The notes beneath the pieces are model-generated. The model was not told where the DNA came from and did not search any database. It saw nothing but the letters and a program-made list of their open reading frames with translations. Below are positions 1-64,000 of a DNA stretch of 64,000 nucleotides, piece by piece. The stretch spans positions 6,634,001-6,698,000 of the forward strand of contig NZ_CP036426.1 of NCBI RefSeq assembly GCF_007752535.1. The letters run 5' to 3'. The stretch is from Tautonia plasticadhaerens (GTDB lineage Bacteria; Planctomycetota; Planctomycetia; Isosphaerales; Isosphaeraceae). How positions within the stretch are numbered: position 1 is the first letter of the stretch; each line of letters opens with the position of its first letter. Made by a program: the position numbers and the translations under genes.

Positions 1-1
1 C

Positions 2-514
2 CCGCCGAGCATCCTCCAGGTCCCCGGCGCGAAGGACGTGGCCGTCGAGTTCCACAGCCTCTCCAAGACCTTCAATATGACCGGCTGGCGCGTCGGTTTC
101 GCCGTCGGCGGGGCCCCGCTGATCGCCGCGCTCGCCCAGGTGAAGGCCAACGCCGACTCCGGCATCTTCACCGCCGTCCAGATGGCCGCCGTGACGGCAC
201 TCGACCAGTACGAGACGATCACCCCGCCGATTCGGACCCTCTACAAGGAACGCCGGGACGTGCTCGTCACCGGCCTCAAGAAGCTCGGCTGGGACGTGCC
301 GACCCCCGAGGCGACCTTCTACGTCTGGATCCCCTGCCCCGCCGGATACGATTCGTCGAGCACCTGCTCGAAGCTGCTGGAGGAGGCCGCGCTCGTCACC
401 ACCCCCGGCCTCGGCTTCGGCCAGTCCGGAGACGGATTCTTCCGGATGGCGCTGACGGTCGACTCGCCCCGGCTGGAAGAGGCGGTCGATCGGATCTCCA
501 AGCTCTCATTCTGA
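2..514 (+). CDS. PLP-dependent class I/II aminotransferase, C-terminal part (5' end outside window)
   Basis: The frame is open from base 2, so this is the C-terminal ~170 residues of a longer protein. The block SLSKTFNMTGWRVGF carries the lysine expected to form the Schiff base with pyridoxal phosphate, followed by the typical small domain ending in a GFG and FRMALT segment. Fold-type I aminotransferases of the aspartate / LL-diaminopimelate aminotransferase group read this way. In planctomycetes LL-diaminopimelate aminotransferase would make lysine and peptidoglycan precursors, but the N-terminal half needed to tell subfamilies apart is missing. It ends 20 bases before folK on the same strand, so the two may be co-transcribed. 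The family is secure, the substrate is not. Confidence 0.85.
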   Translation, partial: PPSILQVPGAKDVAVEFHSLSKTFNMTGWRVGFAVGGAPLIAALAQVKANADSGIFTAVQMAAVTALDQYETITPPIRTLYKERRDVLVTGLKKLGWDVPTPEATFYVWIPCPAGYDSSSTCSKLLEEAALVTTPGLGFGQSGDGFFRMALTVDSPRLEEAVDRISKLSF

Positions 515-534
515 ATCGGCGGGGGGCGATCGCG

Positions 535-1584
535 ATGGGAATGACCCCGGCGTTGATCACCCTCGGCAGCAACCTCGGCGACCGCAGGGCGACGTTCAAA
601 CGCGCGATCGCCGACCTCGACGCCGCGCCGGGCGTCGTCGTCCGGGCCGTCAGCCGATACCACACGACCGCCCCGGTCGGCGGGCCCGGCGGCCAGGGGG
701 CGTTCCTGAACGCGGCGGCGGCCCTGGAGGTGACGCTCGATCCCTTCGAATTGCATCGCCTGCTGCTCGAAATCGAGCGACGCGCCGGCCGGGTCCGCGA
801 GGTCCGATGGGATGCCCGGACGCTCGACCTGGACCTGATCCTCTTCGGCGATCGGATCATCGACTCGCCCGACCTTACGGTCCCCCATCCCCGGTTCGCC
901 GTCCGCCGGTTCGTCCTCGCCCCGATGGCGAAGGTCGCCCCACACGCCCGCGACCCGATCACGCATCGGACCGTCCGCGAGCTGCTCGCCCAGCTCGACC
1001 GCCGGCCGGGCCTCGTGGCGATCGATCGGGGAGCCGACCCCGGGCTCGCCCGCTCGATCGCCCTCGACGTGGCCGAGCGTCTCGATGCCGGGCCGCCGCT
1101 CGACCTGCATCAGGGCATCTCGGCAGGGGATCGCGACCCGAACGAGCTGACGGACTCCGAACGCTATGAATTGACGCTGGAGCGGCTCGACCGGATCGAG
1201 GCGACGGCCCGGCTGCTCGACGCCGAGCGCACGCGTGTCCGGAAATCCGCACCGTCCTCATGGCTCGTCTCGGATTGCGACCTGTCCCGAGAGCTGGATC
1301 GCGCCTCGATGATCCTCTTCCCCGAGCCTCCCGATGGTCCTACGACGATGGCCGGCAACCCCCGACGACTCTTGATCCGGGCGGCGGAAGTCGCCGGGGC
1401 CATCCAGGGCGCCCCGAGCCCGACCGTCGCCGTAATCCTCGGCTGGGATCGCCCGTATCGAGATCTCGGCGAGAGCAGCCGCGGGGGTGCCCTCCTCGTC
1501 CCCGAATCGGGCGACCGGGAGGGGATCGTCTCCGAGGTCCTCGCCGCCTGCGAGGCATCCCGGTCCGGTTCCGGCTCGGCGTGA
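535..1584 (+). CDS. folK: HPPK (6-hydroxymethyl-7,8-dihydropterin pyrophosphokinase) with a C-terminal extension
   Basis: Residues 1-160 are a complete HPPK domain: LGSNLGDR at the start, the FLNAAAAL strand, and the signature WDARTLDLDLILFGD with the Mg-binding aspartates, then VPHPR. HPPK transfers pyrophosphate from ATP to 6-hydroxymethyl-dihydropterin in folate synthesis. At 349 aa the protein is about twice the usual ~160 aa. Residues ~165-349 form an extension with no P-loop; it has a predicted helix around LERLDRIEATARLLDAER and an alpha/beta-like end (PTVAVILGWDRPYRDLGES). I do not recognise this extension. The ATG at 535 lies 20 bases after the aminotransferase stop. The HPPK assignment is firm, the role of the extension unknown. 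Confidence 0.9.
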   Translation: MGMTPALITLGSNLGDRRATFKRAIADLDAAPGVVVRAVSRYHTTAPVGGPGGQGAFLNAAAALEVTLDPFELHRLLLEIERRAGRVREVRWDARTLDLDLILFGDRIIDSPDLTVPHPRFAVRRFVLAPMAKVAPHARDPITHRTVRELLAQLDRRPGLVAIDRGADPGLARSIALDVAERLDAGPPLDLHQGISAGDRDPNELTDSERYELTLERLDRIEATARLLDAERTRVRKSAPSSWLVSDCDLSRELDRASMILFPEPPDGPTTMAGNPRRLLIRAAEVAGAIQGAPSPTVAVILGWDRPYRDLGESSRGGALLVPESGDREGIVSEVLAACEASRSGSGSA

Positions 1585-1594
1585 GCGTGCCACC

Positions 1595-1624
1595 TTGCCC
1601 GGCCTTGGACGCGGCCTTTAGAAT
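1595..1624 (+). promoter_or_regulatory. Possible sigma70-type promoter for smpB
   Basis: TTGCCC at 1595-1600 and TAGAAT at 1619-1624 are separated by 18 bases, upstream of smpB in a locally AT-richer stretch. The match to the consensus boxes is partial, and planctomycete promoters are poorly defined, so this is a suggestion only. Confidence 0.3.
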
Positions 1625-1686
1625 TCGCTCACACGGCCGAGCCCCCGCTAGCGGGGCGGCCGTCCCCTCGTGCGAAGGATTCTCCG

Positions 1687-2181
1687 ATGGCCAAGAAGGG
1701 CGGCGGCAAGCAGCAGGACGGCAAGGGAGACGGCATCCAGGTGGTTGCCCGGAACCGCCGCGCCCGGCATGAGTTCGACCTGCTGGAGAAGGTCGAGGCG
1801 GGGATCGTCCTGACCGGCACCGAGGTCAAGAGCCTGCGGGGCGGCAAGGCGAGCCTGGAGGAAGCCTACGCGAGCATCGATCGGGACGAGGTCTGGATCT
1901 ACGGGGTCGACATCCCCGAGTACCTCCAGGCCAACCGGATGAACCACACCCCCAAGCGTCCCCGAAAGCTGCTACTCCACCGTCGGGAGATCGAACGGCT
2001 CAAGACCAAGGCCGCCGAGAAGGGGCTGACCATCGTCCCGTTGCAACTCTATTTCAAGAAAGGCCTCGCCAAGGTCGAGATCTCCATAGCCCGGGGTCGC
2101 AAGCTCCATGACAAACGCGACGCCATCAAGGCCAGGGAAACCAAGCGCGACATCGACCGCGCCCTTCGCGACCGATCCTGA
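1687..2181 (+). CDS. smpB: SsrA-binding protein SmpB
   Basis: This 164-aa protein is full length for SmpB. After a lysine/glycine-rich leader (1-17) it shows the OB-fold hallmarks ARNRRARHEFDLLEK, GTEVKSLR, EAYASI, and NRMNHTPKRPRKLLLH, then the ring-closing LQLYFKKGLAKVEI and the basic tail KLHDKRDAIKARETKRDIDRA. SmpB binds the tRNA-like part of tmRNA and brings it to stalled ribosomes for trans-translation. An AAGGAT element lies just upstream of the ATG. The tmRNA gene itself is not in the window. The DnaA-like gene follows after 21 bases on the same strand. Confidence 0.97.
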   Translation: MAKKGGGKQQDGKGDGIQVVARNRRARHEFDLLEKVEAGIVLTGTEVKSLRGGKASLEEAYASIDRDEVWIYGVDIPEYLQANRMNHTPKRPRKLLLHRREIERLKTKAAEKGLTIVPLQLYFKKGLAKVEISIARGRKLHDKRDAIKARETKRDIDRALRDRS

Positions 2182-2202
2182 ACGCAACCCGAGGCCGGAC
2201 GG

Positions 2203-3255
2203 ATGGAACCGTCGTCACGCCCGCCCGATCCGGGCCGGAATCCTCCCGGCCCCTGGGACGGTTTCCTCGTCGGACCGGAGAACAGCCTGGCCCATGCCGC
2301 GGCCCGGGAACTCGCCCGGGGGGCGACCGGCGAATCACCCCTGGTCCTGATCGGGCCATCGGGTTCGGGGAAGAGCCGGATCCTGGAGGCGATGGCCGCC
2401 GATCGGGTCTCCAGGAATTCTGGTGCGGCCATCGCACTGATCCCCGGCGAGGTGTTCGTCTCCGATTGTCACGAGGCGGGCGATCTCAACTCCTCCGAGG
2501 CCTGGTCCGAATTGCGTCTCCGCTACCGGAACCTGGACCTGCTCGCGATCGATGACCTGAACCCCCTGTCCCGGTCACCCCTCGCCCTGGCCGAACTGGA
2601 ACCGACGCTCGACGAACTGGACGCCGCCGGGGCGTCCGTGGCCGTGACCGTCCGTGACGACCCCGGCCGGTGGGAGTCATGGCCCCGTCGCCTCGCCGAT
2701 CGGCTCCGGGCCGGGCTGACCGCCCGAATCGATGGGCCTGGACCTCCCTCGCGCCGGAGATTCCTCCTCGATCGCACTCGTGCCCGGGGGGTCGCCATGA
2801 CCGCCGAGGCGATCGACCTGCTGGCCGAGGCCGCCGATGGCTACCGGACCCTGGAGGGCTGGATCGCCCGGCTGGAGCTGAACGCCCGAGTCGATCGCCG
2901 ACCCATCGACCGCGTCATGGCCGCCGCCCTTCTCGCGGACGACGAGGCGACAGCCCCCGCCGCCTCGATCGCGGAGATCTCCCGGGCGGTCGCATCCCGA
3001 TTCGGCCTACGGGTCCGCGACTTGCGATCATCCAGCCGCCGTGCCGCCCTCGTCGTGCCGAGGCACCTGGCGATCCTGCTGTCCCGGGAACTGACCCGCT
3101 CCAGCTTTGCGTCCCTCGGGGCCGCCTTCGGCGACCGCGACCCCAAATCGATCCGCCATGCCTGCCGGGCCGCATCGATCCGGATCGCGAATGATCCCGC
3201 GATCGCCTCGGTGGCGGAAGCTATCCGGCGGAAATGGGCCGATGCCCCGGCCTGA
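2203..3255 (+). CDS. Short DnaA-like AAA+ ATPase with a C-terminal DnaA-type DNA-binding domain
   Basis: The 350-aa protein has a Walker A (GPSGSGKS, residues 51-58), a Walker B-like LLAIDDL (113-119), an AAA+ lid region, and a C-terminal helix-turn-helix resembling DnaA domain IV (VVPRHLAILLSRELT, then FGDRDPKSIRHAC). In canonical DnaA the last motif is GGRDHxTVxHAC; here the DNA-contacting His is Pro and the Val is Ile. DnaA domain I (helicase and DiaA/HobA contact) and the linker are absent, and the protein is ~100 aa shorter than normal DnaA. It could be the initiator of this lineage or, more likely, a diverged DnaA/Hda-type paralogue. No dnaN or gyrB lies nearby and no DnaA-box cluster was seen. 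Confidence 0.75.
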   Translation: MEPSSRPPDPGRNPPGPWDGFLVGPENSLAHAAARELARGATGESPLVLIGPSGSGKSRILEAMAADRVSRNSGAAIALIPGEVFVSDCHEAGDLNSSEAWSELRLRYRNLDLLAIDDLNPLSRSPLALAELEPTLDELDAAGASVAVTVRDDPGRWESWPRRLADRLRAGLTARIDGPGPPSRRRFLLDRTRARGVAMTAEAIDLLAEAADGYRTLEGWIARLELNARVDRRPIDRVMAAALLADDEATAPAASIAEISRAVASRFGLRVRDLRSSSRRAALVVPRHLAILLSRELTRSSFASLGAAFGDRDPKSIRHACRAASIRIANDPAIASVAEAIRRKWADAPA

Positions 3256-3305
3256 TCATCGGCCCGGTTTCCCGAGAACGGGACGCCGGGCCAACCCCGA
3301 TGAGT

Positions 3306-3348
3306 CCGGGCGGGGCGACGCCGTCCGGCAGTCCGCCCCGACGCCCGG
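3306..3348. terminator. GC-rich hairpin between convergent genes
   Basis: The arms CCGGGCGGGGCG (3306-3317) and CGCCCC/GCCCGG (3334-3348, with a 3-nt bulge) can form a 12-bp stem in the 113-bp gap between the dnaA-like gene and the oppositely oriented glgB. There is no T-run, so function as an intrinsic terminator for either strand is inferred from position only. Confidence 0.35.
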
Positions 3349-3368
3349 CGACTCGCCCCGTCGTCGGC

Positions 3369-5627
3369 TCAACCGCCTGACTGGGCCTTGAGGATGATCA
3401 CCCCGAGGGGCGGCAGCGTGAGGTTGAGGTGATAGGGGCGGCCGGCGTGGTGCTCGGGGATCGACTCGAGATAGCCGGCATTCCCGGCATTGGAGCCGCC
3501 GTAGATGGCGGCGTCCGAGTTGAAAAGCTCGCGATAGCCGCCCCCGTGGGGCACGCCGATGCGGTAGCCCTCCCGCAGGCATGGGGTGAAGTTGCAGACG
3601 ACGATGACTTCGTCGCCGGGGTGCTTCCCCTTCCGAAGATAGGCGAGCACGCTGTTCTCCCAGTCGTGCAGCTCGAGCCAGTCGAATCCCTGCCACTCGA
3701 AGTCGATCTGGTGCAAGGCCGGCTCGGAGCAGTAGATCCGGTTGAGGTCGGCGACCATCCGCTGGAGGCCGTGATGGTCGGGCCACTGGAGCAGGTGCCA
3801 GTCCAGGCTCTGGGACTCGCCCCACTCGCGCCACTGGCCGAATTCGCACCCCATGAAGAGGAGCTTCTTGCCCGGGTGAGTCCACTGGTACGAGAGAAGA
3901 AGGCGGAGGTTGGCGACTTTCTGCCACTGGTCGCCGGGCATCTTGTCGAGCAACGCCCGCTTGCCGTGCACCACCTCGTCGTGCGACAGGGGGAGCATGA
4001 AGTTCTCGGTGAAGGCGTAGACGAGGCTAAACGTCAGGCTGCCGTGCTCGTACTTGCGATACACGGGATCCTTGGCGAAATACCGGAGCGTGTCGTTCAT
4101 CCAGCCCATGTTCCATTTCAGGCTGAAACCGAGGCCGCCGATGTAAGTCGGCCGCGAGACGCCCGGGAACGCGGTGGATTCCTCGGCGATCGTCAGGACG
4201 CCGGGGAACTGGGCATGGGCCGACTCGTTGAACTTCTTGAGGAAGTCGATCGCCTCCAGGTTCTCGTTGCCTCCGAACGCGTTGGGGACCCACTCTCCCG
4301 GGTTTCGGCTGTAGTCCAGGTAGAGCATCGAGGCGACCGCGTCGACCCGGAGGCCGTCGATGTGGTACTTGTCCAGCCAGAAGAGGGCATTGGCCAGCAG
4401 GTAGTTGCGCACCTCGGCGCGGCCGAAGTTGTAGATCTTGGTGCCCCAGTCGCGGTGCTCCCCGAGGCGGGGATCCTCGTGCTCGTAGAGGTGTGTGCCG
4501 TCGAAGAAGCCCAGCCCGTGCATGTCGCGGGGGAAGTGGGCAGGGACCCAATCCACGATCACGCCGATGCCGTGGCGATGCAGCGTGTCGACGAAGGTGG
4601 CGAACTCGTCGGGTGAGCCGAACCTCGAGGTGGGGGCATACAGGCCGACCGGCTGGTAGCCCCAGGAGCCGTCGAAGGGGTGCTCGCTGATCGGCAATAG
4701 CTCGACGTGGGTGAATCCCATCTCGGTCACGTAGGCGGCCAGTTGCTCGGCCAGCTCCCGATAACTGAGATAGCCGTTGTCCTCGGCCTTACGCCTCCAG
4801 GAACCGAGGTGGACCTCGTAGACGGAGATCGGCGCGTCGAGGGCCTGACGCTGTTCGCGTCGAGCCATCCACTCCGAGTCGTCCCAGTTAAAGCCGTCGA
4901 CGTCCCAGACGATCGAGGCGGTCTGGGGACGCTGCTCGGCGTAGAAGCCGAAGGGGTCGGCCTTCGAGACGAGGTAATCGTTGTAACGGCTCTTGACCTC
5001 GTACTTGTAGACCTCTCCCGGTTCGAGGTCGGGGATGAAGACCTCCCAAAGGCCGGTCGGTCCGAGGTTCCGCATCGGGTGGCGTCGGCCGTCCCAATGG
5101 TTGAAGTTGCCGACGACACTGACCCGCCGGGCGTTCGGGGCCCAGAGGGCGAAGTGGACCCCCCGGATGCCGTCGACCTCCCGGACGTGGGCACCGAGCT
5201 TGTCGTACGCCCTCAGGTGGTTGCCCTCGCCGAGCAGGTAGATGTCGAAGTCCGAGAGCACCTGTCCGAACCGATAGGGGTCGACATACTGCCAGGAGTG
5301 CCCCTCGCCGTTCTCGACGGCGATCCGGTACGGGGGGGCGGAGGACCGCCCGGTGATGACCAGTTCGAACAGCCCGGCGGGGTGGAGCCGCTCCATCTCG
5401 ACCCGGCGACCCGGCTCGCCGCCGGACAGGTCGACGACCCAGGCCTTCCGGGCATCCGGGGCCAGGGTCCTGATCGCGACCGCCGCCCGGCCATTCTCCC
5501 CCACCGGGTGCGGCCCGAGCACCCCGAACGGATCCCAGTGGTTGGCGTGGATCAGGTGGTCGACGTCCGAGGGATGGAGCGTCGCGCCTCGGGGTCGGGT
5601 GCCGGTCGGCGGGGTGGTCGTACTCAT
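3369..5627 (-). CDS. glgB: 1,4-alpha-glucan branching enzyme (GH13)
   Basis: The 752-aa protein matches the full domain order of GlgB: N-terminal CBM48-like modules (HANHWDPFGVLGPH near residue 30 and FALWAPNARRVSVVGNFNHWDGR around 160), a GH13 barrel, and a C-terminal beta domain ending in LPPLGVIILK. Barrel motifs visible are DWVPAHFP, GLRVDAVASMLY (nucleophile Asp), LTIAEESTAFP (acid/base Glu) and LPLSHDEVVHGK. It cuts alpha-1,4 glucan chains and re-attaches them as alpha-1,6 branches during glycogen synthesis in the cytoplasm. No other glg gene is adjacent. The start at 5627 gives a normal N-terminus. Confidence 0.97.
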   Translation of the reverse strand: MSTTTPPTGTRPRGATLHPSDVDHLIHANHWDPFGVLGPHPVGENGRAAVAIRTLAPDARKAWVVDLSGGEPGRRVEMERLHPAGLFELVITGRSSAPPYRIAVENGEGHSWQYVDPYRFGQVLSDFDIYLLGEGNHLRAYDKLGAHVREVDGIRGVHFALWAPNARRVSVVGNFNHWDGRRHPMRNLGPTGLWEVFIPDLEPGEVYKYEVKSRYNDYLVSKADPFGFYAEQRPQTASIVWDVDGFNWDDSEWMARREQRQALDAPISVYEVHLGSWRRKAEDNGYLSYRELAEQLAAYVTEMGFTHVELLPISEHPFDGSWGYQPVGLYAPTSRFGSPDEFATFVDTLHRHGIGVIVDWVPAHFPRDMHGLGFFDGTHLYEHEDPRLGEHRDWGTKIYNFGRAEVRNYLLANALFWLDKYHIDGLRVDAVASMLYLDYSRNPGEWVPNAFGGNENLEAIDFLKKFNESAHAQFPGVLTIAEESTAFPGVSRPTYIGGLGFSLKWNMGWMNDTLRYFAKDPVYRKYEHGSLTFSLVYAFTENFMLPLSHDEVVHGKRALLDKMPGDQWQKVANLRLLLSYQWTHPGKKLLFMGCEFGQWREWGESQSLDWHLLQWPDHHGLQRMVADLNRIYCSEPALHQIDFEWQGFDWLELHDWENSVLAYLRKGKHPGDEVIVVCNFTPCLREGYRIGVPHGGGYRELFNSDAAIYGGSNAGNAGYLESIPEHHAGRPYHLNLTLPPLGVIILKAQSGG

Positions 5628-5966
5628 GATGGCATCGATATCCGATAGGGTCCGGTGCGTTCCTTCATCCTCGGCGCAAGTCCCGGCCAGCTTGCCTGTA
5701 GGCTAGTCGTCACGGACAGAGGCTGCAACCTCAATGCCGATTCCCTGCCGGGCTGGCGATTGATCGTTGCGGCCGAGTTTGCCATGATGGGATCGTCGCG
5801 ATGGCTCCGGGACCGCGGCCGACCCTCGCCGTGCCCCGCACGGAGGCCGGGCCCGCGACCTCGCCCGACGGGCCGGGCGATCGATCGATCGACGTCGGGC
5901 CGCCTCAGACGGTCGACGGCCGGCGGGACGACACTCCGTGGGGACCGGATCGCGGGCGAATCGGTA
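5628..5966. other. Intergenic region between divergent glgB and the REC-histidine kinase gene
   Basis: The 339 bases lie between divergently transcribed genes and should carry the promoters of both. An open frame continues upstream of the kinase gene's ATG, but it encodes an Arg/Pro/Gly-rich stretch typical of non-coding GC-rich DNA, so it was not included. A run of GATC-type tetramers sits at ~5878-5892. No convincing promoter boxes or RNA gene were seen. Confidence 0.5.
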
Positions 5967-7070
5967 ATGAGCGACGTCCTGATCGTCGACGACAACCCGG
6001 CCGATCGCGCCTACTTCCGCCTCCTGCTGCGCAAGGCCGACTTCCGTGTCCACGAAGTCGACCTCGGCTCCCAGGCCCTGGCGACGACGCTGGCCGTCCG
6101 GCCCCACGTCGTCATCCTCGACATCAACCTGCCTGACATTGATGGACATACCGTCTGCCGGGCGCTGCGGGCTGACCCGATGATCGGCGGCATCCCCGTC
6201 CTGATGCTGACGGTACGCGATCACGAGGCGGACGTGCTCGCCGGCCTGGAGGCCGGGGCCGACGACTACGTACCCAAGGACGCCGCCCCCGAGGTCTTCC
6301 TCGCGCGCGTTCGCCGCCTCTGCCGGTACCGTCAGATGGCCAACACCTCGCTCTTGAACGAGCAAATGGCCCAGATCGGCCGCCTGCTGGCCGGGATCGT
6401 CCACGAGATCCGGGGCCCGCTGGGCGTGATCCGGGGGAATGCCGAGCTGATGCGGATGCAGCTGGACCAGGAAAACCCGGCCCTCCGCTTCGCCGACCCG
6501 ATCATCCGCAGCGTCCAGCTCCTGCAAGTCCGCCTGGAGCACCTGATGGCCACCGTCCGAGGAGGCCCGCCCGTGCTCCATCCGCTGGAGCTCGAGCCGC
6601 TCGTGCTGGAGGCCATCGACTACTTCCGAAAGGGATCCGATCCGAAGCAGGGGCGCATCGAGGTCGTCGTCATTCCCCCGGACGGCCCGATCTCCCCGGT
6701 CCGGGCGGACGCGGGGCGGCTGCTCCAAGTCCTGCTCAATCTGATGATCAACGCCCGAGAGGCGATGCTCTCCCGGCGGGACTCGGGACGGCTGGAACTC
6801 CGGATTGTCCCCGCCGTCGACGAGGGGCGAACCGGGATCCGCATCGAGGTGCTGGACGACGGCCCCGGCATCCCCGAGGAGTTGCTCAACCGCATCTTCG
6901 AGCCGTTCTTCACCACCAAGGAGACCGGGACCGGCTATGGCCTCTACCTCGGCGCCGAGATCCTCCGTGAGCACGGCGGCCGACTCTCGGCCTGCAACCG
7001 GCCCGAAGGGGGGGCCTGCTTCCTCCTCTGGCTGCCGACCTCCGAGGAATCCCCGGGCCGACCTCCCTGA
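5967..7070 (+). CDS. Response-regulator receiver fused to a histidine kinase
   Basis: This 367-aa cytoplasmic protein starts with a REC domain (residues 1-120; acidic DD at 8-9, phospho-acceptor Asp52 in LDINLPD, Lys104 in VPKD). A HisKA dimerisation helix follows, with the phospho-His at 146 in LAGIVHEIRGPLG, then a HATPase_c domain (N-box LLNLMINAREA, G1 VLDDGPGIPEE, F-box FEPFFTTKETGTGYGL). There is no transmembrane segment or DNA-binding output, so input is via phosphorylation of the receiver and output is kinase activity. The ATG at 5967 was chosen because the REC fold begins right there. It is followed by a membrane kinase and a single-domain regulator on the same strand, suggesting a phosphorelay. 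Confidence 0.9.
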   Translation: MSDVLIVDDNPADRAYFRLLLRKADFRVHEVDLGSQALATTLAVRPHVVILDINLPDIDGHTVCRALRADPMIGGIPVLMLTVRDHEADVLAGLEAGADDYVPKDAAPEVFLARVRRLCRYRQMANTSLLNEQMAQIGRLLAGIVHEIRGPLGVIRGNAELMRMQLDQENPALRFADPIIRSVQLLQVRLEHLMATVRGGPPVLHPLELEPLVLEAIDYFRKGSDPKQGRIEVVVIPPDGPISPVRADAGRLLQVLLNLMINAREAMLSRRDSGRLELRIVPAVDEGRTGIRIEVLDDGPGIPEELLNRIFEPFFTTKETGTGYGLYLGAEILREHGGRLSACNRPEGGACFLLWLPTSEESPGRPP

Positions 7071-7207
7071 GCGCGGAGGTCCGGGAGACTCGGCGGACGC
7101 GGTCGTCGCGACCGAGAGGGTGGGAGCCTACGGGGACGCCGGAGGCTCTGGCCGAGGTCCCGCCAGCGCGGCCCGGGTCGTCCCCCATGCCTGGAGTGAG
7201 GTCGACC

Positions 7208-9307
7208 ATGAGCTGGAGCCGTGACGGCCGGGATCGACGGATTCGAGGGCCGGGCATCGATGCCATGGTCGCGCTGGCGGCCGGGATCCTGGCCGCCAGC
7301 GCCGGCCTTGCCGTCGTCCGGGGCTTACCCGACGGGTTGGCCGGGGCGCTGCTCGGCGCAGCGGTGGCCTTGCCGATCGGGGTGATCTGGGGGGTCGATT
7401 GCACGCGTCGCCGGTGGCGAAGGCCGATCAGGCGGATCAACGAGACGCTGGTCGACCGCCCCCAGGGGATCGGCCTGGTCATCCCCTCCCCGAGACCGAA
7501 GGTCGGCCGGGACGCCCCGATCGAGGTGCAGGTCCTGGCCCGATCGGTCGTCGACCTCCAGGATCGCTTGAGCTTCTCGATGCGGGCGCTCAACGCGGGC
7601 TCCTCCGGCCATCCCCGGGAGGCCATGACGCGCAGCGGGCTGTTCAACCCACCGTCCGAACCCGGCGGCGGTGAATCCTCCTCGTCGAATTCATTCGAAG
7701 GGGAAGACATGATCGGCCGGCTCGACCCCGGCTCGCTCCGCTGGACCGAGGCGAGCCCGGCGTTGCAAACCTTCCTGGGCGCCGGGCTGGATCGACTCCG
7801 GGACCTCTCGATCCTGGAACTCCTCCATCCCGACGACCGCGTCCCCGCCGGGAGGCAGCTCCGGGACGTCTCCGGTCGGGGCGAGGCACTCGGCCTGGTC
7901 TACCGGATGGGGACCCTCGGGGGGGACCGGAAGGCGGTCGAACTGAACGTCTCGGCCCGATACGGCCCCGACGGCGTGGCCGTATACCTGCGGTGCCACG
8001 TGACCGACGTGACCGAACAAATCCGGGCCCGGCGCGAGGAACGCCGGAGGACCCGTGAGCTGATCCGCCTGAATGACGAACTGAGGCGGACGAATCGAGC
8101 CCTAGCAGAGCTGAAGGATCGCTACAGCGACCTGTATCAGAACGCCCCGGCGATGTACTTCAGCCTCGACCTGGAAGGGAGGCTGCTCGTCTGCAACGAC
8201 ACCCTGCTGAAGACCCTCGGATACAGCCGACGGGACCTGATCGGCCGCCCCTACGAGAACCTCCTCCCCGTGTCGGATCGCCCGACCTTCCGGGGCCGGT
8301 TCGCTCAGTATCTCCAGGACGGCCGGATCGAGGCCGAGAGCCGATGGGCGGCCGTCGACGGCCGGGAGATCGACGTCTTCGTCACCGCCGTGGCCGTCCG
8401 GGACAGCGAGGGCCGCTTGCTTCACTCCCGGAGCGTCGCCCAGGACATTACCACCCGCAAGCGATTGGAGGCCGAGCTGCGCCGGAACAACGACCGGCTC
8501 GCCCGGATCAACGACGAGCTGTCTCGGAAGAACACCGAGCTGGACGAGTTTTCGTACGTCATTTCCCATGACCTCCAGGAGCCGGTCCGGACCCTGATCG
8601 CCTTCTCCGGCTTCCTGAGGCAGGAGTACACCGACCGGCTCGACGAGCAGGCGATCGAGTACCTCGACTACCTGACCGAGGCCTCGAGCCGGATGCGGAC
8701 CCTGATCCAGGATCTCCTCGAACTCTCAAGGGCCGGGCGGACGGCGGCGGATTTCGGCCCGGTCCCTCTGGACTTGGTGCTGGCCACCCTCCGCGTCGAC
8801 TACGCCGAGCTGATCCGGGCCAAGGGGGCCGAGGTCACCGCCACCGGGCCCTTGCCGACCTGCTGGGGGGACCGCACCCGGATCGGCCAGTTGCTGGGGA
8901 ACCTCATCGGCAACGGCCTGAAGTATAATGAATCGGGGCAGCCCCGGGTCGAGATCGGGGTCATCCCCACGCATTCCCCCGGGGACGGCCGCAGGGTGAC
9001 GCTGGCGATCCGGGACAACGGGATCGGCATCGATCCCCAGTTCCACGACAAGATCTTCCAGATGTTCCGCAGGCTCCACGCCCGAGACCGCTACGATGGG
9101 ACCGGCGCAGGCCTGGCCATCTGCCAGAAGATCGCCCGGGCCCACGGCGGCCGGATCTGGGTCGAGAGCAGTCCCGGCGAGGGCTCAACCTTCTTCGTCG
9201 AATTGCCGATCGCTCCCTCGGGCTCACTCACCACCCACCTGCCGAGTTCCGGCCACGGCCCGACGGCACCGGCCAACGCCCCGGACGACGCGATCCATGC
9301 CCGTTGA
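7208..9307 (+). CDS. Membrane-anchored PAS-domain sensor histidine kinase
   Basis: The protein is 699 aa from this start. Two hydrophobic helices (about residues 18-40 and 43-63) anchor it with almost no periplasmic loop. Two PAS-like domains follow (about 165-275 and 305-420, the second with YQNAPAMYFSLD and LGYSRRDLIGRPYENLL), then a helical linker, a HisKA region with phospho-His ~454 in FSYVISHDLQEPVRTL, and HATPase_c (NLIGNGLKYN, DNGIGIDPQ, GTGAGLAI). This HisKA type is common in phytochrome-like kinases. An ATG at 7187 is also in frame; 7208 is preferred because GAGG sits six bases upstream. Its 3' end overlaps the following regulator by 11 bases, so the two are translationally coupled. 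Confidence 0.9.
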   Translation: MSWSRDGRDRRIRGPGIDAMVALAAGILAASAGLAVVRGLPDGLAGALLGAAVALPIGVIWGVDCTRRRWRRPIRRINETLVDRPQGIGLVIPSPRPKVGRDAPIEVQVLARSVVDLQDRLSFSMRALNAGSSGHPREAMTRSGLFNPPSEPGGGESSSSNSFEGEDMIGRLDPGSLRWTEASPALQTFLGAGLDRLRDLSILELLHPDDRVPAGRQLRDVSGRGEALGLVYRMGTLGGDRKAVELNVSARYGPDGVAVYLRCHVTDVTEQIRARREERRRTRELIRLNDELRRTNRALAELKDRYSDLYQNAPAMYFSLDLEGRLLVCNDTLLKTLGYSRRDLIGRPYENLLPVSDRPTFRGRFAQYLQDGRIEAESRWAAVDGREIDVFVTAVAVRDSEGRLLHSRSVAQDITTRKRLEAELRRNNDRLARINDELSRKNTELDEFSYVISHDLQEPVRTLIAFSGFLRQEYTDRLDEQAIEYLDYLTEASSRMRTLIQDLLELSRAGRTAADFGPVPLDLVLATLRVDYAELIRAKGAEVTATGPLPTCWGDRTRIGQLLGNLIGNGLKYNESGQPRVEIGVIPTHSPGDGRRVTLAIRDNGIGIDPQFHDKIFQMFRRLHARDRYDGTGAGLAICQKIARAHGGRIWVESSPGEGSTFFVELPIAPSGSLTTHLPSSGHGPTAPANAPDDAIHAR

Positions 9308-9749
9308 GTTCCACATCCTCCTGGTCGAGGACAGCCCCTCCGACGTCCTCATCATCCGTCGGGCCCTGGCCGAGGCCGGCTTCACCCACCGGCTGTCGAT
9401 CCTCGGCGACGGCGCCTCGGCGATGGCCTGCCTCGACCGCCTCGCCGACCCATCGACACCCGCGGATCAGGTCCCCGACCTCGTCTTGCTCGACCTGAAC
9501 CTCCCCGGCCCCGACGGCGGCCAACTCCTCCTCAGGATCAAGACCGACACCGTCCTCCGGACCATCCCTGTGGTCGTCCTCACGACCTCCGGTCGGGACG
9601 AGGACGTTTGGCGCAGTTACCACTCCGGCGCAAACACGTTCGTCCAGAAGCCCGCCGACTTCCAGAATTATCGCGAACTCGCCCTCACCCTCCGTCGCTA
9701 CTGGGAACAGCTCGCCACCCGCCCCCCCCGCCGGCCTCCGGAGGAGTGA
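9297..9749 (+). CDS. Single-domain response regulator, Rcp1-like
   Basis: The 150-aa protein is a receiver domain only: EDSPSDVLIIRRAL at the N-terminus, phospho-acceptor Asp66 in LVLLDLNLPGPDG, Thr-Thr-Ser switch in VVVLTTSGRDED, and the conserved Lys in TFVQKPADF. The long insertion before the Asp strand and the C-terminal YW motif match the Rcp1 family that partners phytochrome-type kinases. It overlaps the stop of the upstream kinase, its probable phosphodonor. With no output domain it presumably acts by protein-protein contact or as a shuttle to another kinase. The proline-rich tail (142-150) looks disordered. Confidence 0.93.
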   Translation: MPVEFHILLVEDSPSDVLIIRRALAEAGFTHRLSILGDGASAMACLDRLADPSTPADQVPDLVLLDLNLPGPDGGQLLLRIKTDTVLRTIPVVVLTTSGRDEDVWRSYHSGANTFVQKPADFQNYRELALTLRRYWEQLATRPPRRPPEE

Positions 9750-10153
9750 TCCCGCCCCAAGCGGGCCATGCTCCCGCCCGCGTTGATCCGGCGGAGCTGG
9801 GGCGCCTTCGGCGGGTCGTCCATTCGACGTGGGTAGTCAACGATCGGCGAGGATCGCTCCCGTCCCCCACCCGGGCCGGGGACGAACCGGGGACGGCATC
9901 GGAGGCGAGGTCGAGCGAGGACGGCCGGTCCGAACGCCGCCGGAAGAACGAGCCGGCTTCCCGAGGGACAGCGTCGGGATCGCTGGGATCGCCGGTCAAT
10001 CCGGTTCCCCATCGCCGAGGTCAGCGACGGACAACCAGCCCACGTCCGGACGGCCATCCTCGGTTTCGATCCGGAGGTCCGCGAGGAGCAGCGCGATGAA
10101 CGTCGATCGCGTAACTTCGGCCTCCCAGGCAGGAGTCCCCGTGACGATCCCGC
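9750..10153. other. 404-bp gap between convergent genes with a possible 53-aa minus-strand ORF
   Basis: Most of this stretch shows no coding signature. On the minus strand, a frame from a TTG at 10157 (overlapping the yqgE stop in an ATTGA-type junction) to 9996 encodes 53 residues with a less biased composition than neighbouring shadow frames (for example FIALLLADLRIE and GRPDVGWLSVADL). It could be a translationally coupled small protein downstream of yqgE, but there is no homology evidence and the start codon is weak. Confidence 0.3.
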
Positions 10154-10708
10154 TCAATTGAGGCTGGGGTCGTCCGGCAGCTGATCCAGCCCGAGCGCAT
10201 CGGCCAGCAGGCTCGCGGAGAGGTGCTTGAGCACCTCCTCCCACATGCTCACGTCCCCTCCCCTCAGGGCAACTTCCGGGTCGGCAGGGGAGATGATCCA
10301 GGAATCCTGGTCCAGCTCCATCTCGAGTTGTCCAGCCCCCCAGCCCGCGTAATTCGCCAGGAACCGGGACGGCTCGACCCGGAGGCGGATCAACTCCTGG
10401 AGCTTGTCGGGGTCGACGGTCGAGAACAGGCCATCGAGCACCTCCTGGTCCCCCAGCCCCTCGAGCGAGTGCAACGCGATGAGCGGGCCGGGTACGGGGC
10501 CGCCGAGGTGAATCGGCTTGTCCCATTCGACCAGCCGCCCGAAGGCCTCCTCGGAGACCTCGGCGAGCGAGGCCCCGGTCGGCCGGTTGAGCACGATCCC
10601 GGCCGCCCCCGCATCCGTGTGCTCGATCATCAGCAGCACCGTCCGGACGAAATTCGGATCGGCCAAACTCCTGGACGCGACGAGGAAGTGTCCCTTGAGG
10701 CTCTTCAT
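10154..10708 (-). CDS. YqgE/AlgH family protein (UPF0301)
   Basis: This 184-aa protein matches the YqgE/AlgH family in length and in its motifs: MKSLKGHFLVASRSLADPNF, RTVLLMIEHTDAGAAGIVLNRPTG, the HLGGPVPG turn and ANYAGWGAGQLEMEL. AlgH was linked to alginate regulation in Pseudomonas, but the biochemical function of the family is unsettled. The C-terminus (LKHLSASLLADALGLDQLP) is somewhat longer than usual. It lies 117 bases downstream of coaX on the same strand and may be the last gene of an rpmA-obgE-coaX-yqgE unit. Confidence 0.92.
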   Translation of the reverse strand: MKSLKGHFLVASRSLADPNFVRTVLLMIEHTDAGAAGIVLNRPTGASLAEVSEEAFGRLVEWDKPIHLGGPVPGPLIALHSLEGLGDQEVLDGLFSTVDPDKLQELIRLRVEPSRFLANYAGWGAGQLEMELDQDSWIISPADPEVALRGGDVSMWEEVLKHLSASLLADALGLDQLPDDPSLN

Positions 10709-10825
10709 CTCGATGTGTCCCAGGGTCTGGTCGTTCCGGGAGGCCAGGCGGGACGTGCGGAGTCCGCCTTCGGCCCGGGCGGGAGCGACGATTCTATCGG
10801 CTCGGCCCGGTCGAGTCGATTCCCG

Positions 10826-11602
10826 TCATCGGCTCGTGACGGGAGTGGTCCGAGCAATCGAGAGGCCGATCAGCACGAGATCCGGCTCGACCTCGGTAAG
10901 TCGCCCTCCCACGAGCGGCGCAAGGCCCGATGCGTCTCCCCCGGTCCAGACGACCCAGGGCGGTGGGTCAGTCCCTTCGGATAGCCGGGCGATCAGCTCT
11001 CGAATCGTCCCGACGGCCCCCCAAACGATCCCGGCAGTCATCGCGGGGCGGGTCGAGGCACCCCAGGCGGGGGGCTCGATTTCGGAAAGCAGCGAGGCGA
11101 AGTCGGGGAGTTGGGCCGTCCCGGCGTGCAATGCCCGGGAGGCGAGCGAGAGACCGATCCCGATGGCCCCCCCCTGCCACCCGCCGTCAGGGCCGATCCG
11201 TTCCACCGTGATCGCCGTACCGCACTGCACCACGATCCCCGGGCCGGAATGCCCCTTCCCCGAGACCGCCGCCAGGACAGCCAGGGCCCGATCGGCCCCG
11301 GTCCGGCCGGGCGCTTCGAGTCCGTGGCGGACCGGCACATCCGCGGCGGACCGGTACCACCGGATCGGCCCGATCCCCCGTCCCCGGAGCGTCTCCCCGA
11401 GCCGCTCCGCCGCCGGAGGGTTGACCGAGGCGACCGAGACCTCGAGGATTCCCCCCATCGCCAGACGGTCCAGTATCATGCCCCACGAGGCCTGATCCCC
11501 GATCGTCGTGGCCATCGACCCGACGAGGCGTCCTCCCTCGTCGAGCCGTCCCCACTTGATCCGCGAATTGCCGATGTCGATCACGAGGGCGGGGGGAGGC
11601 AC
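10826..11602 (-). CDS. coaX: Type III pantothenate kinase
   Basis: The 258-aa protein has the CoaX signatures: the ASKHA phosphate loop DIGNSRIKWG at the N-terminus, GADRALAVLAA with the catalytic Asp, VVQCGTAITVE, and GGAIGIGLSLASRALHAGTAQLP. Type III pantothenate kinases catalyse the first committed step of coenzyme A synthesis and are insensitive to CoA feedback. The gene lies 48 bases downstream of obgE on the same strand, suggesting shared transcription. Length and motifs are normal. Confidence 0.95.
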   Translation of the reverse strand: MPPPALVIDIGNSRIKWGRLDEGGRLVGSMATTIGDQASWGMILDRLAMGGILEVSVASVNPPAAERLGETLRGRGIGPIRWYRSAADVPVRHGLEAPGRTGADRALAVLAAVSGKGHSGPGIVVQCGTAITVERIGPDGGWQGGAIGIGLSLASRALHAGTAQLPDFASLLSEIEPPAWGASTRPAMTAGIVWGAVGTIRELIARLSEGTDPPPWVVWTGGDASGLAPLVGGRLTEVEPDLVLIGLSIARTTPVTSR

Positions 11603-11650
11603 TCGACCCTCCTCGATCTCGAAGGGGACCTCGGATGGGCGGAAGGGCCG

Positions 11651-12688
<1,038 letters not shown>

Positions 12689-12800
12689 TCACGACTTTCG
12701 AGAATGCACGACGCCCGGCCACTCCCCCCGAGTCGGGGACCGATGGCCGGGCATCGCTGTGGGGACGATCGAGGATCGCCGGTCGGGAGCCCCCCGGCCG

Positions 12801-13064
12801 TCAGGCGTTGGCCACGACCTCGACCGGACGGACGTTGATCCGGCGGCCTTCCTGATCGAAATAGACCTCGCCCTCCTTCAGGGCGAAGATGGTCCAGTCA
12901 CGGCCGACGCCGACATTCTTGCCCGGCCGCCACTTGGTGCCGTGCTGCCGGCAGATGATGGCACCGGCCTTGGCGTGCTGGCCGCCGAACAATTTGATTC
13001 CCAGCCGCTGCGCGTTCGAATCGCGACCGTTGCGGCTGGAGCCCTGACCTTTCTTGTGAGCCAT
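12801..13064 (-). CDS. rpmA: 50S ribosomal protein L27
   Basis: This 87-aa protein is full length for L27: [20 protein letters not shown] at the N-terminus (its basic tail reaches the peptidyl transferase centre), [33 protein letters not shown] and the [10 protein letters not shown] strand. It needs no N-terminal processing because Met-Ala-His starts directly, unlike the Firmicutes form. obgE follows 115 bases downstream. L21 (rplU), which usually precedes rpmA, is not present here; the upstream neighbour is the membrane patatin-like gene. Confidence 0.98.
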
Positions 13065-13169
13065 CTCGAAAGAACCTCGACCGTGCGATTCGCCTCACAT
13101 CGACCGCCCTCGCCGGGCGGTCGGCGCGGGGCGTATTGTCAGGACCCCGCGAATAAACCGATCATATCC

Positions 13170-13222
13170 GAACCGCCTCCCGCCCGGCAAGCCCGGGGGT
13201 CATGTCGGGCGGGAGGCGGTTC
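13170..13222 (-). terminator. 17-bp perfect inverted repeat between the patatin-like gene and rpmA
   Basis: The arms 13170-13186 (GAACCGCCTCCCGCCCG) and 13206-13222 are exact reverse complements around a 19-nt loop. The structure lies 52 bases past the end of the minus-strand patatin-like gene and ~105 bases before the rpmA start. On the minus strand it is followed by a short AT-richer stretch (GGATATGATCGGTTTATT) but not by a T-run. A terminator for the long membrane-protein transcript is the simplest reading; a structured rpmA leader is the alternative. Confidence 0.55.
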
Positions 13223-13273
13223 CGGCCTGCGGCTTCTGGCCGGGGAGGCCGGGGCCACACCGGTGGGCCCCAC

Positions 13274-16200
13274 CTACCCGTATTGCGCGGCCCCCCGGGC
13301 CACCCCCTCGCCGACGCGGTACTGGCGTTCGACGTGCCCGATGCACGAGCCCGCCAGGCGGCACGACTCGCAGGAGTCGCCCGGGGGCCGGGACGGATCC
13401 CGGGACTTCTCGGGGACCGGCGATTCGCCTCGCGCGATCGATTCCAACGCCCGTTGGAATTCGGGTTCAGAGGCGAGCTCCCTCCCGATGTGGCGGCCGA
13501 GCAGGCGATAGGTGTTCATCCGGGAGGCGGTATAGAACTGGTCCAGCGGCGGGTCGTCGGGGAACAGCGACTCGGGGCTCCTGCGGAGGAGGCTTTCCCC
13601 CTCGTCCCCGGTCAAGGTCGGCCGGACGTAGATCAGCACCCCCTCGGCCCCGTCGCAGTACCGGACGTGGGCGAAGAGGAAATGCTCCCGGGAGAGCGAC
13701 ACCCCCGAGGGAGTCGCCGAGATGGGGGAAGGGGTCGGTTCGGGGACAGCGGGACCGTCCCGGGGGCCCGACGGGACTTCGCCCGACCCATCCTCCCCCG
13801 TCGCCTGACCATCGGAGTCGGCCGACGGCGTGTACGGCACCGATGACGGAGCGCCTTGGCCGGGTTCCGAACCGATCCGGGCCTCGTCCGCCCGGGAGAG
13901 GACGAGTTGGAGTCCCCAACCGCCCTGACGACGGCACCCCGGGAGGGGGCCGGGGAACTCTTCGAGCCTCCCGGTGTCCAGCCAATGGCCGTACGCCGCC
14001 GGGCTGAGGAACGGGCCGATCTCGATCCCGTCGATCCGGGCCTGGCGAAGGACCTCCATCAGGGCGCCGAGGCGGAGTTCGGGGTCGTCGTCCTGGCTGC
14101 AATCCGAGGCGACGATCAACGCGCAACCGCGATCCAGGAGGGCCTTGAGCCCCAGGTTCTCAACGTGGGCCCCGTCGGTCAGCAGGTATCGGCGGTCCCC
14201 CTGCCGATCGATCCCCAACGACTGGAAGACGTGGAACCCCAGCCACTCTAAGGCCGACCCCTTGGACGCGGCGTATCGGCCAAGGGGTCCTCCCTCGGGC
14301 GGCTCGCCGAGGTCCCGGATCCAGAGCCCGGTGCGGATGTTGAGCAGATGCAGGATCGCCGCCAAAGCCGGGTTCGCCACCTGACCGGGCGAGAGGAACG
14401 CCCCGGAGATGGCGACCAGATTGGCCAGGTCCAGTTGGTTCCTCCGCGCGAACTCGTTCGAGGGCTTGCTCCCCTCCCGGCCGTTGAGCCAGAACCCGGT
14501 CTCCTTGGAACCGATCGCGACCGGGGAAAAGGTGAAGATGTCTTTCGCCAGTTCCGGCTCCAGCCCCAGCGCCCGGTGACCCTGCACCGTGGCGTTGATC
14601 AGCAGCAACGGGGCGCGACGCTTGACCGCCCCGCCCTGGGACGGGCCCTCCCGCCCCCGGATCCGGGCCGATCCGGCGGGCAAGCCGAGGTAGGAACCCC
14701 GGTCGTCGTGCAGCCAACCGGACCCGGACGGGCCGAGACGGCCGCCGAGCCAGCGGTCCCGGACGTGCTCCCGGTAGAACGCGTGCAGCGAGAAGTGGTT
14801 CACGTCGACCAGACAGCAGAGCAGCCAGATGCCGAGCGAGATCGCGATGATCTCGACCCTGGCCCACTGGTCCTCCCCCCAGACCACCGACGAGAAGATC
14901 ACGTCGGGCCCGCTGCCCCGGCGGACTCGCATCAGGTCGCCGAGGTACAGCCTCAGCCCGTCCCGATTATTGTTGCGGATCGCGGCCTGCAGGATCGCGC
15001 CCTCCTCGCCGGAATCGACCTGCGACTCCAGGGATTGGAGATACCTGGCCCGTTGCATGTATCGATCCCAGAAGCCGCGATTCACGGCCCCCCCCTCCCG
15101 GACCGGTCCCGGGTCGGACCCTGTTCCGGGGGACGGTAAGAAGGAGACCTCGGACTCGGCGGTGAGGATGTCGGAGTAGAGGTCCGAGCAGCTCAAGACC
15201 CTGTCGGCGATCGCCCTCGCCACCTCGTCCCGCTTGACCCTCCGCTCGTTCTCGAGCCTGTATCGCTCCGGCGCGTCGAGGACGACGCGCCGCAGCCAGG
15301 GATGGGAGTCGAGCCGCTCGATGCGCTGGTTCAGGCGGACCTCCTCGGCCAGCCCGGTCGACGAGGAGCCGTCCCGGACGGCCAGCAAACGAGCCGCGAG
15401 GCGTCCCCAGCCCACTCCGGCGACAGGGCGGGAAGTCGGCGAGGTCTGGTCCAAAATCGCGCCTTCGACGACCGGAATGGATTGCTCTCCCGCCTCCGTC
15501 GCCCGACCGGCCCGGCCCGGTGGCGTCGAGGCTTGCTCCCCCTCGGCCGACGTCGCGGGATCGGTCTCGGACGCCCCCGCGTGGATCCGCTGCCAGGCGA
15601 GATCCCAATCACTGAAATCCCGGAAGTTGAACGCCTCCTTCGGGATGGCATTCCGGCGACGGTTGAACCCCGAGACGTCCTCCCGGGCGACCATGCCGTA
15701 GAGGACGAAGACCAGCAATAGCAGGAAGCCATAGCTGCAGAGGAAGATCACGACCTGGTAGACCGGCCTCAGGCGACTCGCGGTCAGGTGGTCGGAGATC
15801 GACCGAGTGCTCCGAAGGAGGTCCCTCCACCGGAAAAACGCCAGCGAGGTGAGCCCGAGCGCCGCGATCGCCGCATGGTAAGCCTGCTGCCCGAGGAGGG
15901 TCAGCAACTTCGACCACCCCTGCCCAGCGGCACTCGCCCCGACCGCCTCCCCGCCACCGACGTCGATGTCCCCGGTCGTGACCAGCCCGGCGATACAAAA
16001 AAGAAGCGTCAACAGGGGGAGGATGAACAGCCATTTCGGGTTCGACCCGGTCCCCACCGCGGTCCCCCCGGCAGACCGGGCCTTGACCCGGAGGAACACG
16101 ACCGCGGACAGGACCGCAACACCGAGGGAGACCAGGTGTGCGGCGAACCAGGCGTTGAAGAGCCAGTCCGGCGCCCTGCCGGGCAGCGGCCTGAAGAGGC

Positions 16201-17041
16201 TGCGCTCCCAGTGCGACGCGACCGCGACCCAGCCGCAGTACAAAAACACGACGGTCACGCACACACTCAGCCAGATCCTCATCCGACGGGGACGATTGCG
16301 CAACGCGAAGGCGACGCCGATTCCCCCCAGGGACAGCCAGAACGGGACGAAGCCCCGGGGCACGTCAGCTCCCATCCCGACGAGCCCCAGGAAGCTCGAC
16401 GCGAAGGGGGAGTCGATCGTGCGGAAGATTAGCGCGAGCGTCCCCAGCACCCAGATTAACAGGGACCCCGTCTTCACCACCTGGAACGCGAATCCCACGA
16501 ACCAGACGCCCACGGCCCAAGACCACCTCGGGACGGAGTCGGAGACGAACTCGATCTTGCCGAATCGGGAGTTCGACGCGGCAATCCCCTCCGGGGCCCG
16601 GTCTGCCCTCGAGCTGCCCGGATCGGGAACCATGGTCGTCGCCAGATGCCCGGCGACATAGCTCCCCCCGGAGACCGAAGAGAGGTAGTCGAAGAGCTCC
16701 AGGTAGCGCGGACGCTCGCCCCGCGCCGCCCCCTTCGGCTCGACGCCGGGCAGCACCTCATCGGGCGAGCCCTCGAGTTCCGGATCCGCGTCGAAGGCCT
16801 GCTCATCGAGCGCCTCCAGCATCCCCAGGTTGAAGCAGGCCGACCGGATCCCGCCCCCGGAGAGGGCCAATCCGGTCCGGTAGTCGAGACCCTCGTCTCC
16901 CTTGAGGAGATGGAAGTCAGCCCGCCGCTTGCGGATGACCTTGCGTTCGCCGAGGACCACGTCCTCCACCTTCGTCGTATATCGGTCACCTCGGCCGCGA
17001 TCGACAGGCCGACCACGATCCTGGCCGTTCCCTTGGGACAT
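13274..17041 (-). CDS. Large membrane-embedded patatin-like lipase family protein
   Basis: The 1255-aa protein begins with the first half of a patatin fold: the oxyanion-hole block LSGGGIRSACFNLGMLEAL (residues 60-78) and the nucleophile elbow SVSGGSY with Ser124. Unlike the usual G-x-S-x-G, it reads S-V-S-G-G. Several hydrophobic segments follow (about 172-207, 230-247, 255-275, 297-317, 337-355 and more to ~450, and another near 740). The catalytic Asp motif DGAHVENLGLKALL appears only near residue 955, so the lipase is split by a ~600-residue membrane and soluble insertion. The C-terminus is rich in Pro/Ser/Gly, then Cys-containing (SCESCRLAGSC). It probably acts on membrane lipids. It is transcribed away from the WXG-like genes. 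Confidence 0.8.
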   Translation of the reverse strand: MSQGNGQDRGRPVDRGRGDRYTTKVEDVVLGERKVIRKRRADFHLLKGDEGLDYRTGLALSGGGIRSACFNLGMLEALDEQAFDADPELEGSPDEVLPGVEPKGAARGERPRYLELFDYLSSVSGGSYVAGHLATTMVPDPGSSRADRAPEGIAASNSRFGKIEFVSDSVPRWSWAVGVWFVGFAFQVVKTGSLLIWVLGTLALIFRTIDSPFASSFLGLVGMGADVPRGFVPFWLSLGGIGVAFALRNRPRRMRIWLSVCVTVVFLYCGWVAVASHWERSLFRPLPGRAPDWLFNAWFAAHLVSLGVAVLSAVVFLRVKARSAGGTAVGTGSNPKWLFILPLLTLLFCIAGLVTTGDIDVGGGEAVGASAAGQGWSKLLTLLGQQAYHAAIAALGLTSLAFFRWRDLLRSTRSISDHLTASRLRPVYQVVIFLCSYGFLLLLVFVLYGMVAREDVSGFNRRRNAIPKEAFNFRDFSDWDLAWQRIHAGASETDPATSAEGEQASTPPGRAGRATEAGEQSIPVVEGAILDQTSPTSRPVAGVGWGRLAARLLAVRDGSSSTGLAEEVRLNQRIERLDSHPWLRRVVLDAPERYRLENERRVKRDEVARAIADRVLSCSDLYSDILTAESEVSFLPSPGTGSDPGPVREGGAVNRGFWDRYMQRARYLQSLESQVDSGEEGAILQAAIRNNNRDGLRLYLGDLMRVRRGSGPDVIFSSVVWGEDQWARVEIIAISLGIWLLCCLVDVNHFSLHAFYREHVRDRWLGGRLGPSGSGWLHDDRGSYLGLPAGSARIRGREGPSQGGAVKRRAPLLLINATVQGHRALGLEPELAKDIFTFSPVAIGSKETGFWLNGREGSKPSNEFARRNQLDLANLVAISGAFLSPGQVANPALAAILHLLNIRTGLWIRDLGEPPEGGPLGRYAASKGSALEWLGFHVFQSLGIDRQGDRRYLLTDGAHVENLGLKALLDRGCALIVASDCSQDDDPELRLGALMEVLRQARIDGIEIGPFLSPAAYGHWLDTGRLEEFPGPLPGCRRQGGWGLQLVLSRADEARIGSEPGQGAPSSVPYTPSADSDGQATGEDGSGEVPSGPRDGPAVPEPTPSPISATPSGVSLSREHFLFAHVRYCDGAEGVLIYVRPTLTGDEGESLLRRSPESLFPDDPPLDQFYTASRMNTYRLLGRHIGRELASEPEFQRALESIARGESPVPEKSRDPSRPPGDSCESCRLAGSCIGHVERQYRVGEGVARGAAQYG

Positions 17042-17135
17042 CGTCTTGTCCTAATCGTGCAAAGACGCCGAAACTCGCGTCTGGGCGGCCGCCGACCCGG
17101 CCCATCTGGCCCGATTCGTCGCCCGAACATGACAT

Positions 17136-17175
17136 CTTGCCCTAGATTGGCAAGTCGCCGCATTCCGATTAAAGC
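17136..17175 (+). promoter_or_regulatory. Dyad and possible promoter ahead of the WXG100-like genes
   Basis: In the 289-bp divergent gap, CTTGCC (17136-17141) and GGCAAG (17149-17154) form a perfect 6-bp dyad around 7 bases. It overlaps a TTGGCA box (17147-17152) that is followed 17 bases later by TAAAGC (17170-17175). This could be a promoter with an operator over its -35 box serving the plus-strand genes. The evidence is pattern only. Confidence 0.3.
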
Positions 17176-17330
17176 AGATCGGCACACGAAGGCAACCAGG
17201 CAACGTCCGGGATCGGTTGGTCGAAACGCACTCTCGGGGGACGCACCGGCCACCGCTTTACACCCCGTCCGCCCGGCCGGTAGGCTGATGTGATCGGTTC
17301 GAATCGCTCCCCTTCTCGGAGCCAAGGACG

Positions 17331-17603
17331 ATGCCGCAAGCCCATGTCGACCCCGAGGAGCTGCGCCGGTTCGCCCAGAGCCTCAAGCAGTTCAACAACG
17401 ACCTGACGGCCCGGATGACCGTGCTCAACGGCCAGGTGAACAACCTGGGTGCCACCTGGCGGGATCGCGAGCACGACAAGTTCGTCGAGGAGTTCCGCCA
17501 GACGATGAACGTCGTCAACCGCTTCATCCAGGCCTCGGAGCAGCACGTCCCCTTCCTGATGAAGAAGGCCGAGCGGATCGAAGACTACCTGCAGCAGCGA
17601 TGA
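17331..17603 (+). CDS. WXG100-like small helical protein (ESAT-6/Esx type)
   Basis: The 90-aa protein is predicted to be two helices joined by a turn containing Trp43-Arg-Asp45 (NNLGATWRDREHDKF). This matches the size and layout of WXG100 proteins, with Asp in place of the Gly of the W-x-G motif. The family is typically secreted by type VII (Esx/Yuk) systems as dimers. No signal peptide is present, as expected. The C-terminal helix lacks a clear YxxxD/E export motif; the last residues read IEDYLQQR. It is the first of three tandem small genes. No FtsK/SpoIIIE-type EssC ATPase lies in the window, so secretion is inference. Confidence 0.7.
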   Translation: MPQAHVDPEELRRFAQSLKQFNNDLTARMTVLNGQVNNLGATWRDREHDKFVEEFRQTMNVVNRFIQASEQHVPFLMKKAERIEDYLQQR

Positions 17604-17624
17604 CCCGGGAGGGGGGGCACCGGC

Positions 17625-18182
17625 ATGGCCGAGCAGGCCCGAGTCCAGTCGATCGAGGCCCTCACCCGGTTCCGGTCCGCCCTGGTCGAGTTCGCCGACG
17701 GGGCGAAGCATGCCCTCGGCGGCATCGACATCGAATTGCGACGGGTCCGGGAGTGGCTGGAGCATGACCAGCCCCGCTACTGGAAGTCCCAGGTCAGGCT
17801 CTGGGACCAGCGGATGAACGAGGCCCGGTCCGCCCTGCACCGCAAGAACCTCCAGAGGACCGAGGGTTACGTGCCCGACGTGACCCAGGAGAAGGAGGCG
17901 CTGCGGCTCTGCAAGCATCGCATCGAGGAGGCCGAGCGTAAGCTCGCCTCGATCCGCCGCTGGGTGCCGCGGTTCCAGCACGCCCTCTCCGAATACCAGG
18001 GGCGCACCCGCTCCCTGAGCGACGCCGCCTCGATCGACGTCGAGCGGATGATCGCGATGCTCGACCGGATGATCACCGCACTCGAATCCTACGTCAGCAC
18101 GGCCCCACCCCGGGAATCGTCCGGGATGCCCCCCCCCGGCCCTTCGGGCGGCCTCCCTGAGCCCCTCCCGGAGTCGAACTGA
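17625..18182 (+). CDS. Coiled-coil protein in the WXG100-like gene set, function unknown
   Basis: This 185-aa protein is almost entirely helical and charged: heptad-like stretches cover residues ~5-60 and ~80-155 (for example RIEEAERKLASIRRWV). Trp residues lie in the first half (REWLEHDQPRYWKSQVRLW), and a Pro/Gly/Ser-rich disordered tail covers ~160-185. There is no signal peptide or membrane segment. It sits 21 bases after the first WXG-like gene and 20 bases before the second, so it is very likely co-expressed and may be a partner or chaperone. I cannot assign a family. Confidence 0.75.
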   Translation: MAEQARVQSIEALTRFRSALVEFADGAKHALGGIDIELRRVREWLEHDQPRYWKSQVRLWDQRMNEARSALHRKNLQRTEGYVPDVTQEKEALRLCKHRIEEAERKLASIRRWVPRFQHALSEYQGRTRSLSDAASIDVERMIAMLDRMITALESYVSTAPPRESSGMPPPGPSGGLPEPLPESN

Positions 18183-18202
18183 TCTCGACGGAGCCCGAAC
18201 CC

Positions 18203-18433
18203 ATGCGCCCCTCGAACATCACCGCAGGTGCCGGCAAGCTCCAGCACGACATCAAGGCCCTTCGGGCGCACTGGGACCGCTCCCGGGAGGAGTGGGACGA
18301 CCCCGTCAGCCGGGACTTCGAGGCCAGGCAACTCGCCCCGCTGGAACAGGCCGTCGCCCAGGCGTTGCACGGGATCGACGAATTGAACCAGTTCGTCTTG
18401 CAGATGATCAAGGACCTCGGCCCGACCGAGTGA
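18203..18433 (+). CDS. Second WXG100-like small protein
   Basis: This 76-aa protein has two predicted helices around a central Trp31-Asp-Asp33 turn (REEWDDPVSRDFEARQLAPLE). The layout is that of Esx-type proteins, with the W-x-D variant seen in the first gene of the set. It is short for WXG100 proteins (~100 aa). It lies 20 bases after the coiled-coil gene and ends 16 bases before the convergent CocE hydrolase stop. It probably forms a homo- or heterodimer with the 90-aa protein; this is inferred from pairing in other Esx loci. Confidence 0.65.
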   Translation: MRPSNITAGAGKLQHDIKALRAHWDRSREEWDDPVSRDFEARQLAPLEQAVAQALHGIDELNQFVLQMIKDLGPTE

Positions 18434-18449
18434 CCCACACGCCCGAGGG

Positions 18450-20363
18450 TTAGTCCCCCGCGGGCAAGATCCGGACGTCCAGGCGGCTGGGGAATTCGGC
18501 CGAATGGTAGACGCGGTGCTCCCTGGCGACGAAGTCGTCGTCATCCGCCTCGAAGATGTTCGGGACGAACGTCTGGGGATTGCGGTCGAAGAGCGGGAAC
18601 CAGCTGCTCTGGACGTGCACCAGGATTCGATGCCCCTTCCTGAAGGTGTGGTAGACGTCCTGGAGAGGCACATCGACCTCGGTGACCTCCCCGGGGACGA
18701 ACGGGACCGGCTCCTCGAAGCCGTCCCGGAATCGACCCCGGAGGATCTCCCCCCGGACGAGCTGCTCGTAGTCGCCGAACTCGACCCCCTCAGGGGAGCC
18801 GTCGGGCGGGGGGGTGTCGCTCGGGTAGACGTCGATCAGCTTGACGACCCAATCGGCGTCGGTCCCGGTCGTGGCCACGAACAGGTGGGCGTCGATCGGG
18901 CCGGCGAGGGTCACGTCCTCCTCCAGGACTTCCGATCGGAACGAGAGCACATCCGGCCTCCGGCTGGCGAAACGCTGATCGTCGGTCATGTAGGCCCGGG
19001 GGGTCATGACCATCCGGATCTCCCCGGAGTCGGGGACCGGCGTGGCCGGGTCGCTGACGAACCCGGAGAACGGCTGCTCGTCATCCGGTCCGGGTGCCTC
19101 ACGGTCGAGGGACCGGCCGTCCCCCAGGTAGATCGAGGTGGCCTCGGCCCCTCGCGGGGGCCATCGGTCGAATTCTCCCCACCGCTTCAGGCCCGTGTCG
19201 AAGGTGTACGCCTCGGGGAGGTCGGGGCCGGGGTCGTCGGGGTCGTGGCCCTCCTTGAGGAAGTGCCGGAAGAAGCGGGCCTCCACCCCCTCCTGGTAGG
19301 AGGCGGAGATCCCCTCCCCGAAGGGGATGTTGCCGACCACCTGAGGGGCGTCTCCCGCCCGGGCCCAGTCGCCGTGGCTCCAGGGGCCCATGACCAGCAT
19401 GTTGAAGACGCCCGGGTTCTCGCGCTCGAGGGTCTGGTAGATGTTCAACGGACCGTAGAGGTCCTCCGCGTCGAACCAGCCGCCGACGACCATCACGGCC
19501 GCCTTCACGTCGTCGAGGTGCGGGAGGATGCCGCGTCTCCTCCAGAACTCGTCGTAATTCGGGTGCTCGGCGATCTGCCTCCAGAAGACGTTGTCCTCCC
19601 CGTAGTACCGATCGGCGTTCTTGAGGGGCCCGAGGTCGAGGTAGAACTTGTAGCCGTCCCGGGTCCCGGGGTCGACGATCTCATACCAGGCCGACTCCTC
19701 CGGCCCGTCCTTCTGGTAGCCGAAGACGGGGGTGATCAGGAAGTAACTGAGCGTATACGCGCCGTTGTGGTGGAAGTCGTCGAAATAGAAATCCGCGATC
19801 GGCGCCTGGGGCGAGGCCGCCACCAGCGCCGGATGCGATTCGGGCAGGGAGGCCGCCGCATAGAAGCCGGGATAGGAGATCCCCCAGATGCCGACCCGGC
19901 CGTTGTGCCCCTCGACGTTCCCCAGCAGCCATTCGATCGTGTCGTACGCATCCGAGCTCTCGTCGATCGGCAGATCGCCCGGCTCGTGGGGACGCATGTT
20001 CTCGTACGTCCCCTCGGATCGGTACCGCCCCCGGACGTCCTGGTAGACGACGATGTATCCCTCCTCCATCATCTCCCGAGACGGGCCGATCCGGGCCGGC
20101 AACTCGTCCTCCCCGTACGGCCGGCAGCCGTAGGGCGTCCGATTGATGAGGATCGGGTACGCAGAGTCCGGGCCCGCGTCCCTGGGCCGGTAGACGGCGG
20201 TGAAGAGCCTCACCCCGTCCCGCATCGGGACCATGTGCTCCGACTTCTCGAAGCGATCCCGGGGTTCGAGCCCGGCCCCGTCGTCCCGGCCGATCGCGGA
20301 CCACGGGAGCAGGAGCGGGACGAGCAGCGAGAAGGCCGAGAGGCCGGGACGGATCGTCGTCAT
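18450..20363 (-). CDS. Exported CocE/NonD family alpha/beta-hydrolase (S15-type)
   Basis: The 637-aa protein starts with a Sec signal peptide (~25 aa, ending ...WSAIGRDDG). The family's core follows: MVPMRDGVRLFTAVYRP, the oxyanion region RTPYGCRPYG, QDVRGRYRSEGTYE, and the nucleophile elbow GIWGISYPGFYAA. The C-terminal jelly-roll (PDVLSFRSEVLEEDVTLAGPIDAHLFV) is the X-Pro dipeptidyl-peptidase C-terminal domain of this family. Members cleave acyl-ester or amide bonds such as cocaine esters, glutaryl-antibiotics or peptides; the substrate here is unknown. It follows a ceramidase-like gene by 55 bases on the same strand. Confidence 0.9.
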   Translation of the reverse strand: MTTIRPGLSAFSLLVPLLLPWSAIGRDDGAGLEPRDRFEKSEHMVPMRDGVRLFTAVYRPRDAGPDSAYPILINRTPYGCRPYGEDELPARIGPSREMMEEGYIVVYQDVRGRYRSEGTYENMRPHEPGDLPIDESSDAYDTIEWLLGNVEGHNGRVGIWGISYPGFYAAASLPESHPALVAASPQAPIADFYFDDFHHNGAYTLSYFLITPVFGYQKDGPEESAWYEIVDPGTRDGYKFYLDLGPLKNADRYYGEDNVFWRQIAEHPNYDEFWRRRGILPHLDDVKAAVMVVGGWFDAEDLYGPLNIYQTLERENPGVFNMLVMGPWSHGDWARAGDAPQVVGNIPFGEGISASYQEGVEARFFRHFLKEGHDPDDPGPDLPEAYTFDTGLKRWGEFDRWPPRGAEATSIYLGDGRSLDREAPGPDDEQPFSGFVSDPATPVPDSGEIRMVMTPRAYMTDDQRFASRRPDVLSFRSEVLEEDVTLAGPIDAHLFVATTGTDADWVVKLIDVYPSDTPPPDGSPEGVEFGDYEQLVRGEILRGRFRDGFEEPVPFVPGEVTEVDVPLQDVYHTFRKGHRILVHVQSSWFPLFDRNPQTFVPNIFEADDDDFVAREHRVYHSAEFPSRLDVRILPAGD

Positions 20364-20418
20364 CGGAGATTCCTTCCGGTGGAGAGGTCGTCCGGGCGTC
20401 GCGCCGGGGGGGCCGGGT

Positions 20419-21888
20419 TCATTCGGCCGTCGAATCGAGCCGGCCGAACAGGTCGAGGATCACATCCCGGATCTTCTCCGACGCCTGGAATTCCACCCTG
20501 TTGGTGCCGAGCCAGGTTTCGTAACCGCCCAGATCGTGGTGCCGGGGGGTGGGCAGGTAGCCGTAGGAGCCGTTGGCCAACTCGATCGTGAACGTCCGTT
20601 CGAATGGGCTGCGATCCTTGATTTCCAGGCCGGTCTCGACGAACACCTCGAACGGGATCGCCGCGATCCCCACCTCGCCGATCCGGATCGCCTGGAGCAG
20701 GATCGTGACCTCCCCCGGCCCGTCCTCGGCCCGCAGGATGCGTTCGGCGTAGGTCCGCTCTCGCGGATGGTACGCCTCGGCATCCTCCGGCCGGTCGAGG
20801 ACCTCCCGCGCGTAGGCGAGCTGCGCGGCGGTCGGCACGCGGGCGGCGAGCGTCAGCTCCTCCGCCTCGGCCCCGAGCGGGACGCGGTCCCGGAATTCGA
20901 TCGACTGATGGGCCCGATGGACCGCCTGGGCCACCTCCTCGGCCACCTCGCGGATCTTCTCATAGGGCTCCTTCGGTTCCCCGGGAGAGCGGAAATCGAT
21001 GTTGTTGATGTCGCCGCTCGTCCCGTTGCTCAGCATGCCGACGAACGGCGGGTCCTGGTCCTCGGCCCCGAGCAGCTCGCCGATCTCCTCGGCGAAGGCT
21101 CCGAAATAATCGGCCGAGACGTGGCCGCTCGGCACCCCGCCGACGTAATGCAGGGAGTAATTTGCCAGCAGGGCGATCGCCCGCCCGTCTGCGGCCCGGA
21201 CCGAGACGAACGAGACCTCCGGGTCGGTCGGGCCGGCGGGCTCGACGAGATCGGGGTCGCCCCGCCTCGGATTCATCACCACCCGGTCGGTCCCCCCGAA
21301 GGGATTCGCCAGCGTCCTCCCCGGCTTCAGGAACCATCGCCGATTGAACACCTGCCCCGGCACGTCGACCGCCCCCCAGCCGATCGTCGCCGGCTCCAGG
21401 TTGTTCCCGGCGCGGGCGATCCCGTCGGCGATCCGACGCGCGAGGAACCCGGGGTAGCCTTCCAGCTCGCCCGCCGATTCCAGGCGGTCGGCGCCGCGGG
21501 CGGGGGTGGCCGAATGCGTGTGGGTCGACGCGATCAGGATGTGGTCGCCGGGGATCCCCGTCGCCTCCTCGGCCAGGGACCGGGCCGCGTCGAGGACGTC
21601 CCGGGAAATGCCCACGTTGTCGCAGAGCACGATCGCCAGCTTCGCCTCGCCGTCGTCGAGCACCAGGCAACGGGCGTGCAACTCGTCGTGGACGTGGGTC
21701 GCCGGGGGCGAGTCCCAGTTGCCGACGATCGGCTCGCCCAGCGGGGGCGTGATGTTGCTCGTCGCCGCGCCCGCCCTGAGCACCGGAGGATCCTGCACCC
21801 CCTCGACCGAATCCGGGAGGCCGAACGACGCCAGCCCCCCCAGGCAAAGGATCATCGCCGCCCGACCGATCGACGCTCGTGTCACCAT
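20419..21888 (-). CDS. Exported neutral/alkaline ceramidase-like protein
   Basis: The 489-aa protein has a signal peptide (about 1-30) and then the neutral ceramidase N-terminal fold: RAGAATSNITPPLGEPIVG, LVLDDGEAKLAIVLCDNVG, and the metal-binding ASTHTHSATPA block, with NYSLHYVGG and ISNGTSGDI-like MLSNGTSGDINNIDF further on. Ceramidases of this family hydrolyse the N-acyl bond of ceramide with a Zn ion. In planctomycetes many such proteins are annotated only by this domain, and they lack the C-terminal immunoglobulin-like domain of true ceramidase, as here. The substrate is therefore uncertain. It lies between the CocE hydrolase and the MnmE-like gene. Confidence 0.88.
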   Translation of the reverse strand: MVTRASIGRAAMILCLGGLASFGLPDSVEGVQDPPVLRAGAATSNITPPLGEPIVGNWDSPPATHVHDELHARCLVLDDGEAKLAIVLCDNVGISRDVLDAARSLAEEATGIPGDHILIASTHTHSATPARGADRLESAGELEGYPGFLARRIADGIARAGNNLEPATIGWGAVDVPGQVFNRRWFLKPGRTLANPFGGTDRVVMNPRRGDPDLVEPAGPTDPEVSFVSVRAADGRAIALLANYSLHYVGGVPSGHVSADYFGAFAEEIGELLGAEDQDPPFVGMLSNGTSGDINNIDFRSPGEPKEPYEKIREVAEEVAQAVHRAHQSIEFRDRVPLGAEAEELTLAARVPTAAQLAYAREVLDRPEDAEAYHPRERTYAERILRAEDGPGEVTILLQAIRIGEVGIAAIPFEVFVETGLEIKDRSPFERTFTIELANGSYGYLPTPRHHDLGGYETWLGTNRVEFQASEKIRDVILDLFGRLDSTAE

Positions 21889-21988
21889 CGCTCGTTCTCC
21901 GGAATCGGTCCCGGGGTTCGATCATCCCGCGCGGGACCGATGATCGGCCCGCCCGGACCGGGACGCAAGCCCTCACCGGAACCGTACC

Positions 21989-23173
21989 TCAGCCACCTCT
22001 CCCTCGAAGCCGAAGGAGGGCACGCATCGCCGCCTCGGGACGTCCCCCGCGGAGCAGCCCGAGCGCCCGTCCGAGCGACCTCGCGTGTCCGACCCGGAAG
22101 GGAACGGCGGCTCCCTCCGGGGGCGGGTCGGGCACCAGGCGTCGGGCGATCCGGCCGAGCAAGTCGTCCAGCCCTTCGCCCCGTTCGGCCGAGACGATCT
22201 GCGAGGCCCCCCACTCGGCCTCCGGTCCCCATGACGCCGTCAGGTCGGCCTTGTTGCAGGCCAGGATCGCCGAGGGGTGTTCGGCGATCAGCGCCCGATC
22301 GACCTCGGTCAGCGGCTCGGACAGGTCGAGCACGAGGAGCACGAGGTCGGCCTCGACGTGGCGGGCCCGGGCGAGGGACACGCCACCCCGCTCGATCGGG
22401 TCGTCGGTGGACCTGAGGCCGGCCGTGTCGGCCAGCTCGACGGGCCACCCGTCGATCGCGGTCCGGGCCGTCACCACGTCCCGGGTCGTGCCGGGGGTCG
22501 GCGAGACGATGGCCCGTCCATATCCGGAGAGGGCGTTGAGGAGCCGACTCTTGCCCACGTTCGGCCGACCGGCCAGGGCGACCCGCCAGCCGGTCACCAG
22601 TCGGGTGCCGAGTCCCACCCTCCGGATCAGCACGTCGAGGTCGTCTGCAGTCCGCGACGGTTCGGAGATGACGCGAGACGCCAGGCGGTCAAGTTCGTCA
22701 TCGAAGGCCCCGAGGGCCTGGTCCAGCAGGATCATGGCGGACCGGCCCGTCTCGGCGAAGCCGAGTTCATATTCCGCCTGGGCCCGGATGGTGGTCGGTG
22801 CCCTCCGGGTGAGCCACGATTCGGACGCCCGTCGGGCGGCCCCGGCGACCACCACCGCCTCGACGGCCAGCGAAACCGCAGCCGGGCCGCCGTGGCACTG
22901 GATCTCGGCCTCGGGGTGGCCATCATGGCCATCGACGACGACGGCCACCACCTCGTCTCCCGTCCCCTCGCCCACCCGGCCGACCCTCGGCCTCCCCGTC
23001 GGCGATGCCGCCAATGACGGCCCCCGATTCGGGCGGAAGGCCGCATCGGCAACCGCCACCGCCCCGTCTCCCCAGATCCGGATGACGGCGATCGCGCCCC
23101 GGGACTCGGCGGTCAGCAGGCTGAAGAAGGGGCCGCGGCCCGATGGGACGCGACCCGTGCTCATGCGTTCCAT
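21989..23173 (-). CDS. MnmE/TrmE-like GTPase lacking the C-terminal catalytic motif
   Basis: From the ATG at 23173 (another in frame at 23164) the protein is 394 aa, against ~450 for MnmE. Residues 15-115 resemble the TrmE N-terminal tetrahydrofolate-binding domain (GAIAVIRIWG, EIQCHGG). A helical domain and an inserted G domain follow with all motifs: G1 GRPNVGKS (202-209), G2 TPGTTRD, G3 DTAG, G4 NKAD (307-310). The family ends in C-[IL]-G-K, whose Cys is needed for tRNA U34 modification; here the end is MRALLRLRGRGG with no Cys. It is probably a GTPase paralogue without the modification chemistry. The upstream ceramidase-like gene ends 17 bases before it. Confidence 0.82.
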   Translation of the reverse strand: MERMSTGRVPSGRGPFFSLLTAESRGAIAVIRIWGDGAVAVADAAFRPNRGPSLAASPTGRPRVGRVGEGTGDEVVAVVVDGHDGHPEAEIQCHGGPAAVSLAVEAVVVAGAARRASESWLTRRAPTTIRAQAEYELGFAETGRSAMILLDQALGAFDDELDRLASRVISEPSRTADDLDVLIRRVGLGTRLVTGWRVALAGRPNVGKSRLLNALSGYGRAIVSPTPGTTRDVVTARTAIDGWPVELADTAGLRSTDDPIERGGVSLARARHVEADLVLLVLDLSEPLTEVDRALIAEHPSAILACNKADLTASWGPEAEWGASQIVSAERGEGLDDLLGRIARRLVPDPPPEGAAVPFRVGHARSLGRALGLLRGGRPEAAMRALLRLRGRGG

Positions 23174-23190
23174 GATCGCGTCTCGACCGT

Positions 23191-24594
23191 TCAGCCCCGG
23201 GCCTCGAGGCCGACCGCGAGCACGCCGGACAGCACCTCCTCGGCCCCGGGGGCGACCCAGCACCAGTCCCCGAGGTTGGTGTCCCGCTCGGCGACGGCCC
23301 GCGCGGTCGGCACGTAGCCGGTCGCGCACTCGCCGTAGCCGAGGGCCATCACGAACCGGTCCGGCCGGAGCCGCTGGGCGAGTAACTGGAACTCCACGTA
23401 CGATTCGCCCGGGAACAGGACGACCAGCGCCGGCCCGAGGTCGACAACCGGCACGTCGATCGGCCTCCCCTGATCGCATCGCCCCCGCCAGCTCAGGCCC
23501 ATCGCCGCGAGGCAACGATCGAAGCCCCGGGGGCCGTTTCGGAGGCGATCATCCAGGTCGGCCATCGTGAACCCGGCCCCGTCCCTCGGCTCGAGGACCA
23601 GCGGGACCGACCGGAACCCGATGTCGCCGATCGGCTCGCGACGGGTCGAATCCCAGGAAGTGACCATCGCCCGGTAGATCCGGTCGGCCAGCACCAAGCG
23701 ATTCTCGGGCGACCCGTCGTTGTACTTCCCCGCGGTGACATTCCCGCTGCACCCGGAGAGGTACATCTGGAAGACCTCCGGATCGTCCTCCTGCCGCCGG
23801 GACCGGGCCAGGCCGACGAAGTCGCCGGAGACGCCGCCTGATCCGTAGTAGCTCATCGGGTGGACCGCATACGAGTGAAGGGCCGCCAGCGGTCGGTCCC
23901 CGTCCCAGAAGCTGATCGTCCGGAGCATCGGGTCGATCGTCCCCTCGGGCTGTTCCCTCGCATATTCGTCCCGGGTCGCGCTGGTCCGGCCGAAGCTCGG
24001 CGTCCCGTCCGGCAGGAGGTAGCGTCGGTTCGAGGCGACCCCATCCACCCGGGCCGAGCCCATCCCGACGTGCGACACCGGGCGGGCCGAGCCGAGCCCC
24101 TCCCTGAGCGCCCCGGCGACCCGGACCACCGCGTGTTCGTGGAACTCCGGGTCGCAGACGCTCGCGTCCGCGCCGCTCGCCTCCAGGAGGCGTTCGGCTT
24201 CCAGGTCGGCCACCGGCGCGTCATGCTGATGAACGCTGCTGACGAGCACCCGGGCCGGTTCGGTCCCGGCCGCCTCGGCCAGCGCCGACCGCCAGCGATC
24301 GAAGGCGTCGTTGCGGATCTCGCACCAGTCGACCGACACGATCACGATCGGCCGGTCGGCCCCGATCAGGACCACGCCCCGGGCGAGGAGCGGGTCGACG
24401 ATCTCCCGAGCCGGCTCGATCCCGCCCCCCATGCACGGGTGCCCGATCGGGATCGTCACGTCGGCCGAGAAGGTCGCGAGCGAGTATGGGACCGTCGAGG
24501 TCCCGCCGACCGTCGACCGGGCGAGCGTCCCCGCCAGGGCGGCGAGGCCGCCGAATGCCGACCTCCTGGTGATCCGTGGGATCGGGAGCGTCAT
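23191..24594 (-). CDS. Tat-exported protein with ceramidase-like fold
   Basis: The ATG at 24594 gives 467 aa beginning with a twin-arginine leader (TRRSAFGGLAALAG). A start at 24645 is possible but adds residues with no leader character. The mature part resembles the neutral ceramidase N-terminal superfamily: FSADVTIPIGHPCMGGG, GVVLIGADRPIVIVSVDWCEIRN, and the metal-site-like SSVHQHDAPVAD, then YAVHPMSYYGSGGVSGDF and QMYLSGCSGNVTAGKYND. The catalytic details differ from true ceramidase. It is the first gene of a minus-strand cluster (this gene, MnmE-like GTPase, ceramidase-like, CocE hydrolase). The substrate is unknown. Confidence 0.75.
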   Translation of the reverse strand: MTLPIPRITRRSAFGGLAALAGTLARSTVGGTSTVPYSLATFSADVTIPIGHPCMGGGIEPAREIVDPLLARGVVLIGADRPIVIVSVDWCEIRNDAFDRWRSALAEAAGTEPARVLVSSVHQHDAPVADLEAERLLEASGADASVCDPEFHEHAVVRVAGALREGLGSARPVSHVGMGSARVDGVASNRRYLLPDGTPSFGRTSATRDEYAREQPEGTIDPMLRTISFWDGDRPLAALHSYAVHPMSYYGSGGVSGDFVGLARSRRQEDDPEVFQMYLSGCSGNVTAGKYNDGSPENRLVLADRIYRAMVTSWDSTRREPIGDIGFRSVPLVLEPRDGAGFTMADLDDRLRNGPRGFDRCLAAMGLSWRGRCDQGRPIDVPVVDLGPALVVLFPGESYVEFQLLAQRLRPDRFVMALGYGECATGYVPTARAVAERDTNLGDWCWVAPGAEEVLSGVLAVGLEARG

Positions 24595-24887
24595 GATCCT
24601 GAGTCCTCCCCAGAGGGAAATCCAGGCCGCGGTAGGCCGCGCCAAGCGTCGATGCGATCAGCCCCATCTTAGGCTCCCCCCCCCTTCCGCTCCACGGAGG
24701 ACCATCCGATCCGGGTCCCGGATCCGGTCGGATCTGATTGCGGCCGGGGCTCCTCAGCTGATAGGCTTGTTGGAGGAATGTCCCACCAAGAGCCCGTGAG
24801 GGCCCGAGCAGGTCGCCCGGGGGATCCGGCCTCGATGGGACCCCGGTCACGGGCGATCGGTCCCGCTGAGACCGGAGTACCGAGACG

Positions 24888-27344
24888 ATGACGCGACCGA
24901 CCCGGGCGTCGGCCCTCCTGCCCGCGTTCCTGAGCTGCTCGGCCCTGCTGGTCGCGCTCGGTCCCGAGTCCCGGGCCGAGGACGAGGCCCCGGTGAGCTT
25001 CTCCCGACAGATCCGCCCGCTGCTCTCCGACGCCTGCTTCGAGTGCCACGGCCCGGATGCCGCCCGTCGCGAGGCGGGCCTCCGCCTCGACACCTCCGAC
25101 GGGGTTACCGCCGACCTCGGCGGCTACTCGGCCGTCGTCCCCGGCTCCCCCGACGAGAGCGAGCTGTATCTCCGGATCACCGAGGAGGTGGCCGACCTCC
25201 GGATGCCGCCGCCGGGCCACAATACCTCGCTGGACGCCGACCAGATCGAGTTGCTCCGGCGCTGGATCGAGGAGGGTGCCCCCTGGGAGGACCACTGGGC
25301 CTTCGCCCCCCCCGAGCGTCCCGAACTCCCCCCGAACAAGGACGGGTCCTGGCCCCGCAACCCGATCGACCGATTCGTCCTCTCCCCGCTGGAGCGGGAC
25401 GGTATCGCCCCCTCCCCGGAGGCCGACCGCGCCACCTTAATCCGCCGCGCCAGCCTCGACGTGATCGGCCTCCCTCCCACACCCGACGAGGTCGCCGCGT
25501 TCCTCGAGGACGACCGCCCCGACGCCTATGACCGCCTGATCGAGCGCCTCCTCTCCAGCCCGCACTACGGCGAGCGTTGGGGCCGCCTCTGGCTCGACAT
25601 GGCCCGCTATGCCGACTCCAACGGCTACAGCATCGACGCCCCCCGGGAGATCTGGCTTTACCGCGACTGGGTCATCGACTCCCTCAACCGCGACTTCCCC
25701 TTCGACGAGTTCACCGTCGACCAGATCGCCGGCGACCTCCGCCCCGAGCCCGACACCCCCCAGGTCGTCGCCACCGGCTTTCACCGCAACACGCCGATCA
25801 ACCAGGAGGGGGGCATCGACCGGGAGCAATTCCGGATCGAGTCGGTGATCGACCGGGTCAACACGACCGGCACCGTCTGGCTCGGCCTCACCGTCGGCTG
25901 CGCCCAGTGTCACGACCACAAATATGACCCGATCTCCCAGCTCGACTACTATCGGATGTTCGCCTTCCTTAACACGGTGGACGAGCCGACCATCCCCGTC
26001 GCCTCCCCGGAGGCCATCGCCCTCCGGGAGGCCATCGAGGCCGAGGTGGCCGCCTATCTGTCGGGCATCGAGCGCGATCCCGAGTTGCTGGCGCTCCAGA
26101 AGGCCTGGGAGGAGGGACTCGACGCCCCCTCCCGACAGCGGCAATCCCAGGAGGTCCGGGAGGCGTTCGACGCCACCCCGTTCGCCAAGCGGACGCCCGA
26201 GGCCAACCGCGTCGTCTTCGCCGCGTTCATCGACCAGTCCGACGCACCGGGGGTGAAATCCCATCGCGAGGCGATCGAGGCGCTTCGGACGGACCTCCCG
26301 GAGATCCCGACCACGATGGTCGTCCGGGAGCAGGCGAGTCCCCGAGCGACCCACGTCCTGATGGGCGGCGACTTCACCCGACCGGGCGAGGTCGTCGGGC
26401 CCGGGGTCCCCGCCGTCCTGCCCCCTCTGGAAACCGAGGAGGCCGGGCGGCCGGATCGACTCGACCTGGCCCGCTGGATCGTCGCCCCCGACAATCCCCT
26501 GACCGCCCGGGTGACGGTCAACCGCCTCTGGCAGGCCTACTTCGGCCGCGGGATCGTCGAGACCGGCGAGGACTTCGGCACCCAGGGAACGCCCCCGAGC
26601 CACCCGGAGTTGCTCGACTGGCTGGCCACCGAGTTCGTCGAACGGGGTTGGAGCCTCAAGGCGATGCATCGGCTGATCCTCACGTCGGCCACGTATCGAC
26701 AGTCCTCCGACCTGAGGCCGGACCTGGCCGAGGTCGACCCCACGAACCGGCGGCTGGCCCGGCAGTCCCGCATCCGGATCGACGCCGAGCTGATCCGAGA
26801 CTCCGCCCTCGTCGCCAGCGGCCTGCTCAACCCCGAGGTCGGCGGCCCGAGCGTCTTCCCCCCCCAGCCCGACGGCGTGATGAGCCTCGGCCAGGTCGAC
26901 CGCGAATGGGTCGCCGCCGAGGGGCCCGACCGCACCCGACGGGGCCTGTACACGTTCTTCTGGAGGGCGACGCCCCACCCCCTGCTCGTCGGCTTCGACG
27001 CCCCCGACGGCACCTTCGCCTGCACCCGTCGGGCCCGGTCGAACACGCCGCTGCAGGCGCTGATGCTCCTGAACGACCGGGCGTTCTTCGAGTTCGCCCG
27101 GGCCCTGGCCGATCGCGTGATCGCCGAGGGGCCGGACGACGACGCCGGCCGCCTCGACCTGGCCGTCCGCCTCTGCCTGGCCCGATCGCCCGACGAGGCG
27201 GAGGCCGATCGGCTCTCCGCCCTGCTGGACGACCTCCGCGCCCGGGGGTCGGCCGATGCCGACCCGGCCGCCGCCGAGCGGGATGCGTGGACGACCGTGG
27301 CCCGGGTCCTGCTCAACCTGGACGAATTCATCACCCGGGAATGA
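24888..27344 (+). CDS. PSCyt1/DUF1549/DUF1553 exported heme-c protein
   Basis: The 818-aa protein has a signal peptide (~1-30), an N-terminal planctomycete cytochrome C domain with the heme motif CFECH (near residue 46), then DUF1549 (NPIDRFVLSPLE, SPHYGERWGRLWLDMARYAD) and a second heme-type motif CAQCHDHKYDP. A variable middle follows, and then DUF1553 (VNRLWQAYFGRGIVETGEDFG, WSLKAMHRLILTSATYRQSS, SNTPLQALMLLNDRAF). This protein type is abundant and specific to planctomycetes and relatives, probably acts outside the cytoplasm, and often accompanies DUF1501 proteins and sulfatases. Its biochemical role is not established. The DUF1501 gene starts 20 bases downstream. Confidence 0.92.
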   Translation: MTRPTRASALLPAFLSCSALLVALGPESRAEDEAPVSFSRQIRPLLSDACFECHGPDAARREAGLRLDTSDGVTADLGGYSAVVPGSPDESELYLRITEEVADLRMPPPGHNTSLDADQIELLRRWIEEGAPWEDHWAFAPPERPELPPNKDGSWPRNPIDRFVLSPLERDGIAPSPEADRATLIRRASLDVIGLPPTPDEVAAFLEDDRPDAYDRLIERLLSSPHYGERWGRLWLDMARYADSNGYSIDAPREIWLYRDWVIDSLNRDFPFDEFTVDQIAGDLRPEPDTPQVVATGFHRNTPINQEGGIDREQFRIESVIDRVNTTGTVWLGLTVGCAQCHDHKYDPISQLDYYRMFAFLNTVDEPTIPVASPEAIALREAIEAEVAAYLSGIERDPELLALQKAWEEGLDAPSRQRQSQEVREAFDATPFAKRTPEANRVVFAAFIDQSDAPGVKSHREAIEALRTDLPEIPTTMVVREQASPRATHVLMGGDFTRPGEVVGPGVPAVLPPLETEEAGRPDRLDLARWIVAPDNPLTARVTVNRLWQAYFGRGIVETGEDFGTQGTPPSHPELLDWLATEFVERGWSLKAMHRLILTSATYRQSSDLRPDLAEVDPTNRRLARQSRIRIDAELIRDSALVASGLLNPEVGGPSVFPPQPDGVMSLGQVDREWVAAEGPDRTRRGLYTFFWRATPHPLLVGFDAPDGTFACTRRARSNTPLQALMLLNDRAFFEFARALADRVIAEGPDDDAGRLDLAVRLCLARSPDEAEADRLSALLDDLRARGSADADPAAAERDAWTTVARVLLNLDEFITRE

Positions 27345-27364
27345 CCACCCGACGGGGAGAACCG

Positions 27365-28816
27365 ATGAACCCGATCCCCCCCCTGCTCCGTTCGACCCGT
27401 CGGCACTTCTTCGAGCGGTGCGGCGTCGGCCTCGGCTCGATGGCGCTGGGCTCGATGCTCGGCGGGAGTCCCGCACGAGGGGCCGGCCGGGACCGCTCGA
27501 ATGACCCGCTCTCGCCCCGTCCCGGCCATTTCGCCCCGAGGGCGAAGCGGGTCATCTTCCTGTTCATGGCCGGCGGGCCGAGCCAGTTGGAGCTGTTCGA
27601 CTACCGGCCGGAACTCCAGCGGCTGACCGACCAGCCAATCCCCCAGTCGTACCTCGAAGGCAAGCGGTTCGCCTTCATGGACACTTTCGCCAAGGAGCCG
27701 CCGAAGCTGCTCGGCACCCGCCGGAAGTTCGACCGGCACGGCGAGAGCGGCGCCTGGGTCTCCGAGTGCCTGCCGCACACGGCCAGGGTGGTCGACGACC
27801 TGACGTTCATCAAGTCGATGTGGACCGAGCCGGTCAACCACGCGCCGGCCAAGCTTTACTTCAACGCGGGCACCACCCAGTTCGGCCGGCCCAGCATGGG
27901 GTCCTGGGTGTCCTACGGCATCGGCAGCGAGGCCGACGACCTACCCGGCTTCGTCGTCCTCCAATCCGGCCCCCGGGGCCCCCGGGGCGGCTCGGTCCTC
28001 TGGGGCAGCGGCTTCCTGCCGAGCGCCTACCAGGGCGTCCCCTTCCGCAACGGCCCCGAGCCGATCCTCGACGTCTCCCGCCCCGACGACGTCTCCGAGG
28101 CCCACCAGCGTGCCGCCCTCGACGCGATCGGCGACCTCAACCGTCACCGGCTCGAGACCACCGGAGACCCGGAGATCGCCACCCGGATCGCCTCCTACGA
28201 GATGGCCTTCCGGATGCAGACCAGCGCCCCGGAGCTGATCGACCTGGCCGGCGAGTCGAAGGCCACCCTCAACCTCTACGGCGTCGAGCCCGGCACCCCC
28301 TCCTTCGCCGCCAACTGCTTGCTCGCCCGACGCCTGGTCGAACGGGGCACCCGGTTCGTCCAGCTCTACCACACGAACTGGGACCACCACGGCGGCCCGA
28401 CTGAAAACCTCGCCGACTCGCTCGACACCGTCTGCCGGGACGTCGACCGGGCCGGTGCCGCGCTCGTCACCGACCTCAAGGCCCGAGGCTTGCTCGAGGA
28501 CACCCTGGTCATCTGGGGGGGGGAATTCGGCCGCACGCCGATGGGCGAGGTCCGCGAGAACATCGGCCGCAACCACCACCCCGACGCCTTCACCATGTGG
28601 CTCGCCGGGGGCGGGGTCAAGCCGGGCCTCACCCTGGGCCAGACCGACGAGTTCGGCTTCTCGGGGGTCGAGGACCGCGTCCACGTGCACGACCTCCAGG
28701 CCACCATCCTCCACCTGCTCGGCCTCGACCACGAGCGCCTGACTTATCGCTTCCAGGGCCGAGACTTCCGCCTCACCGACGTCGGCGGCCGGGTCGTGGA
28801 GAAACTCCTCGCCTGA
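27365..28816 (+). CDS. DUF1501 family Tat-exported protein
   Basis: The 483-aa protein starts at the ATG at 27365, which has a GGGAG upstream. It carries a twin-arginine leader (STRRHFFERCGVGLGSMALG). DUF1501 motifs follow: KRVIFLFMAGGPSQLELFD, HGESGAWVSECLPH, WGGEFGRTPMGE, GRNHHPDAFTMWLAGGGVKPG and HDLQATILHLLGLDHERLTY. The fold is related to alkaline phosphatase and sulfatase, with the conserved metal-site residues; the substrate is not known. It pairs with the preceding DUF1549/DUF1553 gene, with a 20-base gap, so the two form an operon. Confidence 0.92.
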   Translation: MNPIPPLLRSTRRHFFERCGVGLGSMALGSMLGGSPARGAGRDRSNDPLSPRPGHFAPRAKRVIFLFMAGGPSQLELFDYRPELQRLTDQPIPQSYLEGKRFAFMDTFAKEPPKLLGTRRKFDRHGESGAWVSECLPHTARVVDDLTFIKSMWTEPVNHAPAKLYFNAGTTQFGRPSMGSWVSYGIGSEADDLPGFVVLQSGPRGPRGGSVLWGSGFLPSAYQGVPFRNGPEPILDVSRPDDVSEAHQRAALDAIGDLNRHRLETTGDPEIATRIASYEMAFRMQTSAPELIDLAGESKATLNLYGVEPGTPSFAANCLLARRLVERGTRFVQLYHTNWDHHGGPTENLADSLDTVCRDVDRAGAALVTDLKARGLLEDTLVIWGGEFGRTPMGEVRENIGRNHHPDAFTMWLAGGGVKPGLTLGQTDEFGFSGVEDRVHVHDLQATILHLLGLDHERLTYRFQGRDFRLTDVGGRVVEKLLA

Positions 28817-29512
28817 GTCGGTGGGAACGCCCCCTTCTCCGACAGGCCATCGATCCGGCCGAGCTTGGACGCCCCGACTCGCGTCGGTCGGCCGTCCCCG
28901 TCGCGCGAAACCGACGGTCGCCGCCGCCATCGGCCGGCGCCCGTCGAGTCGGCTCGAGACCATACGGTGCGCCCCGGTGCGCGCCCACCATTACGTCGAT
29001 TTCCTTTCCAAGGCAAGGAGTTACGCGATTCCAATTGGGTTCGCTCCGCAGATCGACTCCACCTCGATGAACGCAGGTTCGCGGGTCTCGACCGGGGTCT
29101 TCGGCTGCCAGACTGGCGGGCGAGTTCGTTTTTCGTCGTGGTCATACTTGCCATTTCGGCAGATGGCTTTGTTCGGCATCGTCGACTCGAACGCCACGAT
29201 GGCAGTTGGGTTCGTTTTTTCCAGGTTCTTTGCCGTGAACCGTCGGACGGCGATCCGGGGACGATCAGGCGGGGTCATCCCGGCTGGCTTGGGCTCGGCG
29301 GCTCGTCTCGAGGCTCGAACCGTGCGACGTCCCATCCCATTACTATCGAGGGAAGGCCGGTCGACAGTCACACGAAATGGAGGGGGTGGTCGGGGAGCCG
29401 TACGCGATCGGCCCGGATCGCGACCGGGACCCGCATTCGCGTCCGTGCCCCTCGGGCCATCCCAGATCGGGTACTTCGATCGTCAGTCGGGTCCGGGGCG
29501 AGCCGGGCGCGA
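28817..29512. other. 696-bp gap with a lower-GC block and candidate small minus-strand ORF
   Basis: Between the ends of two convergent genes, the part from ~28980 to 29300 is visibly less GC-rich than its surroundings. On the minus strand a frame from an ATG at 29278 to 29021 encodes 85 residues of unbiased composition (pieces include FTAKNLEKTNPTAIVAF and AFIEVESICGANP) with mostly G/C third positions. The opposite strand is also open. Neither matches a family I know. It may be a real orphan gene, a relic of a mobile element or a structured intergenic repeat. Confidence 0.35.
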
Positions 29513-31156
29513 TCACTCGGCCGGCAGGACGGTGAGCCAGAGTTCGGAGGTCGGAGGGCCGCCCACCCGATCGGCCTGCACCGGCCGGGCCGCCTCGTCC
29601 CCCTCGGCCCGGCCGAGCAGGCGGATCGGGCCGGACCAGGGGGCGGCCTCGGGGCCCGAGAGCCGGAGCTTCACCTTCTTGGAGGAGTCGCCCTTGGGCT
29701 CCGAGACGACGGGTTCCAGGGTCACCCCCGGGGGGAGTCCCTCGGCTTCGAAGGTGATCGGCCGGTCGAAGTCCCCCCGGCGATCGACCGAGACCTCGAC
29801 CTCCAGGGGAGTGCCGGGCCGGAGTTCGACGTGGTCGGCGCCCTTGGAGAGGGAGACGTCGGGGGCAGGCTCCTCGGCCACGACCCGGTAGAGGAATCGA
29901 GGGCCTCCCCGGCCGTGGAGGTCCCGGATCTGGAGGCGGAGGAGACCGTCGGCCGGGGCCTTGACGGTGACCTCGGGGTCGCGGTCGGACCTGCCGGCGT
30001 CGTCGGACCGTTCCAACTCCTCGCCGGAGGAGTCGAGGACGCGGAGCACCGGGTCGAGCGGCGAGCCGAAGGACCGGGCCGGGACCCGGATCCGGATCGG
30101 CATGTCGGCCGGGGCGAGGATCGGGAGGTCGTCGACCTCGCCCGGCTCGCCGATCGCACCGCAGAGGATCGAGGGGGCCGGGATGGGTTCGGCGTCGAGC
30201 CCGGGCTCGGTGGCCACCGGTAGGGGGACGACCGCCACGTCGGCGGAGCCGGGCAGCATGGCATGGTGGGCGAGGGCCGTCTGCCCGTCGCCGGGGGGCG
30301 AGACCGTCCCCAGAAGGAGCGGGCCCGGATCGTCCGGCAGGTTCCAACCGATGGGGGAGAGGGCGGGGGCCTCGTCGCCGGGGGGGACGGCCGAGGGCTG
30401 GGCGAACTCGACGAGACCGCCGGTGGTGAGGATGAGTCGATACACGTGGTCGTCGCCGCCGTCGAACCGGATCGAGCTGTTGGGGTCGGCGGGGAAGGCG
30501 AAGACGCGGACGAGGTAGGTCCCCGACGAGGGGGCGGTGAACGCGATCGTGGGGTCGAGGCCGGGGGAGTCGTCGGCGTGGTCGAGCACGAATCCGTCGG
30601 GGGTGGCGACCTGGAGCACGCCGTCCATCGGCGAGCCGAGCGCCCGGTTGGCCTGGAGGGAGGCGACGAGCGTCTGCCCGGGATCGAGCGGGACGGCGAA
30701 CGCGTCCACGTCATTGGATCGCTGCAACCGGCCGTTGACCACGACGGGCTCCGCCTCGATGGCCTGGGCCTGGTCGTTCGCGTCGTTCGGCTCGACCTCG
30801 ACGACCTCGGGCAGGGTGCCGACGGCGAACGGGCGGAGGGATGCGGCCCCCTCGTCGTTGTGGAGGCGGATCCAGCGGGGGCCGGGGGTGGCGTCGGGGG
30901 AGACGGTGACCTCGAACGTCCCGGCCTCCTCCCCCGGGACGAAGTCGACGCCGGGTCGATCGACCGAGACCAGGACGGGCCAGGGCTCGAAGGAGCCCTC
31001 GGCCTTGACCGTGACCGTCTCGCCCCGAGCGGCCCCCCCGGGGAAAAAGGAGGAGACCTTGGGCGCGTCGGCCGACGCCCGGGAGGCCGGGTCGAGGGCG
31101 ACGGCGACGACGAAGGCCAGCATCGGGAGCCGGGAGGCGGGGGTGCGGTGCGTCAT
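29513..31156 (-). CDS. Exported PPC-domain protein of the DUF1501/DUF1549 cluster
   Basis: The 547-aa protein has a signal peptide (~1-28) followed by beta-rich domains. An Ig/IPT-like region begins at VSSFFPGGAARGETVTV. Two bacterial pre-peptidase C-terminal (PPC) like domains are anchored at VEVEPNDANDQAQAIEAEPVVVNG and the DVDAFAVPLDPGQTLVASLQA strand, with PSSGTYLVRVFAF closing the first. Another beta-sandwich contains RVLDSSGEELERSDDAGRSD. No peptidase catalytic domain is seen. Such proteins regularly accompany DUF1501/DUF1549 genes in planctomycetes and are probably surface or periplasmic binding components. It is the last gene of a minus-strand trio. Confidence 0.8.
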   Translation of the reverse strand: MTHRTPASRLPMLAFVVAVALDPASRASADAPKVSSFFPGGAARGETVTVKAEGSFEPWPVLVSVDRPGVDFVPGEEAGTFEVTVSPDATPGPRWIRLHNDEGAASLRPFAVGTLPEVVEVEPNDANDQAQAIEAEPVVVNGRLQRSNDVDAFAVPLDPGQTLVASLQANRALGSPMDGVLQVATPDGFVLDHADDSPGLDPTIAFTAPSSGTYLVRVFAFPADPNSSIRFDGGDDHVYRLILTTGGLVEFAQPSAVPPGDEAPALSPIGWNLPDDPGPLLLGTVSPPGDGQTALAHHAMLPGSADVAVVPLPVATEPGLDAEPIPAPSILCGAIGEPGEVDDLPILAPADMPIRIRVPARSFGSPLDPVLRVLDSSGEELERSDDAGRSDRDPEVTVKAPADGLLRLQIRDLHGRGGPRFLYRVVAEEPAPDVSLSKGADHVELRPGTPLEVEVSVDRRGDFDRPITFEAEGLPPGVTLEPVVSEPKGDSSKKVKLRLSGPEAAPWSGPIRLLGRAEGDEAARPVQADRVGGPPTSELWLTVLPAE

Positions 31157-31187
31157 GGGTATGGTCGGGCCCGGGGTCCGGATCGGC

Positions 31188-32516
31188 TCAGCCCATCAGC
31201 TCGGCGATCGGGTTGGGGTCGCTCACCAGGTGGGCCGGGCGACCCTGGGGGGTGTAGTACATGTGATCCGGGTCGATGCCGAGCTTGAGGTAGACGGTGG
31301 AGGCGAAGTTCTCGGGGGAGAGGATGCGTTCGTTGGCGGCGTAGCCCCTCGGGTCGGTCGCGCCGATGACCTGGCCGCCGGGGGTGCCGCAGCCGGCGAA
31401 CATGACGGACATGGCGTTGGACCAGTGGTCACGCCCGCCCCGGTTGTTGACCTTGGGGGTCCGGCCGAACTCGCCGAGGGCGACGACGAGGGTGGAGTCG
31501 AGCAGGCCCCGGCGTTCGAGGTCGAGGATCAGGGCGGCGAGGGCCCGGTCGAAGGGGGGGAGCTTCTTGTCGAGCGCGTCGAACAGCTCGACGTGGTGGT
31601 CCCAGCCGCCTTCATACAGGGTGATGAAGGGGACGCCGGCCTCGACGAGGCGGCGGGCGAGCAGGCAGCGCTGGCCGAAGGAGGAGCGGCCGTAGAGGTC
31701 CCGGGTGGAGTCGGGCTCGGAGTGGATGTCGAAGGCGCGCTGGGCGTCCTGCGAGCCCATCAGGGTGTAGCCCTGCTCGTAGTACTCGTCGAGGGAGCGG
31801 ACGGGGTCTCCGGCGGCCTCGTGGTCGATCCGTTCGAGGCGGTCGAGCGCCGCCCGGAGGCCCCGGCGGTGGTCGAAGCGGCCGAGGTCGAGGTCGCGGG
31901 GGGGTGAGACGTCCCGGACCCGGAACGAGTCCCGGTTGGGGTCGTCGGGGACCTCGAAGGGGGCGTACTTGGCGCCCAGGAAGTTCGGCCCGCCGGACCG
32001 GGACATCCGGGGGATGGAGAAATACGGCGGCAGGCCGCCGGTCGGGCCGCGCTCATACGCGGTGACCGAGCCGAGGCTGGGGTGGAAGCTGACGAAGGCG
32101 CCGCAGCCGACGGGGATCCGGGTGGGGGCGCCGGTCATCATGTAGTGGTTGCCGGCGCCGTGATTCCCCTGGTTGTGCTGGATGGAGCGGACGATGGCGA
32201 GCCGGTCGGCGATCTTCGCCAGCTCGGTCATGTGCCGGGAGAATTGGACGCCGGGGATGGCGGTGCTGATGGGCTCGTATGTGCCCCGGATCTCGGCGGG
32301 GGCGTCGGGCTTGGGGTCGAAGGTCTCGTAGTGGGAGGGGCCGCCATCCATCCAGACGAGGATGCAGCTGGTGGGGCGGGTCGTCGAGGTGACGGCGGAG
32401 GCGGCCTGGCCCCGGACCCGGAGGGCATCCACGAGGCCGCCGCCGATGAGCGTGGACAGGCCGAGCTTCAGGCAGTCGCGGCGGGAGATCCCTTCGCAGT
32501 TCCTCGATCGGCTCAT
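31188..32516 (-). CDS. DUF1501 family Tat-exported protein
   Basis: This 442-aa protein begins with a twin-arginine leader (ISRRDCLKLGLSTLIGGGL). It shows the family's metal-site blocks: CILVWMDGGPSHYETFDPKPDAP, RSIQHNQGNHGAGNHYMMTG, the VALGEFGRTPKVNNRGGRDHW motif and MFAGCGTPGG. It belongs to a different DUF1501 subgroup than the 27365 gene: shorter, and with the NHGAGNHYMMTG block. The order DUF1549 protein, DUF1501 protein, PPC protein on the minus strand, with gaps of 58 and 31 bases, suggests an operon. Confidence 0.92.
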   Translation of the reverse strand: MSRSRNCEGISRRDCLKLGLSTLIGGGLVDALRVRGQAASAVTSTTRPTSCILVWMDGGPSHYETFDPKPDAPAEIRGTYEPISTAIPGVQFSRHMTELAKIADRLAIVRSIQHNQGNHGAGNHYMMTGAPTRIPVGCGAFVSFHPSLGSVTAYERGPTGGLPPYFSIPRMSRSGGPNFLGAKYAPFEVPDDPNRDSFRVRDVSPPRDLDLGRFDHRRGLRAALDRLERIDHEAAGDPVRSLDEYYEQGYTLMGSQDAQRAFDIHSEPDSTRDLYGRSSFGQRCLLARRLVEAGVPFITLYEGGWDHHVELFDALDKKLPPFDRALAALILDLERRGLLDSTLVVALGEFGRTPKVNNRGGRDHWSNAMSVMFAGCGTPGGQVIGATDPRGYAANERILSPENFASTVYLKLGIDPDHMYYTPQGRPAHLVSDPNPIAELMG

Positions 32517-32574
32517 GCGATCCTCCGGGAGGGCTGGGGGGCGGCGGGATTCGAGCCGGGGCGGGCCGGTCCGA

Positions 32575-35028
32575 TCAGTTGATGAACAGGAATTCGGCGG
32601 AGTTGATGAGGGCCCATAGCAGGTCCTCGGCGGCCTGGCGGCGGCCGGTCTCGGGCTCGTCGAAGAGGGCCAGGGCGACGGCCCGCTCGTCGTCGGTCGG
32701 GGGTCGGCAGTAGGTGCGGAGGTAGATGTCCTCGACGATGGCGTCGGGCTCCAGGTCGCTGTCGGCGAGCCGCGCGGCGAGGCCGTCGTCGTCGGTGATC
32801 TTGTCGTGCAGGCTCGGGGCGTTCATCAGGTGGAGGACCTGCGTGACGGAGGTGTCGGGCATCCGTTCGCAGGGGGGGTCCTGGTTGGCGTCCGGCCGGC
32901 CGAAGGTGTCGAGGAAGGTGGAGGGGACGCGGTGGGTCCAGATCTGGGTGGCCCGGGTGCCGGGGGCGGCGGCGTCATAATCCTCGGGGACGCCGGTCAC
33001 GTCGCAGATGGCGTCGATGAGGACCTCGGCGGGCAGCCGCTTGCGGACGTGCCGGGCGTAGTTGCGGACGTCGCTGACGTTCCGCTCGTCCGGTAGGGAG
33101 TCGAGCCCGTAGGCCCGGGAGGTCATGATCGTGCGGATCAGGTGCTTCTGGTCGTAGCCGCTCCGGACGAAGTCGTCGGCCAGGGCGTCGAGCAGCTCGG
33201 GATTGGTGGGCGGGTTGGTGGCGCGGAGGTCGTCGACGGGGGTGACGAGGCCGACGCCCATGAGGTCGGCCCAGACCCGATTGACGATGACCCGGGAGAA
33301 GTAGGGGTTGTCCGGGTCGGTCATCCACGAGGCGAGGGCCGTCCGGGGGTCGTCGTCGGCTTCCGGGGCCTCGCCGAAGAGGGGGGCGGGGTCCATCTTC
33401 TCCCCGGTCAGGGGGTGGGAGACGGAGCCCTTGCCGGAGGCGAAGACGACCTCCTCGCTGCCGCTGATCGGGGGCGAGAGGCCGGTCCCCTTGCGGCCGA
33501 CCTCGGCGAAGTAGGCGGCGAAGCCGTAGAAATCGCCCTGGCCCCAGACCTCGAAGGGGTGGTGGTGGCACTTGGCGCATTCGAGCCGGATGCCGAGGAA
33601 GAGCTGGCTGACCATGGTAGTCAGCTCCTCGGGCTCCCGACGGTCCCGGAAGATGGTGGCGGGGCCCTCGGCGAAGGTGCTGCCCTGGGCGGCGACGATG
33701 GTGCGGACGAACTCGTCGTAGGGCATCTCCTCCCGGAAGGCGCGGCGGATCCAGGCGTCGAGGTTCCACACGGACTTGATGCCGACGCGGTAGGGATTGG
33801 GCCGGAGGAGGTCCATCCACTTGGTCGCCCAGGAGTCGGCATACTCGGGGCGGTCGAGCAGGCGGTCGACCAGCACGGCCCGCTTCTCGGGGGAGGGGTC
33901 GTCGAGGAAGGCCCGGGTCTCCTCCGGGGTCGGGAGCCGGCCGATGGCGTCGAGATGGGCGCGGCGGAGGAAGGTGGCGTCGTCGGTGGTGGGGGACGGG
34001 GTCAAACCGAGGGTCCGGAGCTTGTCCCAGACGAGGCCGTCGATGAAGTTGGACTTCGGCAAATCCTCGTAAAGCGAGTCGGGGACCTCCCCCTCCAGCG
34101 GGATCCGGACGGCGCAGGTGGCGAAGTGGCCCTCGAACCGGGCGCTGATGGCGGCCTCCCCGGGTCGCTCGCCCGCCCGGATGAGCCCTCGCTCGTCGAC
34201 GGAGACGACGGCGGACTCGTTGGACTGGAAGGCGGCCAGGTGGGTGACGTCGGCGGTCGAGCCGTCGGAGTATCGGGCGGTGACGATCACCTGTTGCTCG
34301 TCCGAGGCGGCGAGGCTCCGCTCGGTCGGCCAGATGTCGAGGCCGGCGACGGTGGGGGCGCCCTCGGGGTCGCGTCGCATCCCCTCGTCGATCCAGCGCC
34401 GGATCGTCCCGTATTCCTCGCCCTCGGGGTCGATCCGCTTGCCGCCGCCGTGGGGGACGGCCGCGGTGGCCTTCAGCAGGGTGAGGCTCTGGTCGGGGGA
34501 GGCGGGGAAGACGCGACGGCCCCGGGCTTCCTTGGTGAGGGCGTTGTGGTCGAAGGAGGGGTCGAAGCCGAGCAGCGAGAGCTGGAAGCCGTTCTGCCCG
34601 CGCTGCTTCCCGTGGCAGGGGCCGGAGTTGCAGCCCAGCCGGGTGAGCAGGGGCATCACGTCTCGCTCGAAGGTCGGCGGCATCTGCTCGCCCATCCCGG
34701 AGACGTGGACCCGGACCCATGCCTCCCGGCCGTCGAGGGTGGCGACGACCTCCGCCTCGCCGTCGGCGAGGGGCCGGACGATGCCGCCCTCGTCGACCTG
34801 GACCATCTCGGGGCAGGTCGATCTGAAGGTGACGAGGCGGGTCAAGTCGACCATCCGGCCGTCGTCCTCCCCGACGACCACGAGCCGTTGCCGGTCGGAG
34901 GTGCCGTCGAGGCGGACCAGCTCCGGGGTGACCCGGAGGGTCGCATCGGTCACATCGCCGGCGCGGGAGGATGTGCCCGCGGTCATGGTCATCAGCAGGA
35001 TCGCGGCGATGACGGATCGTCGTCCCAT
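32575..35028 (-). CDS. DUF1549/DUF1553 exported protein with Ig-like domains and heme motifs
   Basis: From the ATG at 35028 the protein is 817 aa, with a signal peptide (~1-24). A Big2-like domain (RVTPELVRLDGTSDRQRLVV) is followed by a cytochrome-like block with CNSGPCH, a second Big2-like domain (IVTARYSDGSTADVTHLA), then DUF1549 (with the heme-type motif CAKCHHHPFEVWGQGDF) and DUF1553 (VNRVWADLMGVGLVTPVDDLR, MTSRAYGLDSLPDERN). The frame continues far upstream, antisense to the divergent DUF1501 gene, and that part was rejected. This is the bacterial-Ig subtype of the family. It heads the minus-strand trio with a DUF1501 and a PPC protein. Confidence 0.9.
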   Translation of the reverse strand: MGRRSVIAAILLMTMTAGTSSRAGDVTDATLRVTPELVRLDGTSDRQRLVVVGEDDGRMVDLTRLVTFRSTCPEMVQVDEGGIVRPLADGEAEVVATLDGREAWVRVHVSGMGEQMPPTFERDVMPLLTRLGCNSGPCHGKQRGQNGFQLSLLGFDPSFDHNALTKEARGRRVFPASPDQSLTLLKATAAVPHGGGKRIDPEGEEYGTIRRWIDEGMRRDPEGAPTVAGLDIWPTERSLAASDEQQVIVTARYSDGSTADVTHLAAFQSNESAVVSVDERGLIRAGERPGEAAISARFEGHFATCAVRIPLEGEVPDSLYEDLPKSNFIDGLVWDKLRTLGLTPSPTTDDATFLRRAHLDAIGRLPTPEETRAFLDDPSPEKRAVLVDRLLDRPEYADSWATKWMDLLRPNPYRVGIKSVWNLDAWIRRAFREEMPYDEFVRTIVAAQGSTFAEGPATIFRDRREPEELTTMVSQLFLGIRLECAKCHHHPFEVWGQGDFYGFAAYFAEVGRKGTGLSPPISGSEEVVFASGKGSVSHPLTGEKMDPAPLFGEAPEADDDPRTALASWMTDPDNPYFSRVIVNRVWADLMGVGLVTPVDDLRATNPPTNPELLDALADDFVRSGYDQKHLIRTIMTSRAYGLDSLPDERNVSDVRNYARHVRKRLPAEVLIDAICDVTGVPEDYDAAAPGTRATQIWTHRVPSTFLDTFGRPDANQDPPCERMPDTSVTQVLHLMNAPSLHDKITDDDGLAARLADSDLEPDAIVEDIYLRTYCRPPTDDERAVALALFDEPETGRRQAAEDLLWALINSAEFLFIN

Positions 35029-35090
35029 CACGAGATCGCACCTCGGGATTCGTCGGGTCTTCGGCTCCGGGGGCAATCGCCCACGGTGCG

Positions 35091-35118
35091 ATCTTACACG
35101 TTGTGGAGGGAAATTCAA
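35091..35118 (-). promoter_or_regulatory. Possible promoter of the minus-strand DUF1549 trio
   Basis: Read on the minus strand, TTGAAT (35118-35113) and TAAGAT (35096-35091) are 16 bases apart and lie ~60 bases before the ATG at 35028. The surrounding 35 bases are the most AT-rich of the divergent gap. The consensus match is partial. Confidence 0.35.
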
Positions 35119-35313
35119 CAACAGTACAACGGGCCTGTCCTTTTCGGGGGACCGGCCGCGGGCCGACGGCGATGTGGGACCGGGCCGATGGTCCGGGTCG
35201 GGGGGCCGGGGTCGGATCAAGGGGTGCTTTCTCCCGCCCCGGGTTCGTGGTAGGTTCGACCGATCGGACGCTCGTCCCCCGCCCCGCTCATCCTCCGCGA
35301 GACGAGGCCACGC

Positions 35314-36759
35314 ATGAGACGGCATCCCGAATCGGCCGGGTCGATGGCCGGGGCGTCCCGCCGGGGATTCCTCCGAGAGGCGGGGGGCGGCTTCGGCCTG
35401 CTGGCGCTCTCCTGGATGCTCCGGCAGGAGCGGGCGATGGCGTCGTCGGGGCCGTCGGCCGACCCGCTCGCCCCGAGGCCGCCGCACTTCGGACCCAAGG
35501 TGGATTCGGTCATCTACCTGTTCATGCACGGCGGGCCGAGCCACCTGGAGACGTTCGACCCGAAGCCGGGACTCCGACGCCTGCATGGAGAGCCCCTGCC
35601 GGAGAGCTTCGGGCCGGTCGCCACGAGGCGGAAGGTGGCGCACAACCCGCTGCTCGGCTCGAAGAGGGCGTTCCGCCCCCATGGGGAGAGCGGCATCGAG
35701 GTCTCGGATTTCTTCCCGCACCTGGCAGGGTGCGTCGACGACCTCGCGGTGGTCCGGTCCTGCTGGGCCGACAGCGTGAACCACCCCCAGGCCGTCTACC
35801 AGATGAACACCGGTTCGATCCTGATGGGGCGGCCGAGCCTCGGGTCGTGGGTCGGCTACGGGCTGGGGTCGGAGAGCCGGGACCTGCCCGGCTTCGTCGT
35901 GCTGCCCGACCCGGCAGGGGGCATCAAGGGGGGCCCCCCCGCTTATGGGAACGGCTTCCTGCCCGCCAGCTACCAGGGGACCGTCATGCGCCCCGGGGAC
36001 GATCCCCTGCTCAACCTCCGGCCCCCCGACGGGACGATGTCCCGGGCCGGGCAGCGGCGGATGCTCGACCTCGTCGGCGTCTTCAATGACCGGCACCTGG
36101 AATCGAGGGCCGAGGACGGCGAGCTGGAGGCCCGGATTCAGTCGTACGAGCTGGCCTTCCGAATGCAATCCGCCGCGCCGGAGGCGGTCGACCTCTCCCG
36201 AGAACCCGCCGAGACGCAGGAACTTTACGGGCTGGACGACCCCACCACCCGGGACTTCGGCGCCCGATGCCTGCTCGCCCGCCGGCTGGTGGAGCGGGGG
36301 GTCCGGTTCGTGCAGCTCTATTCGGGGGGGATCGTCGGCTGGGACGCGCATGAGGACGTCGAGTCGAACCACGCCGACCTGTGCTCGAAGACGGACCGGC
36401 CCATCGCCGCCCTGCTGATCGACCTGAAGCGCCGAGGGATGCTCGACCGCACGCTGGTCATCTGGGGGGGGGAGTTCGGCCGGATGCCGATGTCCGAGAG
36501 CGGCTCGGGGCGCGACCACAACCCGCACGGCTTCACCACCTGGCTCGCCGGGGGGGGGATCAAGGGGGGCACCGTCCACGGCGCGACCGACCCCGTCGGG
36601 CTGAGGGCCGAGGTCGACCGCGTCCACGTCCACGACCTCCACGCGACGATCCTCCACCTACTCGGGCTCGACCACACCCGGCTCACCTTCTTCCACAACG
36701 GCCGGGAGCACCGGCTAACGGACGTCGCCGGAGAGGTCATCACGCCGATCCTGGCATGA
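35314..36759 (+). CDS. DUF1501 family Tat-exported protein
   Basis: The 481-aa protein begins with a twin-arginine leader (ASRRGFLREAGGGFGLLALSW) and has the family blocks SVIYLFMHGGPSHLETFDPK, HGESGIEVSDFFPH, WGGEFGRMPMSESGSGRDHN, AGGGIKGGTVHGATD and HATILHLLGLDHTRLTF. It is close in layout to the DUF1501 protein encoded at 27365 and unlike the one at 31188. It is divergent from the minus-strand trio and followed after 44 bases by its DUF1549/DUF1553 partner. Confidence 0.92.
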   Translation: MRRHPESAGSMAGASRRGFLREAGGGFGLLALSWMLRQERAMASSGPSADPLAPRPPHFGPKVDSVIYLFMHGGPSHLETFDPKPGLRRLHGEPLPESFGPVATRRKVAHNPLLGSKRAFRPHGESGIEVSDFFPHLAGCVDDLAVVRSCWADSVNHPQAVYQMNTGSILMGRPSLGSWVGYGLGSESRDLPGFVVLPDPAGGIKGGPPAYGNGFLPASYQGTVMRPGDDPLLNLRPPDGTMSRAGQRRMLDLVGVFNDRHLESRAEDGELEARIQSYELAFRMQSAAPEAVDLSREPAETQELYGLDDPTTRDFGARCLLARRLVERGVRFVQLYSGGIVGWDAHEDVESNHADLCSKTDRPIAALLIDLKRRGMLDRTLVIWGGEFGRMPMSESGSGRDHNPHGFTTWLAGGGIKGGTVHGATDPVGLRAEVDRVHVHDLHATILHLLGLDHTRLTFFHNGREHRLTDVAGEVITPILA

Positions 36760-36803
36760 CGGGACCCCGAGGGCCGTCGACCCGAATCGAGGGGAGCTTC
36801 CGC

Positions 36804-38975
36804 ATGAGACGCCGAGGCCAATGGACCTTCGGATCGTTCTGGGTGGCCGCCGCGTCCCTCGTCCTCCCCGCGGTCGCCCCGGCCTCGGACGGTTTCGACC
36901 ACTGGGCCTTCGCCCCACCCGACCGGCCCGAGCCGCCGGGGGTCGACGACGAGTCCTGGCCCCGGGTCCCGATCGACCGATTCATCCTCGCCGGGCTGGA
37001 GTCCTTCGAGGTCCGGCCCGCCCCCGAGGCCGACCGCCTCACGCTGCTCCGTCGCCTGTCGTTCGACCTGACCGGCCTGCCGCCGACACCGGAACAAATC
37101 GACGAATTCCTCGATGACGCTTCACCCGGGGCGTACGGGCGTCTGATAGACCGGCTGCTCGACTCGCCGCACTACGGCGAGCGGATGGCCCAGCATTGGC
37201 TCGACCTCGCCCGCTACGCCGACACCGACGGCTTCGAGTTCGACCACGTCCGGCCCGACATGTGGCGCTACCGCGACTGGGTGGTCGACGCCTTCAACGA
37301 CGACCTCCCCTACGACCAGTTCCTCGCCCTCCAGATGGCCGGGGACGAGCTGGAGCCGGGGAATCCCGAGGCGGCCGTCGCCACGGGGTTCCACCGCTGC
37401 TATCCCGACATGGTCGACATGAACGACCAGCGGGAACGCCGGCAGATCGCGCTGGACGACATTACCGAGACGACGGGGCTGGTCTTCCTGGGCCTGACGA
37501 TCGGCTGCGCCCGCTGCCACGACCACAAATTCGACCCCATCTCCCAGCTCGACTTCTATCGCCTGCAGTCGTTCTTCACCCCGGCCCAGTTCGACGACGA
37601 GTTCGTCATCGCCCCCCCGGGCCGTCGGGAGGACCACGAGCAGGCCGTCCGGGCCTGGCGGGAGGGCCTCGCCGAGGTCCGCTCCGCCCTGATCCGGCTG
37701 GAAGGACCGGCGAGGGACGCGCTGGAACCGGGGCCCCCCCCGGGGCTGGACGACGAGACGGCGGCCGCGTTCGGGACGGTCGAATCGGATAGATCCCCCG
37801 AGCAGGTCCGGCGCGTCTTCGAGGCGCTGGAAACGGATCGTCGGATCGACCCCTCGCGGCTCGCCGGGGCGTTGGGACCCGGTCGGGTCGCCGAGCGGGA
37901 CGCACTCAGGGGCCGCCTGGCCCGCCTCGATGCGGCCGAGCCGCCCCCCCTGCCCCGGGCCCGGGTCCTGGCGGAGTCGTCCCCCGAGGCGAGGCCGACG
38001 CACCTGCTGATCCGGGGGCAGTTCGGCCGGGAGGGGCCGGAGGTGCAACCGGGATTCCCGGGCGTCCTGGCCGACCGAGACGACGGGCCGGTCATCGCGC
38101 CGAAACCGGCCTCAACCGGGCGACGCTCGGTCCTCGCCGCCTGGCTCACCACGCCCGACCACCCGCTGACGGGCCGGGTCATGGTCAACCGGCTCTGGCA
38201 GATACACTTCGGCCGGGGGATCGTGTCCACCCCCAGCGACTTCGGCACGATGGGCATGCCACCGTCGCACCCGGGTCTGCTCGACTGGCTCGCCGCCGAG
38301 TTGCCCGCCCGGGGCTGGAGCCTCAAGGCGATGCATCGGCTGATCGTGACGAGCGCGACCTACCGGATGTCGACCCGGTTCGATCCGGAAGCGGACTCGG
38401 TCGATCCGGAGAACGAGCTGTTCTGGCGACACCAACGCCGGAGGCTCGACGGCGAGGCGATCCGGGACGCGCTGCTCGCCGCCTCCGGCCTGCTGGTGCC
38501 CGACCTGGGAGGCCCGCCAGTCTACCCCGAGCTGCCGCCGGAGCTGGACGCGATCGGCCGGAAGGGGGACGTCTGGCCGGTCTCCCCCAGGAACGAGGAC
38601 CGCAACCGTCGGAGCCTCTACGTGTTCGTCCGCAGGAACCTGAGATACCCGTTCTTCGAGGCGTTCGACCGACCGGACACCAACGCCAGTTGCCCGCTCC
38701 GGGCCGAGACGACGATCGCCCCCCAGGCCCTCGCCCTGCTCAACGACCGGATCGCCCACGACGCCGCGCGGGGCCTGGCCGACCGGATCGCCCGGGAGGC
38801 CGGCCCCGACGCCGACTCCATGGTCGATCACGCCTTCCGGCTCACGCTGGGCCGCCCGCCCGACCCGGCCGAGCGTCGGCTGGCGGCCGGCTACCTCGGC
38901 GAGCTCGGGCCCGACGGGTGGATCTCCTTCTGCCTGGCACTCCTGAATCTGAACGAATTCGTCTACCTCGATTGA
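36804..38975 (+). CDS. DUF1549/DUF1553 exported protein without the N-terminal cytochrome domain
   Basis: From the ATG at 36804 (GGGGAG upstream) the protein is 723 aa with a signal peptide (~1-28). The mature protein starts at once with DHWAFAPPDRPEPP, so the PSCyt1 heme domain of the 24888 paralogue is missing. DUF1549 (VPIDRFILAGLE, SPHYGERMAQHWLDLARYADTDG) retains the heme-type CARCHDHKFDP. DUF1553 follows (VNRLWQIHFGRGIVSTPSDFG, WSLKAMHRLIVTSATYRMS, APQALALLNDR). It forms a pair with the preceding DUF1501 gene. Confidence 0.9.
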   Translation: MRRRGQWTFGSFWVAAASLVLPAVAPASDGFDHWAFAPPDRPEPPGVDDESWPRVPIDRFILAGLESFEVRPAPEADRLTLLRRLSFDLTGLPPTPEQIDEFLDDASPGAYGRLIDRLLDSPHYGERMAQHWLDLARYADTDGFEFDHVRPDMWRYRDWVVDAFNDDLPYDQFLALQMAGDELEPGNPEAAVATGFHRCYPDMVDMNDQRERRQIALDDITETTGLVFLGLTIGCARCHDHKFDPISQLDFYRLQSFFTPAQFDDEFVIAPPGRREDHEQAVRAWREGLAEVRSALIRLEGPARDALEPGPPPGLDDETAAAFGTVESDRSPEQVRRVFEALETDRRIDPSRLAGALGPGRVAERDALRGRLARLDAAEPPPLPRARVLAESSPEARPTHLLIRGQFGREGPEVQPGFPGVLADRDDGPVIAPKPASTGRRSVLAAWLTTPDHPLTGRVMVNRLWQIHFGRGIVSTPSDFGTMGMPPSHPGLLDWLAAELPARGWSLKAMHRLIVTSATYRMSTRFDPEADSVDPENELFWRHQRRRLDGEAIRDALLAASGLLVPDLGGPPVYPELPPELDAIGRKGDVWPVSPRNEDRNRRSLYVFVRRNLRYPFFEAFDRPDTNASCPLRAETTIAPQALALLNDRIAHDAARGLADRIAREAGPDADSMVDHAFRLTLGRPPDPAERRLAAGYLGELGPDGWISFCLALLNLNEFVYLD

Positions 38976-39243
38976 CGAGGCCTTCGCGGGTCGGACCGGC
39001 GAGGCCCCCCTCGTCGTGGGCCGAGCGGGTTTCGGGACGCCTTCTCGGCCAGCCCAAACATCGGTCATCCACGCCATTCGGCATCGGGGCCTCCGGAACC
39101 TCCTCGAACCCCCGGCCGCCCCCGCCCGACGCAGAGCCCGACCCTCCGATCTCAGTCCGTGCCGCGTCGGGTGGCAACCGGTAGGATGGGCCTCCCCCGG
39201 CGACCACCTCACCGATCGGTCGGCCGAAATGGAGAATGCACTC

Positions 39244-40779
39244 ATGACGATCCGAATCAATTCGACGATCGCGTCCCTGGTTCCGCTCGCGGCCCTCGTC
39301 GTCCTCCTCGATCGCCCGGCCACCGCCCAGGACGGGGCACCGTCCCGGCCGAACATCGTCCTCTTCCTCGCGGACGACATGGCCTGGGACGACAGCGGCG
39401 CGTACGGGCATCCCACCATCAAGACGCCGAACATCGACGCCCTCGCCCGGGAAGGGCTTCGCTTCGACCGCGCCTTCCTGACCTGCAGCTCGTGCAGCCC
39501 GAGCCGGTCCAGCCTGATCACCGGCCGGTACCCACACGCCACCGGCGCCGAGGAGCTACACTGGCCCCTGCCGGCGGACCAGGTCACGTTCGTCGAGCGG
39601 CTCAAGGAGTCCGGCTATTACACCGCCGCCGCCGGGAAGTGGCACCTGGGCGATGCCGTGAAGGGCCGCTTCGACGAGATCCGGGAGGCCGACCCCCGGG
39701 GGTTCCAGCTCCCCTCGGGCGACGACGCCGAGGGCGAGCCCCGGCGATCCGGGACGCTGGGCTTCGACGCCGCCGGGGCCGTCCAGGCGGGTTGCGACCA
39801 GTGGGTGCCCGTGCTCCGGGACCGGCCCCGGGACCGGCCGTTCTTCCTCTGGCTCGCGGCGCTCGACCCGCACCGCGACTACCGGGAAGGGACGATCCCC
39901 GAGCCGCATTCGCCCGAGGCGATGGTCGTCCCCCCCTACTTGCCCGATACCCCCGAGGTGCGGCGAGACCTGGCGCTGTACTGCGACGAGATCTCCCGGC
40001 TCGATCACCACGTCGGGCAGGTCCTCGACGAACTGGACCGGCAGGGGGTGGCCGACGAGACCCTCGTCCTGTTCCTGAGCGACAACGGCCGCCCCTTCCC
40101 GAGATGCAAGACGACGGTCTACGACAGCGGCATCCGTACCCCGTTGATCGCCCGGTGGCCGGGCCGGATCGCCCCCGGGGGCGAGAGCGGGGCGCTGCTC
40201 AGCGCGGTGGATCTCGCCCCGACGCTGCTCTCGATCGCCGGGCTCGAGGCGGGCCCCACCTTCCAGGGCCGTGACGCCTCCGCGCTGTTCGACGACCCCT
40301 CGGCGTCGATCCGCGAGTTCGCGTTCGCCGAGCACAACTGGCACGACTACGCGGCCCGCAAGCGGGCCGTCCGATCGGACCGATACAAGTACATCCGCAA
40401 TGACGACGCGACCATGCCCCTCACCCCGCCCGCCGACGCCGTCCGCAGCCCGACGTTCGCCGAGCTGAAGCGGCTGCGGGACGAGGGGGGGCTGGGCCCG
40501 GATCAGGACGCCTGCTTCGCCCTCCCCCGCCCGGCCGAGGAGCTGTACGACCTGGATGCCGACCCCCACGAGTTGACCAACCTCGCCGACGACCCGAGGC
40601 ATGCCGAGGTCCTCGACGCGATGCAGGCCGCGCTCGACTCCTGGTCCGCCGAGACCGTCGACGCCCCCCCCGTCGCCCTCAGCGGCGACGAGTTCGACCG
40701 GGAATCGGGCAAACCCTTCCCGAATCGCCGCCGCCCGCGGCTCCCGAGGCCCGACCTGACGGGATCCGCGGGACGCTGA
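39244..40779 (+). CDS. Exported type I sulfatase
   Basis: From the ATG at 39244 (GGAG nine bases upstream) the protein is 511 aa with a signal peptide ending near PATAQDG. Sulfatase landmarks are NIVLFLADDMAWDD (metal Asp pair), the formylglycine signature CSPSRSSLITGRYPH, AAGKWHLGD and LFLSDNGRPFP. The Cys of C-S-P-S-R should be converted to formylglycine; no maturase gene is in the window. Planctomycete sulfatases generally act on algal or other sulfated polysaccharides, but the substrate here cannot be read from sequence. Placement after the DUF1501/DUF1549 pair fits the usual gene neighbourhood. Confidence 0.93.
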   Translation: MTIRINSTIASLVPLAALVVLLDRPATAQDGAPSRPNIVLFLADDMAWDDSGAYGHPTIKTPNIDALAREGLRFDRAFLTCSSCSPSRSSLITGRYPHATGAEELHWPLPADQVTFVERLKESGYYTAAAGKWHLGDAVKGRFDEIREADPRGFQLPSGDDAEGEPRRSGTLGFDAAGAVQAGCDQWVPVLRDRPRDRPFFLWLAALDPHRDYREGTIPEPHSPEAMVVPPYLPDTPEVRRDLALYCDEISRLDHHVGQVLDELDRQGVADETLVLFLSDNGRPFPRCKTTVYDSGIRTPLIARWPGRIAPGGESGALLSAVDLAPTLLSIAGLEAGPTFQGRDASALFDDPSASIREFAFAEHNWHDYAARKRAVRSDRYKYIRNDDATMPLTPPADAVRSPTFAELKRLRDEGGLGPDQDACFALPRPAEELYDLDADPHELTNLADDPRHAEVLDAMQAALDSWSAETVDAPPVALSGDEFDRESGKPFPNRRRPRLPRPDLTGSAGR

Positions 40780-40821
40780 TCGAGCGGCCCGGGGCAAGTC
40801 CACCGATTACGGGGCGAATCC

Positions 40822-41778
40822 ATGTTCCTCCTGATGCTCTCCGCCGCGGTCGCCTCGACGACGACCGGGCCCGAGGCCCCCGAGGCCCGGGCGGTCGCCT
40901 ACCTCGCGGCGGAGGTCCCCCGCTGGAGGGGGGAGAATGGCTGCGCCTCGTGCCACCACAACGGGGACGGGGCGAGGGCGCTCTACCGGGCGAGGGCCCT
41001 GGGGATGGCCGTCCCCGAGTCGGGCACGGCGGACTCGACCGCGTGGCTGCGCCGTCCCGAATCCTGGGAAGACAACGGCGGCGACGGGGCGTTCAGCGAC
41101 ACACGGCTCGCCCGCATCCAGTTCGCCCGGGCCCTGGCCGGGGCGATCGAGGCGGGGGCGGTCGGGGATCGCTCGACGTTGGACCGAGCGGCCCGGCTCC
41201 TCGCCGAGGACCAGGGGCCCGACGGCTCCTGGCCGCTCGACGGGCCGGACACTCTGGGATCGCCGGCGACCTACGGCTGGTCGCTCGCCACCCTGGCCGC
41301 CCGGGACGTGCTCTCCGCGGCCGACCCCGTCCGCCATCGCCCCCGGATCGATGCCGCGACCGCCTGGCTCCGAGCCCGGCCGATCCGGACGGTGATGGAC
41401 GCCTCGGTCGAGCTCCTCCGCCGGGATGACCCGGGCGTGCCCGGGGTCGCCCGACGGCGAGAGCTGGCGCTCGACCTGCTCCGCCGCTCGGTCTCGTCCG
41501 ACGGCGGCTGGGGGCCCTACGAGACCTCCCCGCCGGAAGCCTTCGACACCGCCCTCGCCGTGCTCGCGCTCTCGGCGACGGGGGACGATCAGGCCGGGCG
41601 GCTCGCCGGCCGGGGCCGGGAGTTCCTGATCGCCTCGCAGCTCCCCTCGGGGGGCTGGGTCGGGACGACAAGGCCTTCGGGCAACGAGAGCCTCGCCCAG
41701 CACACGTCGACGACCGCCTGGGCGACGCTCGCCCTGCTCGAGACGCGACCGACCGGGGAGGAAACGTCCGGGGATTGA
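40822..41778 (+). CDS. Exported protein with a heme-c motif and prenyltransferase/squalene-oxidase-type repeats
   Basis: The 318-aa protein has a short signal peptide (~1-18). The N-terminal part contains the c-type heme motif CASCHH (C-x-x-C-H, near residue 40). The rest is made of helical repeats with the DGSW / GGWG motifs of prenyltransferase and squalene-oxidase folds (DQGPDGSWPLDGP, SSDGGWGPYE, PSGGWVGTTRP). No class II cyclase DxDD motif is visible, so it is unlikely to be a functional terpene cyclase; a structural or redox role is more probable. It starts 42 bases after the sulfatase and ends five bases before the convergent HAD gene. Confidence 0.75.
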   Translation: MFLLMLSAAVASTTTGPEAPEARAVAYLAAEVPRWRGENGCASCHHNGDGARALYRARALGMAVPESGTADSTAWLRRPESWEDNGGDGAFSDTRLARIQFARALAGAIEAGAVGDRSTLDRAARLLAEDQGPDGSWPLDGPDTLGSPATYGWSLATLAARDVLSAADPVRHRPRIDAATAWLRARPIRTVMDASVELLRRDDPGVPGVARRRELALDLLRRSVSSDGGWGPYETSPPEAFDTALAVLALSATGDDQAGRLAGRGREFLIASQLPSGGWVGTTRPSGNESLAQHTSTTAWATLALLETRPTGEETSGD

Positions 41779-41783
41779 CGGGA

Positions 41784-42479
41784 TCAGGCGGCGGGATCCG
41801 TCGAGACCAAGGCATCGGCCAGCGCGGCGAGCGTCGGCACCTCCAGCATCGGGCTGGGCCGATCCGACGGCCGGGCGGCCCGGGTGCGGTTGACCCAGGC
41901 GGCGGGGATGCCGAGCTCGCCGGCCGGTCGGATGTCGTGAAAGTCGCTCTGCGCGGCATGCATCCAGCGGCGAGCGCCGATCCGGCGGCGGGCCTCCTCG
42001 AAATGCCCGGGGGCCGGCTTGTAGGAGCCGACGGCCTGGGCGGTCACGATCAGGTCGGCGTCGAAGACGTCGGGCAGGCGGCGGAGGGTGCCGGCGAGCA
42101 GGTCCCCGTCGACGTTCGAGAGGATCCCGAGCCGGAATCCGGCCTCGGCCAGCCGCCGCAGGGCGTCCGACGTGTCCGGGAACGGAGGCCAGTCGGGGAG
42201 GCTGTCGGCGAGGAACCCGTCGTGGTCGGGTTCGAGGTCCCAGGAGAAGGCCGAGGCGACCCGGTGGGCCGCCTCGGCGAGGATCTCCCGATACGATCGG
42301 TACGTCCCGGCCTGGACCTCGGGCTCGATCCGATGATAGGCCGAGACGATCGCCGGGCCGTCGAAGGTCGTGCCCTTCCGGCTCGCCTCGGAGGCGAAGG
42401 CGTCGGCGATGCCGCGTTCCCAGTCGACGAGCGTGCCGTAGCAGTCGAAGGTGATCACGTCAAATCGGTTCGGGGTCAT
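41784..42479 (-). CDS. HAD-superfamily hydrolase, haloacid dehalogenase-like
   Basis: The 231-aa protein has all HAD motifs: nucleophile Asp12 in ITFDCYGTLVDWERG (motif I), GILSNVDGD (motif II, Ser/Asn), Lys in GSYKPAPGHF (motif III), and a DFHDIRPAGELGIP motif IV region. The helical cap resembles type II haloacid dehalogenases (HAD subclass I). It could be a dehalogenase or a small-molecule phosphatase. Its start overlaps the end of the upstream MazG-like gene by 20 bases, so they are probably coupled. Confidence 0.88.
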   Translation of the reverse strand: MTPNRFDVITFDCYGTLVDWERGIADAFASEASRKGTTFDGPAIVSAYHRIEPEVQAGTYRSYREILAEAAHRVASAFSWDLEPDHDGFLADSLPDWPPFPDTSDALRRLAEAGFRLGILSNVDGDLLAGTLRRLPDVFDADLIVTAQAVGSYKPAPGHFEEARRRIGARRWMHAAQSDFHDIRPAGELGIPAAWVNRTRAARPSDRPSPMLEVPTLAALADALVSTDPAA

Positions 42480-42870
42480 CGGGCTCGGACTCCTCGTCGC
42501 CCCGGACGTAGGCGGTGTATTTGTCCGATCGGCCGGAGGCGAGATCGGCCGGGTACTTGACCGCCGCGAGGGCCACCTTCTCCTCCAGCGCCGCCGACAG
42601 GTCGATGGTGCAGACGTCGGCCAGCCGGAGCAAGGCCCAGAGGCAGTCTGCCAGCTCGTGGGCCAGTTCCCGCTTGAGCGCGGGGTCGGCCAGGGCTTCC
42701 CGGGTCTGCTCCTCGGACCGGAACCGAAAGTGTTCCAGCGCCTCGCCCACCTCGATCGCCAGGCAGAGGCCCAGGTCCTTGGGGTGGTGGAACTGCTCCC
42801 AGTCTCGCTCCCGGGAGAAGCGGAGGACCAGGTCCATCAGCTCCCGGACGGGGGTCTCGGCGTCGTTCAT
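42460..42870 (-). CDS. MazG-like nucleotide pyrophosphohydrolase (RS21-C6/YpjD type)
   Basis: This 136-aa all-alpha protein has the metal-binding pattern of MazG-like NTP pyrophosphatases: LCLAIEVGEALEHF (E-x-x-E helix) and HELADCLWALLRLAD (E/D helix), preceded by RDWEQFHHPKD. The family hydrolyses (d)NTPs to monophosphate and pyrophosphate, often to remove non-canonical nucleotides such as 5-methyl-dCTP. It overlaps the HAD phosphatase-like gene downstream, a pairing that could process nucleotides further. A weak AT-rich stretch in the divergent gap to moxR could hold promoters for both sides. Confidence 0.85.
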   Translation of the reverse strand: MNDAETPVRELMDLVLRFSRERDWEQFHHPKDLGLCLAIEVGEALEHFRFRSEEQTREALADPALKRELAHELADCLWALLRLADVCTIDLSAALEEKVALAAVKYPADLASGRSDKYTAYVRGDEESEPDDPEPI

Positions 42871-43011
42871 CGGGGAGGGAGACTCCGAACGATTTCGGAA
42901 TTTTTCACTGGAATCGGGACGGCGATCGTCGTTATATCATCACCCAAGCGGACAGTCAGCGGCCCCGGTGCCCCGGGGCCCGACGCAGGACCCGATGGGG
43001 GCCGAGTACCG

Positions 43012-44073
43012 ATGACCAGCGCCGACCCGAACGCCGCCCCGGCCCCCGACCCCCGATCGTCGGTGCCCCCGGGGACCGCCGAGTTCATCCGCCGCATTCG
43101 GGAGCGGGTCGGCACCGTGGTCGTCGGCCAGGACGTGGTGGTCGAGCGGACCCTGGTCGCCCTGTTCACCGGGGGCCACCTGCTCCTGCAGGGGGTGCCG
43201 GGGCTGGCCAAGACGCTGCTCGTCTCGGTGCTGGCCAAGACGATCGACTTGGACTTCCGGCGCATCCAGTTCACCGTCGACCTGCTGCCGTCGGACATCG
43301 TCGGCTCCGAGATCCTCGACCAGCGGACCAACGAGTTCCGCACCCACCGGGGCCCCATCTTCACCAATCTGCTGCTGGCCGACGAGATCAACCGGGCCGC
43401 GCCGAAGGTGCAGAGCGCCCTGCTGGAGGCGATGCAGGAGCGGAAGGTGACGATCGGCAACGACACCTACACGCTGCCCGCCCCCTTCCTCGTCATCGCC
43501 ACCCAGAACCCGGTCGAGCAGAGCGGCACCTTCGAGTTGCCCGAGGCCCAGCTCGACCGCTTCATGCTCTGCCACCGCCTGCAATATCCCTCGAAGGCCG
43601 AGGAGAAGGAAGTCCTCCGCCGCAACGCCGCCCTCGGCATCCGCCGTGAGGATAAGGGGGCGATCGCCAGGACCGAGTTCGACGTGCTGGAGAAGGAGCC
43701 GGTCGGCTCGGTCGAGGATCTCGTCCAGGCGATGGAGGCGGTGCAGCTGGTCCACGTCTCGGAGACGTTCACTGATCACGTCGTCGAGGTCGTCGACCGC
43801 ACCCGGAACCACCCGGACCTCGAACTCGGCTGTTCGCCCCGAGCCGGCATCGCCCTGATCAAGGGGGCGAGGGCACGGGCCCTGATCCACGGGCGGAACT
43901 TCGTCATCCCCGAGGACCTGTTCGCCCTGGCCGAGGACGTGATCCTCCACCGCATGCGGCTGAATTACGAGGCCCTCGCCGACGGCCGGACCGGCCCCGA
44001 GGTCCTCCGGGAGATCCTCGAGCCGTTCGGCGCCGCCTCGCGGAACGGCCGCGCACCGGCCCGCGTCTCATAA
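43012..44073 (+). CDS. MoxR-family AAA+ ATPase
   Basis: The 353-aa protein starts at the ATG at 43012; an earlier open frame lies antisense to the MazG-like gene. MoxR hallmarks are VVVGQDVVVERTLVAL, Walker A GVPGLAKT, VDLLPSDIVGSEI, Walker B LLADEINRA, QEAMQERKVTIG-like LLEAMQERKVTIG, ATQNPVEQSGTFELPEAQLDRF and CSPRAGIALIKGAR. MoxR ATPases act with VWA proteins as chaperone-like assembly factors. It is the first gene of a tightly packed operon with DUF58, VWA and large membrane proteins. An AT-rich GTTATATCAT lies ~75 bases upstream as a possible -10 region. Confidence 0.95.
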   Translation: MTSADPNAAPAPDPRSSVPPGTAEFIRRIRERVGTVVVGQDVVVERTLVALFTGGHLLLQGVPGLAKTLLVSVLAKTIDLDFRRIQFTVDLLPSDIVGSEILDQRTNEFRTHRGPIFTNLLLADEINRAAPKVQSALLEAMQERKVTIGNDTYTLPAPFLVIATQNPVEQSGTFELPEAQLDRFMLCHRLQYPSKAEEKEVLRRNAALGIRREDKGAIARTEFDVLEKEPVGSVEDLVQAMEAVQLVHVSETFTDHVVEVVDRTRNHPDLELGCSPRAGIALIKGARARALIHGRNFVIPEDLFALAEDVILHRMRLNYEALADGRTGPEVLREILEPFGAASRNGRAPARVS

Positions 44074-44097
44074 CCCCGGCCGGCGGAGGGGGCGCCC

Positions 44098-44958
44098 ATG
44101 GAAGCCCGGATCGAACGGCTGGCGGTGATGGACTCCCGGCAGTTCCAGGTCGCCGTCAAGCGGCTGGCCGACAGCCTCAGCTACGGCACCGACCGCTCCC
44201 CGCTGCTCGGCTCGGGCCTGGAATACGTCCAGTCGCGCCCCTACCAGTACGGCGACCCGATCAAGGCGATCGACTGGCGGGTCACCGCCCGGACCCGGAA
44301 GGTCCACGTGAAGGAATACGAGGCGCCGAAACGCCTGCCGGTGTATTTGTTGGTCGACACGTCGGCCTCGATGACCATCAGCTCGATCGCGCGGAGCAAG
44401 TACGAGACGGCGGTCTTCCTGGCCGGCGGCCTGGCCCTGGCCTGCCTGGACCGGATCAGCCCGGTCGGGTTGCTGGGCGTGGGGGAGCGGGGGATCCACG
44501 TCCGGCCGAGCCTCTCGAAGGACGCGGTGATGCAGTGGCTCCACCGCCTCCGGACCTTTCGGTTCGACGAGCAGACGACCCTCTCGGGGCGGATCGCCCA
44601 GCTCTCCTCGACCCTCCCGCAACGGGCCCTGATCATCCTGCTGAGCGACCTGCACGACCCCGAGTCGCTCCCCGGCCTGAAGCGGCTGGGGCAGCGGCAC
44701 GACGTGGCGGTGCTCCAGCTCCGGGACCCGGCCGAGGTCGGCCTCCGGGGGGTCGGCTTCCTCCGGGCCCGGGAGGCGGAGACCGGCCGGTCCTTCGTGG
44801 TCCGGGGGCGGGACGGCTGGCTCGAGCAGGCCCACGTCACCGACGAGCTGAAGCGGGCCGGGATCGACCACCTCCGGATCGAGACCGACGTGCCGTTCGT
44901 CTCCACCGTCCGGCACTTCTTCAAGAACCGGAACATCCTGGGGAGGGGGGCCCGCTGA
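44098..44958 (+). CDS. DUF58 domain protein (VWA-like)
   Basis: The 286-aa protein shows the DUF58 core: YVQSRPYQYGDPIKAIDWRVTARTRKVHVKEYE (three blocks PYQYGDPIKAIDW, RTRKVHVKEYE), followed by a VWA-like MIDAS segment VYLLVDTSASM. No membrane helix is evident. DUF58 proteins are encoded next to MoxR ATPases and are thought to be their partners in metal insertion or protein assembly. It starts 24 bases after moxR and ends four bases before the next gene. Confidence 0.92.
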   Translation: MEARIERLAVMDSRQFQVAVKRLADSLSYGTDRSPLLGSGLEYVQSRPYQYGDPIKAIDWRVTARTRKVHVKEYEAPKRLPVYLLVDTSASMTISSIARSKYETAVFLAGGLALACLDRISPVGLLGVGERGIHVRPSLSKDAVMQWLHRLRTFRFDEQTTLSGRIAQLSSTLPQRALIILLSDLHDPESLPGLKRLGQRHDVAVLQLRDPAEVGLRGVGFLRAREAETGRSFVVRGRDGWLEQAHVTDELKRAGIDHLRIETDVPFVSTVRHFFKNRNILGRGAR

Positions 44959-44962
44959 TCCG

Positions 44963-45835
44963 ATGAGCGGACCATCATTTCATCGCCGATCGGGGGGGAT
45001 AGTCGCCGCCCTGGCCGCCCTGTGCCTCGCTTCGCCGGGGGAGGCCGAGGACGATCCCCCCCTGCCCGGCCGCTCGGTGGGCATGCCCGAACGGATCGAG
45101 GTCATCCTCCCCGGCCCGGAGCTGGAGGCCGTCCCGAGGGACGACCGGGAGACCCCGATCGTGCTCCGGGTCGTCCGGGTCGATCCCCACGGCTCCAGGA
45201 GGCGCTACGAGCTGGAATTCCTCGGCCTGGAGCCGGGCGAGTACGACCTGACCGACTACCTCCGCCGCAAGGACCGCAGCTCGACGGCCGACCTCGCCCC
45301 CATCCCCGTCTCGATCCGGTCGGTCCTCCCCCCCGGTCAGGTCGAGCCGAATGCCCCGAGTCGACGGCCGACGCCCCGGCCCTGGGGGTATCGGGCCCTC
45401 GTCCTCGCCGTCGCGATCCTCTGGCTGGCCGGCCTGGCCTACCTGCTCTTCGGGGGGCGGAGGCGACGCGTCTCGGCCTCCCCGGTCGCGGTGCGGCCGA
45501 GGACGCTGGCCGAGCGGCTGAGGCCCCTGGTCGAAGGCGCCTCCCGAGGCGACCTCGACCCCGCCGGCCGGGCCGAGCTGGAGCGGCTGCTCATCGGCTA
45601 CTGGCGCCGTCGAGCCGGGCTGGAGGGGATCGACCCGGCGAGGGCCGTGGCCATCCTCCGGGAACACGACGAGGCCGGGCCGGTCTTCCGGAGCCTGGAG
45701 GACTGGCTCCATCGGCCCCCCGGGCCATCCCAAGAAAACATCGACATCATCGAATTATTGAAACCGTATCGCGACCTCCCGGCCGACACACTCGAGCCCG
45801 TTGGGTCTCCCGACGCCGCGGGAAAGGGGGCCTGA
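44963..45835 (+). CDS. Single-pass membrane protein of the MoxR operon (DUF4381-like tail)
   Basis: The 290-aa protein has a signal peptide (~1-30), a periplasmic beta-like segment (~45-130), a transmembrane helix at ~140-160 (ALVLAVAILWLAGLAYLLF), and a cytoplasmic helical tail. The tail contains ELERLLIGYWRRRAGLEG and FRSLEDWLHRPPG, similar to the DUF4381/BatD-like C-termini of Bat operons. The spacing of four bases on both sides shows tight coupling with the DUF58 and VWA genes. Family assignment is tentative; the membrane topology is clear. Confidence 0.75.
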   Translation: MSGPSFHRRSGGIVAALAALCLASPGEAEDDPPLPGRSVGMPERIEVILPGPELEAVPRDDRETPIVLRVVRVDPHGSRRRYELEFLGLEPGEYDLTDYLRRKDRSSTADLAPIPVSIRSVLPPGQVEPNAPSRRPTPRPWGYRALVLAVAILWLAGLAYLLFGGRRRRVSASPVAVRPRTLAERLRPLVEGASRGDLDPAGRAELERLLIGYWRRRAGLEGIDPARAVAILREHDEAGPVFRSLEDWLHRPPGPSQENIDIIELLKPYRDLPADTLEPVGSPDAAGKGA

Positions 45836-45839
45836 CCCG

Positions 45840-46769
45840 ATGTTCGGCCTGAACCTGAGCTTCGCCCACCCGATCGCCCTAGTGCTGCTCGTCGCGCCGA
45901 TCCTGCTCTTGCGCCGCGTCTGGAGGCGGCCGGGCCGGCGAGTCGTCCTGCCGTTCGACCACGGCCGCCAGGCCCCCGGGCGGGGATGGGCCGCGCTGAT
46001 CGACCTGGCCGAGTCGGTCCCCGCCCTGCTGCTGGCGGTCGCCATCCTGCTGATCGCCGGCCCGCAGCGGTTGGGGGAGCCGAGGACGAAGCGCATCTTG
46101 ACGAACATCGAATTCTGCGTCGACATCTCCGGGAGCATGACGGCGAAGCTCGGCGAGGGATCCCGCTATGACGCCTCGATGGCCGCGATCGACGAGTTCC
46201 TCGACTTCCGGGAGGGGGACGCCTTCGGCCTGACCTTCTTCGGCAACAACGTGCTCCACTGGGTCCCGCTGACCAGCGACACCTCCGCCATCCGCTGCGC
46301 CCCGCCGTTCATGAGGCCGGAGATCGCGCCGCCGTGGTTCGGCGGCACGGAGATCGGCAAGGCCCTGTTGGCCTGCAAGCGCGTCCTCGAGCAACGGGAG
46401 GAGGGGGATCGGATGATCGTCCTCGTCTCCGACGGGTTCAGCTTCGACCTGAGCGACGGCAACGACCTGGACGTGGCGACCGACCTGAAGGAGTCCAACA
46501 TCGTCCTCTACGCGGTCCACATCTCGGACTCGCCCATCCCCGACGAGATCGTCAACGTGACCCGGCTGACCGGGGGCGAGGTCTTCGAGCCCGGGGATCC
46601 GGACGGGGTGAAAGCGGTCTTCCGTCGGATCGACGAGATGCAGCCGGCCCGGCTGGAGAAGACCGCCGCCGAGTCGGCCGACCACTTCGGGCCGTTCTGC
46701 GTCGCCGGGCTGTCGCTGCTCGGGGTGGTCGGGCTCGCCTCGTTCGGGGTGAGGTACACGCCATGGTGA
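45840..46769 (+). CDS. VWA domain membrane protein, BatA-like
   Basis: From the ATG at 45840 the protein is 309 aa. An N-terminal membrane helix (~8-25) and a second (~50-72) flank a short linker. Then comes a VWA domain with a complete MIDAS (DISGSM, with the Thr in GGTEIG and the Asp in VSDG). A C-terminal helix (~285-305, GLSLLGVVGLASFGV) completes the BatA layout. Bat proteins sit in the inner membrane and form complexes with MoxR. The stop overlaps the next gene in ATGGTGATG. Confidence 0.93.
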   Translation: MFGLNLSFAHPIALVLLVAPILLLRRVWRRPGRRVVLPFDHGRQAPGRGWAALIDLAESVPALLLAVAILLIAGPQRLGEPRTKRILTNIEFCVDISGSMTAKLGEGSRYDASMAAIDEFLDFREGDAFGLTFFGNNVLHWVPLTSDTSAIRCAPPFMRPEIAPPWFGGTEIGKALLACKRVLEQREEGDRMIVLVSDGFSFDLSDGNDLDVATDLKESNIVLYAVHISDSPIPDEIVNVTRLTGGEVFEPGDPDGVKAVFRRIDEMQPARLEKTAAESADHFGPFCVAGLSLLGVVGLASFGVRYTPW

Positions 46770-47812
46770 TGCTGCCCGAATTGATCGCCACCGCCGCCGC
46801 ACTGGTCGTCGCCGCCGCCGAGCTGCTCCACGCCCGGCGTTGCCGACGCCTGGCCCGGCTCGCGTTCGGGCCCGCCGGGCGGCCCGAGGCCTGGGCGCGA
46901 TCGGCCGGGGCGGCCCGCGTGATCGGCGCAGCGCTGCTGTCGTGGGGCCTGGCGACGCTGATGATCCTGCCGCCGAAGGTCCGCAGGGCGGAACAGGTCT
47001 CCGATGACGAGCGGCGGCACCTGATGATCGTCTACGACGTCTCCCCGTCGATGCGGCTCGTCGACGCCGGCCCCGACCGGGGGCAGAGCCGACGCCAGCG
47101 GGCGGCCGACGTGATCGGCTCGATCTTCAAGCGGGCGCCGATGGACCAGTTCCTCGTCAGCGTGGTCGCCTGCTACACCGGTTCGAAGCCGGTGGTGGAG
47201 GACACGATCGACATGGACGTCGTCCGCAACATCTTCGACGAGTTGCCGATGGACCACGCCTTCACCTCCGGCGAGACGGACCTGTTCTCCGGCCTGGAGG
47301 AGGCGGCGAGGATCGCCCACCCGTGGGTCCCCCGGACCGCCTCGCTGGTCCTGCTCTCGGACGGGGACACCGTGCCCGCCTCGGGGATGCCCACGCTGCC
47401 GGCGTCCATCGATCAGGTCCTGGTCCTCGGGGTCGGCGACCCGCGCAACGGGTCGTTCATCAACGGCGGCCAGTCGAGGCAGGACGCCGGCATGCTCCGT
47501 CAGATCGCCGCCCGCCTGGGGGGCACCTACCACGACGCCAACGAGAATCACGTGCCGAGCGACCTCGTCGCCCGGCTCACCCTGGTCCCCGAGGCCAGCC
47601 CCTTCGAGCGGCTCACCCGCCGCGAATACGCCCTGATGGCCACCGCCACCGGGGCCTCGATCCTCTCCCTCCTTCCGCCGCTCCTGCACCGGGCCGGCAC
47701 GAGGTGGCGGCCCGGCGTACCCGTCCCCGACCGTCCCGTCCGGGTCCCGCCCCCGCGCGGGGATCCCTCCCGGTCGAGAATCGGGGACGCGGTGGGGTCG
47801 GGACGACGTTAG
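46763..47812 (+). CDS. VWA domain membrane protein, BatB-like
   Basis: From the ATG at 46763, overlapping the upstream stop, the protein is 349 aa. Hydrophobic segments at ~2-20 and ~50-70 precede a VWA domain whose MIDAS reads DVSPSMR (D-x-S-x-S changed to D-V-S-P-S), with GETDLFSGLEEA and LLSDGDTVPA. A weak hydrophobic stretch near 290-305 precedes an Arg/Pro-rich tail. It is the second VWA gene of the operon, analogous to BatB. Confidence 0.9.
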   Translation: MVMLPELIATAAALVVAAAELLHARRCRRLARLAFGPAGRPEAWARSAGAARVIGAALLSWGLATLMILPPKVRRAEQVSDDERRHLMIVYDVSPSMRLVDAGPDRGQSRRQRAADVIGSIFKRAPMDQFLVSVVACYTGSKPVVEDTIDMDVVRNIFDELPMDHAFTSGETDLFSGLEEAARIAHPWVPRTASLVLLSDGDTVPASGMPTLPASIDQVLVLGVGDPRNGSFINGGQSRQDAGMLRQIAARLGGTYHDANENHVPSDLVARLTLVPEASPFERLTRREYALMATATGASILSLLPPLLHRAGTRWRPGVPVPDRPVRVPPPRGDPSRSRIGDAVGSGRR

Positions 47813-47941
47813 AATGTCGGACAGGTGTCGGATTTCCCGGACGGGGATCCGACGGCCCGATCGAGCACCTCCTCCGGCTGCCCGATGATCGAAGCGGAGA
47901 CGTCCAGGGGACACGATCCTTCCACCCACACGGGGACGACC

Positions 47942-48667
47942 ATGCGGAACCTGATGCTCGTCTGCTGGTTGATGCTTCCGGTGCTCGCCGGGGCCTACCA
48001 TTACGGACCCGGCCAGGACAAGCTGGCCCTCGACGACGCCGCCCGGACGCTCGCCGCGGCCGACCGACTCGCGGCCGACGGCCGGGCCGCCGAGGCCGCG
48101 GATGGCTACGCCGAGGCTTTGAGCCAGCTCCCCGACGGCCGGGAGGCCGAGGCCCACCGCGTCCGATTGGAGCGGGCCAAGGCCCTGCTCGCCGCGACCC
48201 CGTCGCAGTTGCCCGAGGCGCACCTCGACCTCGAGGCGCTCCTCGAGGACCTGGACGCCGACGAGTCGGCCGACCCCGAACTGGTCGACGAGGCCCGCGG
48301 GGCACTGGCGAACACGCAATATTATCTGACCTGGTTGATGCGCCTGGAGGGGCTCGGCCGGGAGGAGTGGGAGCCCGAGATCGAGGCCGCCCGGCAATCC
48401 TACACCCTGCTCGCCGAGCGGGCCGACGACGCGGGGGATGACGAGGCCGCCTCCAAGCACCGGGAGGACGTGGAGGCCGCCATCCGCCTGGCTCGGATGG
48501 ACCTCGGCGAACTGGAAGGACTTCCCATCCCGGGCCAGTGCAAGAACTGCAAGAGCGGCCAGTGCCGATCCAAGGGCAACAAGCCCGGCAAGAAGCCGGG
48601 GAAGGCCAAGGCCGAGGACGCCCGAGGGGCCAGCTCCGGGCCGCCGCCCGACGGCCGAGGGTCCTGA
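47942..48667 (+). CDS. Helical-repeat (TPR-like) exported protein with Cys-rich basic tail
   Basis: From the ATG at 47942 the protein is 241 aa. A membrane anchor or signal (~1-20, MLVCWLMLPVLAGAYHYG) is followed by Ala-rich helical hairpins similar to TPRs (ADRLAADGRAAEAADGYAEAL). The C-terminus carries CKNCKSGQC and a Lys/Gly-rich tail. In Bat operons a TPR protein (BatC/BatE) occupies this position, and I infer the same role. Its C-x-x-C-x(4)-C cluster could bind a metal. A frame upstream of this ATG is open but shows no coding character. Confidence 0.75.
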   Translation: MRNLMLVCWLMLPVLAGAYHYGPGQDKLALDDAARTLAAADRLAADGRAAEAADGYAEALSQLPDGREAEAHRVRLERAKALLAATPSQLPEAHLDLEALLEDLDADESADPELVDEARGALANTQYYLTWLMRLEGLGREEWEPEIEAARQSYTLLAERADDAGDDEAASKHREDVEAAIRLARMDLGELEGLPIPGQCKNCKSGQCRSKGNKPGKKPGKAKAEDARGASSGPPPDGRGS

Positions 48668-48828
48668 TCCGGGACGAAGTGGTGCGGGCTCCCGGGTGCC
48701 CGCCGGATCGGCCGATCGCCCGATCCGGCGGCGTCCGGGCTCCCGTCCCCCGATCCCGCCAAGGCCAAGGTGTCGGGCGACTCGCCCGTCGGTCCTCCGC
48801 CCGCCCCCAACCCCCGTGACGACGCACC

Positions 48829-51800
48829 ATGGACGCCCGAATCCTGCTCAGCGCCCTCGCCTTCGCCTCCTCGGCCGTGCTCGGTTCCCCGTCCTGGGCC
48901 CGGGTGACCCCATCGGATCGGATGCCCGACTCGGCCGAGACCGTCTTCGCCCCGGGGCCGGAAGGCCCCTCGATGACCGCCGAGCAGAAGGCGAGCGCCG
49001 AGCAGGAGGCGCAACAGCGGAAGCAACAACGGCTCCAGAAGATCCAGCAGTTGACCTTCGACCGCCGCCCGTCGTCGATCCTCAAGGCATGGGCGACCCC
49101 CGAGGGCGAACAGGCCGAAACCCCGACCGACGCCCCCCCTGGCGGTGTCGAGACCAGCCCCGGGGCCGGGGCCGATCCGGCCGTCTCGACGCCGAACGCC
49201 CCTCGGATCTCGGGGGCGACGACGATGACCGTGATCCGGGCCTCGGGGGGCATCGTCGTCTCGAGCCGTGCCACCACCCTGCCGACGCAGGGGGGGGTGG
49301 AGGTCGTCGAGGGGATCCTCACGGATTCGGGGAATGCGGCGGTGGAGCCGACCGTCACGGATACCGTCGCGGGCTCGACGGCCGACGACGACGGCTTCGA
49401 CGGTCAGTTGAAATCATTCCAGCGCGACGTCACCCTCGGCGACTGGGAGGACTGCGGCACGATCCTCGCCGAACTGCCCGAGGACGAGGCGAAGGCCCTG
49501 TATACCCGCCTCGTCCAGACGCTGCCGAATCCCCCGATGCCCGGGGCGGAGCAGGCGGCCTCCCCCGAGATGGTGTCGGGGATGGTGATGACGGTGCAGC
49601 AGCCGACCAACCCGCAATTCATGGAACAAAACGTCGTATCGAATGAAGATGTGATCGCGATCGCCGGCATGGCCCCGGTCGAGCTCGACGCCCCGCTCCT
49701 CTCGGCCCTGGGGCGACTGCTCGCGGCCTCGCTGCAGCAGGGGCACGCGGTCGAGGACTTCGCCGATCGGGTGCGGGCCCAGCTGGGGGCACCCGAGCAG
49801 GATCGGGCCGTCTCGGGACGCCAGGCCGCCAAGCTGCTCATGGGCGCCGGCCGGGCCATCGAGGCCGGTGAGTTCCTCCCCAGCATCGAGCAGGCCGAAG
49901 CCGACGACGATCGGGAGGCCCTGAATCTCCTGTCGCGTCACCATCTGGCCCAGCACGCGAAGGATCGCAAGGCGGGGCACCTGGAGCGGGCCTGGGCGGT
50001 CACCCAGGCCGTGCTGGCCGTCGGCGACGTCGAGGCGTCGGAGAAGGACGAGGCGCTCACCCGGGCCGTCGAGCTGGCGCCGAAGGTCGCCGAGGAATTC
50101 GGGCTGGCCTGGCTGGAGGAGAGCTTCGTCGAGCGTCCCGACCGGGGCATGGAGATCATCGCCGCCATCGGCAAGGCGGCGGCCCAGGGGCTCCAGGCCC
50201 GGCCGTTCGACACCGACTTCCGACTCAAGGCCCTGGAGCTGCAGCGGACCGCCGTCGACGCCCTGCTCGCGGCCGCCCCCGACCGCGCCGACTCATGGGC
50301 CGAGTCGCTCCAACTGCTCGCGCTCGCCTGGCTCGCCGAGGCCGAGCACTCCCGCCAGTTCGACACCTCTTCCAGCCTCGGCCCCCGGATGACGCGCGAC
50401 ATGTACGGCAACATCTTCTTCTCCCAGCCGGGGGACGAAGACATGCAGATGCAGATGATGGCCCAGAATAACAACATGCCCCGGCCGCTGCAGGTGGCCG
50501 ACGTGCTGAAGGCCCGACCTGGGGGTCCCTGGCTGGACCGGGTCGACCCGGCGCTCACGCCGAGATTCGCCGCGGTCAACGCGCAGCTCTACTTGAAGGT
50601 CGGGGAGGAGTCGGAGGCCTTCCCCTTCATCGAGCAGATTGCCGGATCCCACCCCGAGCAGGCCAAGGGGCTGGCCGAGGAATTCCTCCGGATCTGGACC
50701 CGCAACCACGACCCGAACGCCGCCCGGAGCTACACGAACCCCTACATCTTCATGTACGGCTTCGAGCGGCGGGCCGAGAGCATCCCCCTGACCCGGTCCA
50801 AGCAGGAGCGCAACCTCCGGGAACTGGCCGGGTGGATCCGCCGGCTGGAGTCGCTGCCGATCGAGGGGATCGACGAGCGTCTGCTCGCCAACGCCTTCAC
50901 CACCAGTCATAGCAAGGCCGAGGTCTACCGCCTCGAAGACATCGAGGACGTCTTCGGCCCCGTCGACGGCCTGGAGCCGAAGACGATGGCCTTGCTCATC
51001 CAGCAGATGCGGGACAACCTCAACGGCATCTGGCGACTGCCCGCCACCCAGGAGGACTCGAAGACCCGGCGCCGGGAGCGGGACATCCGCGCCGAGGTGC
51101 TCCGGGGCTACGAGGTCGCCCGTGCCGTCGTCGATCGGGGCCTGAACCAATGGCCGGGCCATCACGCGTTGATCCAGGCCGGTGCCGCCGTCGAGCATGA
51201 CCTGAATAATTACCTGCAGGAGCTGGAACCCACCCCCAGTTTCGCCCCGAAGCGGCTGGAGGCCCTCGATCGCTTCCGGGAGGCCGCGGCGGCCTACGCC
51301 GAGGTCGCCCCCGGATTGTCGGAGGACGAGCAGTCGGTCGACGTCTACCAGCAATGGTTCGCGGCCGGCCTCGGCGCCTGCGACCTCGGCAACATCAAGC
51401 CGGAGCACCAGGGGGATCCGAAACAGCCGCCGAAGATCCGGGAGGCGATCGAGTCGCTCCCGGGCGACGCATCGAAGCGGCACATGGACATGTTCGCCAA
51501 CTCCATCTTCACCCGGTTGAGCACGGTCGGCCCCGAATTGAAGGGCCGCTACCTCGACGCCGCCTTCGCCATCGTGGGGGACCACCCGCAGGCCGCCGAG
51601 GCGAGAAAGGTCCACGAGTATTACAAGGACCTCATCACCGAGATCGACCTCGACACCCGGGTCGACGGCCCGACCGACATCGGCTCCGGCTCGCCGTTCG
51701 GCCTGTTCGTCGACCTAAGGCACACCATAGAGATCGAGCGGGAGTCGGGCGGCTTCGGGCGATACCTCCAGAATCAGAACACCGGCATCGCCTCCTATTA

Positions 51801-52815
51801 CAACTACGGCCGGCCCCTGGAGAACTACCGGGACAAGTTCGAGGAGGCCGTCCGACGCGCCCTTGAAGAACACTTCGTCGTCCACTCGATCACGTTCCAG
51901 CCCGAGGACGTCCACTCCAGGGCCACCGAACGTCCCGGGTGGCGGGTCACGCCGTATGCATACGTCTTGCTCGAAGCCCGGGGCCCGGAGGTGGATTCCG
52001 TCCCGCCGCTCCGGCTGGACCTGGACTTCCTCGACACCTCGGGCTACGTCGTGCTGCCCGTCGAGTCGGCCAGCCTGCGGGTCGATGCCTCGACCGACGC
52101 CGGCCCCCGGCCGTTCGACGGCCTCCAGGTCACCCAGACCCTGGACGAGCGCCAGGCCGAGCAGGGTCGGCTGATCCTGGAGGTGAAGGCCGTCGCCCGG
52201 GGGCTCGTGCCCGAACTTGAGGAACTGCTGGAGCTGGACAGCCCCGGCCTCTCCGTCGCCGAGGTGGAGGATCAGGGGCTCTCGGTCGCCCGGTTCGACC
52301 CGGAGGCCGACGACGTGGTGGTTGTCTCCGAACGCACCTGGGTGGTGGATCTTCACGCGGACGACGCCGAGGCCGGCCCTCCGGCCGAATTCCACTTCGC
52401 CTCGGTCGAGGTCGACCCCGCCGAGGTGACTTACCAGCGCTACGACGACGCCGATCTCGCCGAGGTCGAGCCCGTCATCGCGCTGGAGCGGGACTACGGC
52501 GACCGGGATCTTGGCTGGCTCTGGGTCTCGCTGGGCGCGGCGGCGGTCGTGGTGGTCGCCGTCCTGGCGGTCGCCTTCAGGCCGAGGGAGGCAGACCAGG
52601 TCCCGGAGGCCTACCGGATTCCCGAGCCGCTCACGCCGTTCACCGTGCTCGGTCTGTTGCGGGACATCGAGCGCCACGACGGCTTCCCGGGGCCGCAGCA
52701 CGACGAGCTGGCGGCCACGATCGACCGGCTGGAGACGTACTATTTCGTCACCCCGGCCGGGGAGGAGCCCGATCTCAGGGGGATCGCCGAGGACTGGGTC
52801 CGCCGGTCGGCCTGA
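48829..52815 (+). CDS. Giant exported membrane-anchored protein of the MoxR/Bat operon
   Basis: The 1328-aa protein has a signal peptide (~1-24), a charged coiled-coil-like region (~45-75, AEQEAQQRKQQRLQKIQQL), a long helical-repeat section (~185-900), and then a beta-rich region (~1030-1220; LDLDFLDTSGYVVLPVES). One transmembrane helix lies near 1226-1245 (LWVSLGAAAVVVVAVLAVAF), before a ~75-residue cytoplasmic tail. The beta-rich part plus TM and helical tail resembles BatD, so this may be BatD with a very large N-terminal extension. The function is unknown. It follows the TPR gene by 161 bases and is the last gene of the operon. Confidence 0.8.
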   Translation: MDARILLSALAFASSAVLGSPSWARVTPSDRMPDSAETVFAPGPEGPSMTAEQKASAEQEAQQRKQQRLQKIQQLTFDRRPSSILKAWATPEGEQAETPTDAPPGGVETSPGAGADPAVSTPNAPRISGATTMTVIRASGGIVVSSRATTLPTQGGVEVVEGILTDSGNAAVEPTVTDTVAGSTADDDGFDGQLKSFQRDVTLGDWEDCGTILAELPEDEAKALYTRLVQTLPNPPMPGAEQAASPEMVSGMVMTVQQPTNPQFMEQNVVSNEDVIAIAGMAPVELDAPLLSALGRLLAASLQQGHAVEDFADRVRAQLGAPEQDRAVSGRQAAKLLMGAGRAIEAGEFLPSIEQAEADDDREALNLLSRHHLAQHAKDRKAGHLERAWAVTQAVLAVGDVEASEKDEALTRAVELAPKVAEEFGLAWLEESFVERPDRGMEIIAAIGKAAAQGLQARPFDTDFRLKALELQRTAVDALLAAAPDRADSWAESLQLLALAWLAEAEHSRQFDTSSSLGPRMTRDMYGNIFFSQPGDEDMQMQMMAQNNNMPRPLQVADVLKARPGGPWLDRVDPALTPRFAAVNAQLYLKVGEESEAFPFIEQIAGSHPEQAKGLAEEFLRIWTRNHDPNAARSYTNPYIFMYGFERRAESIPLTRSKQERNLRELAGWIRRLESLPIEGIDERLLANAFTTSHSKAEVYRLEDIEDVFGPVDGLEPKTMALLIQQMRDNLNGIWRLPATQEDSKTRRRERDIRAEVLRGYEVARAVVDRGLNQWPGHHALIQAGAAVEHDLNNYLQELEPTPSFAPKRLEALDRFREAAAAYAEVAPGLSEDEQSVDVYQQWFAAGLGACDLGNIKPEHQGDPKQPPKIREAIESLPGDASKRHMDMFANSIFTRLSTVGPELKGRYLDAAFAIVGDHPQAAEARKVHEYYKDLITEIDLDTRVDGPTDIGSGSPFGLFVDLRHTIEIERESGGFGRYLQNQNTGIASYYNYGRPLENYRDKFEEAVRRALEEHFVVHSITFQPEDVHSRATERPGWRVTPYAYVLLEARGPEVDSVPPLRLDLDFLDTSGYVVLPVESASLRVDASTDAGPRPFDGLQVTQTLDERQAEQGRLILEVKAVARGLVPELEELLELDSPGLSVAEVEDQGLSVARFDPEADDVVVVSERTWVVDLHADDAEAGPPAEFHFASVEVDPAEVTYQRYDDADLAEVEPVIALERDYGDRDLGWLWVSLGAAAVVVVAVLAVAFRPREADQVPEAYRIPEPLTPFTVLGLLRDIERHDGFPGPQHDELAATIDRLETYYFVTPAGEEPDLRGIAEDWVRRSA

Positions 52816-52904
52816 CCGGAGGGATCGGGAGGTTGTCGGGTCGGCCCGCCCATGCGAAACTCGGGGCGTCCCGGGACCGACCGCCTAACGATCCGGAGGC
52901 CTCC

Positions 52905-54368
52905 ATGTCCCGCCAATTCCCCGCCGCACCGGCCGTCGTGGCCCTGCTGCTGGCCTCCCTCCCCGCCCCTGCACGGGGCGAAGCCCCCTCGGCGGCTCCG
53001 CCGGACCTCCTGTTCCTGTTCGCCGACGATTTCAGCTTCGAGGCCATCGGTGCGCTCGGTTTGGTCGACATCGAGACGCCGAATCTGGACCGGCTTTACG
53101 GCCGGGGCACCGTCTTCTCCCGTGCCCATAACATGGGCGGCTGGAACGGCGCCATCTGCGTCGCCAGCCGCTCCATGCTCGTGACCGGCCGGACGATCTG
53201 GGACGCCTCTCGCATCTACGAATCAACCGATGCCGAGCGACGAGCCGGTCGCACCTGGCCCCAGATGCTCGCGTCCGCCGGCTACGAGACCTGCATGACG
53301 GGCAAGTGGCACATCAGGACCGACGCCGCCTCCGCGTTCGACGTGGCCCGCCACGTCAGGCCCGGGATGCCGGACCAGGCCGACGAGGGATATCACCGCC
53401 CACCCCCGGGCAAGCCCGACCCCTGGGACCCCGCCGACCCCCGCTTCGGCGGCTACTGGTCCGGCGGGACTCACTGGAGCGAGGTCACGGCGAACGACGC
53501 GATCGAATTCATCGGCCGTGCGAGCGGCCGAGAGTCGCCCTCCTTCATGTACATCGCCTTTAACGCCCCCCACGACCCGAGGCAATCGCCCCGGGAATTC
53601 GCCGAGCGCTATCCGCCCGATCGGGTCGCCCTGCCGGACGACTTCCTGCCCGTGTATCCCTTCCGGGATGAGATCGGATGCGGCCCCGGCCTCCGGGACG
53701 AGGCCCTCGCCCCGTTCCCCCGCACCGAGCACGCGGTGAAGGTCCACCGGGGCGAATACTTCGCGATCATCTCCCACCTCGACCGGCAGGTCGGCCGGAT
53801 CCTCGACGCCCTCGACTCGTCCGGCAAGGCCGACTCCACGATCGTCGTCTTCACCGCCGACCACGGCCTGTCGGTCGGCCACCACGGGCTGCTCGGCAAG
53901 CAGAACCTGTACGAGCACAGCACCCGGGTCCCGTTCGTCCTCGCCGGTCCGGGGATCGAGGCCGGGCGCGTGATCGACACGCCGATTTATCTCCAGGACA
54001 TCATGCCGACCACCCTCGAACTGGCCGGGCTCCCCGTGCCGGACTACGTCGGATTCGCCAGCCTCCTCCCCCTCCTCCGGGGCGATACCGATGCGCCGAT
54101 CCGGCCCTCGATTTACGGCGCCTACATGGACCTCCAGCGCTCGGTCACGCACGACGGATACAAGCTGATCCTCTACCCCGAGGCCCGCGTCGCCCGGCTC
54201 TTCCACCTCGACGACGACCCGGGCGAGCGGCGCGACCTCGCCGGAGACCCTTCCCAGGCCGACCGCCGAGCATCGCTCTACCAGGAGCTGCTCCGGCTCC
54301 AGGAGGAACTGGGAGACCCGCTCGACCTCCGCGCCACGTTCGGGGAGTTGAACGTTGGAGGCGGTTGA
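52905..54368 (+). CDS. Exported type I sulfatase (C-x-A-x-R subtype)
   Basis: From the ATG at 52905, with GGAGG just upstream, the protein is 487 aa with a signal peptide ending near APARGEA. Landmarks are DLLFLFADDFSFEAIG, the formylglycine motif CVASRSMLVTGRTIW (C-V-A-S-R), TGKWHIR, FTADHGLSVGHHGLLGKQNLYEHSTRVP and YGAYMDLQRSV. The FADDF variant with Phe and the KQNLYEHS block suggest the subfamily of iduronate/choline-type sulfatases. It is the first of three tandem sulfatases; the next starts 62 bases later. Confidence 0.93.
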   Translation: MSRQFPAAPAVVALLLASLPAPARGEAPSAAPPDLLFLFADDFSFEAIGALGLVDIETPNLDRLYGRGTVFSRAHNMGGWNGAICVASRSMLVTGRTIWDASRIYESTDAERRAGRTWPQMLASAGYETCMTGKWHIRTDAASAFDVARHVRPGMPDQADEGYHRPPPGKPDPWDPADPRFGGYWSGGTHWSEVTANDAIEFIGRASGRESPSFMYIAFNAPHDPRQSPREFAERYPPDRVALPDDFLPVYPFRDEIGCGPGLRDEALAPFPRTEHAVKVHRGEYFAIISHLDRQVGRILDALDSSGKADSTIVVFTADHGLSVGHHGLLGKQNLYEHSTRVPFVLAGPGIEAGRVIDTPIYLQDIMPTTLELAGLPVPDYVGFASLLPLLRGDTDAPIRPSIYGAYMDLQRSVTHDGYKLILYPEARVARLFHLDDDPGERRDLAGDPSQADRRASLYQELLRLQEELGDPLDLRATFGELNVGGG

Positions 54369-54430
54369 TCGGCCGACGAACGGCACTCGGGGCGTCGATC
54401 ACGCCCTCTCATCCCTCGCCCAGGTGGACG

Positions 54431-56212
54431 ATGCATCCAGCGTTCCTCCTCCCGATCGTCGCGATCTGCTCCTCGCCTCCGGGATCGCAGTCATCCGAAG
54501 GGCCCCCCAACGTGGTCGTCTTCCTCGCCGACGACGCCGGATGGGGCGATTACGGCGTGAACGGGAATCGACTCGCCCGGACGCCCCATATCGATTCGAT
54601 CGCCAGGGACGGCGTCACGCTCGATCGCTTCTACGTCTGCCCCGTCTGCTCGCCGACCCGGGCCGAGTTCCTCACCGGACGCTACTACCCGAGGACCGGT
54701 GTCCGGGGGGTCTCGACCGGGCAGGAACGCATGGGTCTGGGCGAGCGGACCGTGGCCGAGGCGTTCAAACACGCCGCTTACGCCACCGGCGCCTTCGGCA
54801 AGTGGCACAACGGCAGCCAGTGGCCCTATCACCCGAACGCCCGAGGGTTCGACTCGTACTATGGCCACACCGCCGGCCACTGGGGGGAATACTTCGATCC
54901 CCCCCTGGAGTCCGACGGGCTCCCCGTGCGGGACCGCGGTTACATCGTCGATCTCTGCACGGATCGGGCGCTCTCGTTCATCGAGGCCCACCGAGACGGC
55001 CCCTTCTTCTGCTACGTCCCCTTCACCACCCCCCACTCTCCCTGGGCGGTGCCCGAGGCGTACTGGGAACGCTTCGAGGACGCCCCTGTCGAGCAGCGGG
55101 CGACCGTCCCCGACCGGGAGGTCCTCGACCAGACCCGTTGCGCCCTCGCCATGCTGGAGAACCAGGACTGGAACGTCGGCCGGGTGCTCCGCAAGATCGA
55201 CGAGCTCGAGCTCTCCGAGGACACGATCGTGGTCTATTTCTCGGATAACGGCCCGAACAGCTGGCGATGGAATGGTGGGATGAGGGGCCGCAAGGGTAGC
55301 ACCGACGAGGGGGGGGTCCGCTCCCCCTGCTTCGTCCGCTGGCCCTCGAAATTGCCGCCCGGCCGGACGGTGGGAGAGATCGCCGGGGCCATCGACCTCC
55401 TCCCCACGCTGACCTCCCTGGCCGGCGTCCCCCGGGTCGGCGACGCCCCTCTCGACGGCCTGGACCTCGCTCCCCTGCTGCTCGGCACCGCCGAAGGCTG
55501 GCCCGATCGGGAACTCTTCTCCAGCTGGGGCGGGCAGACCAGCGTCCGCACGACGAGGTACCGGCTCGATTCGCAGGGGAGGTTGTACGACATAATCGCC
55601 GATCCCGGGCAAGCCGCCCCCGTCACCGTGGCCCGGCCGGAGGTCGCCACGAGGCTCAATCGGGCCGTCTCGGACTGGGACGCGGAGATGTTCGGCGACG
55701 AACGCTCGGCCGACTCCCGGGGTGAGGTGGATCCGAGGCCCTTCCCGGTCGGCCACGCCGAGTTCCCACGCACCTGGCTCCCGGCCCGCGACGGCGAGCC
55801 CAGGGGAGGCGTCCGCCGCAGCTCCGACGCCCCAAATTGCTCGTACTTCGTCGACTGGACCGACCTGGACGACTCCCTCGTCTGGGAGATCGAGGTGGAC
55901 GAATCGGGGGACTACGAAGTGGAACTCCTCTACACCTGCGCCCCGTCGGATGTGGGCTCGACCGTCGTGCTGGAATTCGGCGAGCATCGCCTGTCCGGCA
56001 CCGTGAGCCCTGCCTGGGATCCGCCACTCTATACAAACCAGGACACACTGCCCCGACCTCCCGCGGAGTCACAGATGAAGGAGTTTCGCCCGCTCTCATT
56101 GGGCACGATCCGGCTCCGAAAAGGTCGAGGCCCGCTCACGCTCCGTGCCCTGGAGATCCCCGGCGCCGAGGTGATGGACCTCAGGGCGATCACCCTGACG
56201 CTGCTCCCCTGA
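54431..56212 (+). CDS. Exported arylsulfatase with a C-terminal beta-sandwich domain
   Basis: From the ATG at 54431 the protein is 593 aa. A short signal peptide precedes NVVVFLADDAGWGDYGVNG. The formylglycine motif is CSPTRAEFLTGRYYP, followed by AFGKWHNG, YFSDNGPNSWRWNGGMRGRKGSTDEGG and VRSPCFVRWPSKLPPG. After ~420 a beta-rich module begins (EIEVDESGDYEVELLYTCA), similar to the carbohydrate-binding or Ig-like C-termini of arylsulfatases. It starts 62 bases after the preceding sulfatase and precedes the third by 25. Confidence 0.92.
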   Translation: MHPAFLLPIVAICSSPPGSQSSEGPPNVVVFLADDAGWGDYGVNGNRLARTPHIDSIARDGVTLDRFYVCPVCSPTRAEFLTGRYYPRTGVRGVSTGQERMGLGERTVAEAFKHAAYATGAFGKWHNGSQWPYHPNARGFDSYYGHTAGHWGEYFDPPLESDGLPVRDRGYIVDLCTDRALSFIEAHRDGPFFCYVPFTTPHSPWAVPEAYWERFEDAPVEQRATVPDREVLDQTRCALAMLENQDWNVGRVLRKIDELELSEDTIVVYFSDNGPNSWRWNGGMRGRKGSTDEGGVRSPCFVRWPSKLPPGRTVGEIAGAIDLLPTLTSLAGVPRVGDAPLDGLDLAPLLLGTAEGWPDRELFSSWGGQTSVRTTRYRLDSQGRLYDIIADPGQAAPVTVARPEVATRLNRAVSDWDAEMFGDERSADSRGEVDPRPFPVGHAEFPRTWLPARDGEPRGGVRRSSDAPNCSYFVDWTDLDDSLVWEIEVDESGDYEVELLYTCAPSDVGSTVVLEFGEHRLSGTVSPAWDPPLYTNQDTLPRPPAESQMKEFRPLSLGTIRLRKGRGPLTLRALEIPGAEVMDLRAITLTLLP

Positions 56213-56237
56213 TCGGAGCCCCATTGGGCCATATCCG

Positions 56238-58061
56238 ATGAACTCGATCCGACTCGTCTCCCCGTTCTCCGCGATCCTCGCCCTGGCCGTCTCCCCCGCC
56301 GCCGCGGCCGACCGGCCCAACATCCTCTGGGTGACGAGCGAGGACAACAGCCCCCTGATCGGGTGCTACGGCGACCCCCTCGCCCGGACGCCGAACCTGG
56401 ACCGGCTCGCTGGGCATGGCGTCCGCTACACCCACGCGTTCGCCAACGCCCCGGTCTGCTCCACGGCACGATCGACGCTGATCACGGGCATGTACGCCAC
56501 GACCCTCGGGATCCATCACCACCGGAGCCGGGTCCGCATCCCCGACCGGTTCCGACCCTACCCGGCCTACCTCCGGCGGTCCGGCTACTACTGCACGAAC
56601 CGCTCGAAGACGGATTACAACGTCGCCGACCTCGACAATCCCTGGGACGAGAGCAGTCGCCGGGCCCACTATCGCGATCGGGACCCCGGCCAGCCGTTCT
56701 TCGCTGTCTTCAACCTGACGACCACCCATGAAAGTCAGGTCGCCCCCCCTCCGGGGAAGGCCGAGTTCCGGGTCGCCCCGGAGCGGGTCGCCCTGCCGCC
56801 CTGGCACCCCGACACGCCGGAGATCCGCTTCGACTGGGCGAACTACTACGACCAGATCTCGTTGATGGATGCCCAGGTCGGCACCCTCCTCGACGAACTG
56901 GAGGCGGAGGGCCTCGCCGACGATACGATCGTCTTCTACTTTTCCGATCACGGCGGGGCCCTCCCCAGGGGCAAGCGGAACATCCACGACTCCGGCACCC
57001 GGGTCCCGCTGATCATCCGGTTCCCCGAGAAATGGGTCCACCTCGCCCCCGCCGGGCCCGGGACCTCGGTGGACCGCCCGGTCAGCTTCGTCGACCTGCC
57101 TGCCACGCTGTTCAGCCTCTGCGGGGTGTCGATCCCCGAACACTTCGAGGGCCGGGCCTTCCTCGGCCCGCAGGAGGCCCCCGCCCGGTCGCACGTGTTC
57201 CTCTATCGGGGCCGCATGGACGAACGGGATGACACCGTCCGGGCCATCCGGGACCGTCGGTTCCGATATGTCCGCAACTATGCGCCCCACCGGCCGTGGG
57301 GGCAGCATTACTCGTATCCCTTCGGCGTCCTCCCCAGCATGAGGTCCTGGTACGCCGAGTTCCAGGCCGGCCGCTGCGACGACGTCCAGGCGAGATACTG
57401 GGGGCGGAAGCCGCCGGAGGAACTCTACGAGGTCGAGTCCGATCCGTTCGAGATCCATAACCTCTCGGGGAGCCCGCAACATGCCGAGGTGAGGGATCGC
57501 CTCCGAGGCACGCTCCGGGACGAGTTGATTTCCACCCGGGACGCCGGCTTCATCCCCGAGGCGATGATGCCCCGGCTCGCCGGCGAGGGGACGATCTACG
57601 ACTATGCCCGAGGCGGCTCGTATCCCATCGATCGGATCGTCGACCTCGCCGACGTGGCCTCCTCGAACGACCCCAGAGGACTCCCGGCGCTCCTCGAGGC
57701 CCTCGACGACCCCCACCCGGTCGTCCGCTACTGGGGGGCCCTCGGCTGCCTGATCCTCCGAGGTGAAGCCGCCCCCGCACGGCCGAAGCTGGAGGTGCTG
57801 CTCCGGGACGACTGGGCCGACGTCCGGGTCACCGCCGCCGAGGCAATCGCCCACCTCGGCGAGGCCGAGGCCGCGCTCCGGGTCCTCGACGCCGTGATCC
57901 GCCGCGGCGAGGCCCCCGAGGTCCTCGCCGCCTTGAACTCGCTGGAGTACCTCTGGAGGGACGGCCTCGTCCCTCTGGATCGCGTGCGGGAAATGGTCAC
58001 CGGCCTGCAACTCTCCGAGCCCGCTGACCGGATCCCGAACTTCCTGCTGGGCGACCGCTGA
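56238..58061 (+). CDS. Exported sulfatase (heparan/N-sulfoglucosamine type) with C-terminal HEAT-like repeats
   Basis: The 607-aa protein has a signal peptide (~1-24), NILWVTSEDNSPLIGCYGD, and the formylglycine region CSTARSTLITGMYATTLG (C-S-T-A-R). Further blocks are HHHRSRVRIPD, YFSDHGGALPRGKRNIHDSGTRVPLIIRFPEKW and RDRRFRYVRNYAP. This SEDNSP / CxxARSTLITGMY pattern fits the N-sulfoglucosamine sulfohydrolase-like subgroup common in planctomycetes. The last ~120 residues form HEAT-like repeats (DPHPVVRYWGALGCL, DWADVRVTAAEAIAHLGEAEAALRVL), which can bind proteins or act as a scaffold. Confidence 0.9.
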   Translation: MNSIRLVSPFSAILALAVSPAAAADRPNILWVTSEDNSPLIGCYGDPLARTPNLDRLAGHGVRYTHAFANAPVCSTARSTLITGMYATTLGIHHHRSRVRIPDRFRPYPAYLRRSGYYCTNRSKTDYNVADLDNPWDESSRRAHYRDRDPGQPFFAVFNLTTTHESQVAPPPGKAEFRVAPERVALPPWHPDTPEIRFDWANYYDQISLMDAQVGTLLDELEAEGLADDTIVFYFSDHGGALPRGKRNIHDSGTRVPLIIRFPEKWVHLAPAGPGTSVDRPVSFVDLPATLFSLCGVSIPEHFEGRAFLGPQEAPARSHVFLYRGRMDERDDTVRAIRDRRFRYVRNYAPHRPWGQHYSYPFGVLPSMRSWYAEFQAGRCDDVQARYWGRKPPEELYEVESDPFEIHNLSGSPQHAEVRDRLRGTLRDELISTRDAGFIPEAMMPRLAGEGTIYDYARGGSYPIDRIVDLADVASSNDPRGLPALLEALDDPHPVVRYWGALGCLILRGEAAPARPKLEVLLRDDWADVRVTAAEAIAHLGEAEAALRVLDAVIRRGEAPEVLAALNSLEYLWRDGLVPLDRVREMVTGLQLSEPADRIPNFLLGDR

Positions 58062-58373
58062 GCATGCGGTCCTCGGCCGATCCGACTCATCCTCGCCCCC
58101 GATCTCGCTTCGTTGGAGGCATCCCGGACCACATCGGACGCCCCTGATCGCCGGGCCGAGGTTCCCACGAGCATTCGCGCCGGTGAGGTACGGCGCGAAT
58201 GGGCCACCCCGCCGACCCGGTGCGACGCCCCTCCCAGCTCACCGCCTTCCCGACCGTCGGGCAGCCCTCGAACCCGTCCCGAACGAACCTCCCGGGATCG
58301 CCCCGACGAGGCCCGGCCTCGAACACCGAACCGGGCTCGCCCCGGCATTCCCCATCCCCCGAGAGCCGATTCC
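58062..58373. other. 312-bp gap between the sulfatase and Ycf48-like genes
   Basis: No ORF with coding character, RNA gene or strong hairpin was found here. Frames open across it translate to Arg/Pro/Ser-rich shadow sequence. The gap is followed by GAGAGCC close to the ATG at 58374. Confidence 0.5.
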
Positions 58374-59531
58374 ATGAAGACATGTCCTGTCGTCGTCTTC
58401 CTGGCGTTCGTCCAGACCTGCTCGGCCCAGTGGAGGCCCCAGGAGAGCGGTAGCGGGGCCCGACTCCGAGGCCTGAGCGTCGTCGACCGGGAGGTGGCCT
58501 GGGCGAGCGGGAATGGGGGGACGGTCCTTCGGACCATCGACGGCGGGAAGTCCTGGACTGCCCGCCCGGTCCCGGACGCCTCGGCCTTCGACTTCCGGGA
58601 CATTAAAGACGTCGATGCCGACACCGCCTACGTGCTCTCGATCGGCGAGGGGGACTTGTCCCGGATCTACAAGACGAGCGACGGTGGCGCGACCTGGGCC
58701 CGGCTCGACTGTCACCCCGATCCCGATGGATTCCTCGATGCGATCGCCTTCTGGGACGCGTCCCACGGCCTTGCCTTGGGAGACCCGGTCTGCGGCCGCT
58801 TCGAGGTCAACTCGACCGATGACGGCGGGCGGACCTGGCGAGCGATCCCGGCCGACGGGATGCCCCCGGCCCTGCCCGGTGAGGCCGCCATCGCCGCGAG
58901 CGGGACGTGCCTGGTCGTCCGAGGGGGCAACCTCGCCTGGTTCGCCACCGGAGGCGGCGGGGTCGCCCGGGTCTTCCGATCGACCGACCGGGGTCGCACC
59001 TGGACGGCCGTGGAGACCCCGGTCCCGGCCCCGGACACCGCCTCGGGACTCTTCTCGATCGCGTTCCGCGATGACGAGAACGGCGTCGCCGTCGGAGGCA
59101 AATTCGCGGAACCGAACGCGGCCGGCGGGTTCGTGGCCCTGACGAGAGACGGCGGCCAGACCTGGGAGCCCTGCCCGGGGGACCCACCCACCGGCTACCG
59201 CTCGGCGGTCGCCCTCGTCCCGGGTCAACCGACGCCGAGGTTCGTCGACGTCGGCCCCGCGGGCTCGGACCGATCGACCGACGGCGGGCGAGTCTTAAGA
59301 TCCCTCGGGTCCGAAGGCTTCCACGTCGTCAACTACTCAACCGACGGCGCCGGCTGGGCCGGCGGGGAAAATGGATCGATCGCGAAATACCTCGATCCTC
59401 TTCCTCACCTCAAGTCGTACCCGTGGCGAGAGGACGTAGAACGCTGTACTTTCGGCATCATCGCCGCAAGTCATCCTGGGGTAGTATGCCCGGCAGGACT
59501 TGAACCTGCAACCTTTAGCTCCGGAGCCTAA
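58374..59531 (+). CDS. Ycf48/Hcf136-like exported beta-propeller
   Basis: From the ATG at 58374 the protein is 385 aa, with a signal peptide (~1-18, VVVFLAFVQTCSA). Repeated blades carry the Ycf48 or BNR-type motif (TIDGGKSWTARPV, TSDGGATWARL, TDDGGRTWRAIP, TDRGRTWTAVE, TRDGGQTWEP). Ycf48 proteins act in photosystem II assembly in cyanobacteria, but related propellers occur widely in other bacteria as exported proteins of unknown function. The real domain ends near GSIAKYLDP; the last ~50 residues read across a tRNA fragment on the opposite strand, so the true end may be different. Confidence 0.8.
   Translation: MKTCPVVVFLAFVQTCSAQWRPQESGSGARLRGLSVVDREVAWASGNGGTVLRTIDGGKSWTARPVPDASAFDFRDIKDVDADTAYVLSIGEGDLSRIYKTSDGGATWARLDCHPDPDGFLDAIAFWDASHGLALGDPVCGRFEVNSTDDGGRTWRAIPADGMPPALPGEAAIAASGTCLVVRGGNLAWFATGGGGVARVFRSTDRGRTWTAVETPVPAPDTASGLFSIAFRDDENGVAVGGKFAEPNAAGGFVALTRDGGQTWEPCPGDPPTGYRSAVALVPGQPTPRFVDVGPAGSDRSTDGGRVLRSLGSEGFHVVNYSTDGAGWAGGENGSIAKYLDPLPHLKSYPWREDVERCTFGIIAASHPGVVCPAGLEPATFSSGA
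59485..59526 (-). tRNA. 3' part of a tRNA-Arg(CCG) gene; probable attachment site of an integrated element
   Basis: On the minus strand the sequence runs from an anticodon loop CTCCGGA (59526-59520, anticodon CCG) through the 3' anticodon arm GCTAA, a 5-nt variable loop, a T arm GCAGG-TTCAAGT-CCTGC, a 3' acceptor strand CGGGCAT and discriminator A; no CCA is encoded. Upstream of the loop the 5' anticodon-arm bases match imperfectly (G-G at one pair), and no D arm or 5' acceptor strand can be found. It is therefore the 3' half only, as left when an element integrates into a tRNA gene. The 3' end faces the chromosomal genes to the left, placing the element to the right. Confidence 0.7.
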
Positions 59532-60205
59532 TGGGGCCGCATGGGGCTTGCATGTCCTCTGAATGGACAATGGACGGCAAATGATTTGGAATGAAGGGTT
59601 TCCGTTAATTGTTCGTGGCGATCACATGGGAGACATCTTGTGTTTGCGCGGCCCCTTCTGTCGCAGAATCGTCGCAGTTCGAGAGGGGATGGTGCGGAGG
59701 TGTTAACTGGCATTGGACTGGCCGTCGGAGGACCCGAAGGCCCGGCCGATCCCCGGCGCCTGGTGGCGATTGCGGAGGCTACAGGCCCCGAGGCATTCGG
59801 ATCGTCGGGGCGTTGAGCCTGCAACCCGCTCTGGAATTGTCGCCCTATGCCGTAGTCAGGCGGGCCCCGGCGAGGATGTGCAGGAGGGCCTCCCCCTGCT
59901 CGGCGGTGATCCCCCCGGCGTCGGTAAGGTCCTCGACCCGGCAGTCCTCGACGACCCGATGCTTGCCGGGCGAATTGCCTCCCGAGGAGGAGGATTGGCG
60001 AGGTAGGACGGATCGGCTCATCGGCTCCGATGATCCCTTGAAATCGGGACCGATCATCCCGTCGTGCCAAATTGGACTTTAGCATCCACTTTGAGGCGGG
60101 TATCCTGGGATGCGACTCAAGGGCCCGGGTACCGAGGCGCCGGCGAGCGGTCGATGACCGAGGCTGGACCCCGAACCGGCCCCGACCCAAGCCAAGAGGA
60201 GGCTC
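59532..60205. other. Start of the putative element: mostly non-coding
   Basis: The 674 bases after the tRNA fragment differ from the flanking DNA: they contain AT-richer parts (59575-59650). A possible short minus-strand gene (59845-60021) is listed separately. No integrase gene is visible at this end. No promoter could be assigned with confidence; AAGAGGAGG at the right edge is the ribosome binding site of the cupin gene. Confidence 0.4.
59845..60021 (-). CDS. Possible small protein (58 aa), unknown
   Basis: A minus-strand frame from the ATG at 60021 encodes 58 residues; an upstream in-frame ATG at 60057 would give 70. The C-terminal half (DLTDAGGITAEQGEALLHILAGARL) looks like a natural helical segment rather than a shadow frame. 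GGAG lies three bases before the ATG at 60021, closer than ideal. I recognise no family. It may be a small accessory gene of the element or a fragment. Confidence 0.35.
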   Translation of the reverse strand: MSRSVLPRQSSSSGGNSPGKHRVVEDCRVEDLTDAGGITAEQGEALLHILAGARLTTA

Positions 60206-60538
60206 ATGATGGCCCTGGACCATGCGAAGCCCGGCGAGGTGATCGACGTGCGGCCCCTGGGCGAGGCGCTGGCCGACGCACGTACCACGACCCTGATCAA
60301 GGCCGAGCGCCTGGAGGTCTTGCGGCTGGTGCTCCCTGCCGGCAAGGAGATCGCTACCCATACCGCCCCCGGCCCGATCACCGTCCACTGCCTCGAAGGC
60401 CGGGTGGCGTTCACGGTCTTGGGCGAGGAGCGAGAGCTTGGGGCGGGCCGGATGCTCCACCTGGGGGCCGGCGAGCCGCACTCATTGCGCGGCATCGAGG
60501 ACGCTTCCCTGCTGGTGACGCTAGTGCTGGTCAAGTGA
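60206..60538 (+). CDS. Cupin-domain protein
   Basis: The 110-aa protein is a single small cupin. After TTTLIKAERLEVLRLVLPAGKEI come the two conserved motifs in reduced form: HTAPGPITVHCLEGRVAF (motif 1, with His53 and the Glu of LEGR) and GAGRMLHLGAGEPHSLRGIED (motif 2). The strong ribosome binding site AAGAGGAGG lies six bases before the ATG. Such proteins bind a metal or small ligand; enzyme activity cannot be predicted. It is the first plus-strand gene inside the putative element and is separated from the next gene by a hairpin. Confidence 0.85.
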   Translation: MMALDHAKPGEVIDVRPLGEALADARTTTLIKAERLEVLRLVLPAGKEIATHTAPGPITVHCLEGRVAFTVLGEERELGAGRMLHLGAGEPHSLRGIEDASLLVTLVLVK

Positions 60539-60639
60539 TCCGAACCCAGACGATCGCCTCGATCCCGTTCTGGCTGCTCAGGGGAACGTGTCCTGGAAGC
60601 CGCTCCGGCTCGGACGAGCCTTGACCCCGAGCCACGAAT

Positions 60640-60660
60640 CCCCAACCAAGTTGGTTGGGG
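60640..60660. terminator. Palindromic hairpin between convergent genes of the element
   Basis: CCCCAACCAA and TTGGTTGGGG are exact reverse complements around a single G, giving a usable stem CCCCAACC/GGTTGGGG with a 5-nt loop. It lies between the end of the cupin gene (60538) and the end of the minus-strand ParB-methyltransferase gene (60686), so it could terminate both. There is no T-run. Confidence 0.5.
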
Positions 60661-60685
60661 GCGGGTCAGGTGCCGCCCCCCAGCA

Positions 60686-62887
60686 TTAGAGATCGACCAC
60701 GAACCCCGTCTTGTCCCGCCGGGCTCCGGCGCCCTTGGCCACCACGCCGACGATGGCGGGGCTCGGGTCGAGGAATCTCAGGTCATCCTTGTCCCCGTCG
60801 ATCACCGGGTACCCCCAGTACGTCTCCGGGATCGGCTTCCGGCGGAACACGACCACGACGTTGCGGCCGGCCTCCAGGACCCGACGGCAATCCGCCTCGT
60901 TCTGCTCGGACCTGGAGAACGTCAGGTGGTAGTTGGCCGGGCGGTCGGTGGCCAGTACGCGATCAACATGCTTGGTATAGTCCATGAATCGGACCCGGGG
61001 GTACTCGGCGAACAACTCGGGCCATTCCCGCTCCCAGGGTACGTCGCTGACGACGTTCAGCCGGCACACGAGGGGCACCCCCCGCTCATCCGCCTGCTGC
61101 TGGGCCTGCTGGAGTTCGTAGGCGACCATCGCCCGGAAGTGGTCCGGGTCCCGGGCAAGCAGCAGGGTCCTGGCGATCATCGCCCGCTTTGCGTTGGGCC
61201 AGTTCAAGCGATCCCAGCCCGCAAAACAGGCCGCCCCGCAGCCCGCCGTGGCATGGCGGCAGAGGTGCAGGCCCGAGCCGCCGCTGTCGCGCGGCGTCAG
61301 CGTCAACCCCATCGAGAGATACCCTTGGCCCTTGACCTGCTTGTAGTTCGCGTTGCTGAGCAAGGTTTCCAGGCGGTGGGTTGATCCGTCGGGCATCTGC
61401 ACCAGTGCCGGGGACGGCGGCCTCCGGGGGGTACGGGCCACGGCCATCGGTACCCCGTCGGGCAAACCGGCGGCGATCTTGCTTCTGGCAATCCGGAACG
61501 TCTTCTCTTCGACCTCCGATCCGACCCACAGCCGTCCCTCACCCAGGCGCCGCACGGCCACGCCGCCGGTACCAGTTCCCGCGCACAGGTCTACGATCAG
61601 GTCGCCGGGCCGGGAGAGCCTGGCGAGCCAGTGGACGCTCTCGCCGACCGGCTGGGCCCAGTCGTGGGCCTCCTTCTCGGCGGGATCGCCCGTATATACA
61701 TCTGTCGTGAAGCCGAGGTCGTTCGGGTCGAACGTCCAGCCCGGTGACTTGCTCCACACAAAAATCTGGCGTGACTTTCGAGCTATCTTCGTGATGAAGA
61801 ACTGGTCCTTCTTCTGGGACTGGTTCAAATTGATCAACATGCCTCGGTAGTGCAACGACTTGCCGAGGACCGCCATCAACTCCGGCAGCCAGGGGCAGTT
61901 CCCATAGTACGTGGCGAAGGCCCCGTCCTCGGCGAGGTACTCGATGGCGAAATCCACCACCGCCTCGCCGTTCTTCTTGAGCCATTCCGACGACCACGGG
62001 AAGTCGGTCCAGACGAGGTTGACCTGACCGGGTTGCAGTTTCGCCCGTACGGCAAGGCTTCGAAAGTCGCAGTTGTAAACCCGGGCATCGGCCGGCTGGC
62101 GTACCAACGGGGAATTGGCCAGCGCCTCCCGCCGCTCCTGGTGGGCCGCCCTGACGACATCCCGGTTGGTTAAGATGATCTTGCTGGCCGGCAGCTTCTC
62201 CGGGTCGATTCGGCTCAGGGTGTCGGCGTGGCGGGGGGCGTGATTGAGCCTCGTGTGGTACACCGGCAGCCGGCGGGGCTTGGTCGCCGGATGGACCTGG
62301 CCGTTGCGCGCGACCCGATGGTCGGTCCGTGGTACCTCCCCCGACGCCTCCAGCGCCCGGCGGTAGTTTGCGATCGTCTCCTTGCAGGTACCCACCAGAT
62401 CGGCGATAGATCGGTCGGAGAGGTTGGGGTTGCGGAGCAGTTCGGCCCGGCCCAACTGCTGCTTCTCGGCGGTACTCAGGGATCGGTGGCGATTTTCGAG
62501 GTGAACCCTGGCCCACTTCTGTTCCTCGCTCAGGCCGACGACGATTTCCACGGGGTAGTCGGTGGAGCCCAGGTGCTCCAGCGCTCGTCGACGGCGGTGG
62601 CCGCTGAGGATGTGGCCCTCGGGGGTACAGACGAGCGGTCGGAGCAGGCCGTGCTCGGCGACCTGCCGGCAGAGCGACTGGTACTCCTCGTCGTCCCGGT
62701 CGGGGTACACCTTGAACGGCTGCTCAGCGGCGAAGAATGACCTCGACCTCGTGTTCCGCCGGTTCTCCGGCCTGGGCTTCGGTTCGGGCGGCGAAACCGG
62801 CTTCCGGAGCGTGTCGGCCTGGTCCTTGGCGGGCGGCTCGGGGGAGTTCCGGCGAGAGGGGCTCTTGGTCGTGGCGAGCCGGTGCAT
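60686..62887 (-). CDS. Three-domain protein: ParB-like domain, DNA methyltransferase, phage gp88-like domain
   Basis: From the ATG at 62887 (GGAG seven bases upstream) the protein is 733 aa. Residues ~1-50 are basic and disordered. Residues 55-185 form a ParB/Srx-type domain (GHILSGHRRRRAL, 91-103) with a KorB-like helix-turn-helix (LSDRSIADLVGTCKETIANYRRAL). Residues ~265-475 form a methyltransferase of N4/N6 beta type: a motif IV-like TDFPW (294-298) and an AdoMet loop DLCAGTGTGG (433-442). Residues ~505-733 resemble phage gp88-type proteins: a cysteine cluster CRHATAGCGAAC (543-554), NVVSDVPWE, FMDYTKH, YHLTFSRSE and the end DKTGFVVDL. The third domain looks like a phage protein of unknown function. 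The ParB domain may guide DNA binding. The D-F-P-W in place of the usual D/N-P-P-Y/W could mean altered chemistry. Confidence 0.8.
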   Translation of the reverse strand: MHRLATTKSPSRRNSPEPPAKDQADTLRKPVSPPEPKPRPENRRNTRSRSFFAAEQPFKVYPDRDDEEYQSLCRQVAEHGLLRPLVCTPEGHILSGHRRRRALEHLGSTDYPVEIVVGLSEEQKWARVHLENRHRSLSTAEKQQLGRAELLRNPNLSDRSIADLVGTCKETIANYRRALEASGEVPRTDHRVARNGQVHPATKPRRLPVYHTRLNHAPRHADTLSRIDPEKLPASKIILTNRDVVRAAHQERREALANSPLVRQPADARVYNCDFRSLAVRAKLQPGQVNLVWTDFPWSSEWLKKNGEAVVDFAIEYLAEDGAFATYYGNCPWLPELMAVLGKSLHYRGMLINLNQSQKKDQFFITKIARKSRQIFVWSKSPGWTFDPNDLGFTTDVYTGDPAEKEAHDWAQPVGESVHWLARLSRPGDLIVDLCAGTGTGGVAVRRLGEGRLWVGSEVEEKTFRIARSKIAAGLPDGVPMAVARTPRRPPSPALVQMPDGSTHRLETLLSNANYKQVKGQGYLSMGLTLTPRDSGGSGLHLCRHATAGCGAACFAGWDRLNWPNAKRAMIARTLLLARDPDHFRAMVAYELQQAQQQADERGVPLVCRLNVVSDVPWEREWPELFAEYPRVRFMDYTKHVDRVLATDRPANYHLTFSRSEQNEADCRRVLEAGRNVVVVFRRKPIPETYWGYPVIDGDKDDLRFLDPSPAIVGVVAKGAGARRDKTGFVVDL

Positions 62888-63411
62888 GGGGAGGCTCCTG
62901 CGGGTACGGACGGAGGACGGGCCGGTCCGAGGCCGGTCATCGTGGCGCCCATGCAGGTAGCGTAGGTCAGGACGGCGCCCCTGGCCGCAAGGCGCATGAT
63001 GCAAAGACATTCCGCCCGGGGTACGCCGACGGCGACGAGGTGGGCCGGGGAGCCGTTCTTCGGGGAGGCCGGGACGGGATTGCCAAACTAGCCAGGGCGC
63101 ACTGCCCGGATGGCGCCCGCCAGGGCGATGTGCATCAAGACCATCCGGCGGGAATGCGATCGGCTGGCTCCTGGCTATGACCGGAGCCGGGGCCGCCGGG
63201 CCATGGGGGAGATGCGGTGCGTCCTCCGGCACGGCGGCAGCATGCAGGATCGTCCTGTTGGACTGATGCCGCGCCCCGCCGCCCTCTGCAATCCTCGATC
63301 TCGGCGGTCCACGAGGAGTCAATGCAGCCCTGGACGCTCTGGTAGGAGGGGCACGCCTCGGCGTAGCGCGGCCCCCGAGTGCCGGCCAGTCACCCGGCGA
63401 CCCCGGCGAAG
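62888..63411. other. 524-bp gap upstream of the three-domain gene
   Basis: Open frames here on both strands give Arg/Pro-rich shadow sequence. No promoter boxes, RNA gene or repeats were convincing. It should hold the promoter of the three-domain gene. Confidence 0.4.
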
Positions 63412-63900
63412 ATGACGATCAACGAGAACATCTCCGGCAGCGATAACTCCCCGCAGATAGTCGGCACAGCCCTCGGGGGGGCTGGGAATCGACGCACCGG
63501 GGGCGAAAGGGACGCCGCCGTTGGGCCTGGCTCTGGCCGGATCGCTTTGCAGGCGGGTGAACTGGGCCTCCTCGACGGGGCCCCCGGCCTGCGCAAATCC
63601 CTAATGGCTCTCAACTTGGCCGCCAGGGAAACGACCGGCGGGCCACTCCCGCATTTTGCGGGCCTTGCCCCTTCCGGCGGCGGTGTGGTCCTGCATGGCG
63701 AGGATGAGGAGCCGGTGCTCAGCCGACGCCTCCTGGACGCCGGGGCCGCCTGGATCGGGTCCGCATCCTCGCAGGCGGATTCGCCCTGCCGCAGTTCCTC
63801 GATAGCCTGGAGGAGGCAATTTCGGAGGTCGATGTGCGGCCGGTGATCCCTGACCACTCAACGACCTCCTCTACACTACACACCACAGAACACAAATGAG
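63412..63900 (+). pseudogene. RepA-like/AAA_25 ATPase pseudogene, frameshifted and truncated
   Basis: The first frame encodes a block like RepA-type ATPases: ELGLLDGAPGLRKSLMALNL and GGVVLHGEDEEPVLSRRLLDAGA. The Walker A should read G-x-x-G-x-G-K-S but has Arg in place of the Gly before Lys. At about 63741-63755 homology continues in a different frame: the second frame reads LDRVRILAGG and then LPQFLDSLEEAISEVDVRPVIPD, the expected continuation to the Walker B strand, before a stop at 63898. The gene is therefore broken by a single-base frameshift and stops soon after the expected Walker B region. The family is typical of plasmid and phage replication or primase modules. The exact start cannot be determined. 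Confidence 0.65.
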
Positions 63901-63906
63901 ACATCC

Positions 63907-64000
63907 ATGAAACTCGTTTGGAACGAGCGCTCGCCGGGTTACTACCGTTCAGGACGTGGTTCCCACGGGGATTACGCCATCGCCCAGCAGGAGGACGGGA
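63907..64000 (+). CDS. N-terminal part of a small protein, cut by the window end
   Basis: An ATG six bases after the pseudogene's stop opens a frame to the window end (31 residues: MKLVWNERSPGYYRSGRGSH, then GDYAIAQQEDG). The pattern Trp, then PGYYxSG, then DYAI, resembles small proteins that are common in phages and integrative elements. This is based on recall of a pattern, not a search. There is no strong ribosome binding site. If real, it is a further accessory gene of the element. Confidence 0.5.
   Translation, partial: MKLVWNERSPGYYRSGRGSHGDYAIAQQEDG

What the first reader, a model, noticed from the sequence alone, without database searches (positions are those of the whole stretch)
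59485..59531. 3' tRNA-Arg(CCG) fragment marks one end of an integrated element
The minus strand contains an anticodon loop with CCG, a variable loop, a perfect T arm and the 3' acceptor strand, but no 5' half. Such a fragment is the classic result of integration at the 3' end of a tRNA gene. Orientation places the element to the right, where a cupin, phage-type genes and a broken RepA-like gene replace the planctomycete genes to the left. An intact tRNA-Arg(CCG) should exist at the other end, beyond the window.
Basis: partly seen in the sequence, partly recalled or inferred. Interest (0 to 1): 0.65.

Follow-up and report, generated by a model that had tools for sequence, protein, structure and literature searches.

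The report
90-kb genomic island in tRNA-Arg gene
The tRNA fragment is a real scar marking one end of a large piece of foreign DNA that an integrase most likely inserted into a tRNA gene of a planctomycete bacterium; the insert carries genes of a phage-defence system, and the whole arrangement is a well-known kind of thing.

Summary
Window 59483-59531 (minus strand) is a 49-bp copy, 47 bases identical, of the 3' part of an intact tRNA-Arg(CCG). That gene lies on the same strand 90.6 kb to the right, beyond the window (E 6.7e-16). A tyrosine integrase gene starts 134 bp from the intact tRNA, with a small excisionase-like gene convergent to it. The DNA between has lower GC (66.9% against 70-71%) and carries all six type I BREX phage-defence genes. 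This is the signature of a genomic island integrated at the anticodon site of a tRNA gene.

The integrase has relatives in at least 103 of 297 genomes sampled from the class. In 29 of 45 family loci, own included, a tRNA lies 121-256 bp upstream on the same strand. A second member in this genome predicted, and a search found, a perfect 63-bp tRNA-Leu fragment 34.7 kb downstream. Other genomes have dissimilar integrases at the same tRNA-Arg(CCG), one with prophage genes.

Not shown: an empty site, excision, or transfer. New member of a known kind.

The parts
59483..59531 (-). Displaced 3' fragment of tRNA-Arg(CCG): left attachment site of the element (49 bp, 47 identical to the intact gene; perfect 27-bp core = tRNA bases 33-59)
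59483..64000 (.). The part of the 90.6-kb element that lies in the window. The rest is beyond it, on G000:C1 (subtract 6634000 for the window's scale): brxA 6756470-6757225 (model match begins at residue 54, so the true start is probably later), brxB 6757222-6757794, brxC 6757809-6761402, pglX 6761490-6765095, pglZ 6766093-6768711, brxL 6768701-6770755, all plus strand; excisionase-like HTH_17 stretch 6782471-6782659 plus (true start not determined); integrase 6782725-6783960 minus; intact tRNA-Arg(CCG) 6784094-6784168 minus, the right end
60206..60538 (+). Cupin_2-domain protein just inside the left end
   Evidence: Pfam PF07883
60686..62887 (-). GP88-domain protein with ParB-like and DNA-methylase regions (these two below Pfam's cut-offs, supported by PHROGs); weaker relatives at four other places in the same genome, one of them inside this element; no match in 3 congeners
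   Evidence: Pfam, PHROGs, genomes
63379..63846 (+). Short frame with a partial AAA_25 domain, perhaps a broken RepA-like replication gene
   Evidence: no PHROGs match

Best explanation
The fragment is the displaced 3' end of a tRNA-Arg(CCG) gene, left when a circular element of about 90.6 kb recombined into that gene. The element's own integrase most likely crossed over at the anticodon-loop region. The element brought its own copy of the tRNA's 3' part, so the gene at the right end stayed intact, while the old 3' part was pushed 90.6 kb to the left. The element carries a type I BREX phage-defence operon, DNA methylases and assorted cargo, and is probably maintained because it helps the host resist phages. 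Shown: both ends, their orientation, the integrase gene, the BREX genes. Inferred: the insertion event itself, the crossover position within the 27-bp identical core, the benefit to the host, and whether the element can still move.
For: A 49-bp direct repeat in the right orientation and order, found by a whole-genome search (E 6.7e-16). An integrase of Pfam PF00589 (2.4e-17) and PHROG 'integration and excision' starts 134 bp from the intact tRNA, with a convergent HTH_17 excisionase-like stretch. Of 45 family loci fetched (own included), 29 have a tRNA on the same strand 121-256 bp upstream. Candidate catalytic R265, R266, H359, R362, H385 and Y394 are invariant in a 45-row alignment, own entered twice and one short locus dropped. 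Independent prediction met: the family member beside tRNA-Leu(CAG) in the same genome has a perfect 63-bp 3' fragment of that tRNA 34.7 kb downstream on the same strand. GC 66.9% inside against 70.1% left and 71.0% right; coding density 0.77 against 0.94 on the left. All six BREX genes match PADLOC models. The mismatches fit a crossover inside the core: in 29 relatives' tRNA-Arg(CCG) base 32 is always C, so the fragment's G looks element-derived, whereas base 60 varies naturally (A 16, C 9, G 4), so the fragment's G there may be the original gene's.
Against: No empty site was found: tested neighbours on both sides are poorly conserved in congeners, and none of seven boundary proteins lay within 1.5 kb of the tRNA-Arg in 29 other genomes. 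The repeat has two mismatches. The three relatives whose tRNA is identical to the intact copy, one of them a congener, have A at base 60, which does not favour G as the ancestral state in this lineage. The best two-breakpoint fit to GC falls at the BREX genes rather than at the att ends (log-likelihood gain 116 against 106), and coding density in the short right flank is also low (0.75). Much of the cargo is not mobile-element-specific, so the 90 kb may have grown by several insertions. 16 of the 45 family loci show no tRNA upstream.
Confidence: 0.93

Rival explanations
1. The region is a composite: a smaller tRNA-targeted element at the right end (integrase, excisionase gene, perhaps BREX) and older accreted or rearranged DNA up to the fragment, which is the scar of an earlier element of a different integrase.
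For: Two mismatches in the repeat; a possibly broken RepA-like frame at the far left; mixed cargo with sigma factors, kinases and a sulfotransferase; dissimilar integrases use the same tRNA-Arg(CCG) in other genomes.
Against: No third copy of the att repeat between the two ends: the next best matches span at most 17 bases. With six integrases as queries, tblastn finds only the one integrase in 6690001-6796000. Pfam shows only one PF00589 among 74 of 86 called genes, although the pooled scan displayed only 25 of its 48 families.
Confidence: 0.3
2. A chance or duplicated tRNA pseudogene with no integration event.
For: tRNA pieces do get duplicated (general knowledge); this genome also has a tRNA array of 27 genes.
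Against: E 6.7e-16, right strand, right order, integrase at the expected place, and the same pattern for the related integrase at tRNA-Leu.
Confidence: 0.02
3. The element is a conjugative element (ICE) or an intact prophage rather than a passive island.
For: Size fits; ParB-like, GP88 and AAA phage/plasmid-type genes are present; a prophage sits at the same tRNA in G016.
Against: No MobA/VirD2 relaxase (PF03432) or TraG/VirD4 coupling protein (PF02534) was found in the genome (the same searches rang in only 1 and 5 of 14 control genomes). No terminase, portal or capsid among the Pfam results displayed. Other relaxase families were not tested.
Confidence: 0.1

Closest known systems
tRNA-gene genomic islands as catalogued by Islander (PMC4383910, passages read)
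   Same: Intact tRNA at one end, displaced 3' fragment in the same orientation downstream, tyrosine integrase inside, 2-200 kb long, anticodon-type attachment site (their class A).
   Different: Only in details: planctomycete host, a 90.6-kb island with BREX, two mismatches in the repeat.
Type I BREX defence system (PMC9240713, passages read)
   Different: About 1 kb separates pglX from pglZ here, whereas they abut in the congener G002. Methylation and defence untested.
Sister island at tRNA-Leu(CAG) in the same genome (G000:C1:1958753-1993558)
   Same: Same integrase family (41% identity), convergent gene resembling the excisionase-like one, repeat starting in the anticodon stem.
   Different: 34.7 kb, perfect 63-bp repeat, with a Prim-Pol gene.

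Membership tests
tRNA-integrated genomic island (Islander criteria) | Intact tRNA gene and a fragment of it on the same replicon | tested here: met
tRNA-integrated genomic island (Islander criteria) | Fragment is an end fragment, same orientation, 3' fragment downstream of the tRNA | tested here: met
   fragment covers bases 28-75 of 75, same strand, downstream
tRNA-integrated genomic island (Islander criteria) | Tyrosine integrase gene inside the interval | tested here: met
   PF00589 2.4e-17, starts 134 bp from the tRNA
tRNA-integrated genomic island (Islander criteria) | Length 2-200 kb | tested here: met
   repeat-to-repeat distance 90,610 bp from coordinates
tRNA-integrated genomic island (Islander criteria) | Fragment does not overlap a conserved protein domain | tested here: inconclusive
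   An ORF (58374-59531) runs into the fragment, but its similarity to a 346-aa paralogue ends at residue 342, before the fragment; the ORF itself was not scanned with Pfam
tRNA-integrated genomic island (general) | Empty site in a relative | tested here: inconclusive
   tested flanks poorly conserved in congeners
Type I BREX | brxA, brxB, brxC, pglX, pglZ, brxL all present | tested here: met
   PADLOC (pglX scores 1450 bits as PglX and 1430 as type IIG enzyme); Pfam for brxB, pglZ, brxL
Type I BREX | Site-specific adenine methylation and phage exclusion | not testable with these tools
   needs sequencing of modified bases and phage assays
Integrative and conjugative element | Relaxase and coupling protein | tested here: not met
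   PF03432 and PF02534 not found in the genome; other relaxase families not tested
Prophage | Terminase, portal, capsid genes | tested here: inconclusive
   none seen; 74 of 86 called genes scanned with Pfam, of which 35 in a pooled scan that displayed 25 of 48 families

The most novel reading that the evidence does not exclude
A planctomycete-wide family of tyrosine integrases specialised on the anticodon site of many different tRNA genes spreads large, defence-laden islands, and tRNA-Arg(CCG) in particular is a shared insertion hotspot used by at least three dissimilar groups of integrases (own; G016/G011; G033/G047), so that phages, islands and BREX carriers compete for one tRNA gene.
Probability: 0.5. 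Interest if true: 0.4.

Novelty: new member of a known kind. Interest (0 to 1): 0.27.

Why it matters
It gives both ends of a large defence-carrying island in a planctomycete, and an integrase family that links many planctomycete elements to tRNA genes. That makes it possible to map islands across the phylum with the fragment-plus-integrase rule and to ask how phage defences move there. As a single case it is ordinary biology.

Tried and rejected
Empty-site test: a left-flank protein (1328 aa) has no match in 3 congeners and one relative among the 20 other genomes searched. A right-flank protein (608 aa) is missing in 2 of 3 congeners and 43% identical in the third, though 12 of 21 genomes (own included) have a match, up to 57% in other genera. 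Seven boundary proteins were looked for within 1.5 kb of the tRNA-Arg(CCG) in 29 other genomes and none was found (30 loci, own included). So no clean uninserted site could be shown.

Left-flank gene e003 and element gene e058 are 68% identical, which at first looked like an inner duplication of the boundary; rejected because the family has five copies in this genome and members in 19 of 45 genomes, own included, and the scan lists no match over 17 bases to the tRNA there.

I first read the base-60 mismatch as decay of the dead copy. On recount, base 60 is A in 16, C in 9 and G in 4 of 29 relatives, so this mismatch does not by itself show age; the age argument now rests only on the partial AAA_25 frame and is weak.

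GC segmentation as an independent boundary test was only partly helpful. Plasmid comparison: a 10-kb stretch of contig C4 of this genome gave one 80% hit over 10% of it, in a Paludisphaera borealis plasmid, and the left-end GP88 protein gave two distant partial hits. Literature: Isosphaeraceae plus BREX, 0 papers; searches gave listings, of which I read passages only of PMC4383910 and PMC9240713.

Full report
What is there. The window is G000:C1:6634001-6698000 of a 9.4-Mb genome in six contigs. On the minus strand, 59483-59531 is a 49-bp match to the 3' part of a tRNA-Arg(CCG). It aligns without gaps to tRNA bases 28-75 plus one base beyond; the only mismatches are at bases 32 and 60, leaving a perfect 27-bp core, bases 33-59, from the anticodon loop to the T loop. 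There is no 5' half: ARAGORN finds no tRNA in the window and the Rfam tRNA model stays below its cut-off.

The other end. The intact tRNA-Arg(CCG) is G000:C1:6784094-6784168, minus strand. The repeat-to-repeat distance is 90,610 bp. For a minus-strand tRNA the 3' side is the left, so a displaced 3' fragment on the left and the intact gene on the right is the configuration expected after integration. The match is E 6.7e-16 against the whole genome, and no third copy lies between: the next best matches span at most 17 bases.

The mismatches. In 29 relatives' tRNA-Arg(CCG) genes base 32 is C in all and base 60 is A in 16, C in 9 and G in 4. The fragment has G at both. A crossover inside the core would put element DNA at base 32 of the fragment and original chromosomal DNA at its base 60, so a G at base 60 is possible without decay. 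Against this, the three relatives identical to the intact copy (one a congener) have A there. The data do not decide.

The recombinase. The first gene inside the right end (6782725-6783960, minus) is a 411-aa tyrosine integrase (Pfam PF00589, 2.4e-17; PHROG integrase, 2.5e-43) starting 134 bp from the tRNA. A short HTH_17 stretch converges on it and resembles the gene in the same position beside the sister integrase at tRNA-Leu (48% over 64 residues), so it is probably the excisionase. In an alignment of 45 rows (own twice, 43 other loci, L088 dropped as too short) the candidate catalytic residues (assignment recalled from general knowledge) are R265/R266, K289/K290, H359-x-x-R362, H385 and Y394; all but the lysines are invariant, and the lysines are kept in 43 and 44 of 45. 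With six integrases as queries, no second one shows in 6690001-6796000.

The family. In a sample of 297 genomes of the class, 103 have a relative at E 1e-20 or better; at most six candidates per genome were scored, so this is a lower bound. Fifteen more loci came from a named collection, all but one titled as planctomycetes. Of 45 loci examined (these 15 plus the 30 loci that one search returned for its strongest matches, own included), 29 have a tRNA on the same strand 121-256 bp upstream of the integrase, for Leu, Ser, Asn, Gln, Glu, Lys, Met and Arg; 16 do not, three of them with 220 bases or less of sequence upstream. Two of the 45 (L083, L084) are near-identical. I then used the family to make a prediction: the relative beside tRNA-Leu(CAG) in this genome (1958994-1960244) should have a 3' tRNA-Leu fragment downstream. 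The search found a perfect 63-bp one at 1993496-1993558, plus strand, 34.7 kb away. This supports the reading of both islands.

Cargo. A home-made gene caller gave 86 genes between the ends, of which 74 were scanned with Pfam, three of them in part, plus one extra frame (the last, a pooled scan of 35, displayed 25 of 48 families). Relaxase PF03432 and coupling protein PF02534 were not found in the whole genome (they rang in 1 and 5 of 14 control genomes). The element is therefore best described as a defence-carrying genomic island whose own route of transfer, if any, is unknown.

Composition. GC is 66.9% inside, 70.1% left and 71.0% right; coding density by the same caller is 0.77 inside, 0.94 left and 0.75 in the short right flank. 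A free two-breakpoint fit prefers the low-GC BREX stretch (gain 116) to the att ends (gain 106), so composition supports but does not by itself locate the ends.

Hotspot. In one search (59 genomes, own included; the match list was cut) partial 3' matches are listed in nine: own, G002, G011, G012, G016, G031, G033, G047, G056; for G012 and G056 I did not check whether a contig end explains them. In five (own, G011, G016, G033, G047) the fragment lies on the same contig and strand as the intact tRNA and on its 3' side. The four foreign intervals have integrases of PF00589, beside the tRNA in three and beside the fragment in G047. They fall into two groups by blastp (G016/G011 51%; G033/G047 about 25%) and show little similarity to the one here: at best 45 aligned residues, E 4e-6, for G033. 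G016 holds terminase and capsid genes. In G015, decayed pglZ and pglX pieces lie about 3 and 4.4 kb downstream of the same tRNA, while the closest complete BREX, in the congener G002, is on another contig with no tRNA within the 32 kb read.

What is not shown. No empty site could be found. Excision, transfer, methylation and defence were not testable. The interval may be composite.

Verdict. The observation and the interpretation stand. The structure meets four of the five published Islander rules in the membership table (passages read); the fifth, overlap with a protein domain, is inconclusive. It falls in their anticodon class, which counts 2083 of 3919 islands there. It is a new member of a known kind. 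The host is probably of the planctomycete family Isosphaeraceae; this is an inference from genome size, GC and the weak Paludisphaera hit, not a test.

Noticed in passing
G000:C1:1958753-1993558 (L130 holds the left part): Second island, 34.7 kb, at tRNA-Leu(CAG): related integrase, convergent gene like the excisionase candidate, Prim-Pol gene, perfect 63-bp tRNA repeat.
   Followed up: partly
G000:C1:5432023-5448210 (L041, L042): A third pair: intact tRNA-Arg(TCG) and a 3' fragment 16 kb away in the same orientation; none of the six integrases compared matches inside it, so it may be a decayed island.
   Followed up: partly
G000:C1:1488002-1490663 (L043:4002-6663): Array of 27 tRNA genes in 2.7 kb, minus strand, many with low Rfam scores and one more CCG anticodon; resembles the tRNA arrays reported from mycobacteria, phages and plasmids (paper listing).
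   Followed up: no
L136 (G015:C109):1006-2646 and 5577-5650: Decayed pglX and pglZ pieces 3-4.4 kb downstream of tRNA-Arg(CCG) in another genus, suggesting an earlier BREX island at the same site.
   Followed up: partly
L119-L120 (G016:C57:72001-112000): Prophage-like element (integrase, terminase, capsid) of about 37.6 kb flanked by tRNA-Arg(CCG) and its fragment.
   Followed up: partly
window 58374-59531: The beta-propeller-like ORF reads through into the tRNA scar and ends in the antisense-tRNA peptide CPAGLEPATFSSGA; the paralogue's similarity stops at residue 342, so the tail is likely spurious.
   Followed up: yes
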